64,000 bases of DNA, taken from assembly GCA_016288315.1 (NCBI GenBank), contig JAEEYU010000055.1:1-64000 (forward strand). The letters run 5' to 3'. The position numbers were made by a program, and so were the translations under genes. The notes under the pieces were generated by a model, which did no database searches, had not been told where the DNA came from, and was given only the letters and a program-made list of their open reading frames with translations. Source of the DNA: Clostridiaceae bacterium. Lineage in GTDB: Bacteria > Bacillota > Clostridia > Oscillospirales > Acutalibacteraceae. Positions 1 through 64,000 of this stretch are shown piece after piece (position 1 is the stretch's first letter; each line of letters begins with the position of its first letter).

Positions 1-1327
1 TGTCGAAACGGAGATTGACGGCGGAATAATAAAAGTTTCCTGTGTGGTAAACGGCAGGAAAGCCGAAAAACATACAGACGCAGGCAGTGTCGAAAATGCC
101 GAGCTTGAAATGGGACGCCTTCTTTTTAAGTGCCTGACCGATGTCACCGGTTATACGCCGCCGTGGGGCGTGCTTACGGGAGTCAGACCTTCAAAGCTTA
201 TGACAAAATATATAAATGAATACGGCGAAGACGAGGCGAAGAAAAGATTTGCAGGCAATCTTCTGGTGAGTGAGTCCAAAATCAGCCTCGCATCGGATGT
301 GGCAAAAACAGAGAGCGCAATTATCAACCTCTCACAGCCCGATTCGTTCAGCTTATATGTTTCAATTCCTTTCTGCCCGAGCAGATGCAGCTACTGCTCG
401 TTTGTTTCACATTCAATCACAACACCGGCGGCAAAAAAACTTGTTCCCGATTATCTTGACAAATTGTGCGTGGAGCTTGAGCAGTTCGGATCTCTTGCCT
501 CGCAGTTGGGGCTTAAGCTTGAAAGCATTTATTTCGGCGGAGGCACGCCGGGCGTTCTTGAATCATCACAGCTTGACAGATTATGTTCGCAGATAGAAAA
601 AAGCTTTGACCTTTCCGGCTTGCGCGAATACACGGTTGAGTGCGGAAGACCCGATACCGTAACGCTTCCCAAATTGAGAACTCTCAGGTTTCACAATGTC
701 GGGCGCATAAGCATAAATCCGCAGACCTTTTCTCAGAAAGTGCTTGACACAATAGGCAGGCAGCACACAGTTGAACAGACTTTAAGCGCCTACCGCCTTG
801 CAAAATCCGCCGGCTTTGACTGTATCAATATGGATCTGATAGCGGGCCTCACGGGCGACACTGTTGACAATTTCCGTGAGACTGTTGACACTGCCGTTAC
901 GCTTTCACCCGAAAATATAACCGTTCATTCCCTTGCTCTCAAACGCTCGTCGGAGCTTGCGCAGAGCGGCGCGGACGTTCAGGACGGGGCGCAGGCGGTC
1001 GCAATGCTGGATTACGCCCAGTCAAAGCTCAGGGGAAGCGGCTATATTCCTTATTATATGTATCGCCAGAGCAAATGCGTCGGCAATCTTGAAAATGTCG
1101 GCTGGTCACTTCCGGGCAAAGAGTGTTTATATAATGTTTTTATGATGGAGGAGTGCCACACCGTTTTCGCCGCGGGTGCAGGCGCGGTCACAAAGCTGAA
1201 AGCGCCGACGGGCGATTATATAGAACGCATTTTCAATTTCAAATATCCTTACGAATATATTTCAAGATTTGACGAGCTGACAGACCGTAAAGAAAATATT
1301 ATTGATTTTTATAAGGAACATATATGA
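1..1327 (+). CDS. hemZ: Coproporphyrinogen III oxidase-like radical SAM protein HemZ (5' truncated by window edge)
   Basis: Radical SAM motif CPSRCSYCSF; frame open to the left edge (VETEIDGGIIKVSC upstream of the track's GTG start); TPPWGVLTGVRPSKL typical of HemZ. Confidence 0.88.
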   Translation, partial: VETEIDGGIIKVSCVVNGRKAEKHTDAGSVENAELEMGRLLFKCLTDVTGYTPPWGVLTGVRPSKLMTKYINEYGEDEAKKRFAGNLLVSESKISLASDVAKTESAIINLSQPDSFSLYVSIPFCPSRCSYCSFVSHSITTPAAKKLVPDYLDKLCVELEQFGSLASQLGLKLESIYFGGGTPGVLESSQLDRLCSQIEKSFDLSGLREYTVECGRPDTVTLPKLRTLRFHNVGRISINPQTFSQKVLDTIGRQHTVEQTLSAYRLAKSAGFDCINMDLIAGLTGDTVDNFRETVDTAVTLSPENITVHSLALKRSSELAQSGADVQDGAQAVAMLDYAQSKLRGSGYIPYYMYRQSKCVGNLENVGWSLPGKECLYNVFMMEECHTVFAAGAGAVTKLKAPTGDYIERIFNFKYPYEYISRFDELTDRKENIIDFYKEHI

Positions 1328-2241
1328 CAAAATACACTATTGAAACAATTAATTTCGCCGCACGCCATGACCCTGAGGGCTTTGTGCGCCAAAGTTCAAA
1401 AAACTACTTTAACGCTGTTGAAAAAGCGGCGGGCACAATTCTTGAGAGTAACAAAAAAATAGTAATGCTTGCCGGGCCGAGCTCATCGGGCAAAACAACC
1501 ACCGCCGGTCTTCTTTCGGGCTTTCTTGCAAAAAAGGGCATTGAGGCAAAAATCATTTCTCTTGATGATTTTTATCTTGAATCTCTTGACCTCTATCCGC
1601 GCAATTCCGACGGCAGTTATGATTTTGAGAGCATCCATGCGCTGGACCTTCCGCTTATCAGCAAATGCTTTGAGGAGATAATTGAAAACAGAGAAACCAT
1701 GCTGCCTGTTTTTGATTTTACAACTCATTCAAGGGCAAAGGAGTCAAAATATCTTAAGCTTGACAATGACACCGTTCTGATTGTCGAGGGTATACACGGG
1801 CTCAATCCGCTTATTACGGGCGGTCATGAGGACGAGTATGTTGCCCGCCTTTATGTCAGCGTCTCATCCCGTGTTTATGATGATGAAAATGTTGTTCTCA
1901 GCAAGCGCAACATGCGTTTTATCCGGCGCCTTGTGCGCGACAGCAAATTCAGGGCAACCCCTGCTTTTGATACCTTTGCAATCTGGAGCAGCGTTATGGC
2001 AGGGGAGGAAAAATACATTTTTCCGTTCCGCGGCAACGCCGATATAAAACTCGATTCATTTCATCCCTGCGAGCCCGGTCTGATTGCTCAGGAAGCGTTA
2101 AGTCTGATTGAAACGGTCAGAGGAACCGAGTTCGAAGAAGAGGCAAAAACCTTTGCCGGTATTCTTGACGCATTTGAAATTATTGACAGATCTGCTCTTA
2201 TTGCAGACAGTCTTCTTTGCGAATTTCTCGGCAAACCGTAA
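1324..2241 (+). CDS. Uridine kinase-like / phosphoribulokinase-family nucleoside kinase
   Basis: P-loop AGPSSSGKTTTAGLL, SLDDFYL; 4-bp overlap with hemZ. Confidence 0.85.
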   Translation: MTKYTIETINFAARHDPEGFVRQSSKNYFNAVEKAAGTILESNKKIVMLAGPSSSGKTTTAGLLSGFLAKKGIEAKIISLDDFYLESLDLYPRNSDGSYDFESIHALDLPLISKCFEEIIENRETMLPVFDFTTHSRAKESKYLKLDNDTVLIVEGIHGLNPLITGGHEDEYVARLYVSVSSRVYDDENVVLSKRNMRFIRRLVRDSKFRATPAFDTFAIWSSVMAGEEKYIFPFRGNADIKLDSFHPCEPGLIAQEALSLIETVRGTEFEEEAKTFAGILDAFEIIDRSALIADSLLCEFLGKP

Positions 2242-2262
2242 TTAAACTGATTATTCTGGAGA

Positions 2263-4086
2263 GTGACGGAATTGCGTTCATCCGATAAAAAATCAAAAAA
2301 TGATTCCGCAGGTGCGTTTGCTTCTGCTTTACTGCTTATATTCTCCGCCCTGTTGTTTAAAGTCACTTTAACCAATATGCTCGGAGCAGTAGGGCGCGGA
2401 TATTTCAATTCGGTTTTTGAATTGTTTGTTCCCGTGCTCGTCATTTCGCTTGCCTGCATTCCCGAAGCGGCGGCACGCCTTGTTTCGCAAAACGTGTTTA
2501 ACGGCAGGTTCCGCGACGCACGCCTTGTTTCGCGCATTGCGGGGCGGCTTGTTCTCATTTCCGGGCTTGCCGGGACTCTGTTGACATTTATAATTGCTTA
2601 TCCCTATGCAAAGCTGTTTGCAGGCACAGGCGTTCTGCCTTCGCTCTTTATTATTGCGGCTGCAATTATTCCCTGCTGTGTTTCAGGCACAATAAGGGGC
2701 TGTTATGAGGGGCTTGACAGGTATTCCGCTTCAAAACTGTGCAGAGCGGTTGAAGTTCTTGCTCAGTGCGGATTTGCCGTATTATTTATAAAGCTGTTTA
2801 AAGACAGAGGCGCGCTCCAGTTTGCCTCCGCCGCCGGGAGCACGGGCAGCGCAGTAGTCTTCGGCACCACTGTCGGAGATCTCGTTTCCGCCAACGGTGT
2901 TATTGCCGTCAGAGCAGCGCTCGGCGCTGTGCTGGGTGTTGCAGTCGGTTCGCTTGCCGGAGCGGCATTTGCGTTTGTTTTTCGCAGAATCAGGGGCGAC
3001 GGAATCACTAAAAAGGAGCTTGCCCTTTCACCTAAATCCGCTCCCTCAAAAACACTTTTTGACGGTATTTTTGAAAATACCCGACCTCTGTTTCTCTTTG
3101 CGGTCCTTCTTTTTGCAGCAGGAATAATCGACATCTGCGTTATTCAGAAACGCCTCAGCTTTGCCGTTGACGGCGAAACGGGATTTAATCTTATAAGTCA
3201 GATGTATGCCGAGGCATTTTCTTCCGCCGCATCTTCATCCGTTCTGAATATGAGCGACAAAGAAGAAACCGCAAAATACCTTTTCGGTATTTACGGCGTT
3301 TCAGTTGATATCACCGCTTTGTCTGCGCTGATCGCCTCGCTCGTTTGTGTTCCGTTTATGAGAAAATCATTTTCAGTTGACGGCGAAGGCGAAGCTTACA
3401 AAAGCGAAGTTGAGTTTCTGCTTAAAAAAACCGTCGTTTTGTCAATGCCTTTCGGCTTTTGCATTTCATTGATGTCAAAACCGTTATTCAGCGTATTGTT
3501 CGGCAACGGCGCTTTTGCCGACACCATGCAGATTACGGCAAAAATACTGTTTTTCAACGGTCTGTTTGCTTTCTTGATTTCTCTTGCCGTATCGGGCGTC
3601 ATATTGCTTTGCGCCTCGGGCAAAACCTCATTAGCGATTAAAATAACCGCAGCGGCGGCGTTGATTAAAACAGTTCTTGATTTTGTTCTTACAGGCATTC
3701 CGAAACTCAATGTTTCAGGTCCGGTTATCTCCGCCTTTGCAGCTTTCACCGTTACGGCGGTTGCGGCGTCTGCCGTGCTTGTCAGCTCATTGAAAATCAG
3801 ATTTGACTTCGTTTCAACTTTTTTGAAGCCGGCAATCTGTTCGGTTTTGTGCGCTTTCAGCGGATATTGCTCGGTTTCGCTCCTTGAAATCATTATTCCC
3901 GACTTCAATTTCGGCAGTTTTTTCAGCGGAAAAACCCTTTCGCTCGTTATTTCCGCCGCCTTTTCTGTCCTGGTTTATATCATTTCGCTTATTTTTGTTA
4001 AAGAATTTTCAAAAAGTGAAGTTTTTTCCCACACAAAACAAGAAAAAATTGCAAAAACCCTTGAAAAATACGGATTTTTGGGTTAA
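2263..4086 (+). CDS. SpoVB/YabM-like polysaccharide flippase (MATE/MOP family membrane protein)
   Basis: Multi-TM protein, GTG start; position directly upstream of mazG as in the yabM-yabN order. Confidence 0.75.
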   Translation: MTELRSSDKKSKNDSAGAFASALLLIFSALLFKVTLTNMLGAVGRGYFNSVFELFVPVLVISLACIPEAAARLVSQNVFNGRFRDARLVSRIAGRLVLISGLAGTLLTFIIAYPYAKLFAGTGVLPSLFIIAAAIIPCCVSGTIRGCYEGLDRYSASKLCRAVEVLAQCGFAVLFIKLFKDRGALQFASAAGSTGSAVVFGTTVGDLVSANGVIAVRAALGAVLGVAVGSLAGAAFAFVFRRIRGDGITKKELALSPKSAPSKTLFDGIFENTRPLFLFAVLLFAAGIIDICVIQKRLSFAVDGETGFNLISQMYAEAFSSAASSSVLNMSDKEETAKYLFGIYGVSVDITALSALIASLVCVPFMRKSFSVDGEGEAYKSEVEFLLKKTVVLSMPFGFCISLMSKPLFSVLFGNGAFADTMQITAKILFFNGLFAFLISLAVSGVILLCASGKTSLAIKITAAAALIKTVLDFVLTGIPKLNVSGPVISAFAAFTVTAVAASAVLVSSLKIRFDFVSTFLKPAICSVLCAFSGYCSVSLLEIIIPDFNFGSFFSGKTLSLVISAAFSVLVYIISLIFVKEFSKSEVFSHTKQEKIAKTLEKYGFLG

Positions 4087-4118
4087 AATACAATATGTTG
4101 TGATTCGGAGTTTCAGAT

Positions 4119-4916
4119 ATGACAGATTTTGTTTTTAAAAACAACTACAATATTGATGATTTTTTGCATATTATGAAGTTGCTCCGCTCACCCGGCGGCT
4201 GCCCGTGGGATATTGAGCAGACTCATAAAAGCATCCGCAAAAATCTTATTGAAGAAACCTACGAAGTCATCGAAGCAATCGACAAAGACGACAAAGCGCT
4301 TATGTGCGAAGAGCTCGGTGACCTTCTTATGCAGATTATCTTCCACACTCAGATGGAAGAGGAGAACGGCACGTTCACATTTGATGATGTCTGCGACGGA
4401 ATCTGCAAAAAGCTTATTGTCCGCCATCCGCACGTTTTCGGCGATGTTACCGTGAGCGATTCCGGCGAAGTCCTTAAAAACTGGGATGAAATCAAGCAGA
4501 AAACAAAAGGGCAGAAATCCGCCGGCGACTCAATGCTAAGTGTTCCGAGAGAACTGCCTGCTCTGATGAGAGCGCAGAAATTACAGCAAAAAGCCGCAAA
4601 GGTCGGCTTTGACTGGGATGAAATCTCGGGAGCGCTGCAAAAGGTTAATGAAGAAACAGAGGAGCTCAGAGCTGCTGTAGAAAGCGGCGACGAAAGCAAT
4701 CAGCTTGAAGAACTCGGTGACCTGCTGTTTTCGGTTGTAAACGTTTCGAGGTTCCTTAAATTTGACTCCGAAGAAGCACTCACATTTGCAAGCGACAAGT
4801 TTCTCAACCGTTTTCTTAAGCTTGAACAGCTTGCAGGGGAGAGGGGAATCGACGTTAAGTCATCCTCACTCGAAGAACTCGACCGCCTTTGGGATGAGGC
4901 AAAAACACTTGTTTAG
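4119..4916 (+). CDS. mazG: Nucleoside triphosphate pyrophosphohydrolase MazG
   Basis: LLRSPGGCPWDIEQTHKSIRKNLIEETYEVIEAI; two MazG-type EELGDLL motifs. Confidence 0.95.
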   Translation: MTDFVFKNNYNIDDFLHIMKLLRSPGGCPWDIEQTHKSIRKNLIEETYEVIEAIDKDDKALMCEELGDLLMQIIFHTQMEEENGTFTFDDVCDGICKKLIVRHPHVFGDVTVSDSGEVLKNWDEIKQKTKGQKSAGDSMLSVPRELPALMRAQKLQQKAAKVGFDWDEISGALQKVNEETEELRAAVESGDESNQLEELGDLLFSVVNVSRFLKFDSEEALTFASDKFLNRFLKLEQLAGERGIDVKSSSLEELDRLWDEAKTLV

Positions 4917-4965
4917 TATGTTATACTTCGGTATTTCATAAATATAGTTTTGAAGGAGATTAATT

Positions 4966-5250
4966 ATGAACAAAACAGAACTCATCGCTGCTGTTGCTGC
5001 AAAAGCAAACGTCAGCAAGAAAGACGCTGAAGGCGTTATCAATGCAACACTCGACACCATCGGTGATGCACTTGCAAACAAAAAGGACGGCAAAGTAACC
5101 CTTATCGGTTTCGGCACCTTCGAAGCACGCGCACGCGCTGCAAAGACTGCCCGCAACCCCCAGACAGGCGCTGCAATCAAAGTTCCCGCAACAAAAGTTG
5201 CCGCTTTCAAAGCAGGCGCAGCTCTCAAGGCAAAGGTAGCAAAGAAATAA
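4966..5250 (+). CDS. hup: HU family DNA-binding protein
   Basis: MNKTELIAAVAAKANVSKKDAEGVINATLDTI; GFGTFEARARAAKTARNPQTG. Confidence 0.95.
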   Translation: MNKTELIAAVAAKANVSKKDAEGVINATLDTIGDALANKKDGKVTLIGFGTFEARARAAKTARNPQTGAAIKVPATKVAAFKAGAALKAKVAKK

Positions 5251-5261
5251 TTTTACTGAGG

Positions 5262-5299
5262 GCCGCCCTAAGCTACGCCTTAGGGCGGCTTTAGTTTTT
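5262..5299 (+). terminator. Rho-independent terminator after HU gene
   Basis: Perfect 11-bp stem GCCGCCCTAAG/CTTAGGGCGGC followed by TTTAGTTTTT. Confidence 0.85.
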
Positions 5300-5308
5300 G
5301 GAGTTAAT

Positions 5309-5548
5309 ATGAGACTTGACAAATATCTTAAAGTTTCCCGCATAATCAAACGCAGAACAGTTGCAAACGACGCCTGCGACGCAAAGCACGTCAGCGTAAA
5401 CGGCAAGGTTGCAAGAGCTTCCTACGACGTCAAGGCAGGCGACATAATCGAAATCACCTTCGGCTCGCAGACTAACCGCTACGAGGTTCTGACCGTGTCG
5501 GAGCACGCAACAAAAGAGGATGCTGCCGCCATGTTCAGGCAGCTTTGA
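5309..5548 (+). CDS. rqcP: S4 RNA-binding domain protein, RqcP/YabO-like
   Basis: MRLDKYLKVSRIIKRRTVANDACDAKHVSVNGKVA; YabO position in the yab cluster. Confidence 0.85.
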   Translation: MRLDKYLKVSRIIKRRTVANDACDAKHVSVNGKVARASYDVKAGDIIEITFGSQTNRYEVLTVSEHATKEDAAAMFRQL

Positions 5549-5617
5549 TTGTTAAATTATTCTTGCATTGAATTATCATATATGCTATTATTTTTCCGGA
5601 ATAAAAAATGAAAAGAA

Positions 5618-5920
5618 ATGCTTATGTTTAAACAATTTATCAAAAAAAGAAAATACCCCGTTATTCTGTTTTTGCTTATTCTTGCTCTGGTTATCTATTT
5701 CGTTGTCAACCTTGTCAGCACACAGGCAAAGCTCAACGCCGTTGAGCAGGAGAAGGCATCTCTCTCCGAGCAGATTTCCAGGCAGGAGGAAGAAAACAAA
5801 AAGCTTAAAGAGACTATCAGCAACGAAGACAAAGACGAGTATATCGAGCGCATAGCCCGTGATGAATATGATTATGCGGGCGAAAATGAGCGTGTTTATT
5901 ACGCTTCGGATGCGGAATAA
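5618..5920 (+). CDS. divIC: FtsB/DivIC-family septum formation initiator
   Basis: Short N-terminal TM plus coiled coil (LNAVEQEKASLSEQISRQEEENKKLKETI); ERIARDEYDYAGENERVYY; synteny. Confidence 0.8.
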   Translation: MLMFKQFIKKRKYPVILFLLILALVIYFVVNLVSTQAKLNAVEQEKASLSEQISRQEEENKKLKETISNEDKDEYIERIARDEYDYAGENERVYYASDAE

Positions 5921-5972
5921 CCGTCATTTGTGTTTGTTTTAAATTATATGTCTTTGGAGGAACACTCTGTTT

Positions 5973-6443
5973 ATGCAGGTTAAAGAAGGCGAAATCATTG
6001 TCGGCAAAATCTCGGGTCTGACCGGTTTCGGCGCATTTGTCGATATCGGCGAAGGCGTAACGGGAATGATTCATATTTCCGAAGCGTCCACGTCTTTTGT
6101 CAATAAAATGGAAGACTGTTTTAAAATCGGGCAGGAGGTCCGTGCTGTTGTTCTTTCCGTCAGCGAACAGGGCAAAATCAGTCTTTCAAGCAAGCGCGCA
6201 ATGCAGCTTGAAACGGCGGAAAAATCCTCCGAAAACAAAGATGAGAACGAGCCGGAGCCAAAGAACACCCGCAGGGCAGCGCCCAATGTGTGGACGGGGC
6301 CGAAGCAGACTCAGCAGCAGGGCGGTTCTTTTGAAGATATGATGGCACGCTTCAAAAAGCAGAGCGAAGAAAAAATAGCCGATTTAAAAAGGTCGGGCAA
6401 TACCGGTCACAGCGGGTATTCCCGCAGAGGCGGCAACAGATGA
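5973..6443 (+). CDS. yabR: S1 RNA-binding domain protein, YabR-like
   Basis: VGKISGLTGFGAFVDIGEGVTGMIHISEAS S1 fold; RGG-like basic C-terminus; synteny. Confidence 0.85.
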   Translation: MQVKEGEIIVGKISGLTGFGAFVDIGEGVTGMIHISEASTSFVNKMEDCFKIGQEVRAVVLSVSEQGKISLSSKRAMQLETAEKSSENKDENEPEPKNTRRAAPNVWTGPKQTQQQGGSFEDMMARFKKQSEEKIADLKRSGNTGHSGYSRRGGNR

Positions 6444-6501
6444 ATTTTCAGGGCTGAGGGGCTGATAGCCCGAAAGCCCTTGATTTTTTGAGGAGATAAA
6501 T

Positions 6502-7344
6502 ATGAGAGAAATTGATGTTTCGTTAATTTCCGATTCAATAAGAGAGCTTTGCATCAAAGCGAACAAAGCTCTTCCCGGCGACCTGGAATCCGTTATAAGA
6601 AATTCCGTCGGCTGCGAAACTGAAGAACCCGCCCGCGGGGTTATGAAAGCTTTGTGCGACAACCTTGACGCGGCGAAAGAGCTTGACATACCCATCTGCC
6701 AGGACTGCGGCATGGCTGTTGTTTTTGCGGAGATAGGGCAGGAGGTTCATTTCATTAACGGCAGTTTTGAAAATGCGGTAAACGAAGGCGTCGGCAGAGG
6801 ATATAAAGACGGTTACCTGCGCTGCTCCGTTGTGGGGGACCCTTTGAGAAGAGTAAACACGGGCAACAACACACCCGCCGTTGTGCATACAAGAATTGTT
6901 GAAGGCGATAAGGTAAAACTAACCGTTGCCCCGAAGGGCTTCGGCAGTGAGAATATGAGCAAGCTCAGAATGTTTACCCCCTCCGCCACACGCGAAGATA
7001 TTGTTGACTGGATTGTTGACGTTGTCCGCACGGCAGGCGGAAACCCCTGCCCGCCGGTTGTTCTCGGCGTAGGTATCGGCGGCGATTTTGAGCAGTGCGC
7101 CCTTCTTGCAAAAAAAGCGCTTTGCCGCGCCGTGAGCGAAAAGAACCCGGATGAATTTTACGCTGAGCTCGAAAAAGAGCTTCTTGAAAAAATAAACGCT
7201 CTTAAAATCGGTCCGCAGGGCTTCGGCGGAAACATCACCGCTCTGAGCGTTGCCGTTGAAACGGCGCCCACTCATATTGCGGGTCTGCCCGTTGCGGTAA
7301 ATGTCGGCTGCCACGTTACCAGACACGCATCAATTATTCTTTAA
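6502..7344 (+). CDS. Class I (Fe-S) fumarate hydratase alpha subunit
   Basis: PICQDCGMAVVFAEIGQEV, NTGNNTPAVVHTRIVEGDK, VLGVGIGGDFEQCALLAKKAL, APTHIAGLPVAVNVGCH. Confidence 0.88.
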   Translation: MREIDVSLISDSIRELCIKANKALPGDLESVIRNSVGCETEEPARGVMKALCDNLDAAKELDIPICQDCGMAVVFAEIGQEVHFINGSFENAVNEGVGRGYKDGYLRCSVVGDPLRRVNTGNNTPAVVHTRIVEGDKVKLTVAPKGFGSENMSKLRMFTPSATREDIVDWIVDVVRTAGGNPCPPVVLGVGIGGDFEQCALLAKKALCRAVSEKNPDEFYAELEKELLEKINALKIGPQGFGGNITALSVAVETAPTHIAGLPVAVNVGCHVTRHASIIL

Positions 7345-7461
7345 TTATTAAATTTTTGTAATAATTGTATAAAAAAATAAAAAATCTCTTTATTTTTTAC
7401 TGTCAATATGTTACAATAACCATGAAGCCAGGGCTTCAATATTCAAAAGGGGTGATATTTA

Positions 7462-7989
7462 ATGAAAATCACTATTATGGGTCGCAAGTGTTCCCCGAGA
7501 GAATCGTTCAAAGAGCACGCAGAGAAAAAGCTTGCAAAGGTTGAGCGCTTCTTCGGTGACAGTGCCGAGGCAAAGGTTGTTGCAACGGTTGAAAAATCTT
7601 CGCAGACCGTTGAAATCACCATTGTAAACCAGGGCATGATTTTCAGAGCGCAGGAGAGAGCGGAGAATATGAATGAAGCTCTCGACAAATGCGTTGACTC
7701 ACTCATCCGCCAGATAAGAAAGAACAAAACCAGAATCGAGAAGAAGCTTCGCAGCGGAGCCATCGATGACCTTCTTCCTCCCGCAGAGATTGTCGAACCC
7801 GAAGAAGAAATCGAAGTTGTCAGAAGCAAGATTGTTACGCTCAAACCGCAGTCTGTTGATGAAGCAATTCTTCAGATGAACCTTCTTGACCACGAGTTTT
7901 ATGTTTTTCTTAACGAAACAACGGGCGGTGTCAACGTCGTTTACAAACGCAGTGACGGAGGTTACGGCCTTATCGAACCTGAGTTCTGA
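7462..7989 (+). CDS. hpf: Long-form ribosome hibernation promoting factor
   Basis: N-terminal S30AE domain and C-terminal VVRSKIVTLKPQSVDEAILQMNLLDHEFYVFLNETTGGVNVVYKRSDGGYGLIEP. Confidence 0.95.
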   Translation: MKITIMGRKCSPRESFKEHAEKKLAKVERFFGDSAEAKVVATVEKSSQTVEITIVNQGMIFRAQERAENMNEALDKCVDSLIRQIRKNKTRIEKKLRSGAIDDLLPPAEIVEPEEEIEVVRSKIVTLKPQSVDEAILQMNLLDHEFYVFLNETTGGVNVVYKRSDGGYGLIEPEF

Positions 7990-8027
7990 TTAACATAGAC
8001 GCGCCGGTCTTCAATAAATAATTCTCG

Positions 8028-8068
8028 GCTGATGAGAATCGGGCAAGCCGGTTTTCATCAGCTTTTTT
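8028..8068 (+). terminator. Rho-independent terminator after hpf
   Basis: GCTGATGA...TCATCAGC stem followed by TTTTTT. Confidence 0.8.
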
Positions 8069-8080
8069 GAACAGGTTGAT

Positions 8081-9196
8081 ATGAGTATAAAATTTGTTAT
8101 TCCCTGCCTTCTCGGTCTTGAATCTTTAATAGCGGACGAGCTTAAAAAGCTGGAGGCGAAGAACGTTCTTGCCGAAAACGGCAGAGTTCTGTTTGAAGGC
8201 GATAAAAACATTCTCGCAAGAGTCAATATCTGCTCCCATTTCGCAGAAATGGTTCAGATACTTACGGGCAGCTTTGAAGCGCACAGCTTTGAAGACCTTT
8301 TTCAGGGTGTCAGGGCAATCCCCTGGGAGGAGTGGATAGGCAGAGATGACGCCTTCCCGGTCAAGGGCTATTCAATTAACTCCGATTTGTTCAGTGTGCG
8401 CGACTGCCAGTCCATAATCAAAAAAGCGGTTGTCGAACGGCTTAAAGAAAAACACCGTATTGAGTGGTTCGATGAGACGGGTCCCGTTCACCAGATTCAG
8501 TTTTCGATTATGAAAAACAAGGTCTCAATGCTGATTGACACTTCGGGTGCAGGGCTTCACAAACGCGGCTACCGGCTTGAAGCAAATGACGCACCGATGA
8601 AAGAAACTCTCGCCGCCGCGCTCTGCTCCCTTTCGCACCTGAGACCTTACCATAAGCTCTATGACCCGATGTGCGGCTCGGGCACAATACTGATTGAGGG
8701 CGCGTTGCTTGCTTCAAATTCTCCTCCCTGCATCAACCGTTCGTTTTCCGCCGAAAGGTGGGAGAATATCGGCAGAGAGGTCTGGAAGCAGGAGCGTGAA
8801 AGGGCAAGCTCGCTGATTGTTCCCGTTGATGATTTTGCCGCCTTCGGCACCGATATTGATTCATCCGCAATCGAAATCGCAAAGCAAAACGCAAAAAGGG
8901 CGGGGGTGGAATCAAAAATCAGCTTTTCCGTTGCAGATTTAAAAGATTTTTCACCCTCAACCGAAAAGGGCACGCTTATCTGCAATCCGCCTTACGGCGA
9001 GCGGCTTCTCGATTTTGAACAGTGCAAAAAAATATATTCTCTTATGGGCAGGGTCTTTGAGAAAAAACACGGCTGGTCATACGGGATTATCAGCCCCGAT
9101 GAGGAATTTGAAACATCTTTCGGGCGCAAAGCCGACAAACGCAGAAAATTATACAACGGTATGATAAAATGCCAGTTTTATATGTATTTTAAATAG
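8081..9196 (+). CDS. THUMP-domain class I SAM-dependent RNA methyltransferase (RlmL N-terminal-like)
   Basis: YDPMCGSGTILIEGALLASNSPPC, GTDIDSSAIEIAKQNAKRAGV, LICNPPYGERL. Confidence 0.9.
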   Translation: MSIKFVIPCLLGLESLIADELKKLEAKNVLAENGRVLFEGDKNILARVNICSHFAEMVQILTGSFEAHSFEDLFQGVRAIPWEEWIGRDDAFPVKGYSINSDLFSVRDCQSIIKKAVVERLKEKHRIEWFDETGPVHQIQFSIMKNKVSMLIDTSGAGLHKRGYRLEANDAPMKETLAAALCSLSHLRPYHKLYDPMCGSGTILIEGALLASNSPPCINRSFSAERWENIGREVWKQERERASSLIVPVDDFAAFGTDIDSSAIEIAKQNAKRAGVESKISFSVADLKDFSPSTEKGTLICNPPYGERLLDFEQCKKIYSLMGRVFEKKHGWSYGIISPDEEFETSFGRKADKRRKLYNGMIKCQFYMYFK

Positions 9197-9209
9197 GAGT
9201 GAAATTTAA

Positions 9210-10139
9210 GTGAAACACATTTTTATTATCAACCCCAACGCAGGCAAAGGCAAAGCGTATGAGTTTATCAAACCGAAGATTGACGACTACTGCACAAAAA
9301 ACAATGTCGATTACGAGGTTATTGAATGCTCAAAATTCAGAGAGGGCAAGGCAACCGTTGACAGACTTGCGTCCTCCGGCGAAGAAATCCGCTTTTACGC
9401 CTGCGGCGGCGACGGCACGCTCTATGAAATAGTCAACGGGGCGTTCGGTCATAAAAATGTTCAGGTTACCGTTATTCCTCTCGGCTCGGGCAACGATTTT
9501 ATCCGCCTTTTCGGCACAAAAGAAGATTTCTACAACCTTGACAACCTCGTCAACGGTGTTCCCGCCTGCCTCGATGTAATAAAATGCGGCGATGAAATTG
9601 CAATCAACCAGTGCTCCATGGGCTTTGACGCCGAGGTCTGCGCAAGGCAGGCATCGTTCAAGAAGCTTCCCGGCGTAAACGGCGAGCTTGCCTATGTTGC
9701 GTCGGCTGTTTATTCCATCTTCCGCAAGGTCAAAAACACATTTACAATCTCGATAGATGACGGCGAGCCCTTTAAGCAGGATTGCATTTTCTGCGTCGGT
9801 GCCAACTCAAGATGGTATGGCGGCGGCTTTATGGCAGCCCCCAAGGCGCTTCCCGACGACGGACTTATGGATATGATTATTGTTAAAAAATCAATCGGCA
9901 GAATCAAGCTTCTTACTCTTCTCAATGATTACAAAGCGGGCAAGCACCTCGACTGGCCCATCTGCAATTTTGTCAGAGGCAAAAAGCTTACAATTCACTC
10001 CGACAAGCCCGCCGCAGTCAATGTTGACGGCGAGTGCAGCTTTGTTAATGACGCAACGTTTGAGCTCATTGAAAAGGGCATAACGTTTGTTGTTCCGAAG
10101 GGTTCCGCCTTCCTTGATATTCAGACACGCAAAGAGTAA
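9210..10139 (+). CDS. Diacylglycerol/lipid kinase family protein (YegS/DagK-like)
   Basis: IFIINPNAGKGKA; YACGGDGTLYEIVNGAFG; VIPLGSGNDFIRLFG; GTG start. Confidence 0.92.
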   Translation: MKHIFIINPNAGKGKAYEFIKPKIDDYCTKNNVDYEVIECSKFREGKATVDRLASSGEEIRFYACGGDGTLYEIVNGAFGHKNVQVTVIPLGSGNDFIRLFGTKEDFYNLDNLVNGVPACLDVIKCGDEIAINQCSMGFDAEVCARQASFKKLPGVNGELAYVASAVYSIFRKVKNTFTISIDDGEPFKQDCIFCVGANSRWYGGGFMAAPKALPDDGLMDMIIVKKSIGRIKLLTLLNDYKAGKHLDWPICNFVRGKKLTIHSDKPAAVNVDGECSFVNDATFELIEKGITFVVPKGSAFLDIQTRKE

Positions 10140-10178
10140 AAAACAATTATTTAAATTATATGAAAGGGGAGAACGGAA

Positions 10179-13148
10179 GTGAAAAACACGTTTAAAAAGC
10201 TTCTTGCAGTGCTGCTCTCACTGCTTGTTTGTTCTGCTGTTCTGCCCGCAGCATCTCTTGCCGCCCCGCCGCAGTTCAACATAGTAACAAAAGTTGCTGA
10301 CGGAGTGAGTGAATACGGCTATGAGATGTTCCATTATGAAGACTCCTTCGGCAATACCGTTGAATCACCGTTGAATACCGGAATCAGGCGTGACATAACC
10401 GCAGGCAGGGCAAGAAAAGCCGGCTCAATACCGACCTCATACAATTCCTTTGCCCAGAGTAACATCACACCTGTCAGAAGTCAGGGCAATATGGGCAACT
10501 GCTGGGCCTTCACTTCCGCAGGCGTTCTTGAATCCTATGCCGTAACCCACATGGGCGCTCCTCTTGATTCAACAGACTATTCCGAGGCGCATCTTACCTG
10601 GTATGCAAACAGTGTAAGTCAGGATTCAGACGATCCGATGTGCGGCGACGGAATTGGCAGCTCCGACCCGTTTAACAGCGGCGGAAGTGTTGAAAGAGCG
10701 GCTCTCGCACTTGCAAAGGGCTCGGGCGTTGCGCTTGAGAGCGATTACCCCTTTAACGGCACAGACTCTTCACAGATGGGTAATTATAACGACGCAACCG
10801 CAAGGTATGAGCACAATATCGGTCTGCTTGACAGGGCGGTTATGCTCACAGGCGAAACCGAGATCAAACAGGCGATTATTGAATACGGCGCCCTGGGCGG
10901 CTCTTACACTCACGACGATCAGTATCTCAACCACGACGGCGTTGCCTACGTTGACAACCAGGGCAACATAGTCAGATATGTCTGCACTGTTGCCGCCTAT
11001 TACTGCGACACCGTCAAATCAACAAACCACGCTGTTATGATTGTCGGGTGGGATGACAACTACAGCAAAGAAAACTTCAGGTCAGACTGCAGACCGACCT
11101 CCGACGGCGCCTGGCTTTGCAAAAACAGCTGGAGTCAATACTGGGGGCATGACGGTTATTTCTGGATTTCCTATGAAGATAAAAACATAGGTGAATTCTA
11201 CAACCTGACAATGACGACGGATTATGATTATGTTTCAACCTATTCCGGCGCCTGCAGTTTCTCGTTTTTCCCGCTTCAGACAACAAGAAAATCAAAGGTC
11301 GCAAGTGTTTTTGTTTCGCAGGGCGACAAAACTCTTGAAGCCGCGGGATTCTGGATTTGCAACGACAATGTTCCCTATACCGTAAATGTTTACAAGGGTA
11401 TAAGCGCCTCAGCAACAAAACCCGACAGCGGAACGCTTGCGGCAACCGTCAGCGGCACGTTCAGGCAGGGCTACAACACCGTGAAGCTTCCGTCATCCGT
11501 TTTGCTCGCCGACGGCGAAAAATACAGTATTGTTGCCGAACTCACTCCCGTAAACGGCAAGCTGGATGTTCCGATTGAAGGCAGCTTCGGCGTTGCCCAG
11601 AGCGGAAAAAGCTATGTTGTTCTCGGTCAGTATTCAGCAACAACCTGGTATGACTGCGCCTCAAACAACTACGGCAACACCTTTGTTTACGCCTACACAA
11701 ACGATATTCCGCAGGCAGTTACCGCACAGAGCATTTCAATCAATGAGAGCTCTCAATCAATTTATGCCGGTCAGAATCTTCAACTGACGGCAACTGTTCT
11801 TCCCGCGGAGACAGGCAACCCCGCTGTTTCGTGGTCGTCATCAGACGGCACGGTTGCAAGCGTGGATGCCTCGGGTATGGTAACCGCAATGAGTGCCGGA
11901 ACCGCTGTAATAACTGCGTCAACAACTGACGGCTCAGGCCTCTCCGACAGCATAACAATTACCGTTCTCGACAACCATTTTACAATCAGTTATATGGTTG
12001 ACGGCTCGCTTTATGATATTCAGACATATCAGACAGGTGACAACATAGTTCCGCCGTTGTCTCCTCAGAAAACGGGCTATACCTTCCTTTACTGGAGCCC
12101 GTCATATCCCGAGACAATGCCGCCTCAGAATCTGACCGTTTCTGCCGTTTGGCAGATAAAACAGTTTACCGTAAGAACCGTTGTTGATTCGGTTGTCACA
12201 TCCTCTGCCGTTTATGATTACAACACGGTTGTTCAGGAGCCCGCACAGCCCGAAAAAACGGGCTATATATTCAACGGGTGGCAGGATTCATCCGGCAATA
12301 CCGTTGAGTTTCCTTACACGGTGACTCAGAACGCCGATTTTATTGCCGCTTTTTCTCCGAAAACGGATACCGCATACAGCGTTGAAGTTTACAGAATGGA
12401 TTTTGAAGGCAATTACCCCGAAACACCCGAAAGTGTTGAAGTCCGTTACGCAACAACAGATGAGAGAGTGTCGGTGAACTACATTGTTACCGAGGGCTTT
12501 ACCGTTGACAGAATCAGCACGCTCTCAGGCATTGTCAGCGGCGACGGCTCGCTTGTTCTCAAGGTTTATTTAAACCGCAGAACCTACACTGTGACGGCCG
12601 CTGCAAATGATGGCACACAGAGCTATACTTACTATTTCGGGCAGAGGGTTGAGCCGGTTTCTTCATCCGCTCCCGACGGTTACATCTTTGCCGGCTGGCA
12701 GCCGGTGTTGCCCGCAACAATGCCCTCGCACAACGTTACCGTAACGCCGGTTTATGTAAGACATATAAGCAGACCTTCAATCAGTATAATCAATACAAAT
12801 GAGCACGTTCTCAAAGCAGGAGAGAGCATTACTTTATATGCATCGGTAACGGGTGCGGATTCGTCCGCAGTTGTGTGGAGTGTCAGCGGCAGCTCGTTTA
12901 CCGTCGCTCCGTCCTCTGACGGTGCTTACTGCGTTGTAACCGCGCTCAAAGACGGCAGGGCAACCGTTACGGCAAAGCTTGTTTCATCGGCAGGCGAGGT
13001 GCTTTGTTCCGGCAGTGAAGCTCTGAAGTGCGAAACGGGCGTTCAGCTTATTTTTGCACGGCTTCTTTCGAAAAACGCAGGTAATAAATACAGAACATTT
13101 ATCTCACTGTTCGAACTGATAAAAATACTGTTATTCAATATTTTTTAA
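10179..13148 (+). CDS. Secreted papain-like (C1) cysteine protease with BIG2 Ig-like domain and InlB B-repeat-like domains
   Basis: Signal peptide; ITPVRSQGNMGNCWAFTSAGVLES (Cys), NHAVMIVGWDD (His), KNSWSQYWGHDGYFWISY (Asn); LQLTATVLPAETGNPAVSWSSSDGTVASVD; three Flg_new-like repeats. Confidence 0.9.
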   Translation: MKNTFKKLLAVLLSLLVCSAVLPAASLAAPPQFNIVTKVADGVSEYGYEMFHYEDSFGNTVESPLNTGIRRDITAGRARKAGSIPTSYNSFAQSNITPVRSQGNMGNCWAFTSAGVLESYAVTHMGAPLDSTDYSEAHLTWYANSVSQDSDDPMCGDGIGSSDPFNSGGSVERAALALAKGSGVALESDYPFNGTDSSQMGNYNDATARYEHNIGLLDRAVMLTGETEIKQAIIEYGALGGSYTHDDQYLNHDGVAYVDNQGNIVRYVCTVAAYYCDTVKSTNHAVMIVGWDDNYSKENFRSDCRPTSDGAWLCKNSWSQYWGHDGYFWISYEDKNIGEFYNLTMTTDYDYVSTYSGACSFSFFPLQTTRKSKVASVFVSQGDKTLEAAGFWICNDNVPYTVNVYKGISASATKPDSGTLAATVSGTFRQGYNTVKLPSSVLLADGEKYSIVAELTPVNGKLDVPIEGSFGVAQSGKSYVVLGQYSATTWYDCASNNYGNTFVYAYTNDIPQAVTAQSISINESSQSIYAGQNLQLTATVLPAETGNPAVSWSSSDGTVASVDASGMVTAMSAGTAVITASTTDGSGLSDSITITVLDNHFTISYMVDGSLYDIQTYQTGDNIVPPLSPQKTGYTFLYWSPSYPETMPPQNLTVSAVWQIKQFTVRTVVDSVVTSSAVYDYNTVVQEPAQPEKTGYIFNGWQDSSGNTVEFPYTVTQNADFIAAFSPKTDTAYSVEVYRMDFEGNYPETPESVEVRYATTDERVSVNYIVTEGFTVDRISTLSGIVSGDGSLVLKVYLNRRTYTVTAAANDGTQSYTYYFGQRVEPVSSSAPDGYIFAGWQPVLPATMPSHNVTVTPVYVRHISRPSISIINTNEHVLKAGESITLYASVTGADSSAVVWSVSGSSFTVAPSSDGAYCVVTALKDGRATVTAKLVSSAGEVLCSGSEALKCETGVQLIFARLLSKNAGNKYRTFISLFELIKILLFNIF

Positions 13149-13161
13149 ATTAAACAGCTTT

Positions 13162-13194
13162 TCCCCTGTCTGTCGGCAGGGGATTTTTCTTTTT
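13162..13194 (+). terminator. Rho-independent terminator after protease gene
   Basis: TCCCCTG...CAGGGGA followed by TTTTTCTTTTT. Confidence 0.8.
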
Positions 13195-13281
13195 GAATTA
13201 GTCAAAAAACACAGTTTTTAAAAAGAATTATGCGCTTTATGATACAATATGCGGTTATTGCTTTTTCAGACGTTTTTTTAC

Positions 13282-13310
13282 TTGAAATTGCGTCAATCTT
13301 TTAGTAAAAT
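13282..13310 (+). promoter_or_regulatory. Sigma-A-type promoter for the aldolase gene
   Basis: TTGAAA - 17 nt - TAAAAT. Confidence 0.6.
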
Positions 13311-13350
13311 ACCGAGACGAAAGATAATAATTATTATACAGGTGAGTGAA

Positions 13351-14166
13351 ATGAAAAATATTTTTGATGCGCACTTTTTAAAAGAAATGCAGAGCGCTAC
13401 CGCAAATATGTATCGACTCGGCTGGGATGAACGCAACGGCGGAAACATCTCATACCTTCTCAAAGAGGAAGAGGTTGCCGATTATCTTTACCTCGAACAC
13501 GTCATACGCACAATACCCACCGGCTTTGAAGCACCCGAGCTCGCCGGCAGAATCTTTATTGTCACCGGCACGGGCAAATATTTCAAAAACGTCAAAACAG
13601 ACCCCGAAACAAACCTCGGCATTATCCGTATCGGCAAAGACGGCTCAACGGCGGAACTGCTCTGGGGCTGGGAGGACGGCGGCAAATTCACAAGCGAGCT
13701 GCCCGCCCATCTTATGAGCCACATCGCCCGCCTTTCTGTCAATCCGGAAAACCGTATAATTATGCATTGTCACCCCGATTACACCCTTGCCATGACTCAG
13801 GTTCACGACATTGATGAAAAGAGCTTCACACGCACCCTCTGGGGGCAGATGACGGAGAGTATTGTGGTTTTCCCCGACGGCGTGGGCGTTTTGCCCTGGA
13901 TGGTCTGCGGCAATAACGAAATCGGCAGGGCAACCGCCGAGAAAATGAAAGATTACCGTATTGTCGTGTGGACTCTTCACGGAATATACGGCGCAGGCAA
14001 AACAATGGATGAAACCTTTGGTCTGATTGAAACGGTCGAAAAGGCGGCAAAACAGTTTATTCTGACATCCCGTTTTGAGAAAAAGAACATTATTACCGAT
14101 GAGAATCTTGTTTCACTTGCCGAAGCGTTCAATATAGACTTCAAAAGGGAATTTCTTGATTTATAA
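13351..14166 (+). CDS. rhaD: Class II aldolase, rhamnulose-1-phosphate aldolase-like
   Basis: GWDERNGGNISYLL, HLMSHIARL...IMHCHPDYTLAMTQ, VWTLHGIYGAGKTMDETFGLIE; start moved from the track's 13249 because promoter elements lie in the extension and AGGTGAG precedes this ATG. Confidence 0.85.
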   Translation: MKNIFDAHFLKEMQSATANMYRLGWDERNGGNISYLLKEEEVADYLYLEHVIRTIPTGFEAPELAGRIFIVTGTGKYFKNVKTDPETNLGIIRIGKDGSTAELLWGWEDGGKFTSELPAHLMSHIARLSVNPENRIIMHCHPDYTLAMTQVHDIDEKSFTRTLWGQMTESIVVFPDGVGVLPWMVCGNNEIGRATAEKMKDYRIVVWTLHGIYGAGKTMDETFGLIETVEKAAKQFILTSRFEKKNIITDENLVSLAEAFNIDFKREFLDL

Positions 14167-14177
14167 TAACAGTCGGG

Positions 14178-14213
14178 CACCGGTTTATTGATAAGAATAA
14201 ATCGGTGTTTTTT
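14178..14213 (+). terminator. Rho-independent terminator after rhaD-like gene
   Basis: CACCGgTTTATT...AATAAATCGGTG followed by TTTTTT. Confidence 0.75.
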
Positions 14214-14288
14214 GTTGAAAATACAGCACTTATATGATAAAATAAAAATGTTATGTAAATAATTAATCTTTCTGAGAGGAATAAATAA

Positions 14289-15251
14289 ATGACAAAAAAA
14301 CTTAAAGTTGCCGCAGGAGCGGCAGGCGCAGGCGCAGCGGCGTTTTTTGCAACGGGCGAGGTCTTTTTCAATCTGTTTCTGACAAAACAGGGCACTGAGC
14401 TTGCGCGCAGATTCAACACAAAATCAGCCGACGGCGATGAACAGAACGAAATATTTGCCACCAATCCCGCTGTCAAAGAGGGCGATGAGTGGTATGAGAA
14501 CTCCGAAAAAACACGCATTGAGGTTTTCACCCGCGAAGGCGCAAAACGCCACGCTTATTTAATCAAAGCTGAAAAGCCCTCGCACAAATATGTCATAACC
14601 TGCCACGGCTACACGTCAAAGCCCTCCGAAATGGGCTTTTTCGGCATAGAGTTTTACAAGCGCGGCTATAATGTCGTTTTCCCGTGCCTTGACGGTCACG
14701 CCGACAGCGAAACAAGGTTTATCTCAATGGGCTGGAAAGACCGCCTCACTGTAGTCGCACTTGCTTATTACATTGCAGAGCAGGACCCGGAGGCGCAGAT
14801 TGTTCTTCACGGCAACTCAATGGGCGGCGCAACGGTTATGATGGCTACAGGTGAAAAGATGCCTGAAAACGTCAGATGCTGCATTGAGGACTGCGGCTAC
14901 ACAAGCGTCTGGGATGAATACCGCGTTCAGCTCAAGGATATGTTCAGCATAGACAAGCTGCCTGTTCTCAAAGCGGCAAACACCGTTTCAAAGCTTCACG
15001 CAAAATTTGATTTCAAAGAGGCGTCAGCTATTAATCAGGTCAGAAAATCCGTTACGCCCACACTCTTTATTCACGGCGAGAGAGATACCTTTGTTCCGTT
15101 CTGGATGCTCGAAACAAACTATTCCGCAGCCGCCTGTGAAAAAGACAAAATCGCAATTCCCGACTCCGTCCACGCGGTAGCCGCCCTTGTTCATCCCGAA
15201 CTTTACTGGGGCAAAATCGACGAATTCACCGCAAAATACATAACCGGATAA
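14289..15251 (+). CDS. Alpha/beta hydrolase with N-terminal hydrophobic segment
   Basis: LHGNSMGGATVMMATGE nucleophile elbow; FIHGERDTFVPF; DSVHAVAAL. Confidence 0.85.
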   Translation: MTKKLKVAAGAAGAGAAAFFATGEVFFNLFLTKQGTELARRFNTKSADGDEQNEIFATNPAVKEGDEWYENSEKTRIEVFTREGAKRHAYLIKAEKPSHKYVITCHGYTSKPSEMGFFGIEFYKRGYNVVFPCLDGHADSETRFISMGWKDRLTVVALAYYIAEQDPEAQIVLHGNSMGGATVMMATGEKMPENVRCCIEDCGYTSVWDEYRVQLKDMFSIDKLPVLKAANTVSKLHAKFDFKEASAINQVRKSVTPTLFIHGERDTFVPFWMLETNYSAAACEKDKIAIPDSVHAVAALVHPELYWGKIDEFTAKYITG

Positions 15252-15258
15252 ATCACAA

Positions 15259-15282
15259 ATCCCGCTCTCACGGGCGGGTTTT
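15259..15282 (+). terminator. Short hairpin with T-tract
   Basis: CCCGC...GCGGG followed by TTTT. Confidence 0.5.
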
Positions 15283-15302
15283 GGTCTGATAAGGAGATAT
15301 TT

Positions 15303-16673
15303 ATGAATTATGATGTTGTGATTATCGGCGCGGGTCCCGGAGGAATCTTCACCGCCTATGAGCTTTCAAAATCCAACCCCTGCCTGAATATAGGAGTTTT
15401 TGAACTCGGTAATCCGCTTGAAAAAAGAAAATGCCCGATTGACGGCGTCAAGGTCAAGTCATGCATTAAATGCAAAACCTGCGCCATTATGAGCGGCTTC
15501 GGCGGCGCGGGCGCTTTTTCCGACGGCAAATACAATATTACAAACCAGTTCGGCGGCACTCTTTATGAGTATATCGGCAAAAACGAGGCAATCGAACTTA
15601 TGCGCTATGTCGATAATATCAATATGTCATACGGCGGTCAGGGCACAAAGCTCTATTCCACCGCCGACACAAAGATTAAAAAAGCGTGCCTCGAAAACGG
15701 GCTTCATCTGCTCGACGCACAGGTCCGCCACCTCGGCACCGACATCAATTATAAAGTTCTTGAAAACCTTTATGCCGATTTGAGCGACAGAGTTTCTTTC
15801 CATTTCAACACAGCCGTTTTATCCGTTAAAAAAATTGACGGCGGCTATGATGTCGAAACGGAGAAGGGCAGGTTCAGCTGTAAATACTGCGTTGTTTCCG
15901 TCGGCAGAAGCGGCAGCAAATGGATGGAAAAGGTCTGCGACTCTCTCGGCATACCCACCCTTTCAAACAGGGTTGACATCGGCGTGCGCGTAGAACTGCC
16001 CGCCGCAATTTTCTCACACCTGACAGATGAACTGTATGAGAGCAAGATTGTTTACAGAACAGAAAAATTTGAAGACCTTGTGCGCACGTTCTGTATGAAT
16101 CCGCACGGGATTGTCGTCAATGAAAACACCAACGGCATTGTTACGGTAAACGGCCACAGCTACGAGGATGAGTCAAAACACACCGAAAACACAAACTTTG
16201 CACTGCTCGTTTCAAAGCATTTCTCCGTTCCGTTCAAAGACAGCAACGGCTACGGCGAGAGCATAGCAAAGCTCTCCAATATGCTCGGCGGGGGAGTGAT
16301 AGTCCAGCGCTTCGGCGACCTTGTAAGAGGCAGACGCTCAACAGAGACACGCATTAAAGAAAGTTATGTAACACCCACGCTTTCGGCAACTCCCGGCGAC
16401 CTGAGTCTTGTTATTCCCAAAAGAATACTCGACGGCATAATCGAGATGATTTACGCCCTTGACAAAATTGCCCCCGGCACCGCAAATGACGACACCCTTC
16501 TTTACGGCGTTGAGGTCAAGTTCTACAACATGGAGGTCAAGCTTGACGGCAACCTGCAGACCAACTGCGACGGGCTCTATGTTATAGGCGACGGCTCAGG
16601 TGTCACTCATTCGCTCTCACACGCCTCCGCAAGCGGCGTTTATGTTGCAAGGCATATACTTTCAAGAGTTTAA
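15303..16673 (+). CDS. NAD(P)/FAD-dependent oxidoreductase
   Basis: VVIIGAGPGGIFTAYEL; GFGGAGAFSDGKYN; GLYVIGDGSGVTHSLSHASASGVYVA. Confidence 0.88.
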   Translation: MNYDVVIIGAGPGGIFTAYELSKSNPCLNIGVFELGNPLEKRKCPIDGVKVKSCIKCKTCAIMSGFGGAGAFSDGKYNITNQFGGTLYEYIGKNEAIELMRYVDNINMSYGGQGTKLYSTADTKIKKACLENGLHLLDAQVRHLGTDINYKVLENLYADLSDRVSFHFNTAVLSVKKIDGGYDVETEKGRFSCKYCVVSVGRSGSKWMEKVCDSLGIPTLSNRVDIGVRVELPAAIFSHLTDELYESKIVYRTEKFEDLVRTFCMNPHGIVVNENTNGIVTVNGHSYEDESKHTENTNFALLVSKHFSVPFKDSNGYGESIAKLSNMLGGGVIVQRFGDLVRGRRSTETRIKESYVTPTLSATPGDLSLVIPKRILDGIIEMIYALDKIAPGTANDDTLLYGVEVKFYNMEVKLDGNLQTNCDGLYVIGDGSGVTHSLSHASASGVYVARHILSRV

Positions 16674-16688
16674 AAAAAAGGAGCAAAT

Positions 16689-17741
16689 ATGGCCTGTCAG
16701 GAAGAAAATCTGCAAACAAAAATTCCGCTCAGATTCAAAGACGGAAAATTCAGGATTTTCGCAATCTCCGACCTTCACGGTGTCTGTGATTACGACACCC
16801 GCCTTGTCAGAGACCTTGAGGCGCTGCTCGACTGCGTCCGCCCCGATTTTCTGTTTGTTCTGGGCGACGTTGTCTGGGAGGATGCGCTCCGGAGCGAAGA
16901 GAAGCTTTATTCGTTTCTCAAGGACGTTTTTTCGGTTGTTGAAAAAAGGAACATTCCCTGGGCTCACGTTTTCGGCAACCACGACAACGATGTTGTCTGG
17001 GCGGATTTCAGCCAGCAGAGCGTTTACGAAAGGTTCCCGCTTAATCTTGCAAAACGGGGTCCTGAGGATATTCACGGAATCGGCAATTATGTGCTTCCCG
17101 TCAGAGCGGAAAAAAGCGATGATATAGTTTTCAACATCTGGGGGATTGACTCGCACGACAGCATGAGCGATTTTATGCGCGAGTTCAACCTCGGCGACCC
17201 CGAAAACAAGTGGGACAGACAGTGCGTTTACCCCTCCTGCCTTCACGACTGGGGCAGCGGCTATGACACGCTCAACATTGACCAGGTGCTCTGGTATTAC
17301 AACACATCGCTTGAGCTTGAAAAATACGCGGGGCACAAAATACCCGGCATTATGGGTATGCATATTCCTCTGCCCGAATATGTCATCGGCTATAAGAACA
17401 CGGCGGAGACTTATTATGAAGGCACGCGCCGCGAAGGCGTCGGCTGCCCCGTTCTCAATTCGGGAATGTTCAACGCCCTTGTTGACAGGGGAGATGTCAG
17501 AACGCTTGTTGCCGGTCACGACCACATAAATGACTATGAGGCAACCTACCTCGGAATCAAGATGACCTATGACGCGGGTCTCAATTATGACGGCTACTGC
17601 GCAGATGACCTCAGAGGCGGCAGGGTTTTTGAAATCAGCGAAAGCGACCCGTGGAATGTCAGAACATATATGGTGCGCTCAAAAGACTGCGTGAGCGATT
17701 ACCCAGGCACCTGCCTTCGCAAAAGCGGAAAAAGGGAATAA
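16689..17741 (+). CDS. Cytoplasmic metallophosphoesterase
   Basis: FAISDLHG...DFLFVLGDVVW...HVFGNHDND...LVAGHDHIND. Confidence 0.88.
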   Translation: MACQEENLQTKIPLRFKDGKFRIFAISDLHGVCDYDTRLVRDLEALLDCVRPDFLFVLGDVVWEDALRSEEKLYSFLKDVFSVVEKRNIPWAHVFGNHDNDVVWADFSQQSVYERFPLNLAKRGPEDIHGIGNYVLPVRAEKSDDIVFNIWGIDSHDSMSDFMREFNLGDPENKWDRQCVYPSCLHDWGSGYDTLNIDQVLWYYNTSLELEKYAGHKIPGIMGMHIPLPEYVIGYKNTAETYYEGTRREGVGCPVLNSGMFNALVDRGDVRTLVAGHDHINDYEATYLGIKMTYDAGLNYDGYCADDLRGGRVFEISESDPWNVRTYMVRSKDCVSDYPGTCLRKSGKRE

Positions 17742-17749
17742 AGAATAAC

Positions 17750-17774
17750 AGAACGCCTTCGGGCGTTCTTTTTA
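17750..17774. terminator. Terminator between convergent genes
   Basis: AGAACGCC TTCG GGCGTTCT followed by TTTTATT. Confidence 0.8.
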
Positions 17775-18608
17775 TTGCAATCCCGTTTCCTTTTGATATT
17801 TACGGAACTCGCTTTCAACCCACAGCTTTTCATCTACAGGCGCATTATAAAGAACGCTCGCCCAGTATGAAACGGGGTTTTTGATTTCTGAAGCATTGTC
17901 TGCAACAGTCTCTATTGCAAAACTCAGGTTTTCGCTGTTAAGCTGCGAATACCTTTCGGCAACTTCCGCCAGCGGAATATCGCGGCCGTTTATGCGCAGT
18001 GTTTTTCTGCCGCTGAACAGTGTTTCGGTAACCGCCATGCAGATGCAGTCGAGCAGCTCGCTGCCGTAGGAATCTGAAAGAACATCATAATCTATGCGGC
18101 TTTTCAGTTCATCCGTCATCATTTCTTTTTCTGACTGAAGACTTTGTTGTTCAGTAATTATTTGTTCAGTATTTATTTGTTTAATATTTAGTTGTTCGCT
18201 GTTTTCAGTGAAGGGAATTTCTTTGAACGTTTCTTCAGAAAACTGATTTTCAGTGTGCGTGCTGTTACGGTTCTGTTTTACAGACTCCTGTTTTTCGCTG
18301 ACGGCAGAGCTTTTATGAGGCGTGTCGTAAATAAACCATTCTCCGCCCGTATATCTGCCGTTGCGGTGCTGAATGCCCTCCCTTTTGATATAACCCGCCT
18401 TTTCAAGCTCCGTTACCGCAGAGTTGACGCTTGCGTAGCCGTCCGGGCAGAGCGTGCAGAGCCCTTTTACGCTGAAATGCCAGTCCTCCGGTCTTGACAC
18501 AATAAGAAGGTAAACTCCAAGCGCCTTTGCCGAAAGCTTTTTGCCCGTCAGAATACCGTTGGGAACAACCGTGAAACCCGTTTTGTCTTTGCTTTTAAAG
18601 TTTTTCAT
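17772..18608 (-). CDS. Plasmid/ICE-type replication initiator-like protein (N-terminal HTH, C-terminal DUF6017-like domain)
   Basis: N-term FTVVPNGILTGKKLSAKALGVYLLI...LEKAGYIKRE; C-term IDYDVLSDSYGSELLDCICMAVTETLFSGRKTLRINGRDIPLAEVAERY...SYWASVLYNAP. Confidence 0.75.
   Translation of the reverse strand: MKNFKSKDKTGFTVVPNGILTGKKLSAKALGVYLLIVSRPEDWHFSVKGLCTLCPDGYASVNSAVTELEKAGYIKREGIQHRNGRYTGGEWFIYDTPHKSSAVSEKQESVKQNRNSTHTENQFSEETFKEIPFTENSEQLNIKQINTEQIITEQQSLQSEKEMMTDELKSRIDYDVLSDSYGSELLDCICMAVTETLFSGRKTLRINGRDIPLAEVAERYSQLNSENLSFAIETVADNASEIKNPVSYWASVLYNAPVDEKLWVESEFRKYQKETGLQ
18146..18205. repeat. Four tandem imperfect 15-bp repeats within the initiator gene
   Basis: GTTGTTCAGTAATTA / TTTGTTCAGTATTTA / TTTGTTTAATATTTA / GTTGTTCGCTGTTTT; encode NIKQI-NTEQI-ITEQQ on the minus strand. 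Confidence 0.85.
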
Positions 18609-18749
18609 TTTTTACCTCCGTGAAAATGTCTTTCACTTATAGCCGTAAAACGGGTTTTTCCTGACCTTTTTGTGTCAAGCTTTTGCAATTACGCCGAAAA
18701 TTTAATAAAAAACCGTTATTTAAAGTGTAAACACGCTTTGATATATGAA

Positions 18750-18776
18750 AAAGCCCCTCCGAAAAAGAGGGGCTTT
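18750..18776 (-). terminator. Terminator for the minus-strand 22148-18788 operon
   Basis: AAAGCCCCTC...GAGGGGCTTT with T-run on the minus strand. Confidence 0.75.
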
Positions 18777-18787
18777 AATTCATAAAT

Positions 18788-19078
18788 TTACAGATTCTTT
18801 TTTATGGCGTTTTTTGCTGCCCTGCGGAGTAATGATCTGCCCGTTGAGCCGCCTAAAACAGAGAGGGCAAAATCGAGTATTCTCTCGTTTTCTTCCTGCT
18901 GTTCGCGTTCTTTCTGCTTTAATTCGAGCTTCTTTTCAAGCTCATCCTGCTCGGCGCGGACTCTCTGAGCTTCCCTGAGAATAGGTTCCCTCAGCGTTGC
19001 GCCGCAGAAAGGGCAGTTGTGGTTGCCGGTAATCTCCACCACGCTTTCGCAGTAATCGCAGATAACCGTCATATTCAA
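18788..19078 (-). CDS. Small zinc-ribbon protein with charged coiled coil
   Basis: VICDYCESVVEITGNHNCPFCGATL (paired CxxC); overlaps next gene by 4 bp. Confidence 0.6.
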   Translation of the reverse strand: MNMTVICDYCESVVEITGNHNCPFCGATLREPILREAQRVRAEQDELEKKLELKQKEREQQEENERILDFALSVLGGSTGRSLLRRAAKNAIKKNL

Positions 19079-19440
19079 CCCTCCGGGCAGTGGTTTGTTG
19101 CCACAATGTCAACGCCCGTGCCGAGAATGTTGCTGCAAAGAACATCGCCTATTCTGACAGGCGCTTTAATCTCAATGTTTCTGAGCGCCTGCGCGCACTC
19201 GATTATTTTGCCCTTGGGGAGAGCGTCCGCCGATTTGCAGGGGACTACGGGATGAATGCCGCCATCGACTTTTACCGTTGTTGTAAGACTTCTGACGGGG
19301 TTTGTGCATTCCGTTCTGGCGTAGGCGTCTCCGCGTTTGCAGGTGTTGCCCGTAACGCTGAGAACTTCGCCGCTGTCATTGAGTTCAACTGTAATGCCGC
19401 AGCCCATGGGGCAGGCAACGCAGATAATATTTTTGGTCAT
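19075..19440 (-). CDS. DUF1667-family protein
   Basis: IICVACPMGCGITVELNDSGEVLSVTGNTCKRGDAYARTECTNPVRSLTTTV. Confidence 0.88.
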   Translation of the reverse strand: MTKNIICVACPMGCGITVELNDSGEVLSVTGNTCKRGDAYARTECTNPVRSLTTTVKVDGGIHPVVPCKSADALPKGKIIECAQALRNIEIKAPVRIGDVLCSNILGTGVDIVATNHCPEG

Positions 19441-19443
19441 GGC

Positions 19444-20703
19444 TTATTCCTCCACTGATATTTCAACAAGTCCGCCTTCGGCAAACTTCTGAAGCTCGGA
19501 TTCCTTGAGAACAACGTTTTCCATTTCGCCGGGTGCAAGTCTCGGCCTTTTGCGTCTCATAATCTCATAGCCGTTGTATTTGACAACAACGCTTGCGCCT
19601 TTATAGACTCTGCCGACTCTGAAATAGAGCTTGACATCCTCGCCCGCATTGAGGTTGACCTTTTGCGGAACAATGTATCTGACTCCGCCGACGCCTTTTG
19701 TTGTGATATATTTTTTTGCAGGCGCAGTGCCGAGAACGTATTTTGCAGCGCCTTCGCCCGCCGAATAGCTTTCAAGCGTAACGTAATCGACAAGGTCGTG
19801 AACGTGCAGAACGTTGCCGCAGGCAAATACGCCGGGCTGGGTTGTCTGCCTTGACTCGTCAACAACAGCGCCGCTTGTTACGGGGTCAAGGGCTATGCCC
19901 GCTTCTCTTGTAAGCTCGTTTTCGGGAATAAGACCGACGGAGAGCAGAAGGGTGTCGCACTCAATAAACTTCTCGGTGCCTTTTATCGGTCTGCGGTTTT
20001 CGTCAACCTTTGCTACCGTAACGCCTTCAAGTCTCTCGTTGCCGTGAATGCGGATAACCGTGCAGCTCAGTTCAAGCGGAATGCCGTAGTCGTCAAGGCA
20101 CTGAACGATGTTTCTCGTAAGACCGCTGGAGTAGGGCATAAGCTCGCACACAAGCTTGACCTCCGCGCCTTCAAGAGTCATTCTGCGCGCCATAATAAGG
20201 CCGATGTCGCCCGAGCCGAGAATAACAACCTTTTTGCCGGGCATATAGCCGTCGATGTTTACATATTTCTGTGCCGTTCCCGCCGTCATAACGCCTGCAC
20301 AGCGTGTGCCGGGAGTGTTGAGCGCTCCTCTGGGACGCTCGCGGCAGCCCATGGCGAGAATAACTGCCTTTGCCTGGATTTCAAGAAGACCGTCGGTTGA
20401 ATTTACGGCATAAACTTTATTGTCTGCGGTAACTTCGAGAACCATTGTGTCTGTTTTGTATTCAATATTCTTTTCGGCAATCTGCTGAATAAATCTGTCG
20501 GCGTATTCGGGACCCGAGAGCTCTTCACCGAAATAGTGAAGACCGAAGCCCGTGTGAATGCACTGCTCAAGAATGCCGCCGAGAGTTTCGGCTCTTTCAA
20601 GAACAAGAATGCTGTCAACTCCGCATTCCTTTGCTTTGATTGCGGCCGCCATACCTGCGGGGCCTCCGCCTACAACAACAATATCGTAATTAAGCATTCT
20701 CAT
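19444..20703 (-). CDS. NAD(P)/FAD-dependent oxidoreductase of the glp-type operon
   Basis: DIVVVGGGPAGMAAAIKAKE; GCRERPRGALNTPGTRCAGVMTAG; GVFACGNVLHVHDLVDYVT. Confidence 0.9.
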   Translation of the reverse strand: MRMLNYDIVVVGGGPAGMAAAIKAKECGVDSILVLERAETLGGILEQCIHTGFGLHYFGEELSGPEYADRFIQQIAEKNIEYKTDTMVLEVTADNKVYAVNSTDGLLEIQAKAVILAMGCRERPRGALNTPGTRCAGVMTAGTAQKYVNIDGYMPGKKVVILGSGDIGLIMARRMTLEGAEVKLVCELMPYSSGLTRNIVQCLDDYGIPLELSCTVIRIHGNERLEGVTVAKVDENRRPIKGTEKFIECDTLLLSVGLIPENELTREAGIALDPVTSGAVVDESRQTTQPGVFACGNVLHVHDLVDYVTLESYSAGEGAAKYVLGTAPAKKYITTKGVGGVRYIVPQKVNLNAGEDVKLYFRVGRVYKGASVVVKYNGYEIMRRKRPRLAPGEMENVVLKESELQKFAEGGLVEISVEE

Positions 20704-20708
20704 TCACC

Positions 20709-22148
20709 TCATTTCGTTTTGCCGACAAGCAGTTTTGAGTTGCCGCCGAATTTTGTAATATCATCAAGATTGAGCCCGTGCTCGCGGGCAAGCAGTTCAA
20801 CAACCTTTGAACCGCAGAAGCCGCCCTGGCATCTGCCCATTCCTGCTCTTGTTCTGCGCTTTACGCCGTCAACGTCGGTCGCGGGGATGGGGGAGTGAAT
20901 GGCGTCAAGAATCTCGCCCTCCGTAACCGTTTCACAGCGGCAGATTATTCTGCCGTAGCGTTTGTCTTTGGCAATAAGCTCTTTTTTCTCGTCATTTGTC
21001 ATTTCGTTGAAGCGCACGGGAGCTTTGCGTGAGGGCTCGTAATCCTCTTTTATTGAGGCGCCGAGCTTTTCAACAATCAGGTCTTTTACATAAACGCCGA
21101 TTGCGGGTGCGGCGGAAAGACCCGGCGACTCAATGCCCGCAACATTGATAAACGAGGAGTTGACCTTGCTTTCTCCGATTATGAAATCGTTTGTCGGGCT
21201 GTGCGCTCTGAGACCGGCAAATGAGGTTATGACATTTCTTGTGTTGATTTCGGGAACTGAGAGACGCGCGGCGTCAATAACCGCATCAAGAACATCCGCG
21301 TTTGTCGAAAGGTCGGCGTCAACCGAGCCGATGTCTATTGAGCTCGGACCCGTAATGAGGTTGCCGTCAACCGTTTTTGTAACAAGAATGCCCTTGCCCA
21401 TCTCGCTCGGGCACTGGAAAATAACGGTGTTGGCAAGGTAGCCCATATTTTTGTCAAGCAGCATATATTCGCCCTTGCGGAACACAATCTCTATTGAATT
21501 GTCGCCGATGAGGGAAGCGATTTTGCCGCTGTAGATACCTGCGCAGTTTATTACATATTTCGCCTGAATTTTTTTCCCGCCCGAATAAACCGAAAAGACC
21601 TTTGCACTTTCGTCATATTCTATTTTGTCAACCGCATAGTTGAGTTCGACCTTTGTGCCGTTGAGAACAGCGTTCTCTGCGGATGCTATGGCAAGCTGGT
21701 AGGGGCAGACGATGCCCGCTGTTTTTGCATATAAAGCGCCTTTTGCGATTTCATTTATATGGGGTTCGATTTCACGAAGCTGCTCTTTGTTGAGAATCTC
21801 CATGCCGGGAACGCCGTTTTCAATGCCTCTGTCGTAAAGAGTCTGCAGTGTTTCAAGCTGATTCTCATAAAAGGCAACAACAACGGAGCCGCACTGCTTG
21901 AAAGGAACGTGAAGTCTTTTGCAGGTTTCGGGCATAAGTCTTGTGCCTTCAACATTGAACTTTGCCTTTAAAGTGCCGGGCATTGCGTCAAAGCCGGCGT
22001 GAACGATTGCGCTGTTTGCCTTTGTTGTTCCCATTGCGACGTCGTTGAATTTTTCAATAAGAACGCTGCTGAGATTGTAATGGCTCAGTTCCATTGAAAT
22101 CATTGAGCCGATTACGCCTGCGCCGATAACGGCAACATCATAAATCAT
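20709..22148 (-). CDS. Glycerol-3-phosphate dehydrogenase-like FAD oxidoreductase with BFD-type [2Fe-2S] domain
   Basis: MIYDVAVIGAGVIGSMISMEL; CRCETVTEGEILDAI...CQGGFC; start chosen at second Met. Confidence 0.88.
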   Translation of the reverse strand: MIYDVAVIGAGVIGSMISMELSHYNLSSVLIEKFNDVAMGTTKANSAIVHAGFDAMPGTLKAKFNVEGTRLMPETCKRLHVPFKQCGSVVVAFYENQLETLQTLYDRGIENGVPGMEILNKEQLREIEPHINEIAKGALYAKTAGIVCPYQLAIASAENAVLNGTKVELNYAVDKIEYDESAKVFSVYSGGKKIQAKYVINCAGIYSGKIASLIGDNSIEIVFRKGEYMLLDKNMGYLANTVIFQCPSEMGKGILVTKTVDGNLITGPSSIDIGSVDADLSTNADVLDAVIDAARLSVPEINTRNVITSFAGLRAHSPTNDFIIGESKVNSSFINVAGIESPGLSAAPAIGVYVKDLIVEKLGASIKEDYEPSRKAPVRFNEMTNDEKKELIAKDKRYGRIICRCETVTEGEILDAIHSPIPATDVDGVKRRTRAGMGRCQGGFCGSKVVELLAREHGLNLDDITKFGGNSKLLVGKTK

Positions 22149-22250
22149 TTTCTTTTCCCCCTTGAAATAATAGTTGTTACAGTCCAATTATTTATTTTAT
22201 CATAAAGACTGTAAATAATCAAATATAATTATTAAAAATGTTAAATTTTA

Positions 22251-22280
22251 AAAATCCGCCGCAAAGTGCAGCGGATTTTT
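22251..22280 (-). terminator. Terminator downstream of zinc-dehydrogenase gene
   Basis: AAAATCCGC...GCGGATTTT with T-run on the minus strand. Confidence 0.7.
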
Positions 22281-22293
22281 CTTATAATGAATA

Positions 22294-23553
22294 TTAAAGC
22301 GGTTTTGCGTTTTCAAGAAGATATTTTTCCGCCTCGGCGTTCCACAGGCCGTTTGTTTTTTCGACAATCTCCGCAAGCTTTGCAAACAGCGGGTCGGTTC
22401 TGCCTTTCTCTTCAAATTCCGAAATGGCGGTAAGGGGTAAAGAAATGCCTGTGTAAATCAGCTTTTTGCCTCCGGGAATGTGCGGAAGGTTGAGCGTGGT
22501 TTCAACAACGCTGTCAAGCCCGCCGATATGTGTTACGAGAATTGCGGGAGTCAGCTTGTTCTCCTTCATCATTTCAATGCTTTCAATCATGTCATCCGTA
22601 TTGCCGCCGGATGTGCCGACAATGTGAGTTGAAGCATAGTGAACGTTATAAAAATTGAAGGGGGCGCTGAACTGCGTGTTTGTGGGACCTGCAAAGAAAT
22701 TCAGGCAGCCGTCCGCTCCGAGCATTTTGTCGGCTGTTTCAATTACCGAGGCAACGGGAGCGAAAACAAAAACATCGTCAAACGCTCCGCCTGCAAGCTC
22801 TTTCAGATATTCGTCGGGTGATTCAATGCCGGCGGTGTTTATATATGAAAGCCTGACACCGTTTTTTGCCGCCTCAGCGGGAGTGAGAAGCTGTCCGGCT
22901 CTTTTAAGGCGTGAATCGTCAATATCCGTTACAATAAGAACTGACGGGCGCAGGGGGCAGTGGATAATGTAATCTATTGCGGCAAGCCCCATAGGGCCTA
23001 CGCCTGCGAGAATAGCCATTTTTCCGCCCGCTTTTATTCCCATTTTGTGCTCGTAACTGCCTCTTTCGGTGTGGTATGAAGCGTGAAAAGCGCCTATTAC
23101 ACACGAGAGGGGCTCGGTAAGCGAGCCGCAGAAATAATTGTCGCTCTCATACGGCAGAAGGCAGTTCATAAGCATAACTTCTTCGGGAATGACTATGTAG
23201 GTGGCATCACCGCCGATATATCTGAAAGAATAACCGGGCGCGTCAAGCGAGCCCTTGTAATTAATTGAGGGCTGAATTACGAATTTGTCGCCCGCCTTGT
23301 ATTTATCCGCCCATTCAGAGCCGATTTTAACGAGCTCGCCGCAGAATTCGTGACCGATGATTGTCGGGTTCTCCGCGACGTCATCGGGAACTCTTTTATG
23401 GTCTGCGCCCTGCATTGCCGCCTTGTAGGATGACATGCAGATACTGTCTGACACAACCTTTGCGAGAATTTCGGTTTCTTTTATTTCGGGAAGCTCAAAG
23501 CTTTCCAGTCTCAGGTCGTTTTTGCCGTATATTCTGACTGCTGTGGTTTTCAT
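22294..23553 (-). CDS. Zinc-type alcohol/sorbitol dehydrogenase, resembling L-sorbose-1-phosphate reductases
   Basis: IIGHEFCGELVKIG; MAILAGVGPMGLAAIDYII; LTEPLSCVIGAFHASY. Confidence 0.8.
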   Translation of the reverse strand: MKTTAVRIYGKNDLRLESFELPEIKETEILAKVVSDSICMSSYKAAMQGADHKRVPDDVAENPTIIGHEFCGELVKIGSEWADKYKAGDKFVIQPSINYKGSLDAPGYSFRYIGGDATYIVIPEEVMLMNCLLPYESDNYFCGSLTEPLSCVIGAFHASYHTERGSYEHKMGIKAGGKMAILAGVGPMGLAAIDYIIHCPLRPSVLIVTDIDDSRLKRAGQLLTPAEAAKNGVRLSYINTAGIESPDEYLKELAGGAFDDVFVFAPVASVIETADKMLGADGCLNFFAGPTNTQFSAPFNFYNVHYASTHIVGTSGGNTDDMIESIEMMKENKLTPAILVTHIGGLDSVVETTLNLPHIPGGKKLIYTGISLPLTAISEFEEKGRTDPLFAKLAEIVEKTNGLWNAEAEKYLLENAKPL

Positions 23554-23569
23554 AGATGCCTCCGTGAAA

Positions 23570-24436
23570 TCAGATGTTTTCTAACATTCTTTTAAGGTTT
23601 TCAAGCCCTGTCGATATACCGTCAAGGGCGTTTTCCATACCCTCGAATTCAATGCTGACATAACCGTCGTAACCGCTGTTTTTAAGAATTGAAAGGCACT
23701 GCATAACGGGGATGTCGCCGTGACCGATTATTGCGCCCCTCAGGTAATTTCCGCCCCTGCTTCTGAAAAATCCTCTGCCGGGGTTCAGACCGTTGCCGCT
23801 TTTGATGTGAAAATCTTTAACGTGAACATATTTTGCGTATGGCGCAAGTCTGCCTACGGCAACGGGCGAGGGGTCGTCTGCACAGGCAAAATTGCCGACA
23901 TCTATAAGCAGACCGAAGTTTTCATTTGCAACCGCATTGACAAGCTTTTCAACCCGCAGACTCTCCTGACTGAAAAAGCCGTGGTTTTCAACACAGGTTT
24001 CAATACCGTATTTTTCAGCATACTGCGTTACTGCCGCGCAGCCCTTTGCAAGAACGGGGAGCGCCTGATCAAACCCCTTGTATTTTGCCTCGGCTCCTTT
24101 AAAGCCGGAGGTGGCGTCATGCCGCATGACTTTTACGCCGAGTATTGCAGCGACGTCAACCTTTTTAAACAGTCTTTCAATTTCGGAGTCCGGGTTTTCG
24201 GCGTTAAGAAAATCAGCACCGACAGTGTAGCTTGAAACCGGAAGACCGCATTTTTCGCTTTCGGCTTTTATCTGTTTTGCGTATTCCTCTTCGGTAACGC
24301 CTTCGGGCGGGCAGAGGTCGGTGAATTCTATGGCATCAAAGCCCATTTCTTTTGCAAGGGCGATTAAAGTCAACTGTGAATATTCACCGCTGTTAAGCAG
24401 CTGTGAAAAACTGTAACTGCTGACGGAAATTTTCAT
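23570..24436 (-). CDS. Sugar phosphate isomerase/epimerase family TIM barrel
   Basis: MKISVSSYSFSQLL...MGFDAIEFTD...CVENHGFFSQ...GNFACADDPSP...HGDIPVMQCLSILKNSGYDGYVSIEFEG; start moved from the track's 24658. Confidence 0.82.
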   Translation of the reverse strand: MKISVSSYSFSQLLNSGEYSQLTLIALAKEMGFDAIEFTDLCPPEGVTEEEYAKQIKAESEKCGLPVSSYTVGADFLNAENPDSEIERLFKKVDVAAILGVKVMRHDATSGFKGAEAKYKGFDQALPVLAKGCAAVTQYAEKYGIETCVENHGFFSQESLRVEKLVNAVANENFGLLIDVGNFACADDPSPVAVGRLAPYAKYVHVKDFHIKSGNGLNPGRGFFRSRGGNYLRGAIIGHGDIPVMQCLSILKNSGYDGYVSIEFEGMENALDGISTGLENLKRMLENI

Positions 24437-24440
24437 CTTT

Positions 24441-25289
24441 TTACCTCCCGCAGCCGAGATTTTTAAGGAATTCAACAGCGCCGCGGATGTCTTTTTCGGG
24501 GTTGTCGCCGACTTCTCTCTCAATGGTGAGGAAGCCCTTGAAACCGATATCTTCGAGAGCGGCAAGGTATTTGTTCCAGTCAACGCTGCCTTCGCCGAGC
24601 GGAACCTCTTCGAACGACGGACCGGTAACAAGCGGGTCGTTTCTGACGCCGTAAACAATTTCGGGGTCTTTGTAGAACAGCTGCCTGCCGTCTTTTGCGT
24701 GAGTGTGGACTATATAATCGCGAAGGTTGTAAACGGCGCCTGCCGGGTCGTCGCCCGTTACCATAACAAGGTTTGCGGGGTCGAGGTTTACAGCCACGCC
24801 TGTTGAGTCGAGCGAATCAAGAAATTCCTTGAGAACTGCCGATGTTTCGGGACCCGTCTCAATGGCGAAATGAGCTTTGACGCTGTCTGCGTATTGAGCA
24901 AGCTCTGCGCACGCCTCCTGCATTATTTTGTATCTGTCAACGCTTTTGTCAGCGGGAACAACGCCTATATGGGTGGTTACAACATCCGTTCCGAGTTCCT
25001 TTGCGAGGTCAAGTATCCTTTTGGATTTTTCAATAAGCTCCGGGTTTCTCTCTTTGTCGGCAAAACCGCAGCCGAGGTCGCCGCACAGGGCGGAAATGAC
25101 AAGACCGCTGCCACTTACAAGATTCCTGAAATCCGCACGCTTTTGAGCGTTCATATTTTCGGGCGCCATTTTGCCTCTTGTTGCATATACCTGAATGCCG
25201 TCGGCGCCGACGGAAGCCGCCTTTTTAACCGCCGTGACGGTATCTGTTCTGAAGCTGTCAATTATAACACCGATTGGAAATCTGCCCAT
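24441..25289 (-). CDS. Sugar phosphate isomerase/epimerase family TIM barrel
   Basis: [12 protein letters not shown]...[12 protein letters not shown]...[23 protein letters not shown]...HTHAKDGRQ...[12 protein letters not shown]. Confidence 0.82.
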
Positions 25290-25366
25290 AATTATTCTCC
25301 TTGTAATTGTTTTTCTTCATATTAGCAAAATTAATAAAATTATTCAATCTTTTTTTGAATTCTTTA

Positions 25367-25394
25367 TTTACATTTTTTGCGGTTATGCTATTAT
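25367..25394 (+). promoter_or_regulatory. Putative promoter for the Gfo/Idh-nagB-GH38-glycerate kinase operon
   Basis: TTTACA - 16 nt - TATTAT in the divergent intergenic region. Confidence 0.45.
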
Positions 25395-25426
25395 ATTACT
25401 TAATGAAAAACCGAGGAGGTTAATGT

Positions 25427-26494
25427 ATGTCAAAAACAATAAATGTTGCCGTTATCGGCTGCGGTTCAATAGCAAACTGCGCACACATACCCGCTTATCT
25501 CAAACTTGATAATGTCAATATAAAATACTTCTGCGACATTATTCCCGAAAGAGCTGACGGAGCTGTTGAAAAATACGGCTGCGGCAAAGCGGTTTACGAC
25601 TATAAAGAATTTCTCAACGACCCCGACCTTGACGCTGTTTCCGTCTGCACTCACAACGACCTGCATTCGGTAATAGCAATAGATTTTCTTAAAGCGGGCA
25701 AACACGTTTTAAGCGAAAAACCCGCCGCAAAGAATCTTGAAGAAGCTCTTAAAATGCAGCAGGTTGCCCACGAAACGGGCAAAATACTCAACATCGGCGT
25801 CTGCAACAGGTTCGGCACCCAGGTAAACAACATCAAAAAGCTGATTGATGACGGCGAGCTCGGCGAGGTTTACCACGTTTACGCAAGCTTCCGCGCGCAC
25901 AGGTCAATCCCCGGCATCGGCGGTGATTTCACAAACAAAGCAGTTTCGGGCGGCGGAGCGCTCATAGACTGGGGCGTTCACTACATTGACCTTATTCTTT
26001 ACTGCTGCGGCGAGCCGAAACCGCTGACCGCTTCGGGCGAGGCGTTCTGCAAGCTCGGCAAAAACATTAAAGATTATGTTTATACAAGCATGTGGGCGCA
26101 GGAGACTGCAGAGCCGGACGGCGTTTATGACGTTGATGACAGCGTCGTCGGTCTTGTGCGCACGGACGGTCCCGTAATCAGCTTCAACGGCGCGTGGGCT
26201 CAGAATATAGGCGAGAGCGAAACATACATTGACTTTATCGGCACAAAGGCAGGCATAAGACTTCAGTATTGCGGCGACTTCAAGCTCTATTCAACTAAAA
26301 ACGGAGCCCTTGTCAGCGCCGACGTTGTTTCATCGCACAACAACTTCTATGATGAAGAAATAAAGTCATTTATCGAGTGCGTTGAGACGGGCAGGCACAA
26401 TCAGGCGTATATTGATTACGCAATAGAAACGTCAAAGATTATGCAGGCGATTTACGATTCGTCCGAACAGCATAAAGAAATAGTAATTAAATAA
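25427..26494 (+). CDS. Gfo/Idh/MocA family oxidoreductase
   Basis: VAVIGCGSIANCAHIPAYLKL; GKHVLSEKPAAKNLEEAL; DWGVHYIDLILY. Confidence 0.92.
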   Translation: MSKTINVAVIGCGSIANCAHIPAYLKLDNVNIKYFCDIIPERADGAVEKYGCGKAVYDYKEFLNDPDLDAVSVCTHNDLHSVIAIDFLKAGKHVLSEKPAAKNLEEALKMQQVAHETGKILNIGVCNRFGTQVNNIKKLIDDGELGEVYHVYASFRAHRSIPGIGGDFTNKAVSGGGALIDWGVHYIDLILYCCGEPKPLTASGEAFCKLGKNIKDYVYTSMWAQETAEPDGVYDVDDSVVGLVRTDGPVISFNGAWAQNIGESETYIDFIGTKAGIRLQYCGDFKLYSTKNGALVSADVVSSHNNFYDEEIKSFIECVETGRHNQAYIDYAIETSKIMQAIYDSSEQHKEIVIK

Positions 26495-26508
26495 CCGGGA
26501 GGGTAATT

Positions 26509-27228
26509 ATGGATATCAGAATTTTCAAAACAGAACAGGAAATAGGCGAGGCGGCAGGCAAAATCTATGTTGACTACATAAATGAGAATCCGTCCTGCGT
26601 TCTCGGGTTTGCAACGGGCGCCACTCCCGTTCCGACCTATACTTATATGGCTCAGCAGTGCAAGGCGGGCAAGGTTTCTTTCAAGGATGTAAAAACATTC
26701 AACCTTGACGAATACTGCGACCTTCCGAAGGAGCACAAAAACAGCTTTTATATGTTTATGTATGACAATCTTTTTTCAAAGGTTGACTTAAAACCAGAAA
26801 ACATTGATTTTCTTGACGGCAACACCGACCCCGTCGCCGAAAGCGCAAGATATGCAAAATCAATCGAAGACAAGGGCGGAATTGACATTCAGCTTCTCGG
26901 CATAGGCAGAAACGGTCATATAGCGTTCAATGAGCCCGCCGATGAGTTCTCTGACGAAGCTTATAAAATAAAGCTCACAGAAAGCACCATAGAGGCAAAT
27001 TCAATCTATTTTGACGACGTTCCCATGCCCCGCTACGCCATGACAATGGGTATCGGCTCGATTATGAAAGCGCGCAAAATAATCTTCATAGCAACCGGCA
27101 AGGCAAAGGCGCAGGCAGTTCACGATATGATAAAAGGCGAGGTCACTCCGAGATGCCCCGCTTCCATTCTTCAGCAGCACCCCGATGTTACCGTATTCCT
27201 TGATGAGGATGCGGCATCGCTTCTTTAA
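26509..27228 (+). CDS. nagB: Glucosamine-6-phosphate deaminase
   Basis: LGFATGATPVPTY; FNLDEYCDLPKEHKNSFYMFM; GIGRNGHIAFNEPADEF. Confidence 0.93.
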   Translation: MDIRIFKTEQEIGEAAGKIYVDYINENPSCVLGFATGATPVPTYTYMAQQCKAGKVSFKDVKTFNLDEYCDLPKEHKNSFYMFMYDNLFSKVDLKPENIDFLDGNTDPVAESARYAKSIEDKGGIDIQLLGIGRNGHIAFNEPADEFSDEAYKIKLTESTIEANSIYFDDVPMPRYAMTMGIGSIMKARKIIFIATGKAKAQAVHDMIKGEVTPRCPASILQQHPDVTVFLDEDAASLL

Positions 27229-27284
27229 GTTTATATCATAATTACGGCGGGATTCATTTCCCGCCTTATTGTTAAGGAGGAATT

Positions 27285-30200
27285 ATGTCAAGGTTTGATA
27301 TTGATTTTGTCGATAAAAACAACGAGCGCGAAATGCTTATGCAAAGACTGAAAAAAATTGCAAACTCGGTTGCGGGGCGTATGTATCCCGACTGCGAGGA
27401 TGCAGGCGGCTTTCTGTTCTGTGACGGTGAATCGGACCCTTCGCGCATTGATGAAGGGCAGTGGGTTCCCTTCGGCAGTGACGAACACTGGGGCAGAAGG
27501 GAGCAGTATTGCCGTTTTAAACAGCAGGTGACAATACCCGAAAGATTTGACGGCAAAACCGTTGTTTATGATCTTACCCCCTACCTTCATTCCGCGTGGA
27601 CTACAAGCGCGGAACAGTTTATTGTTTATGTCAACGGCAAATTGATTCAGGCGATTGACCATAACCACACCTATATCTTTCTGGGCGACCCGGCAAAAGC
27701 GGGCGAAAAATTTGACATTGTTTTAAGCGCCTACTGCGATGACTGGTCTTACAGAGGACCCGTTCAGCTTAAAGCGACAATGAAGGTTCTTGACAAAGAG
27801 TTGAGAAGTCTTTATTTCGATTTTGCGGTTGCCTGGGAGAGCGCCCACTCATACGGCGCCGATGATTTGCCGAGAATTGAAATCATAAAGCACCTCAATG
27901 CCGCGGCAAACCTGCTTGAACTTACGACTGCCGATTATGACGAGTTCAAGGCATCGGCAAAAAAGGCGGCGGAATATCTTCAACGCAACATTTACGGCAA
28001 ACCCTTCGATGCGGTGACATCCGCCATCGGTCACACTCATATTGACACCGCCTGGCTCTGGCGCCTCAAGCAGACAAGGCAGAAGGCGGGGCGCTCGTTT
28101 GCAACCGTCATTAACTTTATGAAGGAATACCCCGATTACAAATTTATGTCATCGCAGGCACAGCTCTATGATTTTGTCAAGCAGGATTATCCCGAGCTCT
28201 ACAACGATATCAAAGAAGCCGTTGCCCGCGGTCAGTGGGAGCCCGAAGGCGGAATGTGGGTTGAAGCGGATACAAACGTAACATCGGGCGAATCACTCGT
28301 GCGTCAGTTCCTCGTCGGCAAAAGATTCTTCCGCGATGAATTCGGCGAAGACAACAGAATACTCTGGCTTCCCGATGTTTTCGGTTACAGCGGCGCACTG
28401 CCTCAGATTATGAAGCTCTCCGGCATAGATTACTTTATGACCACCAAAATCTCGTGGAGCGAATACAACAAATTCCCGTTTGACACCTTCAGCTGGAAAG
28501 GTATAGACGGCACAAAGATTCTTTCGCATTTCATTCCCAGCATAAGCTGTTCCGACACGGGCTGGACAACAACCTACAATGCGGCTCTGCGCCCGGATCT
28601 GGTTATCGGCGGCTGGCGGAGATACAGCAACAAGGATCTCAACAAAAATGTTCTTATGAGCTTCGGTCACGGCGACGGCGGCGGCGGACCCACAAGAGGG
28701 CAGATTGAATGCGGTCTGCGTATGGCAAAGGGCGTGCCCGGCTGCCCCGAGGTGAAAATGGAATTCTCGCGCGATTTCTTCGACCGTCTCAAAAAAGATG
28801 TTTCGGGCAATCCTTATCTTCCCGAATGGTCGGGCGAGCTCTATCTTGAGTTCCACCGCGGCACTCTCACATCACAGTCCCGCAACAAGCGTTTCAACAG
28901 AAAAAGCGAATTTCTCTACCACGATATTGAAACACTGGCGGAGACGGCAAACATATTCGGCACGGGCGAATACCCCTATAATGAACTGCTTGAGGGATGG
29001 AAAATCATTCTTTTAAACCAGTTCCACGACATTATTCCCGGCTCGTCAATAGCGGCTGTTTATGAAGATTCCAAAGAACAGTATCTGAAGCTTCTCTCAG
29101 AGGGCGGGCAGATGGCTGACTCTGCCGCAAAATCCGTTGCGCTCAAAGCGACAACGCAAGGCGAATCCTTTGTTGTTGAGAACACTCTCGGATTTGAACG
29201 CACCGATGTCGTTGTTACAGACTGCGCTTATGACAGCATCTCCGTTTATGATGAAGACGGCTCGCTTCTGCCCTGCCAGAAGACTTATGACGGAAAGCTT
29301 GCCTTCCTTGCAAAAAACGTTCCTTCAAAAGGATTCAAAGTGTTTAAAATTGCAGAAGAGCAGAATAACGTAAACAGCGACTGTAAAGCCGATATAAACG
29401 GAGCGGAAAACGCATTTTATAAATTTGAGTTTGATGCCGATATGAACATAAGGTCGCTTTACCACAAGGAGAGCGGCAGGTTTGTTGCTCCCGAAGGCGA
29501 AACACTCGGCAGACTGTTCGCTTATGAAGACAGACCCCACAGCGATGAAGCGTGGGATATCAAGTGCTATTACGGCGAGAAATACCATATAATAAATGAT
29601 GTTCAGAACAAAGAAGTTGTTGAAAGCGGTCCCGTTCGCACTGTAGTTGAAATAACCCGTAAATATAATCTGTCAACAATAAAACAGTATTATATATTCT
29701 ATCCGCACACTTCGAGAATTGACATTGTTTATGATGTTGACTGGAATGAGAGACAGGTTCTGCTCAAAGGCGACTATCCCGTTGATGTAAACGCCGACAA
29801 GGCAACGTTTGACATTCAGTTCGGCAACCTTCAGCGCACAACTCACCGCAACACCACCTGGGATTATGCGCAGTTTGAAGTCTGCGGCCACAAATGGGTT
29901 GACCTGTCAGACAACGGCTTCGGTTTCTCGGTTCTGAGCGACTGCAAATACGGCTGGTCCGTAAAAGACGGCAGAATCAAACCCTCAATGCTCAGAAGCC
30001 AGGAGCGTCCGAACCACCTGCAGGACAGAGAACGTCATACCTTTACCTACGCTCTCTATCCTCACAGCGGAGCGGTCTGCACTTCGGATGTTGTGCAGGA
30101 GGCATACGGGCTTAATGTTCCGCTCTACTGTGTAAATGTTGCAGAGAAGCAGGACGGAATCGGCAGCGCCTTCTCGCTTGTTAGCGCCGATAAACCGGAT

Positions 30201-30431
30201 ATCATAATTGAAACGGTCAAAAGAGCTGAAGACAGCAACGCGCTTATTGTCAGAATGTTTGAAACGTGGAATAAGAAAACACCGTGCTGCATAAAACTCG
30301 GCGTAAACGCAAAAGAGGTTTACGAGTGCGATCTTATGGAAGAAAACGATGTTCCCGTCAGCGTTGAAAACAACTGCGTCAATCTTGTTTTTAAACCGTT
30401 TGAAATAAAAACACTCAAGGTAATTGTATGA
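27285..30431 (+). CDS. GH38 alpha-mannosidase (1048 aa)
   Basis: GHTHIDTAWLWRLKQT; GGMWVEADTNVTSGESLVRQ; WLPDVFGYSGALPQIMKLSG; NQFHDIIPGSSI. Confidence 0.94.
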   Translation: MSRFDIDFVDKNNEREMLMQRLKKIANSVAGRMYPDCEDAGGFLFCDGESDPSRIDEGQWVPFGSDEHWGRREQYCRFKQQVTIPERFDGKTVVYDLTPYLHSAWTTSAEQFIVYVNGKLIQAIDHNHTYIFLGDPAKAGEKFDIVLSAYCDDWSYRGPVQLKATMKVLDKELRSLYFDFAVAWESAHSYGADDLPRIEIIKHLNAAANLLELTTADYDEFKASAKKAAEYLQRNIYGKPFDAVTSAIGHTHIDTAWLWRLKQTRQKAGRSFATVINFMKEYPDYKFMSSQAQLYDFVKQDYPELYNDIKEAVARGQWEPEGGMWVEADTNVTSGESLVRQFLVGKRFFRDEFGEDNRILWLPDVFGYSGALPQIMKLSGIDYFMTTKISWSEYNKFPFDTFSWKGIDGTKILSHFIPSISCSDTGWTTTYNAALRPDLVIGGWRRYSNKDLNKNVLMSFGHGDGGGGPTRGQIECGLRMAKGVPGCPEVKMEFSRDFFDRLKKDVSGNPYLPEWSGELYLEFHRGTLTSQSRNKRFNRKSEFLYHDIETLAETANIFGTGEYPYNELLEGWKIILLNQFHDIIPGSSIAAVYEDSKEQYLKLLSEGGQMADSAAKSVALKATTQGESFVVENTLGFERTDVVVTDCAYDSISVYDEDGSLLPCQKTYDGKLAFLAKNVPSKGFKVFKIAEEQNNVNSDCKADINGAENAFYKFEFDADMNIRSLYHKESGRFVAPEGETLGRLFAYEDRPHSDEAWDIKCYYGEKYHIINDVQNKEVVESGPVRTVVEITRKYNLSTIKQYYIFYPHTSRIDIVYDVDWNERQVLLKGDYPVDVNADKATFDIQFGNLQRTTHRNTTWDYAQFEVCGHKWVDLSDNGFGFSVLSDCKYGWSVKDGRIKPSMLRSQERPNHLQDRERHTFTYALYPHSGAVCTSDVVQEAYGLNVPLYCVNVAEKQDGIGSAFSLVSADKPDIIIETVKRAEDSNALIVRMFETWNKKTPCCIKLGVNAKEVYECDLMEENDVPVSVENNCVNLVFKPFEIKTLKVIV

Positions 30432-31519
30432 ATATCATAATTGTTCCCGACAGCTTTAAAGGCACGCTGAGCGCAACACGGGTTGCTGAAATTGCCGGAG
30501 AAGAAATTAAAAAAATCATCCCTTCGGCATCAATAAGAAAAATACCCGTAGCCGACGGCGGTGAGGGCACGCTTGACTGCTTTGAAAACATTATCGGCGG
30601 CAGAAGAGTCTTGCGTGAAGTGACGGGACCGAATTTCAGAAAAATCAAAGCGGAATACCTGCTCTGCTCAGACACTGCCGTTATCGAGTCCGCTCAGGCA
30701 AACGGTCTGCCGCTTGCAAACCCCAAAAGCGCGTCCGATACAACTACGTTCGGGGCAGGCGAGCTTATAGCCGACGCAATCAGCCGGGGGGCTGAAAAGA
30801 TTATAATCGGCATAGGCGGCAGCGCAACAAACGACTGCGGCTGCGGAATGGCGACGGCGCTCGGCACGGAGTTTTTTGACAAATCGGGCAAAAGCTTTAT
30901 TCCGACAGGCGCAACGCTCAAGGATATTGACACCATTGTTTTCAATAAAACCGATGCGGACATTACCGTTTTGTGCGATGTCAGAAATCCTCTTTACGGC
31001 AAAGACGGAGCGGCTTATGTTTACGCGCCGCAAAAGGGAGCGGGCGAAGAAGAGGTCAGAAAGCTGGACGAAGGTCTTCGGCATATTGCTTGCGTTCTTG
31101 AAATGAACGGCAAAGATGTTGCCGGCATAAGCGGAGCGGGAGCCGCAGGCGGTATGGGCGCGGGCTTGCTCGCTTTTACCGGTGCAAAGCTCAGAAGGGG
31201 AATAGAAGTTGTTCTCGACCTTGCCGGATTTGAAAAGGCGGCTCAGAATGCCGATTTCATAATTACGGGCGAGGGCTCGCTCGATTCACAGAGCTTCTCC
31301 GGCAAAGTGATTGACGGCATTATTTCAAGGTCGGCGGGCAAACCCGTTATTGCAACAGTCGGCATTTCAAAGCTTGATGACTGCCGAAAATACGGTCTTA
31401 CGGCAGTTTTTGAATCAAATGACAGACACCTTCCGTTTGAACAGGTTGCAGGCAGAGCGGAGGAAGATTACAGAATATGCTGTAAAAAAGCGGCGCAGTT
31501 CATAAAGGAATACAAATAG
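30428..31519 (+). CDS. Glycerate kinase (GarK/GlxK type)
   Basis: MNIIIVPDSFKGTLSATRVAEI; PVADGGEGTLDC; GIGGSATNDCGCGMATALG; 4-bp overlap with GH38. Confidence 0.93.
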   Translation: MNIIIVPDSFKGTLSATRVAEIAGEEIKKIIPSASIRKIPVADGGEGTLDCFENIIGGRRVLREVTGPNFRKIKAEYLLCSDTAVIESAQANGLPLANPKSASDTTTFGAGELIADAISRGAEKIIIGIGGSATNDCGCGMATALGTEFFDKSGKSFIPTGATLKDIDTIVFNKTDADITVLCDVRNPLYGKDGAAYVYAPQKGAGEEEVRKLDEGLRHIACVLEMNGKDVAGISGAGAAGGMGAGLLAFTGAKLRRGIEVVLDLAGFEKAAQNADFIITGEGSLDSQSFSGKVIDGIISRSAGKPVIATVGISKLDDCRKYGLTAVFESNDRHLPFEQVAGRAEEDYRICCKKAAQFIKEYK

Positions 31520-31524
31520 AAACA

Positions 31525-31560
31525 ACTCCGGTCCGGATATTTTCCGCTCCGGAGTATTTA
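31525..31560 (+). terminator. Hairpin after glycerate kinase
   Basis: ACTCCGG...CCGGAGT followed by ATTTATT. Confidence 0.6.
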
Positions 31561-31578
31561 TTAATTACAAATTAAATC

Positions 31579-31607
31579 TTGCAACATAAAAAAGGTTGTG
31601 ATATACT
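31579..31607 (+). promoter_or_regulatory. Sigma-A-type promoter for AAA ATPase gene
   Basis: TTGCAA - 17 nt - TATACT. Confidence 0.5.
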
Positions 31608-31656
31608 ATATATTGTATTTTTATGTAACAGACAAAGGCAGGTTTAGGGGGCAGCG

Positions 31657-33594
31657 ATGAAAGCAGATACCTTCGGTTTTTACCGTTATTTTTACAATGT
31701 TGATGAAATTCCGTCAACTCTGCTCAACGAATTGATTCTTGAGCAGGGCAGCAAATCCGACACCTTCAAATCGGTTAACGGCGAGGATTGCAGAGAGCTG
31801 TATCTTTTTATCCCCGAAAGGTGCACCTATTCTGAAACGGGCGAAACCTTCGACCTTGCCAACCTCCCTCTGGGCAGCAGCAAAAAGTTCTTTTATCTCA
31901 GCGCGAGAAACAGATTTCTTTTCAACGGCCACCTTGACGACTACATCGGCAATTTCAAGGATTACGACCTTATTGACTACGCTTCTAAACCCTTTGACAT
32001 TACCGCAAACCCCGACAGCCACACGGTAAATATCGGCCCGTATTCAATGGTTATAAATGTCGCTTTTGATTTTAACCTGCTTATACTGCTTTCAAAATGG
32101 TCCGACCTTATGTGGCGCAACGGTCTTCTCAAAGACAAATCCGTGCGCTATTCCGACTATTATGTTGACAATGAGATTTGCCAGAAATACGGCATCGACC
32201 CCGAAGACGATTCAAACTACGTTTCGTTTGAAAATGCCGCATTTGTTCATATAAGCGATTATAACGATGAAATTCCCGACCGCTGCGCAAACGGGAAGAT
32301 GAATATCTTTTTTCACGGCTACAAGTCCAATTTTATGCAGGCGACAATGTCAGAGATGCTTGAGTCAACCGCCGAGCTTATAAACAATGAGGTTCAGCCC
32401 GCAGTCAGCTTTGAGACGGCTGACGGCGCAACAACGGTTTTTGATTTCTGCTCCCTGCGCACCGCAGACGACCTTATTATAAACGGCAAGCCCGGAACCA
32501 ATGAGATTTATCTTTTCCGCTTAAACGGCAACTGGGGCGGCTTCAGGTTTGTTCTTTCAAGCCGTCAGGATTATTACCGCCTCGGCGTCTGGCTTATAAA
32601 AGCAATTTCGCGCTATCTCGTTATTACTGACAAAAAAATCGTTTCAAAGCAGGATGTTTCCGCAAAACGGCTCGCAAGAAAATACTGGCCTGATTTCTGC
32701 GGTATTCAGAAGCCCGCCAAAAAAGAGCAAAAAGCCGTTACGCTTTCGGCAGGGGAGCAGAAAAAACAAAAAGCTTCAAAAGAATCAACCCATGAAAGTC
32801 TTGAAACTCTTATGGCTCAGCTCAATTCGCTTGTCGGTCTTGATGAAATCAAGAAGGATGTCGAGAGTCTTATCGGCTTTGTCAAAATGCAGAAAATGCG
32901 TGCGCAAATCGGTATGCAGTCCGTTCCCGTTTCGCTTCACCTTGTTTTCTCCGGCAATCCCGGCACAGGTAAAACTACGGTAGCGCGGATATTGGCAGGG
33001 CTTTACCGTGAAATCGGAATCCTCGAAAAAGGGCACCTTGTTGAGGTTGACCGCTCCGACCTTGTAGCCGGTTATGTCGGTCAGACCGCAATCAAAACGC
33101 AGGAGAAGATTCAGGAGGCAATGGGCGGCGTTCTGTTTATTGACGAGGCCTATATGCTTGCAAAAGACGGCAACGACTTCGGTCAGGAAGCAATAGACAC
33201 CCTCCTCAAAGCAATGGAAGACAACCGCGATTCATTTGTGGTTATTGTCGCAGGTTATAAAGATCTTATGGAGGTCTTTATAAACAGCAACCCCGGTCTT
33301 CGCTCAAGGTTCAACAAATATTTCAATTTCCAGGATTATACATCCGATGAGTTAATCAGGATTTTTGAAAATATGTGCGAAAAATATGAATACACCTATG
33401 ACGATGAAACCTTTGAGTGCATTGTTGACACAATCTGCAAAATGGTTCTCAACAAAAATGAGAATTTTGCCAATGCGCGCGACATCAGAAACCTGTTTGA
33501 AAGCATAATCACCCGTCAGGCAATGCGTGTTTCATCAATGCCGCTGCCGACAAAAGAAGATATGATGAATATTACAGTCGATGATATTATATAA
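31657..33594 (+). CDS. CbxX/CfqX (SpoVK-like) AAA+ ATPase with long N-terminal domain of unknown function
   Basis: LVGLDEIKKDVESLIGFVKMQKMR; FSGNPGTGKTTVARILAGLYREIGIL; GGVLFIDEAYML. Confidence 0.85.
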   Translation: MKADTFGFYRYFYNVDEIPSTLLNELILEQGSKSDTFKSVNGEDCRELYLFIPERCTYSETGETFDLANLPLGSSKKFFYLSARNRFLFNGHLDDYIGNFKDYDLIDYASKPFDITANPDSHTVNIGPYSMVINVAFDFNLLILLSKWSDLMWRNGLLKDKSVRYSDYYVDNEICQKYGIDPEDDSNYVSFENAAFVHISDYNDEIPDRCANGKMNIFFHGYKSNFMQATMSEMLESTAELINNEVQPAVSFETADGATTVFDFCSLRTADDLIINGKPGTNEIYLFRLNGNWGGFRFVLSSRQDYYRLGVWLIKAISRYLVITDKKIVSKQDVSAKRLARKYWPDFCGIQKPAKKEQKAVTLSAGEQKKQKASKESTHESLETLMAQLNSLVGLDEIKKDVESLIGFVKMQKMRAQIGMQSVPVSLHLVFSGNPGTGKTTVARILAGLYREIGILEKGHLVEVDRSDLVAGYVGQTAIKTQEKIQEAMGGVLFIDEAYMLAKDGNDFGQEAIDTLLKAMEDNRDSFVVIVAGYKDLMEVFINSNPGLRSRFNKYFNFQDYTSDELIRIFENMCEKYEYTYDDETFECIVDTICKMVLNKNENFANARDIRNLFESIITRQAMRVSSMPLPTKEDMMNITVDDII

Positions 33595-33611
33595 ATAACG
33601 GAGGAAAAATT

Positions 33612-34844
33612 ATGAAAAAAATTCTTTCTTTTGTTCTTGCCGCCGTGCTGATTGCCGGCTGCATCAGTTGCTTCGCTTATGCCGACTCTCCAGAAAAAAC
33701 ATTGAAATTCAATTCTGACGGCAAGTTCAGAATTGTTCACCTCTGCGACGTTCAGGATGTTTACCCCCTCAACGCAACAACAAAAGAGTTCATCAAAGAA
33801 ATGCTTGCTGAAATAAAGCCGGACATCGTTATTCTCGGCGGTGACAACTGCGTTGCGGATGCCGGAACCAAAGAGGACGCAATCAATGAGCTTTGCCCCC
33901 TGTTTGTTGACGCAAAAACATATTTTACATTTGTTTTCGGCAACCATGACCATCAGCAGATGTTTGAAAGCCAGGAGAATAAAACGGAACAAAGCGTGGC
34001 AATCAGACAGCAGCTGCTTGAAATGTATCAGCGCTACGGCAACGAATACTGCCTGGCTTATGACGCCGACCCCTCTGTTTCCGGCGTTGCAAAGCATAAT
34101 CTTCCCATATACGGCAAAGACTCAAGCAAGGTTGTTTACAACCTTTATATGATGGATTCAAACGCCTATTATCCCAATGAAAATGAAGAAAAGGGCTATG
34201 ACGGTATTCATCCCGACGAGCTTGAGTGGTATAAGAGCGTTGCCGCACAGCTTAAGGAAGAAAACGGAGGCAAGCCCGTTCCCGCAATGATGTTCCAGCA
34301 CATTGTAATGCAGGAGTCTGCCGATGCGCTCTTCATCTCTTCACCTGTCAACCTCGGCGATGCAGGCAAAACATTTGAAGACATTGACGGCAATGAGAAA
34401 TATTACACCTACCTTCCCAAGCTCGGCTCAATTCAGGACGGTTTTATGCTTGAATTCCCGTGCCCGAATTACAGAGATTACGGTCAGCTCAAAGCAATTA
34501 AAGATGCAGGCGATGTTGTTGCAGTCTTCTCCGGTCACGACCACACAAACAGCTATAAGATTAATGTTGAAGGCATAGATATTATCAACACGGGCGGATG
34601 CACCTACCACTCCTACGGCAGCACGCTCAACAGGGGAGTCAGGGTAATAGACCTTGATGAGAGCGACCTTTCAACCTACAGCACGTTCACATACACCGTA
34701 GCAGAGCAGGCGCTCAAAGACGGCTCAACAATCACAACCCTCGGCGATATTTCAAAAGCTGAGGCAACCTTTGCCGTTATCGGCGGAAAGCTCCTCGCCT
34801 TCCTTATGAGCGTTCTTGAAACTATTTTCTTCTTTGTAAAATAA
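33612..34844 (+). CDS. Secreted metallophosphoesterase
   Basis: Signal peptide; FRIVHLCDVQD...DIVILGGDN...FVFGNHDHQ...AVFSGHDHTN. Confidence 0.87.
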   Translation: MKKILSFVLAAVLIAGCISCFAYADSPEKTLKFNSDGKFRIVHLCDVQDVYPLNATTKEFIKEMLAEIKPDIVILGGDNCVADAGTKEDAINELCPLFVDAKTYFTFVFGNHDHQQMFESQENKTEQSVAIRQQLLEMYQRYGNEYCLAYDADPSVSGVAKHNLPIYGKDSSKVVYNLYMMDSNAYYPNENEEKGYDGIHPDELEWYKSVAAQLKEENGGKPVPAMMFQHIVMQESADALFISSPVNLGDAGKTFEDIDGNEKYYTYLPKLGSIQDGFMLEFPCPNYRDYGQLKAIKDAGDVVAVFSGHDHTNSYKINVEGIDIINTGGCTYHSYGSTLNRGVRVIDLDESDLSTYSTFTYTVAEQALKDGSTITTLGDISKAEATFAVIGGKLLAFLMSVLETIFFFVK

Positions 34845-34864
34845 AATACCGTTATAAAAGCAGT

Positions 34865-34889
34865 AAAGCCGCCCGTCGGGGCGGCTTTT
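34865..34889. terminator. Terminator between convergent genes
   Basis: AAAGCCGCCC...GGGGCGGCTTTT. Confidence 0.75.
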
Positions 34890-34905
34890 GCTATACCGTA
34901 ACTTA

Positions 34906-35133
34906 TTATTTCTTGCCGAACAGACCACCGAGTTTGCCTGCAACCTCAGAGACGGTGTCGGCGGTGAGCTTTGCCTTGACGAGGTCAACAACCTTGTTTA
35001 TTGCGTCGTCGGGTAAATCGACGCCCAGAATGCCCTCGATGGTTTTTACGGGTTCTTTTTCAAAATTTGCCTTGATGTTTTTGTCGCTTTTGATTTTTTT
35101 GACTATTTCTTCCGCTTTTGCTTTGTAATCCAT
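34906..35133 (-). CDS. Small (75 aa) helical protein of unknown function
   Basis: MDYKAKAEEIVKKIKSDKNIKANFEKEPVKTIEGILGVDLPDDAINKVVDLVKAKL; RBS and terminator present. Confidence 0.65.
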   Translation of the reverse strand: MDYKAKAEEIVKKIKSDKNIKANFEKEPVKTIEGILGVDLPDDAINKVVDLVKAKLTADTVSEVAGKLGGLFGKK

Positions 35134-35200
35134 AATAATTCTCCTTTAAATATTTTAATAAGCAATTACATTATATATTCTGTCTGCGGTGTTTTCAATA

Positions 35201-35602
35201 TTATTTTTTAATCAGGTCAGTAAGTTTTTTTGAATAAAAAAAGTTATGAACAAGCTCGTCAAACTCCTTCCACATCGGCAGAGTTTCACAAATCGAAGCC
35301 CTCGGGCAGTTGAAATCCGGGTTTTCAAGACAGGCAACAGGGGCAAGAGGACCCTCTGCAGCTTCAAGAATTTCGCCGGCATTGTATTCTTGCGCTTTGC
35401 GTGAAAGCTTGTATCCGCCGCCCTTGCCGCTTACTGAGTCAAGAAGACCGGCAGAAACGAGGTCTTTGACTATTATTTCAAGATACTTTTTTGAAATCTC
35501 CTGTCTGTCGGCTGTTTCTTTAAGAGGAACAGGTTTGTCTTCATAGTTTTCGGCTATATCAAGCATAATGCGTATGGTGTATCTGCCTTTTGTTGTAATC
35601 AT
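35201..35602 (-). CDS. Rrf2-family transcriptional regulator (CymR/IscR-like)
   Basis: MITTKGRYTIRIMLDIAENYEDKPVPLKETADRQEISKKYLEIIVKDLVSAGLLDSVSGKGGGYKLSR; internal Met preceded by AGGAGGCG RBS chosen as start. Confidence 0.92.
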   Translation of the reverse strand: MITTKGRYTIRIMLDIAENYEDKPVPLKETADRQEISKKYLEIIVKDLVSAGLLDSVSGKGGGYKLSRKAQEYNAGEILEAAEGPLAPVACLENPDFNCPRASICETLPMWKEFDELVHNFFYSKKLTDLIKK

Positions 35603-35681
35603 AAAAGCGCCTCCTTTTTGCCTATTATACCGCAAAGGAAATATTTTTTTCAAGAAATTTTAAAAAAATCCTGAAAACCTA

Positions 35682-35710
35682 TTGACATACTGGGTAATTA
35701 GTGATACAAT
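35682..35710 (+). promoter_or_regulatory. Consensus sigma-A promoter upstream of Cys leader / metY-cysK
   Basis: TTGACA (35682-35687) - 17 nt - TACAAT (35705-35710). Confidence 0.85.
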
Positions 35711-35743
35711 GCAATCAGTTCAGACGACAGGAGGCAGAATATA

Positions 35744-35863
35744 ATGTTAAAAACCAATTACCGTTATATGTGTTGGCGAATGCTTAACTCCCGGGCTTTT
35801 AATTCGGCCGGGGCTGAGGCGTTCGGTTTTGCCTGCCCCTGTTTTGCTCGATGTTGCAGCTGA
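35744..35863 (+). CDS. 39-aa cysteine-rich leader peptide MLKTNYRYMCWRMLNSRAFNSAGAEAFGFACPCFARCCS
   Basis: ATG with AGGAGG RBS 9 nt upstream, directly downstream of a consensus promoter; five Cys including CPCFARCC near the C-terminus; absent from the supplied ORF track because of length. Confidence 0.75.
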   Translation: MLKTNYRYMCWRMLNSRAFNSAGAEAFGFACPCFARCCS

Positions 35864-35915
35864 AAGATGCCGAGAGCAACCGAAAGCCCGGGAGATAAAA
35901 ACTCCCGCTTTTTTT
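35788..35915 (+). promoter_or_regulatory. Putative transcription attenuator (antiterminator/terminator switch) upstream of metY
   Basis: CTCCCGGGCTTT (35788-35799) is the exact reverse complement of AAAGCCCGGGAG (35883-35894); the latter overlaps the 5' arm of the terminator hairpin. Confidence 0.7.
35889..35915 (+). terminator. Attenuator terminator hairpin
   Basis: CGGGAG ATAAAAA CTCCCG followed by C and TTTTTTT. Confidence 0.75.
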
Positions 35916-35978
35916 ATGCAGGGAGATGATGAAAAACCAAATCTTACAATTCACAAATAATTTTAAGGAGATAAAAAA

Positions 35979-37265
35979 ATGAGTAACTATAAATTTGAAA
36001 CATTACAGCTTCACGTAGGCCAGGAACAGGCAGACCCCGCAACCGATTCAAGAGCGGTCCCCATCTATCAGACAACCTCTTATGTTTTTCATAACTCCGA
36101 GCACGCTGCTGCAAGATTCGGTCTTGCCGACCCCGGCAATATTTACGGCAGACTTACCAACTCAACGCAGGATGTTCTTGAAAAAAGAGTTGCCGCGCTT
36201 GAAGGCGGCGTTGCCGCACTTGCTCTTGCATCAGGAGCTGCAGCAATTACTTACGCCATTGAGGCGCTCGCTCAGAACGGCGACAACATTGTAGCCCAGA
36301 AAACAATCTACGGCGGCAGCTACAACCTGCTTGCACACACGCTTCCCAACTACGGTATTGAAACGACATTTGTTGACATTCACAACCTTGAGGAGGTTGA
36401 AGCGGCAATAAAAGAAAACACAAAAGCGATTTATGCCGAAAGTCTGGGCAACCCCAACAGCGATATTCCCGACATTGAGGCGCTTGCAAAAATCGCTCAT
36501 GCTCACAACATTCCGCTTGTTGTTGACAACACCTTTGCAACACCTTACCTTCTCAGACCCATTGAATACGGCGCAGATATCGTTGTTCACTCGGCAACAA
36601 AGTTCCTCGGCGGTCACGGAACCACACTCGGCGGAATTATTATAGATTCCGGCAAATTCGACTGGCTCTCAAATGCCGAAAAATACGCTCCCATAGCAAA
36701 GTCGAATCCGAGCTACCACGGCATTTCATTCGCTCAGGCGGTCGGTGCTGCGGCATTTGTAACATACATCAGAGCGATTCTTCTGCGCGATACCGGCGCG
36801 GCAATTTCACCCTTTAACGCATTTCTTCTTCTTCAGGGCGTTGAAACACTGTCACTCCGCCTTGAAAGGCACACCGAAAACGCAAAGAAGGTTGTTGAAT
36901 ACCTCGCAAACCATCCGCTGGTTGAAAAGGTCAATCATCCCTCGCTTGCCGATCATCCCGACAACGAACTCTACAAAAAGTATTACCCGAACGGCGGAGC
37001 TTCAATATTCACGTTTGATATAAAAGGCGGTCAGGAAGAAGCGTGGAAGTTTATTGACAACCTTAAAATCTTCTCGCTGCTTGCAAATGTTGCTGATGTC
37101 AAGAGTCTTGTTATTCACCCGGCATCAACCACACACTCACAGCTTTCCGACAGCGAGCTGCTCGACCAGGGCATAGGCAGAAACACAATCCGCCTTTCAA
37201 TAGGCACAGAACACATTGACGACATAATAGCCGACCTTGAAAACGGCTTTAATGCAATTAAATAA
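35979..37265 (+). CDS. metY: O-acetylhomoserine aminocarboxypropyltransferase/sulfhydrylase
   Basis: [53 protein letters not shown]-lysine motif. Confidence 0.93.
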
Positions 37266-37282
37266 TCAGGAGGAACATAAAA

Positions 37283-38215
37283 ATGTCAAAAATATATAAA
37301 AGCACACTTGAATTAATAGGCAACACACCGCTCGTTGAAACGGTCAACATTGAAAAAGAACTCGGAGTTGAAGCAACGGTTCTTGTCAAGCTTGAATATT
37401 TCAATCCGGCAGGCAGTGTCAAAGACAGAATTGCAAAGGCAATGCTTGAGGATGCCGAAAACAAAGGTCTTCTCAATAAAGATTCCGTCATTATTGAACC
37501 CACAAGCGGCAATACGGGCATAGGTCTTGCGGCAATAGCAGCGGCAAAGGGCTACAGAACTATTCTCACAATGCCCGAAACGATGAGCGTTGAGCGCAGA
37601 AATATCCTGAAGGCATACGGCGCCGAGATTGTTCTTACCGAAGGCGCAAAGGGTATGAAAGGCGCTATTGCCAAAGCGGAAGAACTTGCAAATGAGATTC
37701 CCGGTTCATTTATTCCCGGTCAGTTCGTAAACCCCGCAAACCCCGCAATCCACAAAGCCACAACCGGCCCTGAAATCTGGAACGACACTGACGGCAAGGT
37801 TGACATCTTTATTTCAGGTGTAGGCACGGGCGGAACGGTAACCGGCACGGGAGAATACCTCAAAGAGCAGAATCCGGCAGTCAAAGTTGTTGCCGTTGAA
37901 CCCGCAGACTCACCCGTTCTCTCCGAAGGCAGAGCGGGCGCGCATAAAATTCAGGGCATAGGCGCCGGCTTTGTTCCCGACACGCTCAACACCTCTGTTT
38001 ATGACAAAGTTTTCCCTGTCAAAAATGAAGATGCTTTCGCTGCGGCAAAGCTTCTTGCCAAAAAAGAAGGCATTTCAGTCGGCATTTCATCGGGCGCTGC
38101 TCTTTACGCCGCTCTTGAACTTGCCAGACTTCCCGAAAACAAGGGCAAAACAATTGTTGCTCTGTTGCCCGACAGCGGTGACAGATACTACTCAACACCG
38201 TTGTTTACAGAATAA
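37283..38215 (+). CDS. cysK: Cysteine synthase A
   Basis: [65 protein letters not shown]. Confidence 0.95.
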
Positions 38216-38228
38216 TAAATCGCATTTT

Positions 38229-38260
38229 AACCGCATCCAAAAAGGATGCGGTTGCTTTTT
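38229..38260 (+). terminator. Terminator after cysK
   Basis: AACCGCATCC AAAAA GGATGCGGTT followed by GCTTTTT. Confidence 0.85.
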
Positions 38261-38333
38261 ATGATATATATTCTGTTGAATAAAGTGTTTTTTTCATATA
38301 TAATAATAGCATATTTTTATTCGGAGCGTTTAT

Positions 38334-40535
38334 ATGAAAAGAATTATTTGCTTGATTATTTCGGTTATATTAATATTTTCATCCTTTTGTGTTCCTGCTT
38401 TTTCAGATTATGACGGCAAAAACATAAAGCTCAATTCATATTCAATCATTTATGAAAAAAACGGTGTTTCATACCGTTATGAAGATGAAAACGGCAACTT
38501 CGTCAATCCTGTTCCGTCCGCTTCATACGGCAGAAGGGCGCATAGGGGAAAAAATTCTTCTCTGCCTGAAAAATATGACAGCAGGGATTACGGTTATATC
38601 ACTCCCGTAAAAAATCAGGGAAGTCTCGGCACCTGCTGGACTGCATCCGCCGCCTCTGTGCTTGAGGCAAACGCCGTAAAACGCGGTTTTCTGACAAATG
38701 AAAACGCCCGTTTTTCACAGGCGCATTTAATCTGGGCGTCGTTTGATGACTCCGACATTGAAAATGATGTAAACAACGGTGAGTATATAACACCCTTCGG
38801 CAGCAGCACACCTTATTCGAGCGGCGGCTACGATATTTACGCCGCAAACACCCTTGTAAAGGGTTGCGGAATTGTTGACGAAAGCGATTTTCCGCTGGAT
38901 ATAAATAACCCTGCCGATACAGACGGGTATAACAGCGTCGATTATTATAAAAACAACGGCCTGGTAATTGATGAATTCACCTATCTGCCAAACGACGTTG
39001 ATACAGTAAAAAGCTGGATAATGAACAATGCAAGCGTTGAGGTCAGCTATTACTCCGATTCGGGCAAATACAAAACAACTCTTGAGGGAGATAAAAATAT
39101 CACCGCTTATTACAGCGTCGGCGGCACGGTCGCAAACCACACCGTCTGTATAGTCGGCTGGGATGACAGCTTTTCAAAATCATACTTTAAAAACACACCT
39201 TCACAGGACGGCGCCTGGCTTGTAAAGGGGAGCTGGGGCGAGAATTACGGTAGCGGCGGTTATTACTGGATTTCATACTGCGAGCCGTCTTTTGAAGATT
39301 TCTGCAGCTTCACCGTCAGACAGACAGATTACGATTATCTCTACACATATAACGGCGCACCTTATAATAAATTATATTTCAATAACAACAACGCCTCTGT
39401 AATTAAGTTTTCAAATATTTACTCAACCGACAGCGATGAAGGACTCAACGAAATCGGTTTCTGGTCGGAAAACCCTTCTGCCGAAGCGCAAATAAATGTT
39501 TATGAATTAAAGCAGAACTGCGTTTCACCCGAAGACGGCAACCTTTTGCTCAGCGAACAAATTAATCTTGAGAACAGGGGATATCATCGTTTGAAACCCA
39601 GTAATTCTGTTGAGCTTGAAGGCGGAAAAGCTTACTCGTTTGTTGTTACTCTGACTGTTCCGGATGGCAAGGCGTATATGCCTGCAGAATCGCCTTCTGA
39701 TTATCAGAACGCAGATGAAATTGCCGAAAGATACAATATTCAGTATTCATCGGCAGACGGGCAGAGCTTTTTATTTGCCGAAAACAGCCAATGGGTAGAT
39801 CTCAATCAATACGGCGGAAATGCTTTTGTTAATATCTATACCGTCTGCACCCATAAAAACGCAGTTACCGAAAACTCAGCAGAACCCACCTGCACAAAGG
39901 ACGGCTATACCGGCGATTGGCATTGTCCGCAATGCGGAAAAACCGAAGCAGGCAGAATAATACCCGCAGGGCATAAACCGTCTGAGCCCGTATTTGAAAA
40001 CAGCTCCGATTCCACCTGCAGTGTTGCGGGCGGGTGCGACAGGGTAGTTTACTGCTCTGTGTGCGGAGATGTAATTGAAGAAGAGCATATAACGTTTGAC
40101 CTGCTGCCGCATACCGACTCCGACGGTGACGGAGTCTGCGACAAATGCAAAACTGTATTTGATGCCGACGCAAATAATCTTTATATTGCAAAGCGCGCAA
40201 AAATCAGAGTTCCGCAGGGCAGAACGGTCAGATATAATTATAAAGTCTCAATGACTGCAAGCTGCAGCGATCTGCCTGAGGGCTATTATATTCAGTGGTA
40301 TTCAGAGGGCAGCCCCGTCGGCAAAAAAGACAGTAATAATGTGACGTTTGTTACAGACCGTCTGACACAAAAAGAGTATAAGTATTCTGCTGTGATTGTC
40401 GATAAAAACGGAAAAGCCGTCTCAGCTCCCGCAGGCAATACCGTTACCGTTAAAGTTGATGCGGGATTTTTCGCAAAATTCATTTCTTTCTTCGCCGTTC
40501 TTTTCGGACTTAATACCGTTGACCTCAACAAATAA
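38334..40535 (+). CDS. Secreted papain-like (C1) cysteine protease-like protein
   Basis: Signal peptide; ITPVKNQGSLGTCWTASAASVLEANAV; NHTVCIVGWDDSFS; VKGSWGENYGSGGYYWISY; C-terminal Cys-rich repeats. Confidence 0.87.
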   Translation: MKRIICLIISVILIFSSFCVPAFSDYDGKNIKLNSYSIIYEKNGVSYRYEDENGNFVNPVPSASYGRRAHRGKNSSLPEKYDSRDYGYITPVKNQGSLGTCWTASAASVLEANAVKRGFLTNENARFSQAHLIWASFDDSDIENDVNNGEYITPFGSSTPYSSGGYDIYAANTLVKGCGIVDESDFPLDINNPADTDGYNSVDYYKNNGLVIDEFTYLPNDVDTVKSWIMNNASVEVSYYSDSGKYKTTLEGDKNITAYYSVGGTVANHTVCIVGWDDSFSKSYFKNTPSQDGAWLVKGSWGENYGSGGYYWISYCEPSFEDFCSFTVRQTDYDYLYTYNGAPYNKLYFNNNNASVIKFSNIYSTDSDEGLNEIGFWSENPSAEAQINVYELKQNCVSPEDGNLLLSEQINLENRGYHRLKPSNSVELEGGKAYSFVVTLTVPDGKAYMPAESPSDYQNADEIAERYNIQYSSADGQSFLFAENSQWVDLNQYGGNAFVNIYTVCTHKNAVTENSAEPTCTKDGYTGDWHCPQCGKTEAGRIIPAGHKPSEPVFENSSDSTCSVAGGCDRVVYCSVCGDVIEEEHITFDLLPHTDSDGDGVCDKCKTVFDADANNLYIAKRAKIRVPQGRTVRYNYKVSMTASCSDLPEGYYIQWYSEGSPVGKKDSNNVTFVTDRLTQKEYKYSAVIVDKNGKAVSAPAGNTVTVKVDAGFFAKFISFFAVLFGLNTVDLNK

Positions 40536-40607
40536 GCTGCTGAACGGATTATCGGACACCTTTTGTGTTTTAATACAGTCATAACAGATATGGAAGAGGT
40601 TGTTTTT

Positions 40608-41489
40608 ATGACAGTTAAAGAAGCAAGAAAAATCGCCGATAACTTTAACAGGCGCGAAACATCCGATGAATCCGAAGTTTTTATGTTCACCGAAGCAATG
40701 AACTTTCTCATCAGAGAAGAGAAAAATCCCCGTGATATGCTGAACCTCGGCGGGTTTTATTACGGTCAGAAAAATTTTGACCTTGCTCTCAAATACTATG
40801 AGATGGCGGCTTCGTATGATTATGAACCCGCCTGGGAATGTCTCGGCTATGTCTGGTATTACGGCAGAACAGGCGAAAAAGACTACAAGAAAGCGTTTGA
40901 ATACTTTTCAAAGTGTTCGCGGCAGGGCAATCCCGTTGCCGCTTACAAAATTGCCGATATGTATAAAAACGGCTATTATGTTGAAAAAGATTACGAAAAA
41001 TACAAGCAGATTGTAAGGGATCTTTACATCACGGTAAAAAACTGCAATCATCTTTTTGACCCGGTTCCCGAAGTTTTCACAAGACTTGCCCAGATTGAAA
41101 AAGAAGAGGGCAATACTGACTTTGCCGTTGACCTTATGCTGCGCGCAAAGGATTTTCTCAGTCAGCGGTTAAAGTTCAGCAACTTTTTCGGCAACCTCAA
41201 CATTATGAAATGGCTGATAGACGACCTGTATGACACCGTTGAATTTGATGAGACGGACTTTGACTTTTTTGATTTGTATTACGCTCTTAAAACACCGGGC
41301 AGAATTACTTTTATGCACGGCAATAAGGAGTATGTTATTGATGTTGTTGAAGAAGACGGGGAGTGTGTAATAAGTTATAACGGCAGGTGGTTTCGCAACC
41401 GCGATGACTTTTTTGCAAAAGCGGAGCTCAACGGCGAGCTGCTCTCAATAATCAACAGCGAGCTTTATCTTTTCAGGAAGGTGAAATGA
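40608..41489 (+). CDS. Sel1/TPR-repeat protein
   Basis: LALKYYEMAASYDYEPAWECLGYVWYYGRTGEKDYKKAFEYFSKCSRQGNPVAAYKIADMYKNG; start at ATG preceded by GGAAGAGG. Confidence 0.75.
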   Translation: MTVKEARKIADNFNRRETSDESEVFMFTEAMNFLIREEKNPRDMLNLGGFYYGQKNFDLALKYYEMAASYDYEPAWECLGYVWYYGRTGEKDYKKAFEYFSKCSRQGNPVAAYKIADMYKNGYYVEKDYEKYKQIVRDLYITVKNCNHLFDPVPEVFTRLAQIEKEEGNTDFAVDLMLRAKDFLSQRLKFSNFFGNLNIMKWLIDDLYDTVEFDETDFDFFDLYYALKTPGRITFMHGNKEYVIDVVEEDGECVISYNGRWFRNRDDFFAKAELNGELLSIINSELYLFRKVK

Positions 41490-42238
41490 TGGAAATTATC
41501 AGAATTGCCAACGGTGACTACGGCAGATATGAAGAACTGCTGCTTTACAGGGATTCACTTAAAAAAGAGGCCGAGCAGTATCTGATAGATTATATCCGAG
41601 AGTTCGGCGAAATGATTAACAAAGGTTTTGAAGCAAAAATCGCATGCATCCGGCTTAAAAAAGCCATATCCTTTGTTCAGGCGGCAATCAATAACGGCGG
41701 TTTTGTCAATCAGGATGAGCTTCAGCAGTATCTCGAAGGCGTAATGTCGGAGTATAACAGACAGCTGAAAGATATGATTGACCGCCATAACGCCTGCAAA
41801 AGCGCAGGAACTGCATCGGAGTATGATATCCTTAAAATCAAAAAGATATACAGACGCATTGCAAAACAGATTCACCCCGATATCTGCCCCGTAGTCAAAT
41901 CTCACCCGGAATTTGAAGAACTGTGGAACAGAGTTCAGATTGCCTATAATCATAACAATTTAAAAGATCTTGAAGAGCTGGAGTTCCTTATAAACAAAGC
42001 TCTTGAAGATGCGGGAATAGACAGTGTGGATGTTCTTATTCCCGATATTGATGAGAAAATCAGAGAGGTTGAAGCTGAAATCGGAAAAATCCGCACAACC
42101 GACCCTTACCTTTACAAAGATTTGTTAAACGACAAAGATGCGGTTGATGAAAAAAACACAGAACTGCGGGAAGAGCTTGAAGAATACTTAAGTTATAAAA
42201 ACGAGCTGCAGACATATCTTGACTCAATACTCGGTTAA
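41486..42238 (+). CDS. J-domain-like protein with C-terminal coiled coil
   Basis: DILKIKKIYRRIAKQIHPDICPVVKSHPEFEELWNRVQIAYN (HPD motif); ATGA overlap with upstream gene. Confidence 0.65.
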   Translation: MMEIIRIANGDYGRYEELLLYRDSLKKEAEQYLIDYIREFGEMINKGFEAKIACIRLKKAISFVQAAINNGGFVNQDELQQYLEGVMSEYNRQLKDMIDRHNACKSAGTASEYDILKIKKIYRRIAKQIHPDICPVVKSHPEFEELWNRVQIAYNHNNLKDLEELEFLINKALEDAGIDSVDVLIPDIDEKIREVEAEIGKIRTTDPYLYKDLLNDKDAVDEKNTELREELEEYLSYKNELQTYLDSILG

Positions 42239-42252
42239 GGACAGGTAAAAAT

Positions 42253-42648
42253 ATGGAAGAAAAAGCACTTACAATTAAAAACGATTCTCTCGTTACCGTT
42301 GCCGCCGAAAAGGGAATCGGCGAGGTTATAAAACCGCTGGTGAGCGAGATTCATCTTTTTGACTCTTTTGTTGCGGGAACGTCGTATCTCAGCGATTCGT
42401 CTGTTCTGGATGAAATAGGTCAGGGTGACAAACTCAACCTGCGCCGGGAGGATAATAAATTTGACGACAATGCAATTATTATTTTTACCGAAGGCGGCAA
42501 AAAACTCGGCTATGTGCCCGAAAAAGACAATGTGATTTTTGCCCGGCTTATGGATGCGGGCAAGCTGCTTTGCGCAAAAATTAAAGAGATTGAAAAGAAA
42601 GGCAGTTTCACAAAGATTTCAATCGGAATATACCTTGTTGATTTCTGA
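42253..42648 (+). CDS. HIRAN-domain protein
   Basis: FDSFVAGTSYLSDSSVLDEIGQGDKLNLRREDNKFDDNAIIIFTEGGKKLGYVPEKDNVIFARLMDAGKLLCAKI. Confidence 0.8.
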   Translation: MEEKALTIKNDSLVTVAAEKGIGEVIKPLVSEIHLFDSFVAGTSYLSDSSVLDEIGQGDKLNLRREDNKFDDNAIIIFTEGGKKLGYVPEKDNVIFARLMDAGKLLCAKIKEIEKKGSFTKISIGIYLVDF

Positions 42649-42663
42649 ATAACAAAAACAGTC

Positions 42664-42708
42664 AATAACCGCTGCAATAAAATCAATGCGGCGGTTATTA
42701 TTTTTATT
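42664..42708 (+). terminator. Terminator after HIRAN gene
   Basis: AATAACCGC...GCGGTTATT followed by ATTTTTATT. Confidence 0.65.
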
Positions 42709-42716
42709 ATTATTTA

Positions 42717-42745
42717 TTGAAAACAAATATTATCAATGCTATACT
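42717..42745 (+). promoter_or_regulatory. Sigma-A-type promoter for second GH38 gene
   Basis: TTGAAA - 17 nt - TATACT. Confidence 0.7.
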
Positions 42746-42776
42746 TATAAAAAAGCATTGTGAAAGGATGATTTTT

Positions 42777-45700
42777 TTGGCAGAGATAAAAGATCTTGAC
42801 GCTGTTGCTTCACTCGACGCAATGGACGCACACGTCAATGACTGGCGTGACGGAACCAAGGGCAAACAGAGAGGTATTTTCTCTTTTGACGACCTTGTCG
42901 GCACTAAACTCAAAATGCTTAAAAAGCGCATTTTCACCGACCTTGAATCAATTCCCGCCTGGAAAATGAGGGAATGCATTTACAAAGCTCCCGGTGAATA
43001 TGAGTATTTTTATGATGAGTGGAAAGAAATAAATGTAGGCGACAAATGGGGTCAGAACGGCTGGAGCGCGTTTTTCAAAAACTCGTTTGATATGCCCGAA
43101 CGCTTCAAAGGCAAAAAGGTAACGCTCAACATATATTTCGGCGGTGACAGTCTGCTCTCAATAAACGGCGAGCCGTATCAGGGCCTTGACCCTTTCCGCA
43201 ACACCGTTCTTCTTACCGACTGCGCAACGGGTAAAGAGCATTATGATATTGATATTGAATCATATTTTGTCTGGCACTCCGACGAGCCGTCGATAAAAAC
43301 TCTTTCCTGCTCGTTTATCGGCGCCGTTGACCCCGTCATTGAAGAAATCTACTGGGATTTCAAAGCGGTTTTCAACGCTTTGTTTATGCCTGTTCTTGAC
43401 AAAGGTCTTGCCGAAATAATCAGAGCGGCTCTTAAAGAGGCGTTCCTTCACGTCGATTTTGACCTTGACGGTGAAGAATTTGTCAATGAGCTGAAAATTG
43501 CAAAACAGATTCTTGTTGAAAAAGTTTATAAAAACCCGAATTATTCATCACAGGGCACGCTTGCGCTTATCGGCAACTCCCACCTTGATATTGTTTTTAT
43601 GTGGGGCTATAAAGAGTATATCCGCAAGCTGGGCAGAACTCACGCAACAATGCTCCGCCTTATGGAACAGTATCCCGATTTTATCTTTTCACAAAGCACT
43701 GTTCCCACTTATATTGAAATGGAAAAACGCTACCCGAATATGTTTGCGCAGGTCAAAAAGCGCATTGAAGAGGGCAGATGGGAATATATCGGCGCCATGT
43801 GGGTAGAGCCGGACTGCAACCTTATTTCGGGCGAATCCTTCACACGTCAGCTTCTGCACGGCGTCAGATACGCTGAAAAGACCTTCGGAATCACGCCCAG
43901 AACCTGCTGGGTGCCTGACGTTTTCGGCAACAGCTACGCTATGCCGCAGATTCTTAAAAAAGCAGGCGTTGAATATTTTGTTACCCATAAAATGGGCGTC
44001 TGGAACGACACCAATCCCTGGCAATACAGCACGTTCTGGTGGGAGGGCCCCGACGGCTCAAAGGTGTTCTCGATTGTTCCGCCCACTCATTTCATAGGCA
44101 CTGTTGAAGCCGATTCGCTTAAAATGAACTGGCAGAGATATACCGACAAGGCAACCATAGGCGAGTCGATGTATTGCTACGGCTGGGGCGACGGCGGCGG
44201 CGGAGTTGACACCGAAATGCTTGAATATGCAAAGCGTTATAACAAATTCCCCGGTCTGCCCGAAACAAAAATCAGTAAAATTGAGGATTCGCTTTGCAGA
44301 ATGAAGGCGAAAGCCACCGACACGAACATACCCACCTGGAAGGATGAACTCTATCTCGAAGAGCACAGAGGCGTTCACACCACAAAGGCTCTTCTCAAAA
44401 AGTATAACCGCCGCTGCGAAAACCTTTACCGTCAGGCGGAAATGTTTGCGACAATAGCCGGCAAATACGGTTATAAATATCCGCTTGAAAAACTCAACGA
44501 GGGCTGGCAGGAGCTTCTTACAACACAGTTCCACGACGGTCTTCCCGGCTCGCATATAACCGAGGTTTTCAAGGACTGGTGCGACAGATATGAAAGAATA
44601 CTCGCAATAGGCGAGCAGGTCAGGAGCGAAGCGCTCAACGTCATTGCCGGAAACATTGACGGCAGTGAAAAATACGGCAAGCCGTTTGCCCTCTTCAATT
44701 CTCTCGGCGTTGCCGCTACTTCAAAGGTTGAAATGCCTTATGAGGATGTTGAAATCTATTCGCCCTGCGGCAAAAAAGTTCCGGTTCAGGCATATACAAA
44801 GCTTGACGGCACAAAGGTTCTGACCTTTGTTGCAAAGAACGTGCCGGCAGTCGGCTTCAAGGTTTATTACAAGAAACCCGCAGCGGTTCCCGCAGCGCAG
44901 GAAATAAGCGTTGCCGATATTGAAAACGACAATTTCTCGCTTGTGTTTGATGACAGAGCCGAGCTCGTTTCAATATTTGACAAAAAGAACAACCGCGAAG
45001 TTCTTTGCGGCAGCGGCAACGTCTTCCGTATTTTTGAAGACCTGCCGGGTAAATATGACGCCTGGGATATTGTTGCAACCTATGTTGACCGCGAGTTTGA
45101 AACTAAGCCGGGCAAAATTGAAAGAATCGAAAAAGGCGAAGTTTTCACCTGCGTTACAATTTCAAAGCAGGTTATCCATTCGGCAATCAGGCAGAATATA
45201 ATCATTTATAATGACCTTGACCGTATTGATTTTGACACTTTTATAAGCTGGCACGAAAAGCAGAAGCTTCTCAAGGTCGGCTTTGATGTCGATATCAAGG
45301 CGCAGAAGTTCACCCGCGATATTGCATACGCCACAATCGAGAGTTCAAATTACCGCCACAATCCCTATGACAAGGCAAAGTTTGAGGTCAGCGCGCATAA
45401 CTTTATAGATATGAGCGAAGACGGCTACGGTCTGTCGATTCTCAATGACTGCAAATACGGCTTTGAGGTTGACAAACAGCGTATGATTATCACCCTTCTC
45501 AAAGCGCCGATGAACCCCGATCCGCAGTCAGACAGAGGCGACCATTACTTCACCTATTCGCTTTATCCGCACAACAACAACTGGAAGGATGCCGAAACAA
45601 TAACAAGAGGTCTTGAACTCAACAATCCCTTTGCTGCGGTTGATATTCCCGAAAAGTCGGGCGGAGAAGTCAAGAGCTCGTTTATAAGCGTCTCGGCCGC

Positions 45701-45941
45701 CAATGTTCTTCTTGAAGCGCTTAAAAAGTGCGAGGATGAAGATGCATATATTCTGCGCTTTGTTGAAAAAACAGGCAGAAGAACAAAAACCGAGGTTTCT
45801 TTCTTTGCCGATATTGAAAGAATGACCGAATGCAACCTTCTTGAAAGAGAAGATGTTTCTTTCGACACCTTTGAAAACGGCAGAATTGAATTTGAGATTG
45901 ACCCGTTTGAAATCAAGACCTTCAAAATTTTTCTGAAATGA
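42777..45941 (+). CDS. GH38 alpha-mannosidase (second copy)
   Basis: GNSHLDIVFMWGYKEY; GAMWVEPDCNLISGESFTRQ; WVPDVFGNSYAMPQILKKAG; TTQFHDGLPGSHI. TTG start proposed (AAAGG 9 nt upstream); the track's 42717 start lies on the -35 element. Confidence 0.88.
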   Translation: MAEIKDLDAVASLDAMDAHVNDWRDGTKGKQRGIFSFDDLVGTKLKMLKKRIFTDLESIPAWKMRECIYKAPGEYEYFYDEWKEINVGDKWGQNGWSAFFKNSFDMPERFKGKKVTLNIYFGGDSLLSINGEPYQGLDPFRNTVLLTDCATGKEHYDIDIESYFVWHSDEPSIKTLSCSFIGAVDPVIEEIYWDFKAVFNALFMPVLDKGLAEIIRAALKEAFLHVDFDLDGEEFVNELKIAKQILVEKVYKNPNYSSQGTLALIGNSHLDIVFMWGYKEYIRKLGRTHATMLRLMEQYPDFIFSQSTVPTYIEMEKRYPNMFAQVKKRIEEGRWEYIGAMWVEPDCNLISGESFTRQLLHGVRYAEKTFGITPRTCWVPDVFGNSYAMPQILKKAGVEYFVTHKMGVWNDTNPWQYSTFWWEGPDGSKVFSIVPPTHFIGTVEADSLKMNWQRYTDKATIGESMYCYGWGDGGGGVDTEMLEYAKRYNKFPGLPETKISKIEDSLCRMKAKATDTNIPTWKDELYLEEHRGVHTTKALLKKYNRRCENLYRQAEMFATIAGKYGYKYPLEKLNEGWQELLTTQFHDGLPGSHITEVFKDWCDRYERILAIGEQVRSEALNVIAGNIDGSEKYGKPFALFNSLGVAATSKVEMPYEDVEIYSPCGKKVPVQAYTKLDGTKVLTFVAKNVPAVGFKVYYKKPAAVPAAQEISVADIENDNFSLVFDDRAELVSIFDKKNNREVLCGSGNVFRIFEDLPGKYDAWDIVATYVDREFETKPGKIERIEKGEVFTCVTISKQVIHSAIRQNIIIYNDLDRIDFDTFISWHEKQKLLKVGFDVDIKAQKFTRDIAYATIESSNYRHNPYDKAKFEVSAHNFIDMSEDGYGLSILNDCKYGFEVDKQRMIITLLKAPMNPDPQSDRGDHYFTYSLYPHNNNWKDAETITRGLELNNPFAAVDIPEKSGGEVKSSFISVSAANVLLEALKKCEDEDAYILRFVEKTGRRTKTEVSFFADIERMTECNLLEREDVSFDTFENGRIEFEIDPFEIKTFKIFLK

Positions 45942-45951
45942 GGTCAAAAGT

Positions 45952-46689
45952 ATGAAAACGGAAATCATTAATCTATCAAATGAGGGCGTAACACTCACCG
46001 CTTATATTCTTGACAGTTCAAATGAAATGTCAAACTGGAATTACCGTCCCGCAATGCTGGTTATTCCCGGCGGCGGATATAACTTCTGCTCCGACAGAGA
46101 AGCGGAGCCCGTTGCCATGGCGTTTGCATCAAAGGGTTTTAACACCTTTGTTCTCCGTTACTCAATCGGCAGGGGCAAAGCGGCTTTTCCAAACCCGCTC
46201 AACGATGCGGAAGAAGCCCTGCGAATGATTGTTGACAACAGTGAAAAGTGGCATATTGACACAAACAGAACAGCGGCAATCGGCTTTTCGGCAGGCGGTC
46301 ATCTCTGTGCCGCGCTTTCAACTATGGGTGCAATCAAACCAAAGGCGGCAGTTCTGTGCTACCCCTGCATTCTTTCATCAATAGGCGATATTCTTGCCGA
46401 GCCGGTTCCGTCGGTTGACGAATATGTTGACGGCACCACTCCTCCCACATTTATTGTTTCAAGCAGGGAAGATACCTGTGTTCCCATTGAAAATTCATTG
46501 AGATATGCCGATGCTCTCGAAAAAGCAGGCGTTGATTTTGAAATGCATATTTTTTCAAAAGGGTATCACGGTTTTTCGCTTGCAAACGAGGTCGTTTTCT
46601 CAAAAGAAGAGGATTACCTTTACAACATCCATCTGAGCGGATGGTTTGAACTGTGCGCAGCATGGCTGAAAAAGACATTTAACTATTAA
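45952..46689 (+). CDS. Alpha/beta hydrolase (acetyl esterase/xylanase-like)
   Basis: MLVIPGGGYNFCSDREAEPVAMAFASKGFNTFVLRYS; AAIGFSAGGHLCAALS; SREDTCVPIENSL. Confidence 0.88.
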   Translation: MKTEIINLSNEGVTLTAYILDSSNEMSNWNYRPAMLVIPGGGYNFCSDREAEPVAMAFASKGFNTFVLRYSIGRGKAAFPNPLNDAEEALRMIVDNSEKWHIDTNRTAAIGFSAGGHLCAALSTMGAIKPKAAVLCYPCILSSIGDILAEPVPSVDEYVDGTTPPTFIVSSREDTCVPIENSLRYADALEKAGVDFEMHIFSKGYHGFSLANEVVFSKEEDYLYNIHLSGWFELCAAWLKKTFNY

Positions 46690-46693
46690 TTGT

Positions 46694-46728
46694 AAAGCCC
46701 GGCAGATTCAGATTCTGTCGGGCTTTTA
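46694..46728. terminator. Bidirectional terminator
   Basis: AAAGCCCGGCAGA...TCTGTCGGGCTTTT between convergent genes. Confidence 0.8.
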
Positions 46729-46735
46729 CTGTTCA

Positions 46736-47398
46736 TCATATTTTATTGAGAATACCTGGCAGCTGTTTTATATCATCGATTATATAATCCGGTCCTGATT
46801 TTTCGTCAAGCTCTTCCCTTGAAAAAGAGGTTGTTACTCCTACGCTCACGGCTCCCGCCGCTTTTGCGGCCTTGATTCCGTTAATTGAGTCTTCAACAAC
46901 AACGCAGTTTTCCGGAGGAACATCTATCAGTTCGGCACCTTTGAGAAAAATGTCGGGGAACGGCTTTTGCCTTGTGACATCGCTGCCGGTTACAAGAGCG
47001 TCAAAAAATGCAGGCGTTACGCCTATGGCGTTGAGATTATGCTCAACCTTTACAAGGTCTGCGGCAGAGCAGACAGCGGCTTTGTATTCTGCCTTGACTT
47101 TGTTTATGACATCATAAACTCCGTCATATACGGCATCGGGATGCTGTTTTAATATATCGGCATAAATTGCGTAAACAACTGTTTTCATTTCAGGTCTGAA
47201 CGCCACGCCGTATTTTTCGGCAGGTCCGCCTAAATACTTTGTTTCTCCCGCACCGATAAAGGGCGTGAAATCGTCCGGCTCTGCATTGACTCCGAATTGT
47301 CTGAGCCCCTCAATGGCTGCCTGCAGAATAAACGGCTCCGAATCAATGAGAACCCCGTCCATATCAAAAAGAACACCTTTTATGTTCATATCAATCAC
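46736..47398 (-). CDS. HAD-family phosphatase / beta-phosphoglucomutase-like
   Basis: GVLFDMDGVLIDSEP; CVVVEDSINGIKAAKAAGAVSVGV. Confidence 0.9.
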   Translation of the reverse strand: MIDMNIKGVLFDMDGVLIDSEPFILQAAIEGLRQFGVNAEPDDFTPFIGAGETKYLGGPAEKYGVAFRPEMKTVVYAIYADILKQHPDAVYDGVYDVINKVKAEYKAAVCSAADLVKVEHNLNAIGVTPAFFDALVTGSDVTRQKPFPDIFLKGAELIDVPPENCVVVEDSINGIKAAKAAGAVSVGVTTSFSREELDEKSGPDYIIDDIKQLPGILNKI

Positions 47399-47496
47399 CT
47401 CCTGCTTATTTTACCATTATAGTTTTCTTTTTTCAACGCCAGTTGATTTTAAAAAATATAAGTGATAGTATTAAAACAACAGAAAGGCGGGTTAAA

Positions 47497-48357
47497 ATGA
47501 TTTACAGTATTGAAAACGAAAAATTCTCTGCGCAGGTCAACAGTATGGGAGCCGAACTGCACTCTTTCAGGTCAAAGAAAACCGGCACGGAGTTTATATG
47601 GTTCGGCAAAGAAGAAATATGGTATGGCCAGGCGCCGATTCTTTTCCCCGTTGTCGGGCAGGTCAGAAACGACACAATAACCGTTGACGGCAAAAGTTAC
47701 AATATGCAAAAACACGGTTTTGCAAGAAAAAGCGAGTTTGAACTTGTTTCGGCTGAAAAATCCAAAGTTGTTTTTTCGCTTAAAAGCTCACCTGAAACAT
47801 TAAAAAAATATCCTTATGAATTTGAGCTGATTGTTTCTTATGAACTTAATGACAGCGGTCTCAAAGCATCTCATACGGTCAAAAACCTTAATGACGGAGA
47901 TATGTATTTTTCATTCGGCGCTCATCCCGGCTTTAACTGTGAAGTCGGCGATACCGTTGAATTTGAAAAAAATGAGACTCTCTGCACCGAGCGTATTTCA
48001 TCCGACAACCTCATTATTCCCGAAAAGTTCCCGCTTTTAAATAATGAAAAAACATTTACAATCACAAAAGAAATATTTGAGCCCGATGCACTCATTCTGT
48101 CGGATGTTCAGTCGGAGTATGTAACAATCAACAGCCCGTCTCAGGGCAGAATAATCAAGGTAACATTCGGCAAAACTCCGTTTCTCGGAATATGGGCAAA
48201 ACCGGGCGCTCCCTATGTATGCATTGAACCCTGGTTCGGTGTAAATGACGGCAGAGAGGATTACGGCGAGTTTTTCAACAAGCGCGGAATTCAGCATCTT
48301 TCACAAGGGGAAGAGTTCAATTTCTGCTGGAGCGCAGAACCCTTTGAGAATATATAA
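47497..48357 (+). CDS. Aldose 1-epimerase family protein
   Basis: SMGAELHSFRSKKTGTEFIWFG; FPVVGQVRNDTITVDGKSYNMQKHGFAR; FSFGAHPGFNC. Confidence 0.88.
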   Translation: MIYSIENEKFSAQVNSMGAELHSFRSKKTGTEFIWFGKEEIWYGQAPILFPVVGQVRNDTITVDGKSYNMQKHGFARKSEFELVSAEKSKVVFSLKSSPETLKKYPYEFELIVSYELNDSGLKASHTVKNLNDGDMYFSFGAHPGFNCEVGDTVEFEKNETLCTERISSDNLIIPEKFPLLNNEKTFTITKEIFEPDALILSDVQSEYVTINSPSQGRIIKVTFGKTPFLGIWAKPGAPYVCIEPWFGVNDGREDYGEFFNKRGIQHLSQGEEFNFCWSAEPFENI

Positions 48358-48365
48358 TCAACAGC

Positions 48366-48404
48366 AAAAAAGCAGCCGGCTTCTTCTGAAGCGGGCTGCT
48401 TTTT
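48366..48404. terminator. Bidirectional terminator
   Basis: AAAAAGCAGCC...GGGCTGCTTTTT between convergent genes. Confidence 0.75.
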
Positions 48405-48413
48405 CAATCTTAT

Positions 48414-49922
<1,509 letters not shown>

Positions 49923-51272
49923 TTATATATATTTAATTAATTTCTGCGCTTCGTTAAGTGAACTGAACATTTCCGCCGCCGTCATTGCATAAAGGCAGGC
50001 GCCGAATGCCGCTTCCTCCGTGTGAAGAGGTATTTTCATTTTAAGGTTGAATTCATCACAGATTATTCTCTGAAGGGCATTGTTTTTTCTCAGACCGTTG
50101 CCCGAGCCGACGATAAATGCTCTTTTGCCGTGACAGCTTTGATTATATATGCCCGCAAGCTCGCCCGACATTCCGCGGAGAACTCCGTAAACAAGATGTT
50201 CTGCAGTGAAATTCTCAGTGTCAATGTTTTCTATTGAACCCTTCTGCTCCGGATTGCCTCTTGTTCCCGCAAATGTTGTGCAGACTTTAAGGGGATTGTC
50301 AGGTTCTCCGGAACTTTTCAGCATTCTGTCAATAAAAGGATAGGCGTTTTCACATTTGTTATCTGTAAGGTTCAGAACGCTCCTTATAAACTTCTCAAGC
50401 AGAGAGAATGCTCTGCCTCCGCAGAGTGCCGAACCGACAAAAAGATTATTGTTACGGTGAAACGGTCTTATCTCGGCATTATCAATGTTTCCGGCATCAT
50501 TTTTCTCAGTCATAAACGATATCTGACTGCCTGTTCCGAAGTTTATAAGAACGTCAGCTGAAGTGTCTCTGACCGAACCGATAAAACTTGCCTGATTGTC
50601 GCCGACGGCAACGCAAACGGGTATTGAGCCATGTGTTCCGATTATCACGGCATCGTTGACAACATCCGGAAAAAATGAATAATCAAGACCCGATTTTTCA
50701 ATTGCCTGTTTATCAAAACTCTGTTTTTCAATACTGTATAATCCAAAACTGTGCGCATCCGAAGAGTGCATAACAGGTTTTGTCAGACCGGCAAGTTTTG
50801 CGGCGACAAGGTCGTGAATTGTGCAGATATATGCGGCGCTTCCGGGAACCTCGTTTTTGAGTTTGTGGCAGAAATATGTTGTCGCACCGTAACCGGAAGC
50901 CGTCTTATAACCGCTCAGCCCGCTGAGCTTTTCAGCAAAAGTCATATTTTCGCAGTATTCCTGCGAGCCGGTCATATCCTGCCACGTGAAAAGGTCGCTG
51001 ACCGGGTTGCAGTTTTTGTCAACATAAACGATTCCGTGCATCTGCCCAGTTATGCCGATACAGCAGACAGGGGAGTGCTTTTCAATCAGTGAATCGACTT
51101 CGGAAATACAATTTTCAACAATGGCTGCTGCATTTTGTTTGCGTTCATATTCTCTGCCTTCAACATTGAAATCATTGGCAAAGGTGATAGTTACAATTAT
51201 TTCTCCGCTTTCACAGTTTACAACGCATAAACAGATTGACGAAGTGCCTATATCAAGACCAACACAATTCAT
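49923..51272 (-). CDS. FGGY-family carbohydrate kinase, sedoheptulokinase-like
   Basis: GLDIGTSSICLCVV; CIGITGQMHGIVYVDKNCNPVSDLFTWQD; SGYGATTYF..IHDLVAAKLAGLTKPVMHSSDAHSFGLYS; VGDNQASFIGSVRDTSADVLINFGTGSQISFM. Confidence 0.8.
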   Translation of the reverse strand: MNCVGLDIGTSSICLCVVNCESGEIIVTITFANDFNVEGREYERKQNAAAIVENCISEVDSLIEKHSPVCCIGITGQMHGIVYVDKNCNPVSDLFTWQDMTGSQEYCENMTFAEKLSGLSGYKTASGYGATTYFCHKLKNEVPGSAAYICTIHDLVAAKLAGLTKPVMHSSDAHSFGLYSIEKQSFDKQAIEKSGLDYSFFPDVVNDAVIIGTHGSIPVCVAVGDNQASFIGSVRDTSADVLINFGTGSQISFMTEKNDAGNIDNAEIRPFHRNNNLFVGSALCGGRAFSLLEKFIRSVLNLTDNKCENAYPFIDRMLKSSGEPDNPLKVCTTFAGTRGNPEQKGSIENIDTENFTAEHLVYGVLRGMSGELAGIYNQSCHGKRAFIVGSGNGLRKNNALQRIICDEFNLKMKIPLHTEEAAFGACLYAMTAAEMFSSLNEAQKLIKYI

Positions 51273-51281
51273 ATAAGCACC

Positions 51282-53648
51282 TCAGATTCTGGTTGACTCA
51301 AGGTCAAGACGCATAATAATATCCTGCTGAATATCCGGTGAAAGGTCGAGAAAGTTAACAAAGGTGCCGTGTATTCTCATTATATAAACTCCGTTCGGAG
51401 CATATTTTTTTGGGTTTTCAAGCACTTTTCTCAGGGTTTCGGGTGTTGTAACATTTACATATAAATAGAACGGTTTTATTCCGTCAGCTTCCTTGTTGAA
51501 AAACAGAGGAGTCATTATTCTGTTTGCAAAGTCTTTGCCTTTTCCTTCATAGTCAGGGGATGTAAAGAAACGCGGATTTATTCCCATATGTGAAGCATAA
51601 CCGCCGTTGAATTGAGAAAACGGCAGCTTCATATTTGACAGCATACGGAAGCCGAGACCGTTTGTTGCCTCGCCGTAAAGCGGGTCAACACCGTAATTGA
51701 GTTCCGTTCTCGCTTTTCTTCCGTCGGGAGTTGCGCCTACCCAGTAGCCGTAAAGAAGATGGGTGGAAGGCGTGCTCCAGTCCGCACGGAAGGGATTGCC
51801 GAGATAGTTCTTTTGTGATGAAACAATATCAGATATTTTTGAGGCAATCTGAGCCGCTTCGCTGTCAACTTCCGCAATATTATTGCCGAATTTCGGGCAG
51901 GCAAGCAGCCATTTGTGAAGTTCATCATAGCCCTCAAAGTCATTTTCAAGAGCTTCAATCAGCAGGTCTGCGTCCTGCGGACGCTCGCTGACAAAGCGGT
52001 CGATTGCGATAAATGAATCGGCAACAACCGAAAGACCGTGTATCAGGCAGCCGCTGCCGTTATATTTTGTGCCTTGATTTTCAGTGTCGCGGCAGTCAAA
52101 ACCAGAGTCAAGACCGCCCATAAAAGCAGACAGAAATGGAACGGGAAGGTTAAATAACGCTCTTGAAGCACCGTTGCCTGCATCAGCCATCTTACGGGCG
52201 TAATATTCTGCATTTTCATAAAAATATGTTCTGATATTTTTTAAAATATCAAGAGTATCATCGGATTTTACAACGCTTCCGATTTCTTTGCCGGTCAACA
52301 GAGATTTGCCGCGGTTAAGTGTGAGCTCGAGTATTTTAGGCAAATTAAACCAGGTGTTTGTGGTGTTGCCGTTGTCTTTGCCCATAATCAGCGGTTCCTG
52401 ACAGCCGGCTATCGAGCAGTCGGGAAGATCTTCATCATCAACACCGTGTGATTTAAGAATTTCAAAAAGCGAGTCATCATTGAAAAACGAAGGTGTTAAA
52501 ACGCCGGGGGTAAACAGGAATCTGCCGATTTTTCTGTATAATTCATCGGGCGTGTTTTTGTGAAGCTTGATTGAAAGAATCGGCTGAGGCATATTCATAT
52601 CATAATATGCGTCAAGCAGGGCGTAAGAAGTGTCGTTGGTAAGATCTTTTCCGTCTGTATCTTTTCCGCCGATTAAAAGCGACTGTGAAATTGCCCAGCT
52701 TCTGTCGGCAACATTGAAGAAAACAAGAAAATGTTTAAGCATTGCGGCGGCTTCATCAATGCTCTCGCCGCTCATTTTTCTGTATGGCTCAAAAATGCGG
52801 TCTGCATTGCCTACCGAAAAAGCAAAGGGGTTCGGCGCCTGTTCAAGGCACATAACCTGCCAGCAGATAATAAAGCTCTGAATTGCCTCATAAAGCGACT
52901 GAGCGGGCTGAGAGGGGACTTTTCTAAGAGTATCCTCCATATAAAAGAGCTGTGCTTTTCTGCTTTCATCCGCAGATTCGGATTTTTCACGGCATAAATC
53001 GGCATATCTTTCCGCCAGCGTTACCGCGCATTCAAGGGCTGTTCCGAACGCTTTGAGATTTGCCGCCTTTCCGGAATCGGGCTCGTTCTGAATCTTTTTG
53101 TTTGTTTTTTCAATAAGAGCATTTATCCCGTATCTGAGAACGGGTCTGAAATCGGGAATAAGGTGACCGGTTACCTGCTCGAAAAAGAAGGCAACCTCGG
53201 AGGTGCAGTCGTCATATTTGTCATAAACAGCGCATAAATCTTTAACGTAATCGCTTTGCTTTGTTTTCTCACGCAGAGCGTTTATTCTTTCCCGTGAGAA
53301 TTCTTCATTTGGTGCAATGTCATCAAATACGGCTGTTGGGTCGCAGTAGCCGCAAAAGTTTTCAACCTTGAAGCTCGGGTTAATAAGCGCATAGGATTTG
53401 GCAAATGCGTCTCTCTGTGTGCCGCAGAAGATATTGTAGTCGCTTACAGATAAAGGCAGATTTTCAACCATCGCTTTAAGCTCAAGCGCTGCGGAGATTT
53501 CTTTTGGTTTATCCTTGTTTTCTTCGTGAATCTTCAAAGCGGTTTCACGCGACAAAAACCAGCCGTCAAGACGGTCGATGCTTCTCTCTTCTTTAAAAAG
53601 AGCTTTTGCCATTTCAGTCACTTTAACGCTGTCTGTGTTTACAAACAT
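51282..53648 (-). CDS. Glycyl radical enzyme (PFL/diol dehydratase superfamily), unassigned subfamily
   Basis: Catalytic-Cys region DCSIAGCQEPLIMGKDNGNTTNTWFNLPKILELTLNRG; C-terminal MRIHGTFVNFLDLSPDIQQDIIMR; adjacent activase. Confidence 0.9.
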   Translation of the reverse strand: MFVNTDSVKVTEMAKALFKEERSIDRLDGWFLSRETALKIHEENKDKPKEISAALELKAMVENLPLSVSDYNIFCGTQRDAFAKSYALINPSFKVENFCGYCDPTAVFDDIAPNEEFSRERINALREKTKQSDYVKDLCAVYDKYDDCTSEVAFFFEQVTGHLIPDFRPVLRYGINALIEKTNKKIQNEPDSGKAANLKAFGTALECAVTLAERYADLCREKSESADESRKAQLFYMEDTLRKVPSQPAQSLYEAIQSFIICWQVMCLEQAPNPFAFSVGNADRIFEPYRKMSGESIDEAAAMLKHFLVFFNVADRSWAISQSLLIGGKDTDGKDLTNDTSYALLDAYYDMNMPQPILSIKLHKNTPDELYRKIGRFLFTPGVLTPSFFNDDSLFEILKSHGVDDEDLPDCSIAGCQEPLIMGKDNGNTTNTWFNLPKILELTLNRGKSLLTGKEIGSVVKSDDTLDILKNIRTYFYENAEYYARKMADAGNGASRALFNLPVPFLSAFMGGLDSGFDCRDTENQGTKYNGSGCLIHGLSVVADSFIAIDRFVSERPQDADLLIEALENDFEGYDELHKWLLACPKFGNNIAEVDSEAAQIASKISDIVSSQKNYLGNPFRADWSTPSTHLLYGYWVGATPDGRKARTELNYGVDPLYGEATNGLGFRMLSNMKLPFSQFNGGYASHMGINPRFFTSPDYEGKGKDFANRIMTPLFFNKEADGIKPFYLYVNVTTPETLRKVLENPKKYAPNGVYIMRIHGTFVNFLDLSPDIQQDIIMRLDLESTRI

Positions 53649-53660
53649 AAAAACACCTCT

Positions 53661-54524
53661 TTATGTGTGAATCGTTTTCAGCGAATGTTTACGGAAGATT
53701 TCTTCAAATTCTTTTACTGTCTCAGGGGCGACAAAGGCATCTTTGCCCATTGTGTAAACCATACCGCATTTTTCATATTTATCTTTACCGAATTCGTGGT
53801 ATCTCAAAAACTCAAATCGGCAGGTATCGCTGCATATCTCCGAAAAAAGTGCAGCGAAACCTTCGGCATCTTCTTCTGATGAGTTAAAACCGCCGATAAG
53901 CGGAACGCGGACAAGCAGCTGCTTTCTTGCCAGTGAGGCGGATTTTATATTTTCAACTGTTCTGTCAAGCGTCGGACCGCAGACTTTTTCGTGCTTGACA
54001 CTGTCATAATGTTTACAGTCGATAATAAGATAATCAATAAGCGGAAACAAAATGGGGAGACTTTGGTGAGTCCCATTGCTTTCAATCGCTGTGCCGATAT
54101 TGAGTGCTTTCAGTTTTTCAAGCAGTTCTTTAAGTGCGTCAAACTGCATTGTCGGCTCGCCGCCCGTGAAGGTAACGCCTCCGCCGTCAAAAAACATCGG
54201 CTTGCACGACAGAATGTAATCTGTTATTTCATCGGTTGACTGAATTTTGCAGCTCAGTCTGATTCCGCTTGCGGGAACAGATGTGCAGGGCTTGTCGCAT
54301 TTTTTACAAAGTTCTCTGTTGAGTTTGTCGTTTTCAAAAGCATTGTTTTTGCAGTATTTACCGTCGGTGTTTTTGTCGGTCATTATTGTTCCGTCAACGG
54401 CAATTCCTTCGGGGTTTGCGCACCAGGGGCAACGTAGATTGCAACCTTGCAGGTGGTAAACAAGGCGGTTGCCCGGTCCGTCCTGAGAGTAGTTGAATCC
54501 GCAGTTGAAAAATTTAATATTCAT
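53661..54524 (-). CDS. Glycyl-radical-enzyme activating protein (radical SAM)
   Basis: LQGCNLRCPWCANPEG (CxxxCxxC) ; Cys-rich insert CKNNAF..CKKCDKPC; VTFTGGEPTMQFDALKELLEKLK. Confidence 0.92.
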   Translation of the reverse strand: MNIKFFNCGFNYSQDGPGNRLVYHLQGCNLRCPWCANPEGIAVDGTIMTDKNTDGKYCKNNAFENDKLNRELCKKCDKPCTSVPASGIRLSCKIQSTDEITDYILSCKPMFFDGGGVTFTGGEPTMQFDALKELLEKLKALNIGTAIESNGTHQSLPILFPLIDYLIIDCKHYDSVKHEKVCGPTLDRTVENIKSASLARKQLLVRVPLIGGFNSSEEDAEGFAALFSEICSDTCRFEFLRYHEFGKDKYEKCGMVYTMGKDAFVAPETVKEFEEIFRKHSLKTIHT

Positions 54525-54526
54525 AA

Positions 54527-55681
54527 TTAATCCCGATTATCCGATGATTCGGCAGAAGCAGTGTAAATAAACTCGTAAAGATGCCGTGCATTTGCTTCAA
54601 CATCAAGCTCAACAACGCTCTGCGACCCTTCTGTTCCGCTCCATGACGTTGCATCGGTAGGTATTCTTGTTGAAACAACATCAAAAAATAGAGCCGAGAA
54701 ACCTGCTCTGAACGCAACACAGGCAATTTCAAACGGGTTCATATTTGTTTTGATTTTGGGGACGACATTAAAGAATGCGCCGAAAAGACGAAAAGCATCC
54801 GCACCTTTGACTTTTTCAAGAAGAGCGGCAATAACCTTTCGCTGGCGGTAGGTGCGCATATAGTCGGAGTCGAGTTTTCTTATTCTGCAGTAAACAAGCG
54901 CCTTTGCGCCGTCAAGGTGCACGCTGTTTCCGCTTTCAATTGTGTGCCTTGTTGTTCTGTTGATGAATCTTGCCTCGGCAGGCGTAACTTCAACATCAAC
55001 CCCTCCGACTGCATCGATGATATCTGTAAACATGGTGAAATCAACAAGAACACAGTCATTTATATTAACCTTGAAATTGTATTCCAGAGTGTCAGCAAGA
55101 AGCTGTGCGCCGCCCAGTGCGTATGAGGCATTGAGCTTTGCAAATTTGTGCCCCGGTATCTGAATCCAGCTGTCACGCATAAAGGAGGTGAGTTTTATTT
55201 TGCCGTGAAGCGTGTCAAGCGAGACCAGAATCATTGAGTCGGAACGCAGCGATTCCTCCGAACCGTCGCCGTCAACACCGATAAGCAGAATGTTTTTGAC
55301 AAAAGGATTTGAATATAACTGAGAAGATGTGATATAGGCGTTTCTTTTAAGCCGGAGCTTGCCGTAACCTGAAAAAGCTGCGGCAAAAGCTGTCAGCAAA
55401 TAGGTGACGGCAAATATGATTACAAGAATCAGAGCAATTTTTCTGACCGGGCTGAAACAACCTTTTTTCTTCTTTTCTTTTCTTTGCTGAGGTGCGGGTG
55501 ACGGGCTCTTTTTGCTCTTTTGTTTTTTCTCTTTTCCGCGGTATGGCGCGAAATTGTCGCGTGCGGAATCGCCGTAATTGTAATCGTTCTGTTTTGCGTT
55601 TATGTCGGGAATATTTATTGTGGGAATATCATAGTCATTATTGTTGTTTTTTGGTTTTTTAGAAAAATATATATCGTCCAT
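54527..55681 (-). CDS. LytR-CpsA-Psr (LCP) family protein
   Basis: ILLIGVDGDGSEESLRSDSMILVSLDTLHGKIKLTSFMRDSWIQIPGHKFAKLNASYALGGAQLL; RTYRQRKVIAALLEK; start at Met preceded by AAAGGAG. Confidence 0.92.
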   Translation of the reverse strand: MDDIYFSKKPKNNNNDYDIPTINIPDINAKQNDYNYGDSARDNFAPYRGKEKKQKSKKSPSPAPQQRKEKKKKGCFSPVRKIALILVIIFAVTYLLTAFAAAFSGYGKLRLKRNAYITSSQLYSNPFVKNILLIGVDGDGSEESLRSDSMILVSLDTLHGKIKLTSFMRDSWIQIPGHKFAKLNASYALGGAQLLADTLEYNFKVNINDCVLVDFTMFTDIIDAVGGVDVEVTPAEARFINRTTRHTIESGNSVHLDGAKALVYCRIRKLDSDYMRTYRQRKVIAALLEKVKGADAFRLFGAFFNVVPKIKTNMNPFEIACVAFRAGFSALFFDVVSTRIPTDATSWSGTEGSQSVVELDVEANARHLYEFIYTASAESSDNRD

Positions 55682-55759
55682 TTTTATTCTCCTTTGAAAC
55701 TGAAACGACAATATAAAATTATTTTAATTTAATATTATTAATAAATCAAGTCTAAATAT

Positions 55760-55788
55760 TTGACATATTGATAATTATTGATTAAAAT
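55760..55788 (+). promoter_or_regulatory. Consensus sigma-A promoter for rnpB
   Basis: TTGACA - 17 nt - TAAAAT ending 7 nt before RNA 5' end. Confidence 0.85.
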
Positions 55789-55795
55789 ACTCAAC

Positions 55796-56138
55796 GAGTG
55801 GGATGGGCAGTCGCAGGCAGTTTTACTGCGTGAGGAAAGTCCGAGCTCCGCAGAGCGGGATAACGGCTAACGGCCGCCGAGGGTGACCTCAGGGAAAGTG
55901 CAACAGAGATATACCGCCTGTGTTTCACAGGTAAGGGTGGAAAGGCGAGGTAAGAGCTCACCGGCGTGCGGGGAACCGCACGGCCCTGCAAACCCTATCC
56001 GGAGCAACATCAGCAGGGGGAGTGCTTTGCACGGCGCTTGCTCGGCGATACCCCGAAGGATGGCTTAAGCCTTGCAGCAATGTAAGGCGTAGAAAGATGA
56101 TTGCCTTAAATGACAGAACTCGGCTTACAGTCCCACTC
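55796..56138 (+). ncRNA. rnpB: RNase P RNA (bacterial class A-like)
   Basis: Conserved GAGGAAAGTCCGAGCTCC, GGTAAGGGTGGAAAGG, ACAGAACTCGGCTTACAG; terminal pairing GAGTGGGA/TCCCACTC. Confidence 0.95.
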
Positions 56139-56161
56139 AGTTTGTTTTTTATGCAGGTTTT

Positions 56162-58378
56162 ATGGAACAGGAAATAATTACAGGAACAATAATTACAGTT
56201 ACATTTCGTAACGACACAAACGGATACACCGTGCTGGAAATTGAAACCGGCGACGGTGATATTTTTAATGCCGTAGGCGAATTACCGTCTTTTGATGTCG
56301 GCGAAAGAGTCTCCTTTTCCGGCTCCTGGACTGTTCATTCAAGCTACGGGCGGCAGTTTAAGGTCGAAAGCGCACAGCGGCTGCAGTTAAAAACCGCAGA
56401 TGAACAGTATAATTACCTTGCATCCGGTGCAATCTCAGGCATCAGAGCGGCGACTGCCCGCAAAATAGTTGAGGCGTTCGGCGATGAATCATTTGATGTA
56501 ATTTCAGACGATCCCCTGAGACTCGCAACAATTAAAGGCATTTCCAAGGAGAGAGCGGAAGAAATATCGGATGAATTCAACAAAAAATTCTCCGAGCGCG
56601 AAATCATTATTTCACTTGAAAAATACGGAATATCTCCGTTTGAAAGCATAAGGATTTATAAAGCTCTCGGCAATAACGCCGTAGATGATATTGAAAGAAA
56701 CCCATACCTTATATGCGAAGACAATATCGGAATGTCTTTTGAAAAAGCCGAATCTGTTGCGGAAAGGTTTGTAAACAAGCCGGACCCCGCCTACAGAAAC
56801 GCTGCAGGCATAAAGTATGTTCTGCGTCACAATCTAAATAACGGTCATACTTGTATTCCGAAAGAAAAACTGATTCCGACTTGCTCAGAATTGCTCGGAA
56901 TAAGCGAAGAAGAATCCGAAAAAGCAATCGATCTGCTTGCTGAAAAAAAGGGTGCTGTCTGCGATATTATCAGAGGCAAAGAATTTGTCTTCCTGAGCGA
57001 AATGTATCGAGCGGAAAAAGATAGCGCAAAGCAGCTTATTTTCAGAAAAGATTTTGCCGTTTCCGGCAGTTTCACAACCGATGAGAAAATTCAGCAAACA
57101 GAAATAATAAGCGGTATTTGCTATAACGACGTTCAGAAAAGAGCAATCAGAACCGCTGTTGACAGAGGCATTCTTGTTCTGACGGGCGGTCCGGGAACAG
57201 GTAAAACTACAACAATCCGTGCAATTATCAATCTCTTCAATAATGAAGGCATTGAAACCGTCCTTTGCGCGCCTACGGGCAGAGCGGCAAAAAGATTGAG
57301 CGAGCTTACCGGTTATGAGGCAAAAACAATTCACCGTCTGCTCGAGGTTGAATGGGATAAAAACGACAAACCGATATTTACAAGAAACTCTCAGAATCAG
57401 ATTGATGCCGACGCTTTGATTGTTGATGAAGTTTCAATGGTTGATGTCAGGGTGTTTGCCGCATTGCTTGATGCATTGCCGCTTACCTGCCGTCTTGTTA
57501 TGGTGGGGGACTCCGACCAGCTTCCGCCTGTCGGGGCGGGCAATGTTCTTCACGACATTATAAAGTCGGGGATAATACCCGTTGTTGAATTAAATGAAGT
57601 CTTTCGTCAGGCAATGCAAAGTTCAATTGTAGTAAATGCTCACAGAATTGTTCACGGCGAAATGCCCGACCTTACAATTCACGACAGTGATTTCTTTTTT
57701 CTTGAAAGAAAAAGTCCTTTTACCGCTGCAGAAACCGTGGCGGACCTTTACTGCCGCAGACTGCCTGAGGCATATAATTATTCCGCGTTAAACGATATTC
57801 AGATTATTGCGCCGTCAAGAATGGGCGAAGCGGGAACAATAAACCTCAACAAAAGACTTCAGGCTGTTCTCAATCCGCCCTCAAAAGACAAAAAAGAGGT
57901 TTCTTCGGCAGGCAGAGTGTTCCGCGAAGGCGACAAGATTATGCAGACCAAGAACAACTATGACATTGAGTGGGAAAGCTCTGCCGACGGAAGTAACGGA
58001 AACGGTATTTTCAACGGTGATATCGGAATTATCAAAGAAATCAGCGTATCGAACGCCTATATGAAAATATCTTTTGATGACAAAGACGTTTTATATCCTG
58101 TTGAAAACGCACAGCAGCTTGAACTCGCCTATGCCATTACAGTTCATAAAAGCCAGGGCAGCGAGTTCAGAGCCGTTATTATGCCCGCCTCCGGTATTCC
58201 CGAGCGGCTCGCATACAGAAACCTGCTTTATACGGCAGTTACCAGGGCAAGAGAGATTCTTATTATTGTCGGCGATGAACGATGCATTTCATCAATGGTT
58301 GCCAATAACTCAAAAGCCAGAAGATATTCTGCTCTTCAGGATTTTTTGATTATGGAGAAAAAGGATGAATTATTCTGA
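56162..58378 (+). CDS. recD2: RecD2-like ATP-dependent helicase
   Basis: Tandem HhH region; LTGGPGTGKTTTIRAIINLF; LIVDEVSMVD; VMVGDSDQLPPVGAGNVL; YAITVHKSQGSEF. Confidence 0.94.
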   Translation: MEQEIITGTIITVTFRNDTNGYTVLEIETGDGDIFNAVGELPSFDVGERVSFSGSWTVHSSYGRQFKVESAQRLQLKTADEQYNYLASGAISGIRAATARKIVEAFGDESFDVISDDPLRLATIKGISKERAEEISDEFNKKFSEREIIISLEKYGISPFESIRIYKALGNNAVDDIERNPYLICEDNIGMSFEKAESVAERFVNKPDPAYRNAAGIKYVLRHNLNNGHTCIPKEKLIPTCSELLGISEEESEKAIDLLAEKKGAVCDIIRGKEFVFLSEMYRAEKDSAKQLIFRKDFAVSGSFTTDEKIQQTEIISGICYNDVQKRAIRTAVDRGILVLTGGPGTGKTTTIRAIINLFNNEGIETVLCAPTGRAAKRLSELTGYEAKTIHRLLEVEWDKNDKPIFTRNSQNQIDADALIVDEVSMVDVRVFAALLDALPLTCRLVMVGDSDQLPPVGAGNVLHDIIKSGIIPVVELNEVFRQAMQSSIVVNAHRIVHGEMPDLTIHDSDFFFLERKSPFTAAETVADLYCRRLPEAYNYSALNDIQIIAPSRMGEAGTINLNKRLQAVLNPPSKDKKEVSSAGRVFREGDKIMQTKNNYDIEWESSADGSNGNGIFNGDIGIIKEISVSNAYMKISFDDKDVLYPVENAQQLELAYAITVHKSQGSEFRAVIMPASGIPERLAYRNLLYTAVTRAREILIIVGDERCISSMVANNSKARRYSALQDFLIMEKKDELF

Positions 58379-59084
58379 ACTGTTTTCCGAAATATACCGG
58401 GCATTCCTTGATGCCGTTTTTCCGCCGAGATGCATTTTCTGCGACAGGGTAACGTCACTTGAAAACGGCATCTGCAAAGAATGCCGAAAAAAAGCGGCTC
58501 CCATTGAAGAGCCGGTCTGCCTGAAATGCGGAATGAGCAAAAAGAACTGCGAATGCAAATCAAAATCGCGTTTTTATGACGGTCTGTGCGCTCCATACGA
58601 ATATGACGGAGTTGTCAGAAAGGGAATACATATTTTCAAATTTGACAACAGAAGAGACAATTACAGGTTCTTTTCCGTTCTTATGGCTCAATGCGTCAGA
58701 AAAAGATTCGGGTCAGTTGATTTTGATATTGTTATCAGCGTCCCCGCAACTGAAAAATCTGTTAAAAAACGAGGATATGACCAGAGCGCTCTGCTTGCCC
58801 GCGGAGTTGCAAAAGAACTCGGATTGCTGTATGATGGCAATGTTATCAAAAAAATATATGAAACAAAGAGTCAGCATTTTCTAAGCAATCTTCTGCGAAG
58901 AGGCAACCTGACGGGGGCTTTCGAGGTTGTTGATAAATGCAAAGCGGAAGGCAAAACAGTTCTGCTCTGCGACGATGTTTCAACAACAGGCGAAACGCTT
59001 GACGAATGCTCAAAAATGCTTTATCTCGCAGGCGCCGGAAAGATATACTGCAGTGTTATTGCACTGACTCAGATGAAAGAATAA
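58365..59084 (+). CDS. ComF-family phosphoribosyltransferase-like protein
   Basis: CIFCDRVTSLENGICKECRKK zinc ribbon; KKRGYDQSALLARGVAKELG; VLLCDDVSTTGETLDECSKML. Confidence 0.92.
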   Translation: MNYSELFSEIYRAFLDAVFPPRCIFCDRVTSLENGICKECRKKAAPIEEPVCLKCGMSKKNCECKSKSRFYDGLCAPYEYDGVVRKGIHIFKFDNRRDNYRFFSVLMAQCVRKRFGSVDFDIVISVPATEKSVKKRGYDQSALLARGVAKELGLLYDGNVIKKIYETKSQHFLSNLLRRGNLTGAFEVVDKCKAEGKTVLLCDDVSTTGETLDECSKMLYLAGAGKIYCSVIALTQMKE

Positions 59085-59104
59085 ACAGTAAAGAAGGTGA
59101 AACA

Positions 59105-60166
59105 ATGTTCGGCATTAATATCGGTATTGATCTGGGAACAACCTCGATAGTCATTTATGTTGAGGGCAGGGGCATTGTTTTATCTGAACCTTCTGCTGCC
59201 GCTTATGATACTGCCACGGGCAGACTTATTGCCGTAGGCAAAAGGGCATACGAAATGTTCGGCAGAACGCCGGACTCCATAAAAGTAATTAAACCGCTTA
59301 AAAACGGTGTTGTTTCCGATTTCACTGCCACAAGACATATTTTAAAATATTTTCTGCAGAAAATATGCAGGAATATGGTCTTCAAGCCCAATATTGTTGT
59401 TTGCGTTCCGTCGAGCGTTACCAATCTTGAAAAAAGAACAATTCTTGAACTTGTTTTGTCATCGGGCGCAGGCAGGGCGTGCCTTATTGAAGAACCGCTT
59501 GCAGCCGCTCTCGGCGCAGGGCTGAGAAGCGACAAGCCGATGGGAACAATGGTTGTTGATATTGGCGGAGGAACAACTGATGTTGCCGTAATGACTATGG
59601 GCAGCATTTCCGTCTCACGCTCAATCAAATGCGCCGGTAATTCTTTTGATGAAGCAATTATGCGTCAGGTAAAAAACGAAAGAGATATTTTAATCGGCGA
59701 AAGAACAGCCGAAAACGTTAAAAAGCAGATAGGTTGCGCCCGACTCAGAGAGGATGAGCTCGGCTTAACGGTCAAAGGCAAACATTATATAACCGGTCTG
59801 CCTGTAAGCTTTGAACTGACCTCTACCGAGGTTTTTCTGGCAATGAGGCAGAACCTTGAACTGATTGCCGATACCGTAGCCGGCGTTTTGCAGGAAACAC
59901 TGCCGGAGCTTGCGGCGGACGTGTTTACAACGGGAATATATCTGACCGGCGGCGGTGCTCTGATTGACGGCTTTGACAAAATGATAGAAGAAAAAACGGG
60001 CGTAAAAACTTATGCCGCTCTTGACCCGCTTAACTGTGTGGCTTTGGGTATAGGAACTGCACTTAAAAATCCGGAAATACTCTTTGACAACGGCGAAACA
60101 TTTAAAACTGCAGACAGAATCGGAGAAATAAAATCCGATATTGATAAGGAGGATTCTTCAATATGA
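59105..60166 (+). CDS. mreB: MreB/Mbl-family actin homolog
   Basis: IGIDLGTTSIVIYVEGRGIVLSEPSAAAYD; PLKNGVVSDF; VVDIGGGTTDVAVMTMG; start moved to ATG at 59105 with AAGGTG RBS. Confidence 0.92.
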   Translation: MFGINIGIDLGTTSIVIYVEGRGIVLSEPSAAAYDTATGRLIAVGKRAYEMFGRTPDSIKVIKPLKNGVVSDFTATRHILKYFLQKICRNMVFKPNIVVCVPSSVTNLEKRTILELVLSSGAGRACLIEEPLAAALGAGLRSDKPMGTMVVDIGGGTTDVAVMTMGSISVSRSIKCAGNSFDEAIMRQVKNERDILIGERTAENVKKQIGCARLREDELGLTVKGKHYITGLPVSFELTSTEVFLAMRQNLELIADTVAGVLQETLPELAADVFTTGIYLTGGGALIDGFDKMIEEKTGVKTYAALDPLNCVALGIGTALKNPEILFDNGETFKTADRIGEIKSDIDKEDSSI

Positions 60167-60894
60167 CAAAAATTATTGCGCACAGGGGAGCAAACAGATA
60201 TGCCCCTCAGAACACCATGCCTGCTTTCCGCAAGGCGGTTGAACTCGGCATAGACGGCTTTGAGAATGATGTTCATCTCACTAAAGACGGCCATATTGTC
60301 GTGTGCCATAACTATACTGTTGATGACACTTCAAACGGCACCGGAACAATTACCGAAATGACACTTGATGAGCTTCGCTCCCTTGATTTCGGCGAATACT
60401 TCTGCACCGATTTCAAAGGCACAAAAATCCCGCTTTTAAGTGAGTTCTTTGAAATCTGCAAAGGTCTTGATGTAATAAATGTTGAAATTAAAACACCGCA
60501 GAAGCCCTGCGACATTGTTCCCAAAACCATTGAACTTGCAAAACAGTATGGCTTATATGATACTCTTCTTATATCCTGCTTTTCACCCAATGTTCTGATT
60601 GAAACAAAAAAATACGATTCAAATGTAAAAACCGGTATGCTTTACAGTGTTGATTGTGAGATTGAAGACCTCGTGAAAAATCCCGTTGAATTCTGTAAAT
60701 CCATCGGCTGCAGCGCAGTTCATCCTCATTATTCTCTTGTTGATAAAAAATACATTGATGACTTCCATGCGGCAGGTATGCAGGTTAACCCCTGGACCGT
60801 TGACAACCCGCAGGATATTGTCAACCTGCGTGACTGGGGCTGTGATTCGGTAATCACAAATGTTCCCGATATTGCGGCAAGTTTTTTAAGGTGA
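60163..60894 (+). CDS. Glycerophosphodiester phosphodiesterase family protein
   Basis: IIAHRGANRYAPQNTMPAFRKAVELGIDGFENDVHLTKDGHIVVCHN; ATGA overlap with mreB. Confidence 0.93.
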   Translation: MTKIIAHRGANRYAPQNTMPAFRKAVELGIDGFENDVHLTKDGHIVVCHNYTVDDTSNGTGTITEMTLDELRSLDFGEYFCTDFKGTKIPLLSEFFEICKGLDVINVEIKTPQKPCDIVPKTIELAKQYGLYDTLLISCFSPNVLIETKKYDSNVKTGMLYSVDCEIEDLVKNPVEFCKSIGCSAVHPHYSLVDKKYIDDFHAAGMQVNPWTVDNPQDIVNLRDWGCDSVITNVPDIAASFLR

Positions 60895-60903
60895 ATAATT
60901 AAC

Positions 60904-60940
60904 AGCGGAACGGATGATTTATTCCGTTCCGCTGCTTTTA
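60904..60940. terminator. Bidirectional terminator
   Basis: AGCGGAACGGA...TCCGTTCCGCT followed by GCTTTTA. Confidence 0.75.
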
Positions 60941-60947
60941 TGATTTG

Positions 60948-63900
60948 TTATTTTTTTGAAAACTTTGCAATCAGACCGGCACGTTTTTTGCAGAACACGT
61001 CGGTAATCTGCCTGCCTCTTGCTTCCTTTTCGCCGTAAACATACCAGCTTGTTTCGGGCGGTATTTTTTTGTAAACGATTTTTTCAGCAATAAGCGGACT
61101 TGCCATGTGTTTCTGCTTTGCAGACGGTCTGAATGTGCATTCACGTTTTTCCAATGAATCAAACAAATCACAGGCGGGCGTGAATTTGTGGCTCTCACTG
61201 TCCGCAGATGCCGAAAGAATGTAAACATCGGGTGTCTGAAGTAATATAAAGCTGACTGCAGTTTCGGGAACGACAAAGGTGCATTTGTAAAGATAAAGTT
61301 TTTCGTTTACAAGGTCGCCTTCGGCGTTGTGCGTGTGTGTTGCTTCAAAAGCAATGTTCCTCTTTTTGACAAACCCCGTCTCACCCAGAGCATATAAATC
61401 CCAGGCGCCTATTGTGTCTCTGCTCGGCTGAATCTGTTTTTCGGCATATACACCGTCAAAAACAACTTTAATTTTTGATTGTGCCGTGCATAAAACAAGC
61501 AGGTGCAGGCGTTTGCTGCCGTCGGGCAGAACCTTTGCCCTGTTTTCGCAGAATACCGCGTTGTTTCCGTCCTTGTTGATTCTGAAAAGCGCTCCGCCTG
61601 AAAGAACGTTTTCCGGTGTTATTTCATAAGGTATTGATATTCCGTCAGGTGTTCCGGCATCGGCGCCTTTACCGTTTTCGGTAATTATCTTTGTATTATA
61701 AGGAAGTTCAATCGGTTTGCTTTCATAAACATTTTTGTTTTCAAACGGTATCAGGGTAAGGGCAAATGATTTAAGTCCGTTTGCACCTATGTCAAAAACA
61801 AGCTCTCCGTTTTCAATAACGGCATCTCCTGTCTGTTCCTCAATACCGTTTATCTCAATAGCTGATTTGATTCCGCAGCCGATTTTGAAGCGGACTCCGG
61901 TTTTGTTTTCGCCGTCTGTTTTATTGAATCTGACAATGATTTTATCGTCTTTTTCGGCAAGCTTCAATGCGCGCAAAACTACATTGTTATCACTTATCTG
62001 CGCAAATGAAAAGCCGCTGCTTAAAGCTCCTTTATGCGCATCTGTTTCAAATACCGCAAGCGGCTGATTGAATTCATCTGCGTATTGAACGCTCCTGTTT
62101 TTACAGTCGCCTTTGTGCGGATAAATACCGAACGAAAAACGGTTGAGACCGAAATCCATCAGATGCTGTGAGCATTCCCACCTGAAACTGCCTTTCGGAG
62201 TATGAATGCAGGTAAGGCGCAAAAGCGAGTCTGCGGGTTTGTCCCATCCCTGCTTTGAATCGCTGAATACCGAAACGCCGAAGTTTCCGCTGACATCGGT
62301 GATGTCTGCAAAGTTCTGCGCAGGAACTTCATACATTTTTTCGGTGTTGTTGCCTCTTGAAATGCTGCCGAGACCGATGTCGTATTTTGCAACGGGGTTC
62401 TTTGCCCTTGTGTTGAAAACCGCCTTGAGCAGAGTGGCGGGTGAACGCCAGTCAATTTCGTTATAAACTCTTACATATTTTGCGCTTTCGTCAAGTGAAA
62501 TTATCTGTGTAAATTCAGAATCACCGGCAGTTTTTGTTATTCTGAAAGCAATTCTCGACGGCCCGTTTTCAATAACTTTTATTTCTTTGATTTTCGGGAA
62601 TTCCCTGACCGGTCTGGTTATATCTTTATATTTAACCTCCCAGGCGGGCCAGTAGGTGTAAGCTTCGTTGTCAATCATTGCAAATCTGACAGGAGATGAA
62701 AGCGCATCGATTCCTGTTGATTTGTCAATAATATGGCTTATATCGCCGTTGGCATTAATCGAAACTTTAATAAACCTGTTTTCAAATGTATTTTCTTTAA
62801 GTGAAAGCGAAGAATCAAGCGCACAGTTTTCATCCGAAGGTCTTATATCATAAATGCTGATTCCGAAAGGAGAAACAACGGCGCTGAAAACAATTTGCAT
62901 TTTGCCGTTTTTGCAATTTACAACCTGAGAAAACACTTCATTACCGTCATTGTCAAAGACCTTTGCAAATTTGTTTTCGTGTTTCCAGTCAACCGTTGCT
63001 TTGACGGATTCTTTTCTTTCCCATTGAAGCGGATTGCTTACGGCAACAGCAACTCCTTTGCAGAAAGATGTGTCAGTAATTTCGCACACAGCCGCCTGAG
63101 CCTCCGTGTATTCATCGGCAAAGACGTTCATCGAAACTGCGTAATCGTTCCAGTTGTTTTTGTAGCACTCCATTATTGAAGTGCCTGTTATGTCATCGTG
63201 AAACTGATGCTCTATTACTCTTTTCCACGCTCTTTCAAATGTTTTGCGCGGATAAGGGTAATCTCTTAACCATAAAGCGGTTACTGCCGATCTTTCAGCG
63301 GCGGCGGCAAGCTGTTCGTTTCTTCTGTTCCATCTTTTGCCTATGGCTCTTGACGTGTAGCTGCCTGCTCCGTGTTCCGTCATAAGCAGTTCACCGTGCC
63401 ATTCGGGAAGATTTGCTTTTTGCTCATCGGGGAGATTGTTTAAATCTTCAAATATCTGTGAAGATGAAACCGAAACGACCTTTGTGTCATTTTCGTTGTT
63501 CTTCTTTATATCATCGCAAAGATTCCTTACGGAGATTTCGGAAGGAGCGCCGCCTCTGTCACCTGCGCCGTGATAAATATAGGTCCACGGCAGGCTGTAT
63601 TTTTCAATATTGCTTTCAAGCTTTTTTGTGCAGTCTTTGTTTTCTCTGACACATGGTAATGCCTGCACATAGTCGCCGGGATCAAGCGCCGCATATATAA
63701 AACTTCCGTCGTTGCCGAACCATTTGCCAAGGTCAAACGGAACACCGTTAGCGCTGCCCCAGGTAAGTTTTCCGGTAACAAATCCTTTAAGACCGCAGTG
63801 TGCCGCTGCAGATGGCAGAGCCGCACCGAAACCGAAGCAGTCGGGCAGATATATATCGTTGCTTGTTTTTCCGAATCTGTCTTTAAAATAGTTTGTGCCA

Positions 63901-64000
63901 TAGAGAATATTGCGGATAAGCGCTTCGGGAGAGGGGATGTTCACATCGCCGTTTTCATAACAGCTTCCGGCAGGGCACCATCTTCCTTCATCAACATATT
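60948..64000 (-). CDS. GH38 alpha-mannosidase-like (third copy; N-terminus beyond right window edge)
   Basis: IYLPDCFGFGAALPSAAAHCGLKGFVTGKLTWG; IEHQFHDDITGTSIMECY; frame stays open to the edge as YVDEGRWCPAGSCYENGDV-NIPSPEALIRN. Confidence 0.88.
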   Translation of the reverse strand, partial: YVDEGRWCPAGSCYENGDVNIPSPEALIRNILYGTNYFKDRFGKTSNDIYLPDCFGFGAALPSAAAHCGLKGFVTGKLTWGSANGVPFDLGKWFGNDGSFIYAALDPGDYVQALPCVRENKDCTKKLESNIEKYSLPWTYIYHGAGDRGGAPSEISVRNLCDDIKKNNENDTKVVSVSSSQIFEDLNNLPDEQKANLPEWHGELLMTEHGAGSYTSRAIGKRWNRRNEQLAAAAERSAVTALWLRDYPYPRKTFERAWKRVIEHQFHDDITGTSIMECYKNNWNDYAVSMNVFADEYTEAQAAVCEITDTSFCKGVAVAVSNPLQWERKESVKATVDWKHENKFAKVFDNDGNEVFSQVVNCKNGKMQIVFSAVVSPFGISIYDIRPSDENCALDSSLSLKENTFENRFIKVSINANGDISHIIDKSTGIDALSSPVRFAMIDNEAYTYWPAWEVKYKDITRPVREFPKIKEIKVIENGPSRIAFRITKTAGDSEFTQIISLDESAKYVRVYNEIDWRSPATLLKAVFNTRAKNPVAKYDIGLGSISRGNNTEKMYEVPAQNFADITDVSGNFGVSVFSDSKQGWDKPADSLLRLTCIHTPKGSFRWECSQHLMDFGLNRFSFGIYPHKGDCKNRSVQYADEFNQPLAVFETDAHKGALSSGFSFAQISDNNVVLRALKLAEKDDKIIVRFNKTDGENKTGVRFKIGCGIKSAIEINGIEEQTGDAVIENGELVFDIGANGLKSFALTLIPFENKNVYESKPIELPYNTKIITENGKGADAGTPDGISIPYEITPENVLSGGALFRINKDGNNAVFCENRAKVLPDGSKRLHLLVLCTAQSKIKVVFDGVYAEKQIQPSRDTIGAWDLYALGETGFVKKRNIAFEATHTHNAEGDLVNEKLYLYKCTFVVPETAVSFILLQTPDVYILSASADSESHKFTPACDLFDSLEKRECTFRPSAKQKHMASPLIAEKIVYKKIPPETSWYVYGEKEARGRQITDVFCKKRAGLIAKFSKK

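Follow-up and report, generated by a model that had tools for sequence, protein, structure and literature searches.

The metY-cysK leader and its surroundings

The window, the whole 64,000-nucleotide stretch of DNA that was analyzed, contains two neighboring genes that score above the NCBIfam cut-offs for O-acetylhomoserine aminocarboxypropyltransferase (metY, TIGR01326; 35979..37265, + strand) and cysteine synthase A (cysK, TIGR01139; 37283..38215, + strand). A divergent gene upstream (35201..35602, - strand) encodes an Rrf2-family regulator, which in a profile search resembled both IscR and CymR and fell below either equivalog cut-off. Adjoining the Rrf2 gene is a reading frame for a 75-residue protein (34906-35133, - strand) with a weak match to NHLP leader RiPP precursors (20.4 bits, cut-off 50.9). 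A class A RNase P RNA lies elsewhere in the window (55795-56143, + strand).

The region between the Rrf2 gene and metY contains a sigma-70-type promoter, TTGACA-17-TACAAT (35682..35710, + strand), with TTGACA at 35682-35687, TACAAT at 35705-35710, a 17-nt spacer and 11 of the 12 consensus positions. It is followed by an AGGAGG ribosome binding site (RBS; 35729..35734, + strand), which is near-consensus in almost all homologs, and by a 39-codon leader ORF (35744..35863, + strand) encoding MLKTNYRYMCWRMLNSRAFNSAGAEAFGFACPCFARCCS, for which homologous short ORFs are present in relatives. Within the ORF lies the putative 5' antiterminator strand, arm 1 (CTCCCGGGCTTT; 35788..35799, + strand). Downstream of the ORF, arm 4 (AAAGCCCGGGAG; 35883..35894, + strand), the 3' antiterminator strand, is the exact 12-nt reverse complement of arm 1, and its own 3' half is the 5' strand of an intrinsic terminator, CGGGAG-ATAAAAA-CTCCCG followed by the U tract CTTTTTTT (35889..35915, + strand). 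Re-reading the sequence upheld all of these elements as first described in the sequence-only reading: the promoter, the RBS, the ORF with its peptide, and the 12-nt complement with its overlapping terminator.

Two further arms lie between arms 1 and 4. Arm 2 (GGCCGGGGC; 35806..35814, + strand) has two alternative partners, arm 1 through CCGGG:CCCGG and arm 3 (GCCTGCCCC; 35831..35839, + strand) through GGGGC:GCCCC. The pairing of arm 1 with arm 2 belongs to a competing hairpin, here called the protector, whose lower stem joins CGAATGC (35777..35783, + strand) to GCGTTCG (35819..35825, + strand); both parts are present in the minimum free energy fold of the window leader. The peptide contains five Cys residues. 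Cys10 (TGT, 35771..35773, + strand) lies directly 5' of the antiterminator arm, and the other four (codons 31, 33, 37 and 38; 35834..35857, + strand) form the C-terminal cluster CPCFARCC.

A recurrent leader in Clostridia

With the 39-residue peptide as query, one clear homolog was found within the same genus (G228, L002), and matches outside the genus were mostly due to chance. Inspection of weaker peptide matches revealed the same leader upstream of metY in two other genera (L003, L022); in G174, the peptide match lay on the opposite strand from the genuine leader there. A nucleotide string, CGAATGCTTAACTCCCGGGC, was almost constant among the first homologs and the remaining peptide was not, and a nucleotide pattern performed far better than the peptide. 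Within the order, the pattern search returned seven more leaders, and homologs were found at the genus, family, order, class and phylum levels. A two-arm pattern returned at least 118 stretches in named genomes, and 113 of the 118 matches listed were genuine leaders, defined by an RBS, an ORF and a Cys run. The other five (L092, L093, L145, L155, L174) were dropped as chance or unclear, since a Cys run or an acceptable ORF was missing. The two-arm leader was not found in a pattern search of viral contigs.

Covariance models extended these results. Of 391 genomes of the class, 13 carried the family by the first model (R1), and single genomes had as many as three copies. The second (R2, built from 101 members) placed it in 11 of 200 genomes of the bacterial family and also in other classes of the phylum; its weakest matches (L185, L189-L191) are chance-like. 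Making the genuine pattern matches non-redundant and adding the window and L002 gave a set of 107 leaders. Without redundancy, the family thus numbers at least 107 leaders in Clostridia (the window and L002 included), mostly from gut and rumen. Hosts include Lachnospiraceae, Ruminococcaceae/Oscillospiraceae (Gemmiger, Oscillibacter, Agathobaculum), Saccharofermentans, Blautia and Christensenella, and the carriers among isolates include Pseudobutyrivibrio xylanivorans DSM 14809, Clostridium porci and Ruminococcaceae strain KHP2. The leader turns up in a minority of genomes and, within a family, in several genera, a scatter suggesting that it has been lost or transferred.

Common to the family is a short ORF preceded by an RBS, in which Cys (and Met) codons run directly up to R-M-L-x-S-R-A and which contains one arm; the complement of that arm follows the ORF, and an intrinsic terminator comes last. 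Since arms 1 and 4 were largely prescribed by the search pattern, most of the conservation in these arms reflects selection by the search; independent evidence comes from the free positions and the model-found members only. As judged by sequence comparison, the architecture lies far beyond chance: it recurs in 113 of the 118 matches listed, its arms covary and the covariance model finds others. Ten leaders (L034, L069, L091, L128, L130, L135, L146, L152, L161, L165) form a subfamily with an N-terminus like LLRSNFRCGRM, in which Gly follows a single Cys; the LLRSNF part is conserved and might function as a nascent-chain element.

Cysteine codons and RNA pairing

To describe the Cys run, we numbered codons relative to the Arg codon preceding arm 1; the Cys positions lay outside the search pattern. 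Cys occupied codon -1 in 86 and codon -2 in 83 of the 113 leaders listed, and 110 of the 113 carried Cys within codons -1 to -3. Across codons -4 to -1, Cys accounted for 196 and Met for 118 of 428 residues, compared with 8 and 16 of 852 residues further upstream. A few leaders, such as L112 and L182, had no Cys in the run. Model-found leaders with altered arms retain CC-RM (L054-L057, L184 and the second copy in L089).

The 3' part of the ORF is more variable. Cys was present among the last three codons in 52 of the 107 leaders, 28 of which had an RC terminus; 11 had no Cys 3' of the arm, and several ORFs end shortly past it. In L044, the stop codon comes three codons past the Cys pair (after CC-R-M-R), and both arms and the terminator are intact. 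Of the five Cys residues in the window peptide, Cys10 is the family-conserved one and the four C-terminal residues vary. Since Cys directly before the arm is near-universal, the C-terminal cluster is variable and L044 is truncated, the conserved sensor is predicted to be Cys10, and not mainly CPCFARCC. The sequence-only reading had proposed Cys-codon sensing at CPCFARCC; the sensing of Cys codons is strongly supported by comparison across the family, whereas the cluster as the family sensor is not. Many ORFs (e.g. in L043, L100, L102) share the C-terminus RLxxxRC-stop, encoded by CGATGTTGA and located about 25-30 nt 5' of arm 4.

The pairing of arms 1 and 4 varies in a compensatory manner. The one pair left open as R:Y in the search pattern was G-C in 98 and A-T in 9 of the 107 leaders, with no mismatch. 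The next free pairs were GC in 88, GT in 10 and AT in 8 leaders, and then AT in 74, TA in 11 and GC in 5. In the model alignment, 94% of cells across the whole structure were paired, compared with at most 58% when the partner was slid, and 70 double changes were counted compared with 15.9 in shuffles, a score reached by none of 500 shuffles. The inner hairpin of arms 2 and 3 showed double changes at all five of its pairs, and the terminator stem was paired in 84% across the family. For the protector, 80% of cells were paired compared with at most 49% when slid, and the complement forming its 7-bp lower stem was present in 34 of 107 leaders compared with 4.8 in shuffles. The protector pairing of arms 1 and 2 showed no covariation in the family alignment, in part because the search pattern fixed its 5' strand.

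These results bear on the comparisons that the sequence-only reading had proposed. A covariance search of genomes did recover relatives with both a conserved Cys-run ORF and compensatory changes in the arms, including changes in the 12-bp pairing at positions left free by the pattern. The two competing hairpins that it named fared differently, as the pairing of arms 2 and 3 covaries and that of arms 1 and 2 fits the family without covariation. The family thereby combines a short ORF with its own RBS, Cys codons at a fixed position relative to the helices, and mutually exclusive antiterminator and terminator pairings with compensatory change.

Ribosome position and the predicted fold

For each of the 107 leaders, a 30-nt ribosome was masked at each codon and the remainder was folded at equilibrium. 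Across the family, the antiterminator exceeded the terminator with the A site at positions up to codon -1, and it was close to 0 at codons +2 to +11, where the ribosome sits on arm 1. Because the antiterminator is lost from +2, the Cys codons are the last positions at which a stalled ribosome would leave arm 1 free. The family averages for antiterminator and terminator were 0.55 and 0.38 with no ribosome, 0.70 and 0.25 at codon -2, and 0.43 and 0.47 at the stop codon. The contrast between no ribosome and codon -2 is modest on the family average, and this weak equilibrium contrast implies that kinetics must do part of the work in many members.

The window leader behaved more sharply. With the ribosome on Cys10, the antiterminator was 1.00 and the terminator 0.00; with the ribosome on the stop codon, the values were 0.01 and 0.97. 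Both folds were stable across footprint edges from +8 to +16. A ribosome on Cys31, Cys33 or Cys37 also gave values of about 1.00 and 0.00. Thus, in the folding model, a ribosome at the control codons switches the fold, in a clear-cut manner in the window and more weakly on the family average. The stalling at CPCFARCC envisaged in the sequence-only reading is therefore favorable to the antiterminator in the window fold and not on the family average, where a ribosome at the terminal Cys gave 0.40 for the antiterminator against 0.51 for the terminator, a slight terminator bias. The cluster may serve as an additional sensor, with auxiliary stall sites, in this particular leader.

The probable promoter operator and the downstream genes

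An inverted repeat, CCTATTGACATACTGGG (35678..35694, + strand), overlaps the -35 box of the window promoter and is, from its conservation, a probable operator for an Rrf2 (CymR/IscR-like) regulator. The conserved element, CCTATTGACATAGTAGG, is a CCTA-N9-TAGG inverted repeat with the -35 hexamer TTGACA inside it. Both halves were exact in 65 of 102 leaders and contained one mismatch in a further 20, compared with 0.2 and 5.5 in shuffles. The motif is rare genome-wide, with one to four copies in each of seven whole genomes, mostly upstream of leaders. In G887, three of the four copies lie about 100 nt upstream of its three leaders, and the fourth precedes genes that read as iscS-iscU. Homologs of the window Rrf2 protein were found near the leader in 25 of the 107 non-redundant loci. 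The promoter repeat is therefore conserved and, in this one iscS-iscU instance, shared with a known kind of target, and its binder is likely to be an Rrf2 regulator of the CymR/IscR kind.

Further copies of CCTATTGACATAGTAGG (L192-L204) occur at leaders, at iscS-iscU-like genes (L204) and at an acetyltransferase-like gene in the genome of the window and in a congener (L194, L201), and the palindrome is a candidate Rrf2 regulon motif. In P. xylanivorans (L193, about 1501-1720, before metY), the operator is followed by a degenerate leader, MKQLLISFVRHNCKNGRMQSSNCYYCC, which ends beside the metY RBS and contains neither pairing arms nor a terminator. This leader is possibly a decayed or translational variant.

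Where the gene downstream could be read, metY stood first in 52 loci; in 32 the leading gene encoded a substrate-binding protein of the MetQ/NlpA type or of family 3, in some cases fused, and six began with amino-acid ABC permeases. Further downstream are cysK, MetN, MetI and Fe-ADH-like genes, and the operons include MetNIQ/cystine-type ABC transporters. Other family leaders precede cystathionine gamma-lyase/synthase-like genes and a symporter-like gene (both named by eye from sequence). The genes downstream of the leader family are a sulfur amino-acid regulon, comprising both synthesis and uptake. Separately, family leaders lie upstream of a glutathione S-transferase-like gene in L073, L124 and L129 (the L073 type) and of a LanC-like gene in L151. 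Such targets would widen the regulon past the obvious Cys and Met genes.

Predicted mechanism and alternatives

We propose, from computation, that the leader acts as a ribosome-mediated attenuator of transcription, sensing how much charged tRNA-Cys is available, and we assign this reading a probability of about 0.87. Attenuation of this type, through an antiterminator/terminator switch, had been suggested in the sequence-only reading, and the comparative evidence (the position of the Cys codons, the covariation of the arms and the terminator) argues strongly for it. Transcription would start from the promoter at 35682, and a ribosome would initiate on the leader ORF. When charged tRNA-Cys is short, the ribosome would stall with Cys10 in the A site, covering CGAATGC, such that the protector of arms 1 and 2 stays incomplete and arm 1, just downstream, is free. 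Arm 1 would then pair with arm 4, enclosing the hairpin of arms 2 and 3; the terminator would not form and metY-cysK would be transcribed. When charged tRNA-Cys is ample, the ribosome would cross arm 1 and reach the stop codon, leaving arm 1 occluded or refolded with arm 2. Arm 4 would then pair with its terminator strand and transcription would end near 35915. Our best reading is that this attenuation, which perhaps also responds to charged tRNA-Met, would be layered on repression by the Rrf2 regulator.

Several other readings share part of this evidence. One of them, which we regard as unlikely, has CPCFARCC as the sensor, with a ribosome parked between both arms permitting antitermination. 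The window folds for Cys31, Cys33 and Cys37 and the many leaders with a terminal Cys or an RC end favor it, but the cluster varies or is absent after the arm, some ORFs stop soon after the arm, that of L044 stops three codons after its Cys pair, the terminal-Cys average leans to the terminator, and it is the Cys directly 5' of the arm that is near-universal. A broader role, in which the leader senses sulfur amino acids generally and a shortage of either Cys or Met would stall the ribosome and open the operon, is possible, although we would not favor it. Runs such as MCMCMC, MCCMCMC and MCMYMM, the strong enrichment of Met at codons -4 to -1 and downstream genes that synthesize or import both amino acids speak for this role. 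Met at -1/-2 is, however, no commoner before transporters than before metY (8/35 vs 7/51, p=0.39, not significant), ATG preceding TGT may have other reasons, and a Met shortage also impairs initiation, that of the leader itself included. In its widest form, this becomes a tentative picture of a multi-operon attenuator family in gut Clostridia, in which mixed Cys/Met runs of variable length would sense both tRNAs and the same promoters would also be subject to an Rrf2 repressor. If true, sulfur genes would need both a low-cysteine initiation signal and a stalled leader ribosome, and the length of the run and its Cys:Met mix would tune each operon.

The remaining readings dispense with sensing by leader translation. 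Control at initiation by the Rrf2 operator, with the terminator causing constitutive partial termination, is consistent with the highly conserved operator over the -35 box, yet it leaves the conserved Cys codons and the covarying antiterminator arms unexplained, and we consider it very unlikely. It is harder still to credit that the leader encodes a functional Cys-rich small protein (e.g. one that binds metal), with the RNA pairing being secondary. Nearly all relatives do have a real ORF with a good RBS, and the RMLxSRA motif recurs. This motif is, however, what CGAATG..CTCCCGG encodes; the arms covary at the RNA level, the N- and C-termini are unconserved, and natural truncations retain the RNA parts. 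Nor does a protein family match the peptide: the window peptide and eight relatives gave no NCBIfam match, and the window peptide gave no Pfam match. Sensing by a riboswitch or T-box would fit the position and gene context of S-box and T-box leaders in Firmicutes, but neither class needs a conserved ORF with positioned Cys codons. The Rfam check raised by the sequence-only reading returned no known family: at the gathering score, neither the window leader nor the leaders of 20 homologous loci gave a match, and at a relaxed threshold the only matches at the leader were chance ones to microRNAs and snoRNAs, none above chance. Covariance-model matches to the T-box (RF00230) and the S-box/SAM riboswitch were thus absent from the leader, and we regard the chance of such an RNA as close to negligible. 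One T-box was found in L128, located away from the leader.

Comparison with known systems

Cysteine regulation in Firmicutes has been ascribed to T-boxes, S-boxes and repressors of the CymR type. The comparisons above indicate that the present leader very probably works as a cysteine-codon attenuator, and that it belongs to a real, conserved and apparently previously uncatalogued family. No description of the family was found in open-access papers; priority cannot be firmly claimed, because this coverage omits most subscription journals. The family clearly exemplifies an antiterminator arm that is also coding sequence: the conserved RMLxSRA peptide would largely be a by-product of RNA pairing. 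The covariance model of the family can be used to annotate sulfur amino-acid regulons across many uncultured genomes.

The closest parallels in principle lie outside the Clostridia. Mycobacterial cys operons carry polycysteine short ORFs (Canestrari et al. 2020, doi 10.1111/mmi.14498, cited in PMC13236596; predicted in PMC1262725), in which, as proposed here, cysteine is sensed at the Cys codons of an upstream ORF and sulfur genes are controlled accordingly. Their Cys run lies near the stop codon, they are leaderless and an intrinsic terminator is not conserved (PMC1262725). The present family, unlike these ORFs, has an RBS, an internal Cys run preceding a coding arm and an intrinsic terminator; we saw no sequence relation between the two and do not assign the leader to the mycobacterial type. 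In Rhodobacterales, uORFC-8-2 upstream of cysS similarly combines tandem Cys codons with an intrinsic terminator, and ribosome-mediated attenuation has been proposed for it (PMC8632094). By its description, it is set apart by its occurrence in Alphaproteobacteria, its restriction to cysS and Cys codons that lie inside the first stem (PMC8632094), whereas the present family occurs in Clostridia before metY, cysK and transporters, with the Cys codons just outside arm 1.

Within the Firmicutes, leader-peptide attenuators have rarely been reported, an example being the histidine leader peptides of Bacillus hisS*/hisZ (PMC2965389). These share with the present family only the principle of classical leader-peptide attenuation, and concern histidine in bacilli. 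The CymR-CysK and IscR systems, also of the Rrf2 family, control cysteine genes at initiation (PMC3828012, PMC2940859). The divergent Rrf2 gene of the window and the palindrome over its metY promoter resemble these systems, and would provide a second layer beside the predicted attenuator. Closest in function are the cysteine T-boxes of Clostridium perfringens cysKE, cysP1, cysP2 and ubiG (PMC2940859), which have in common with the present family the gene functions, the tRNA-Cys charging signal and premature termination. In those T-boxes, the RNA binds the tRNA directly and translation is unneeded, whereas the present leader contains no T-box. Clostridia that have no cysteine T-box may, it has been noted, rely on other cysteine controls (PMC2940859), and for many gut and rumen Lachnospiraceae, Oscillospiraceae and Saccharofermentans-like bacteria, the leader family described here offers an answer to that question.
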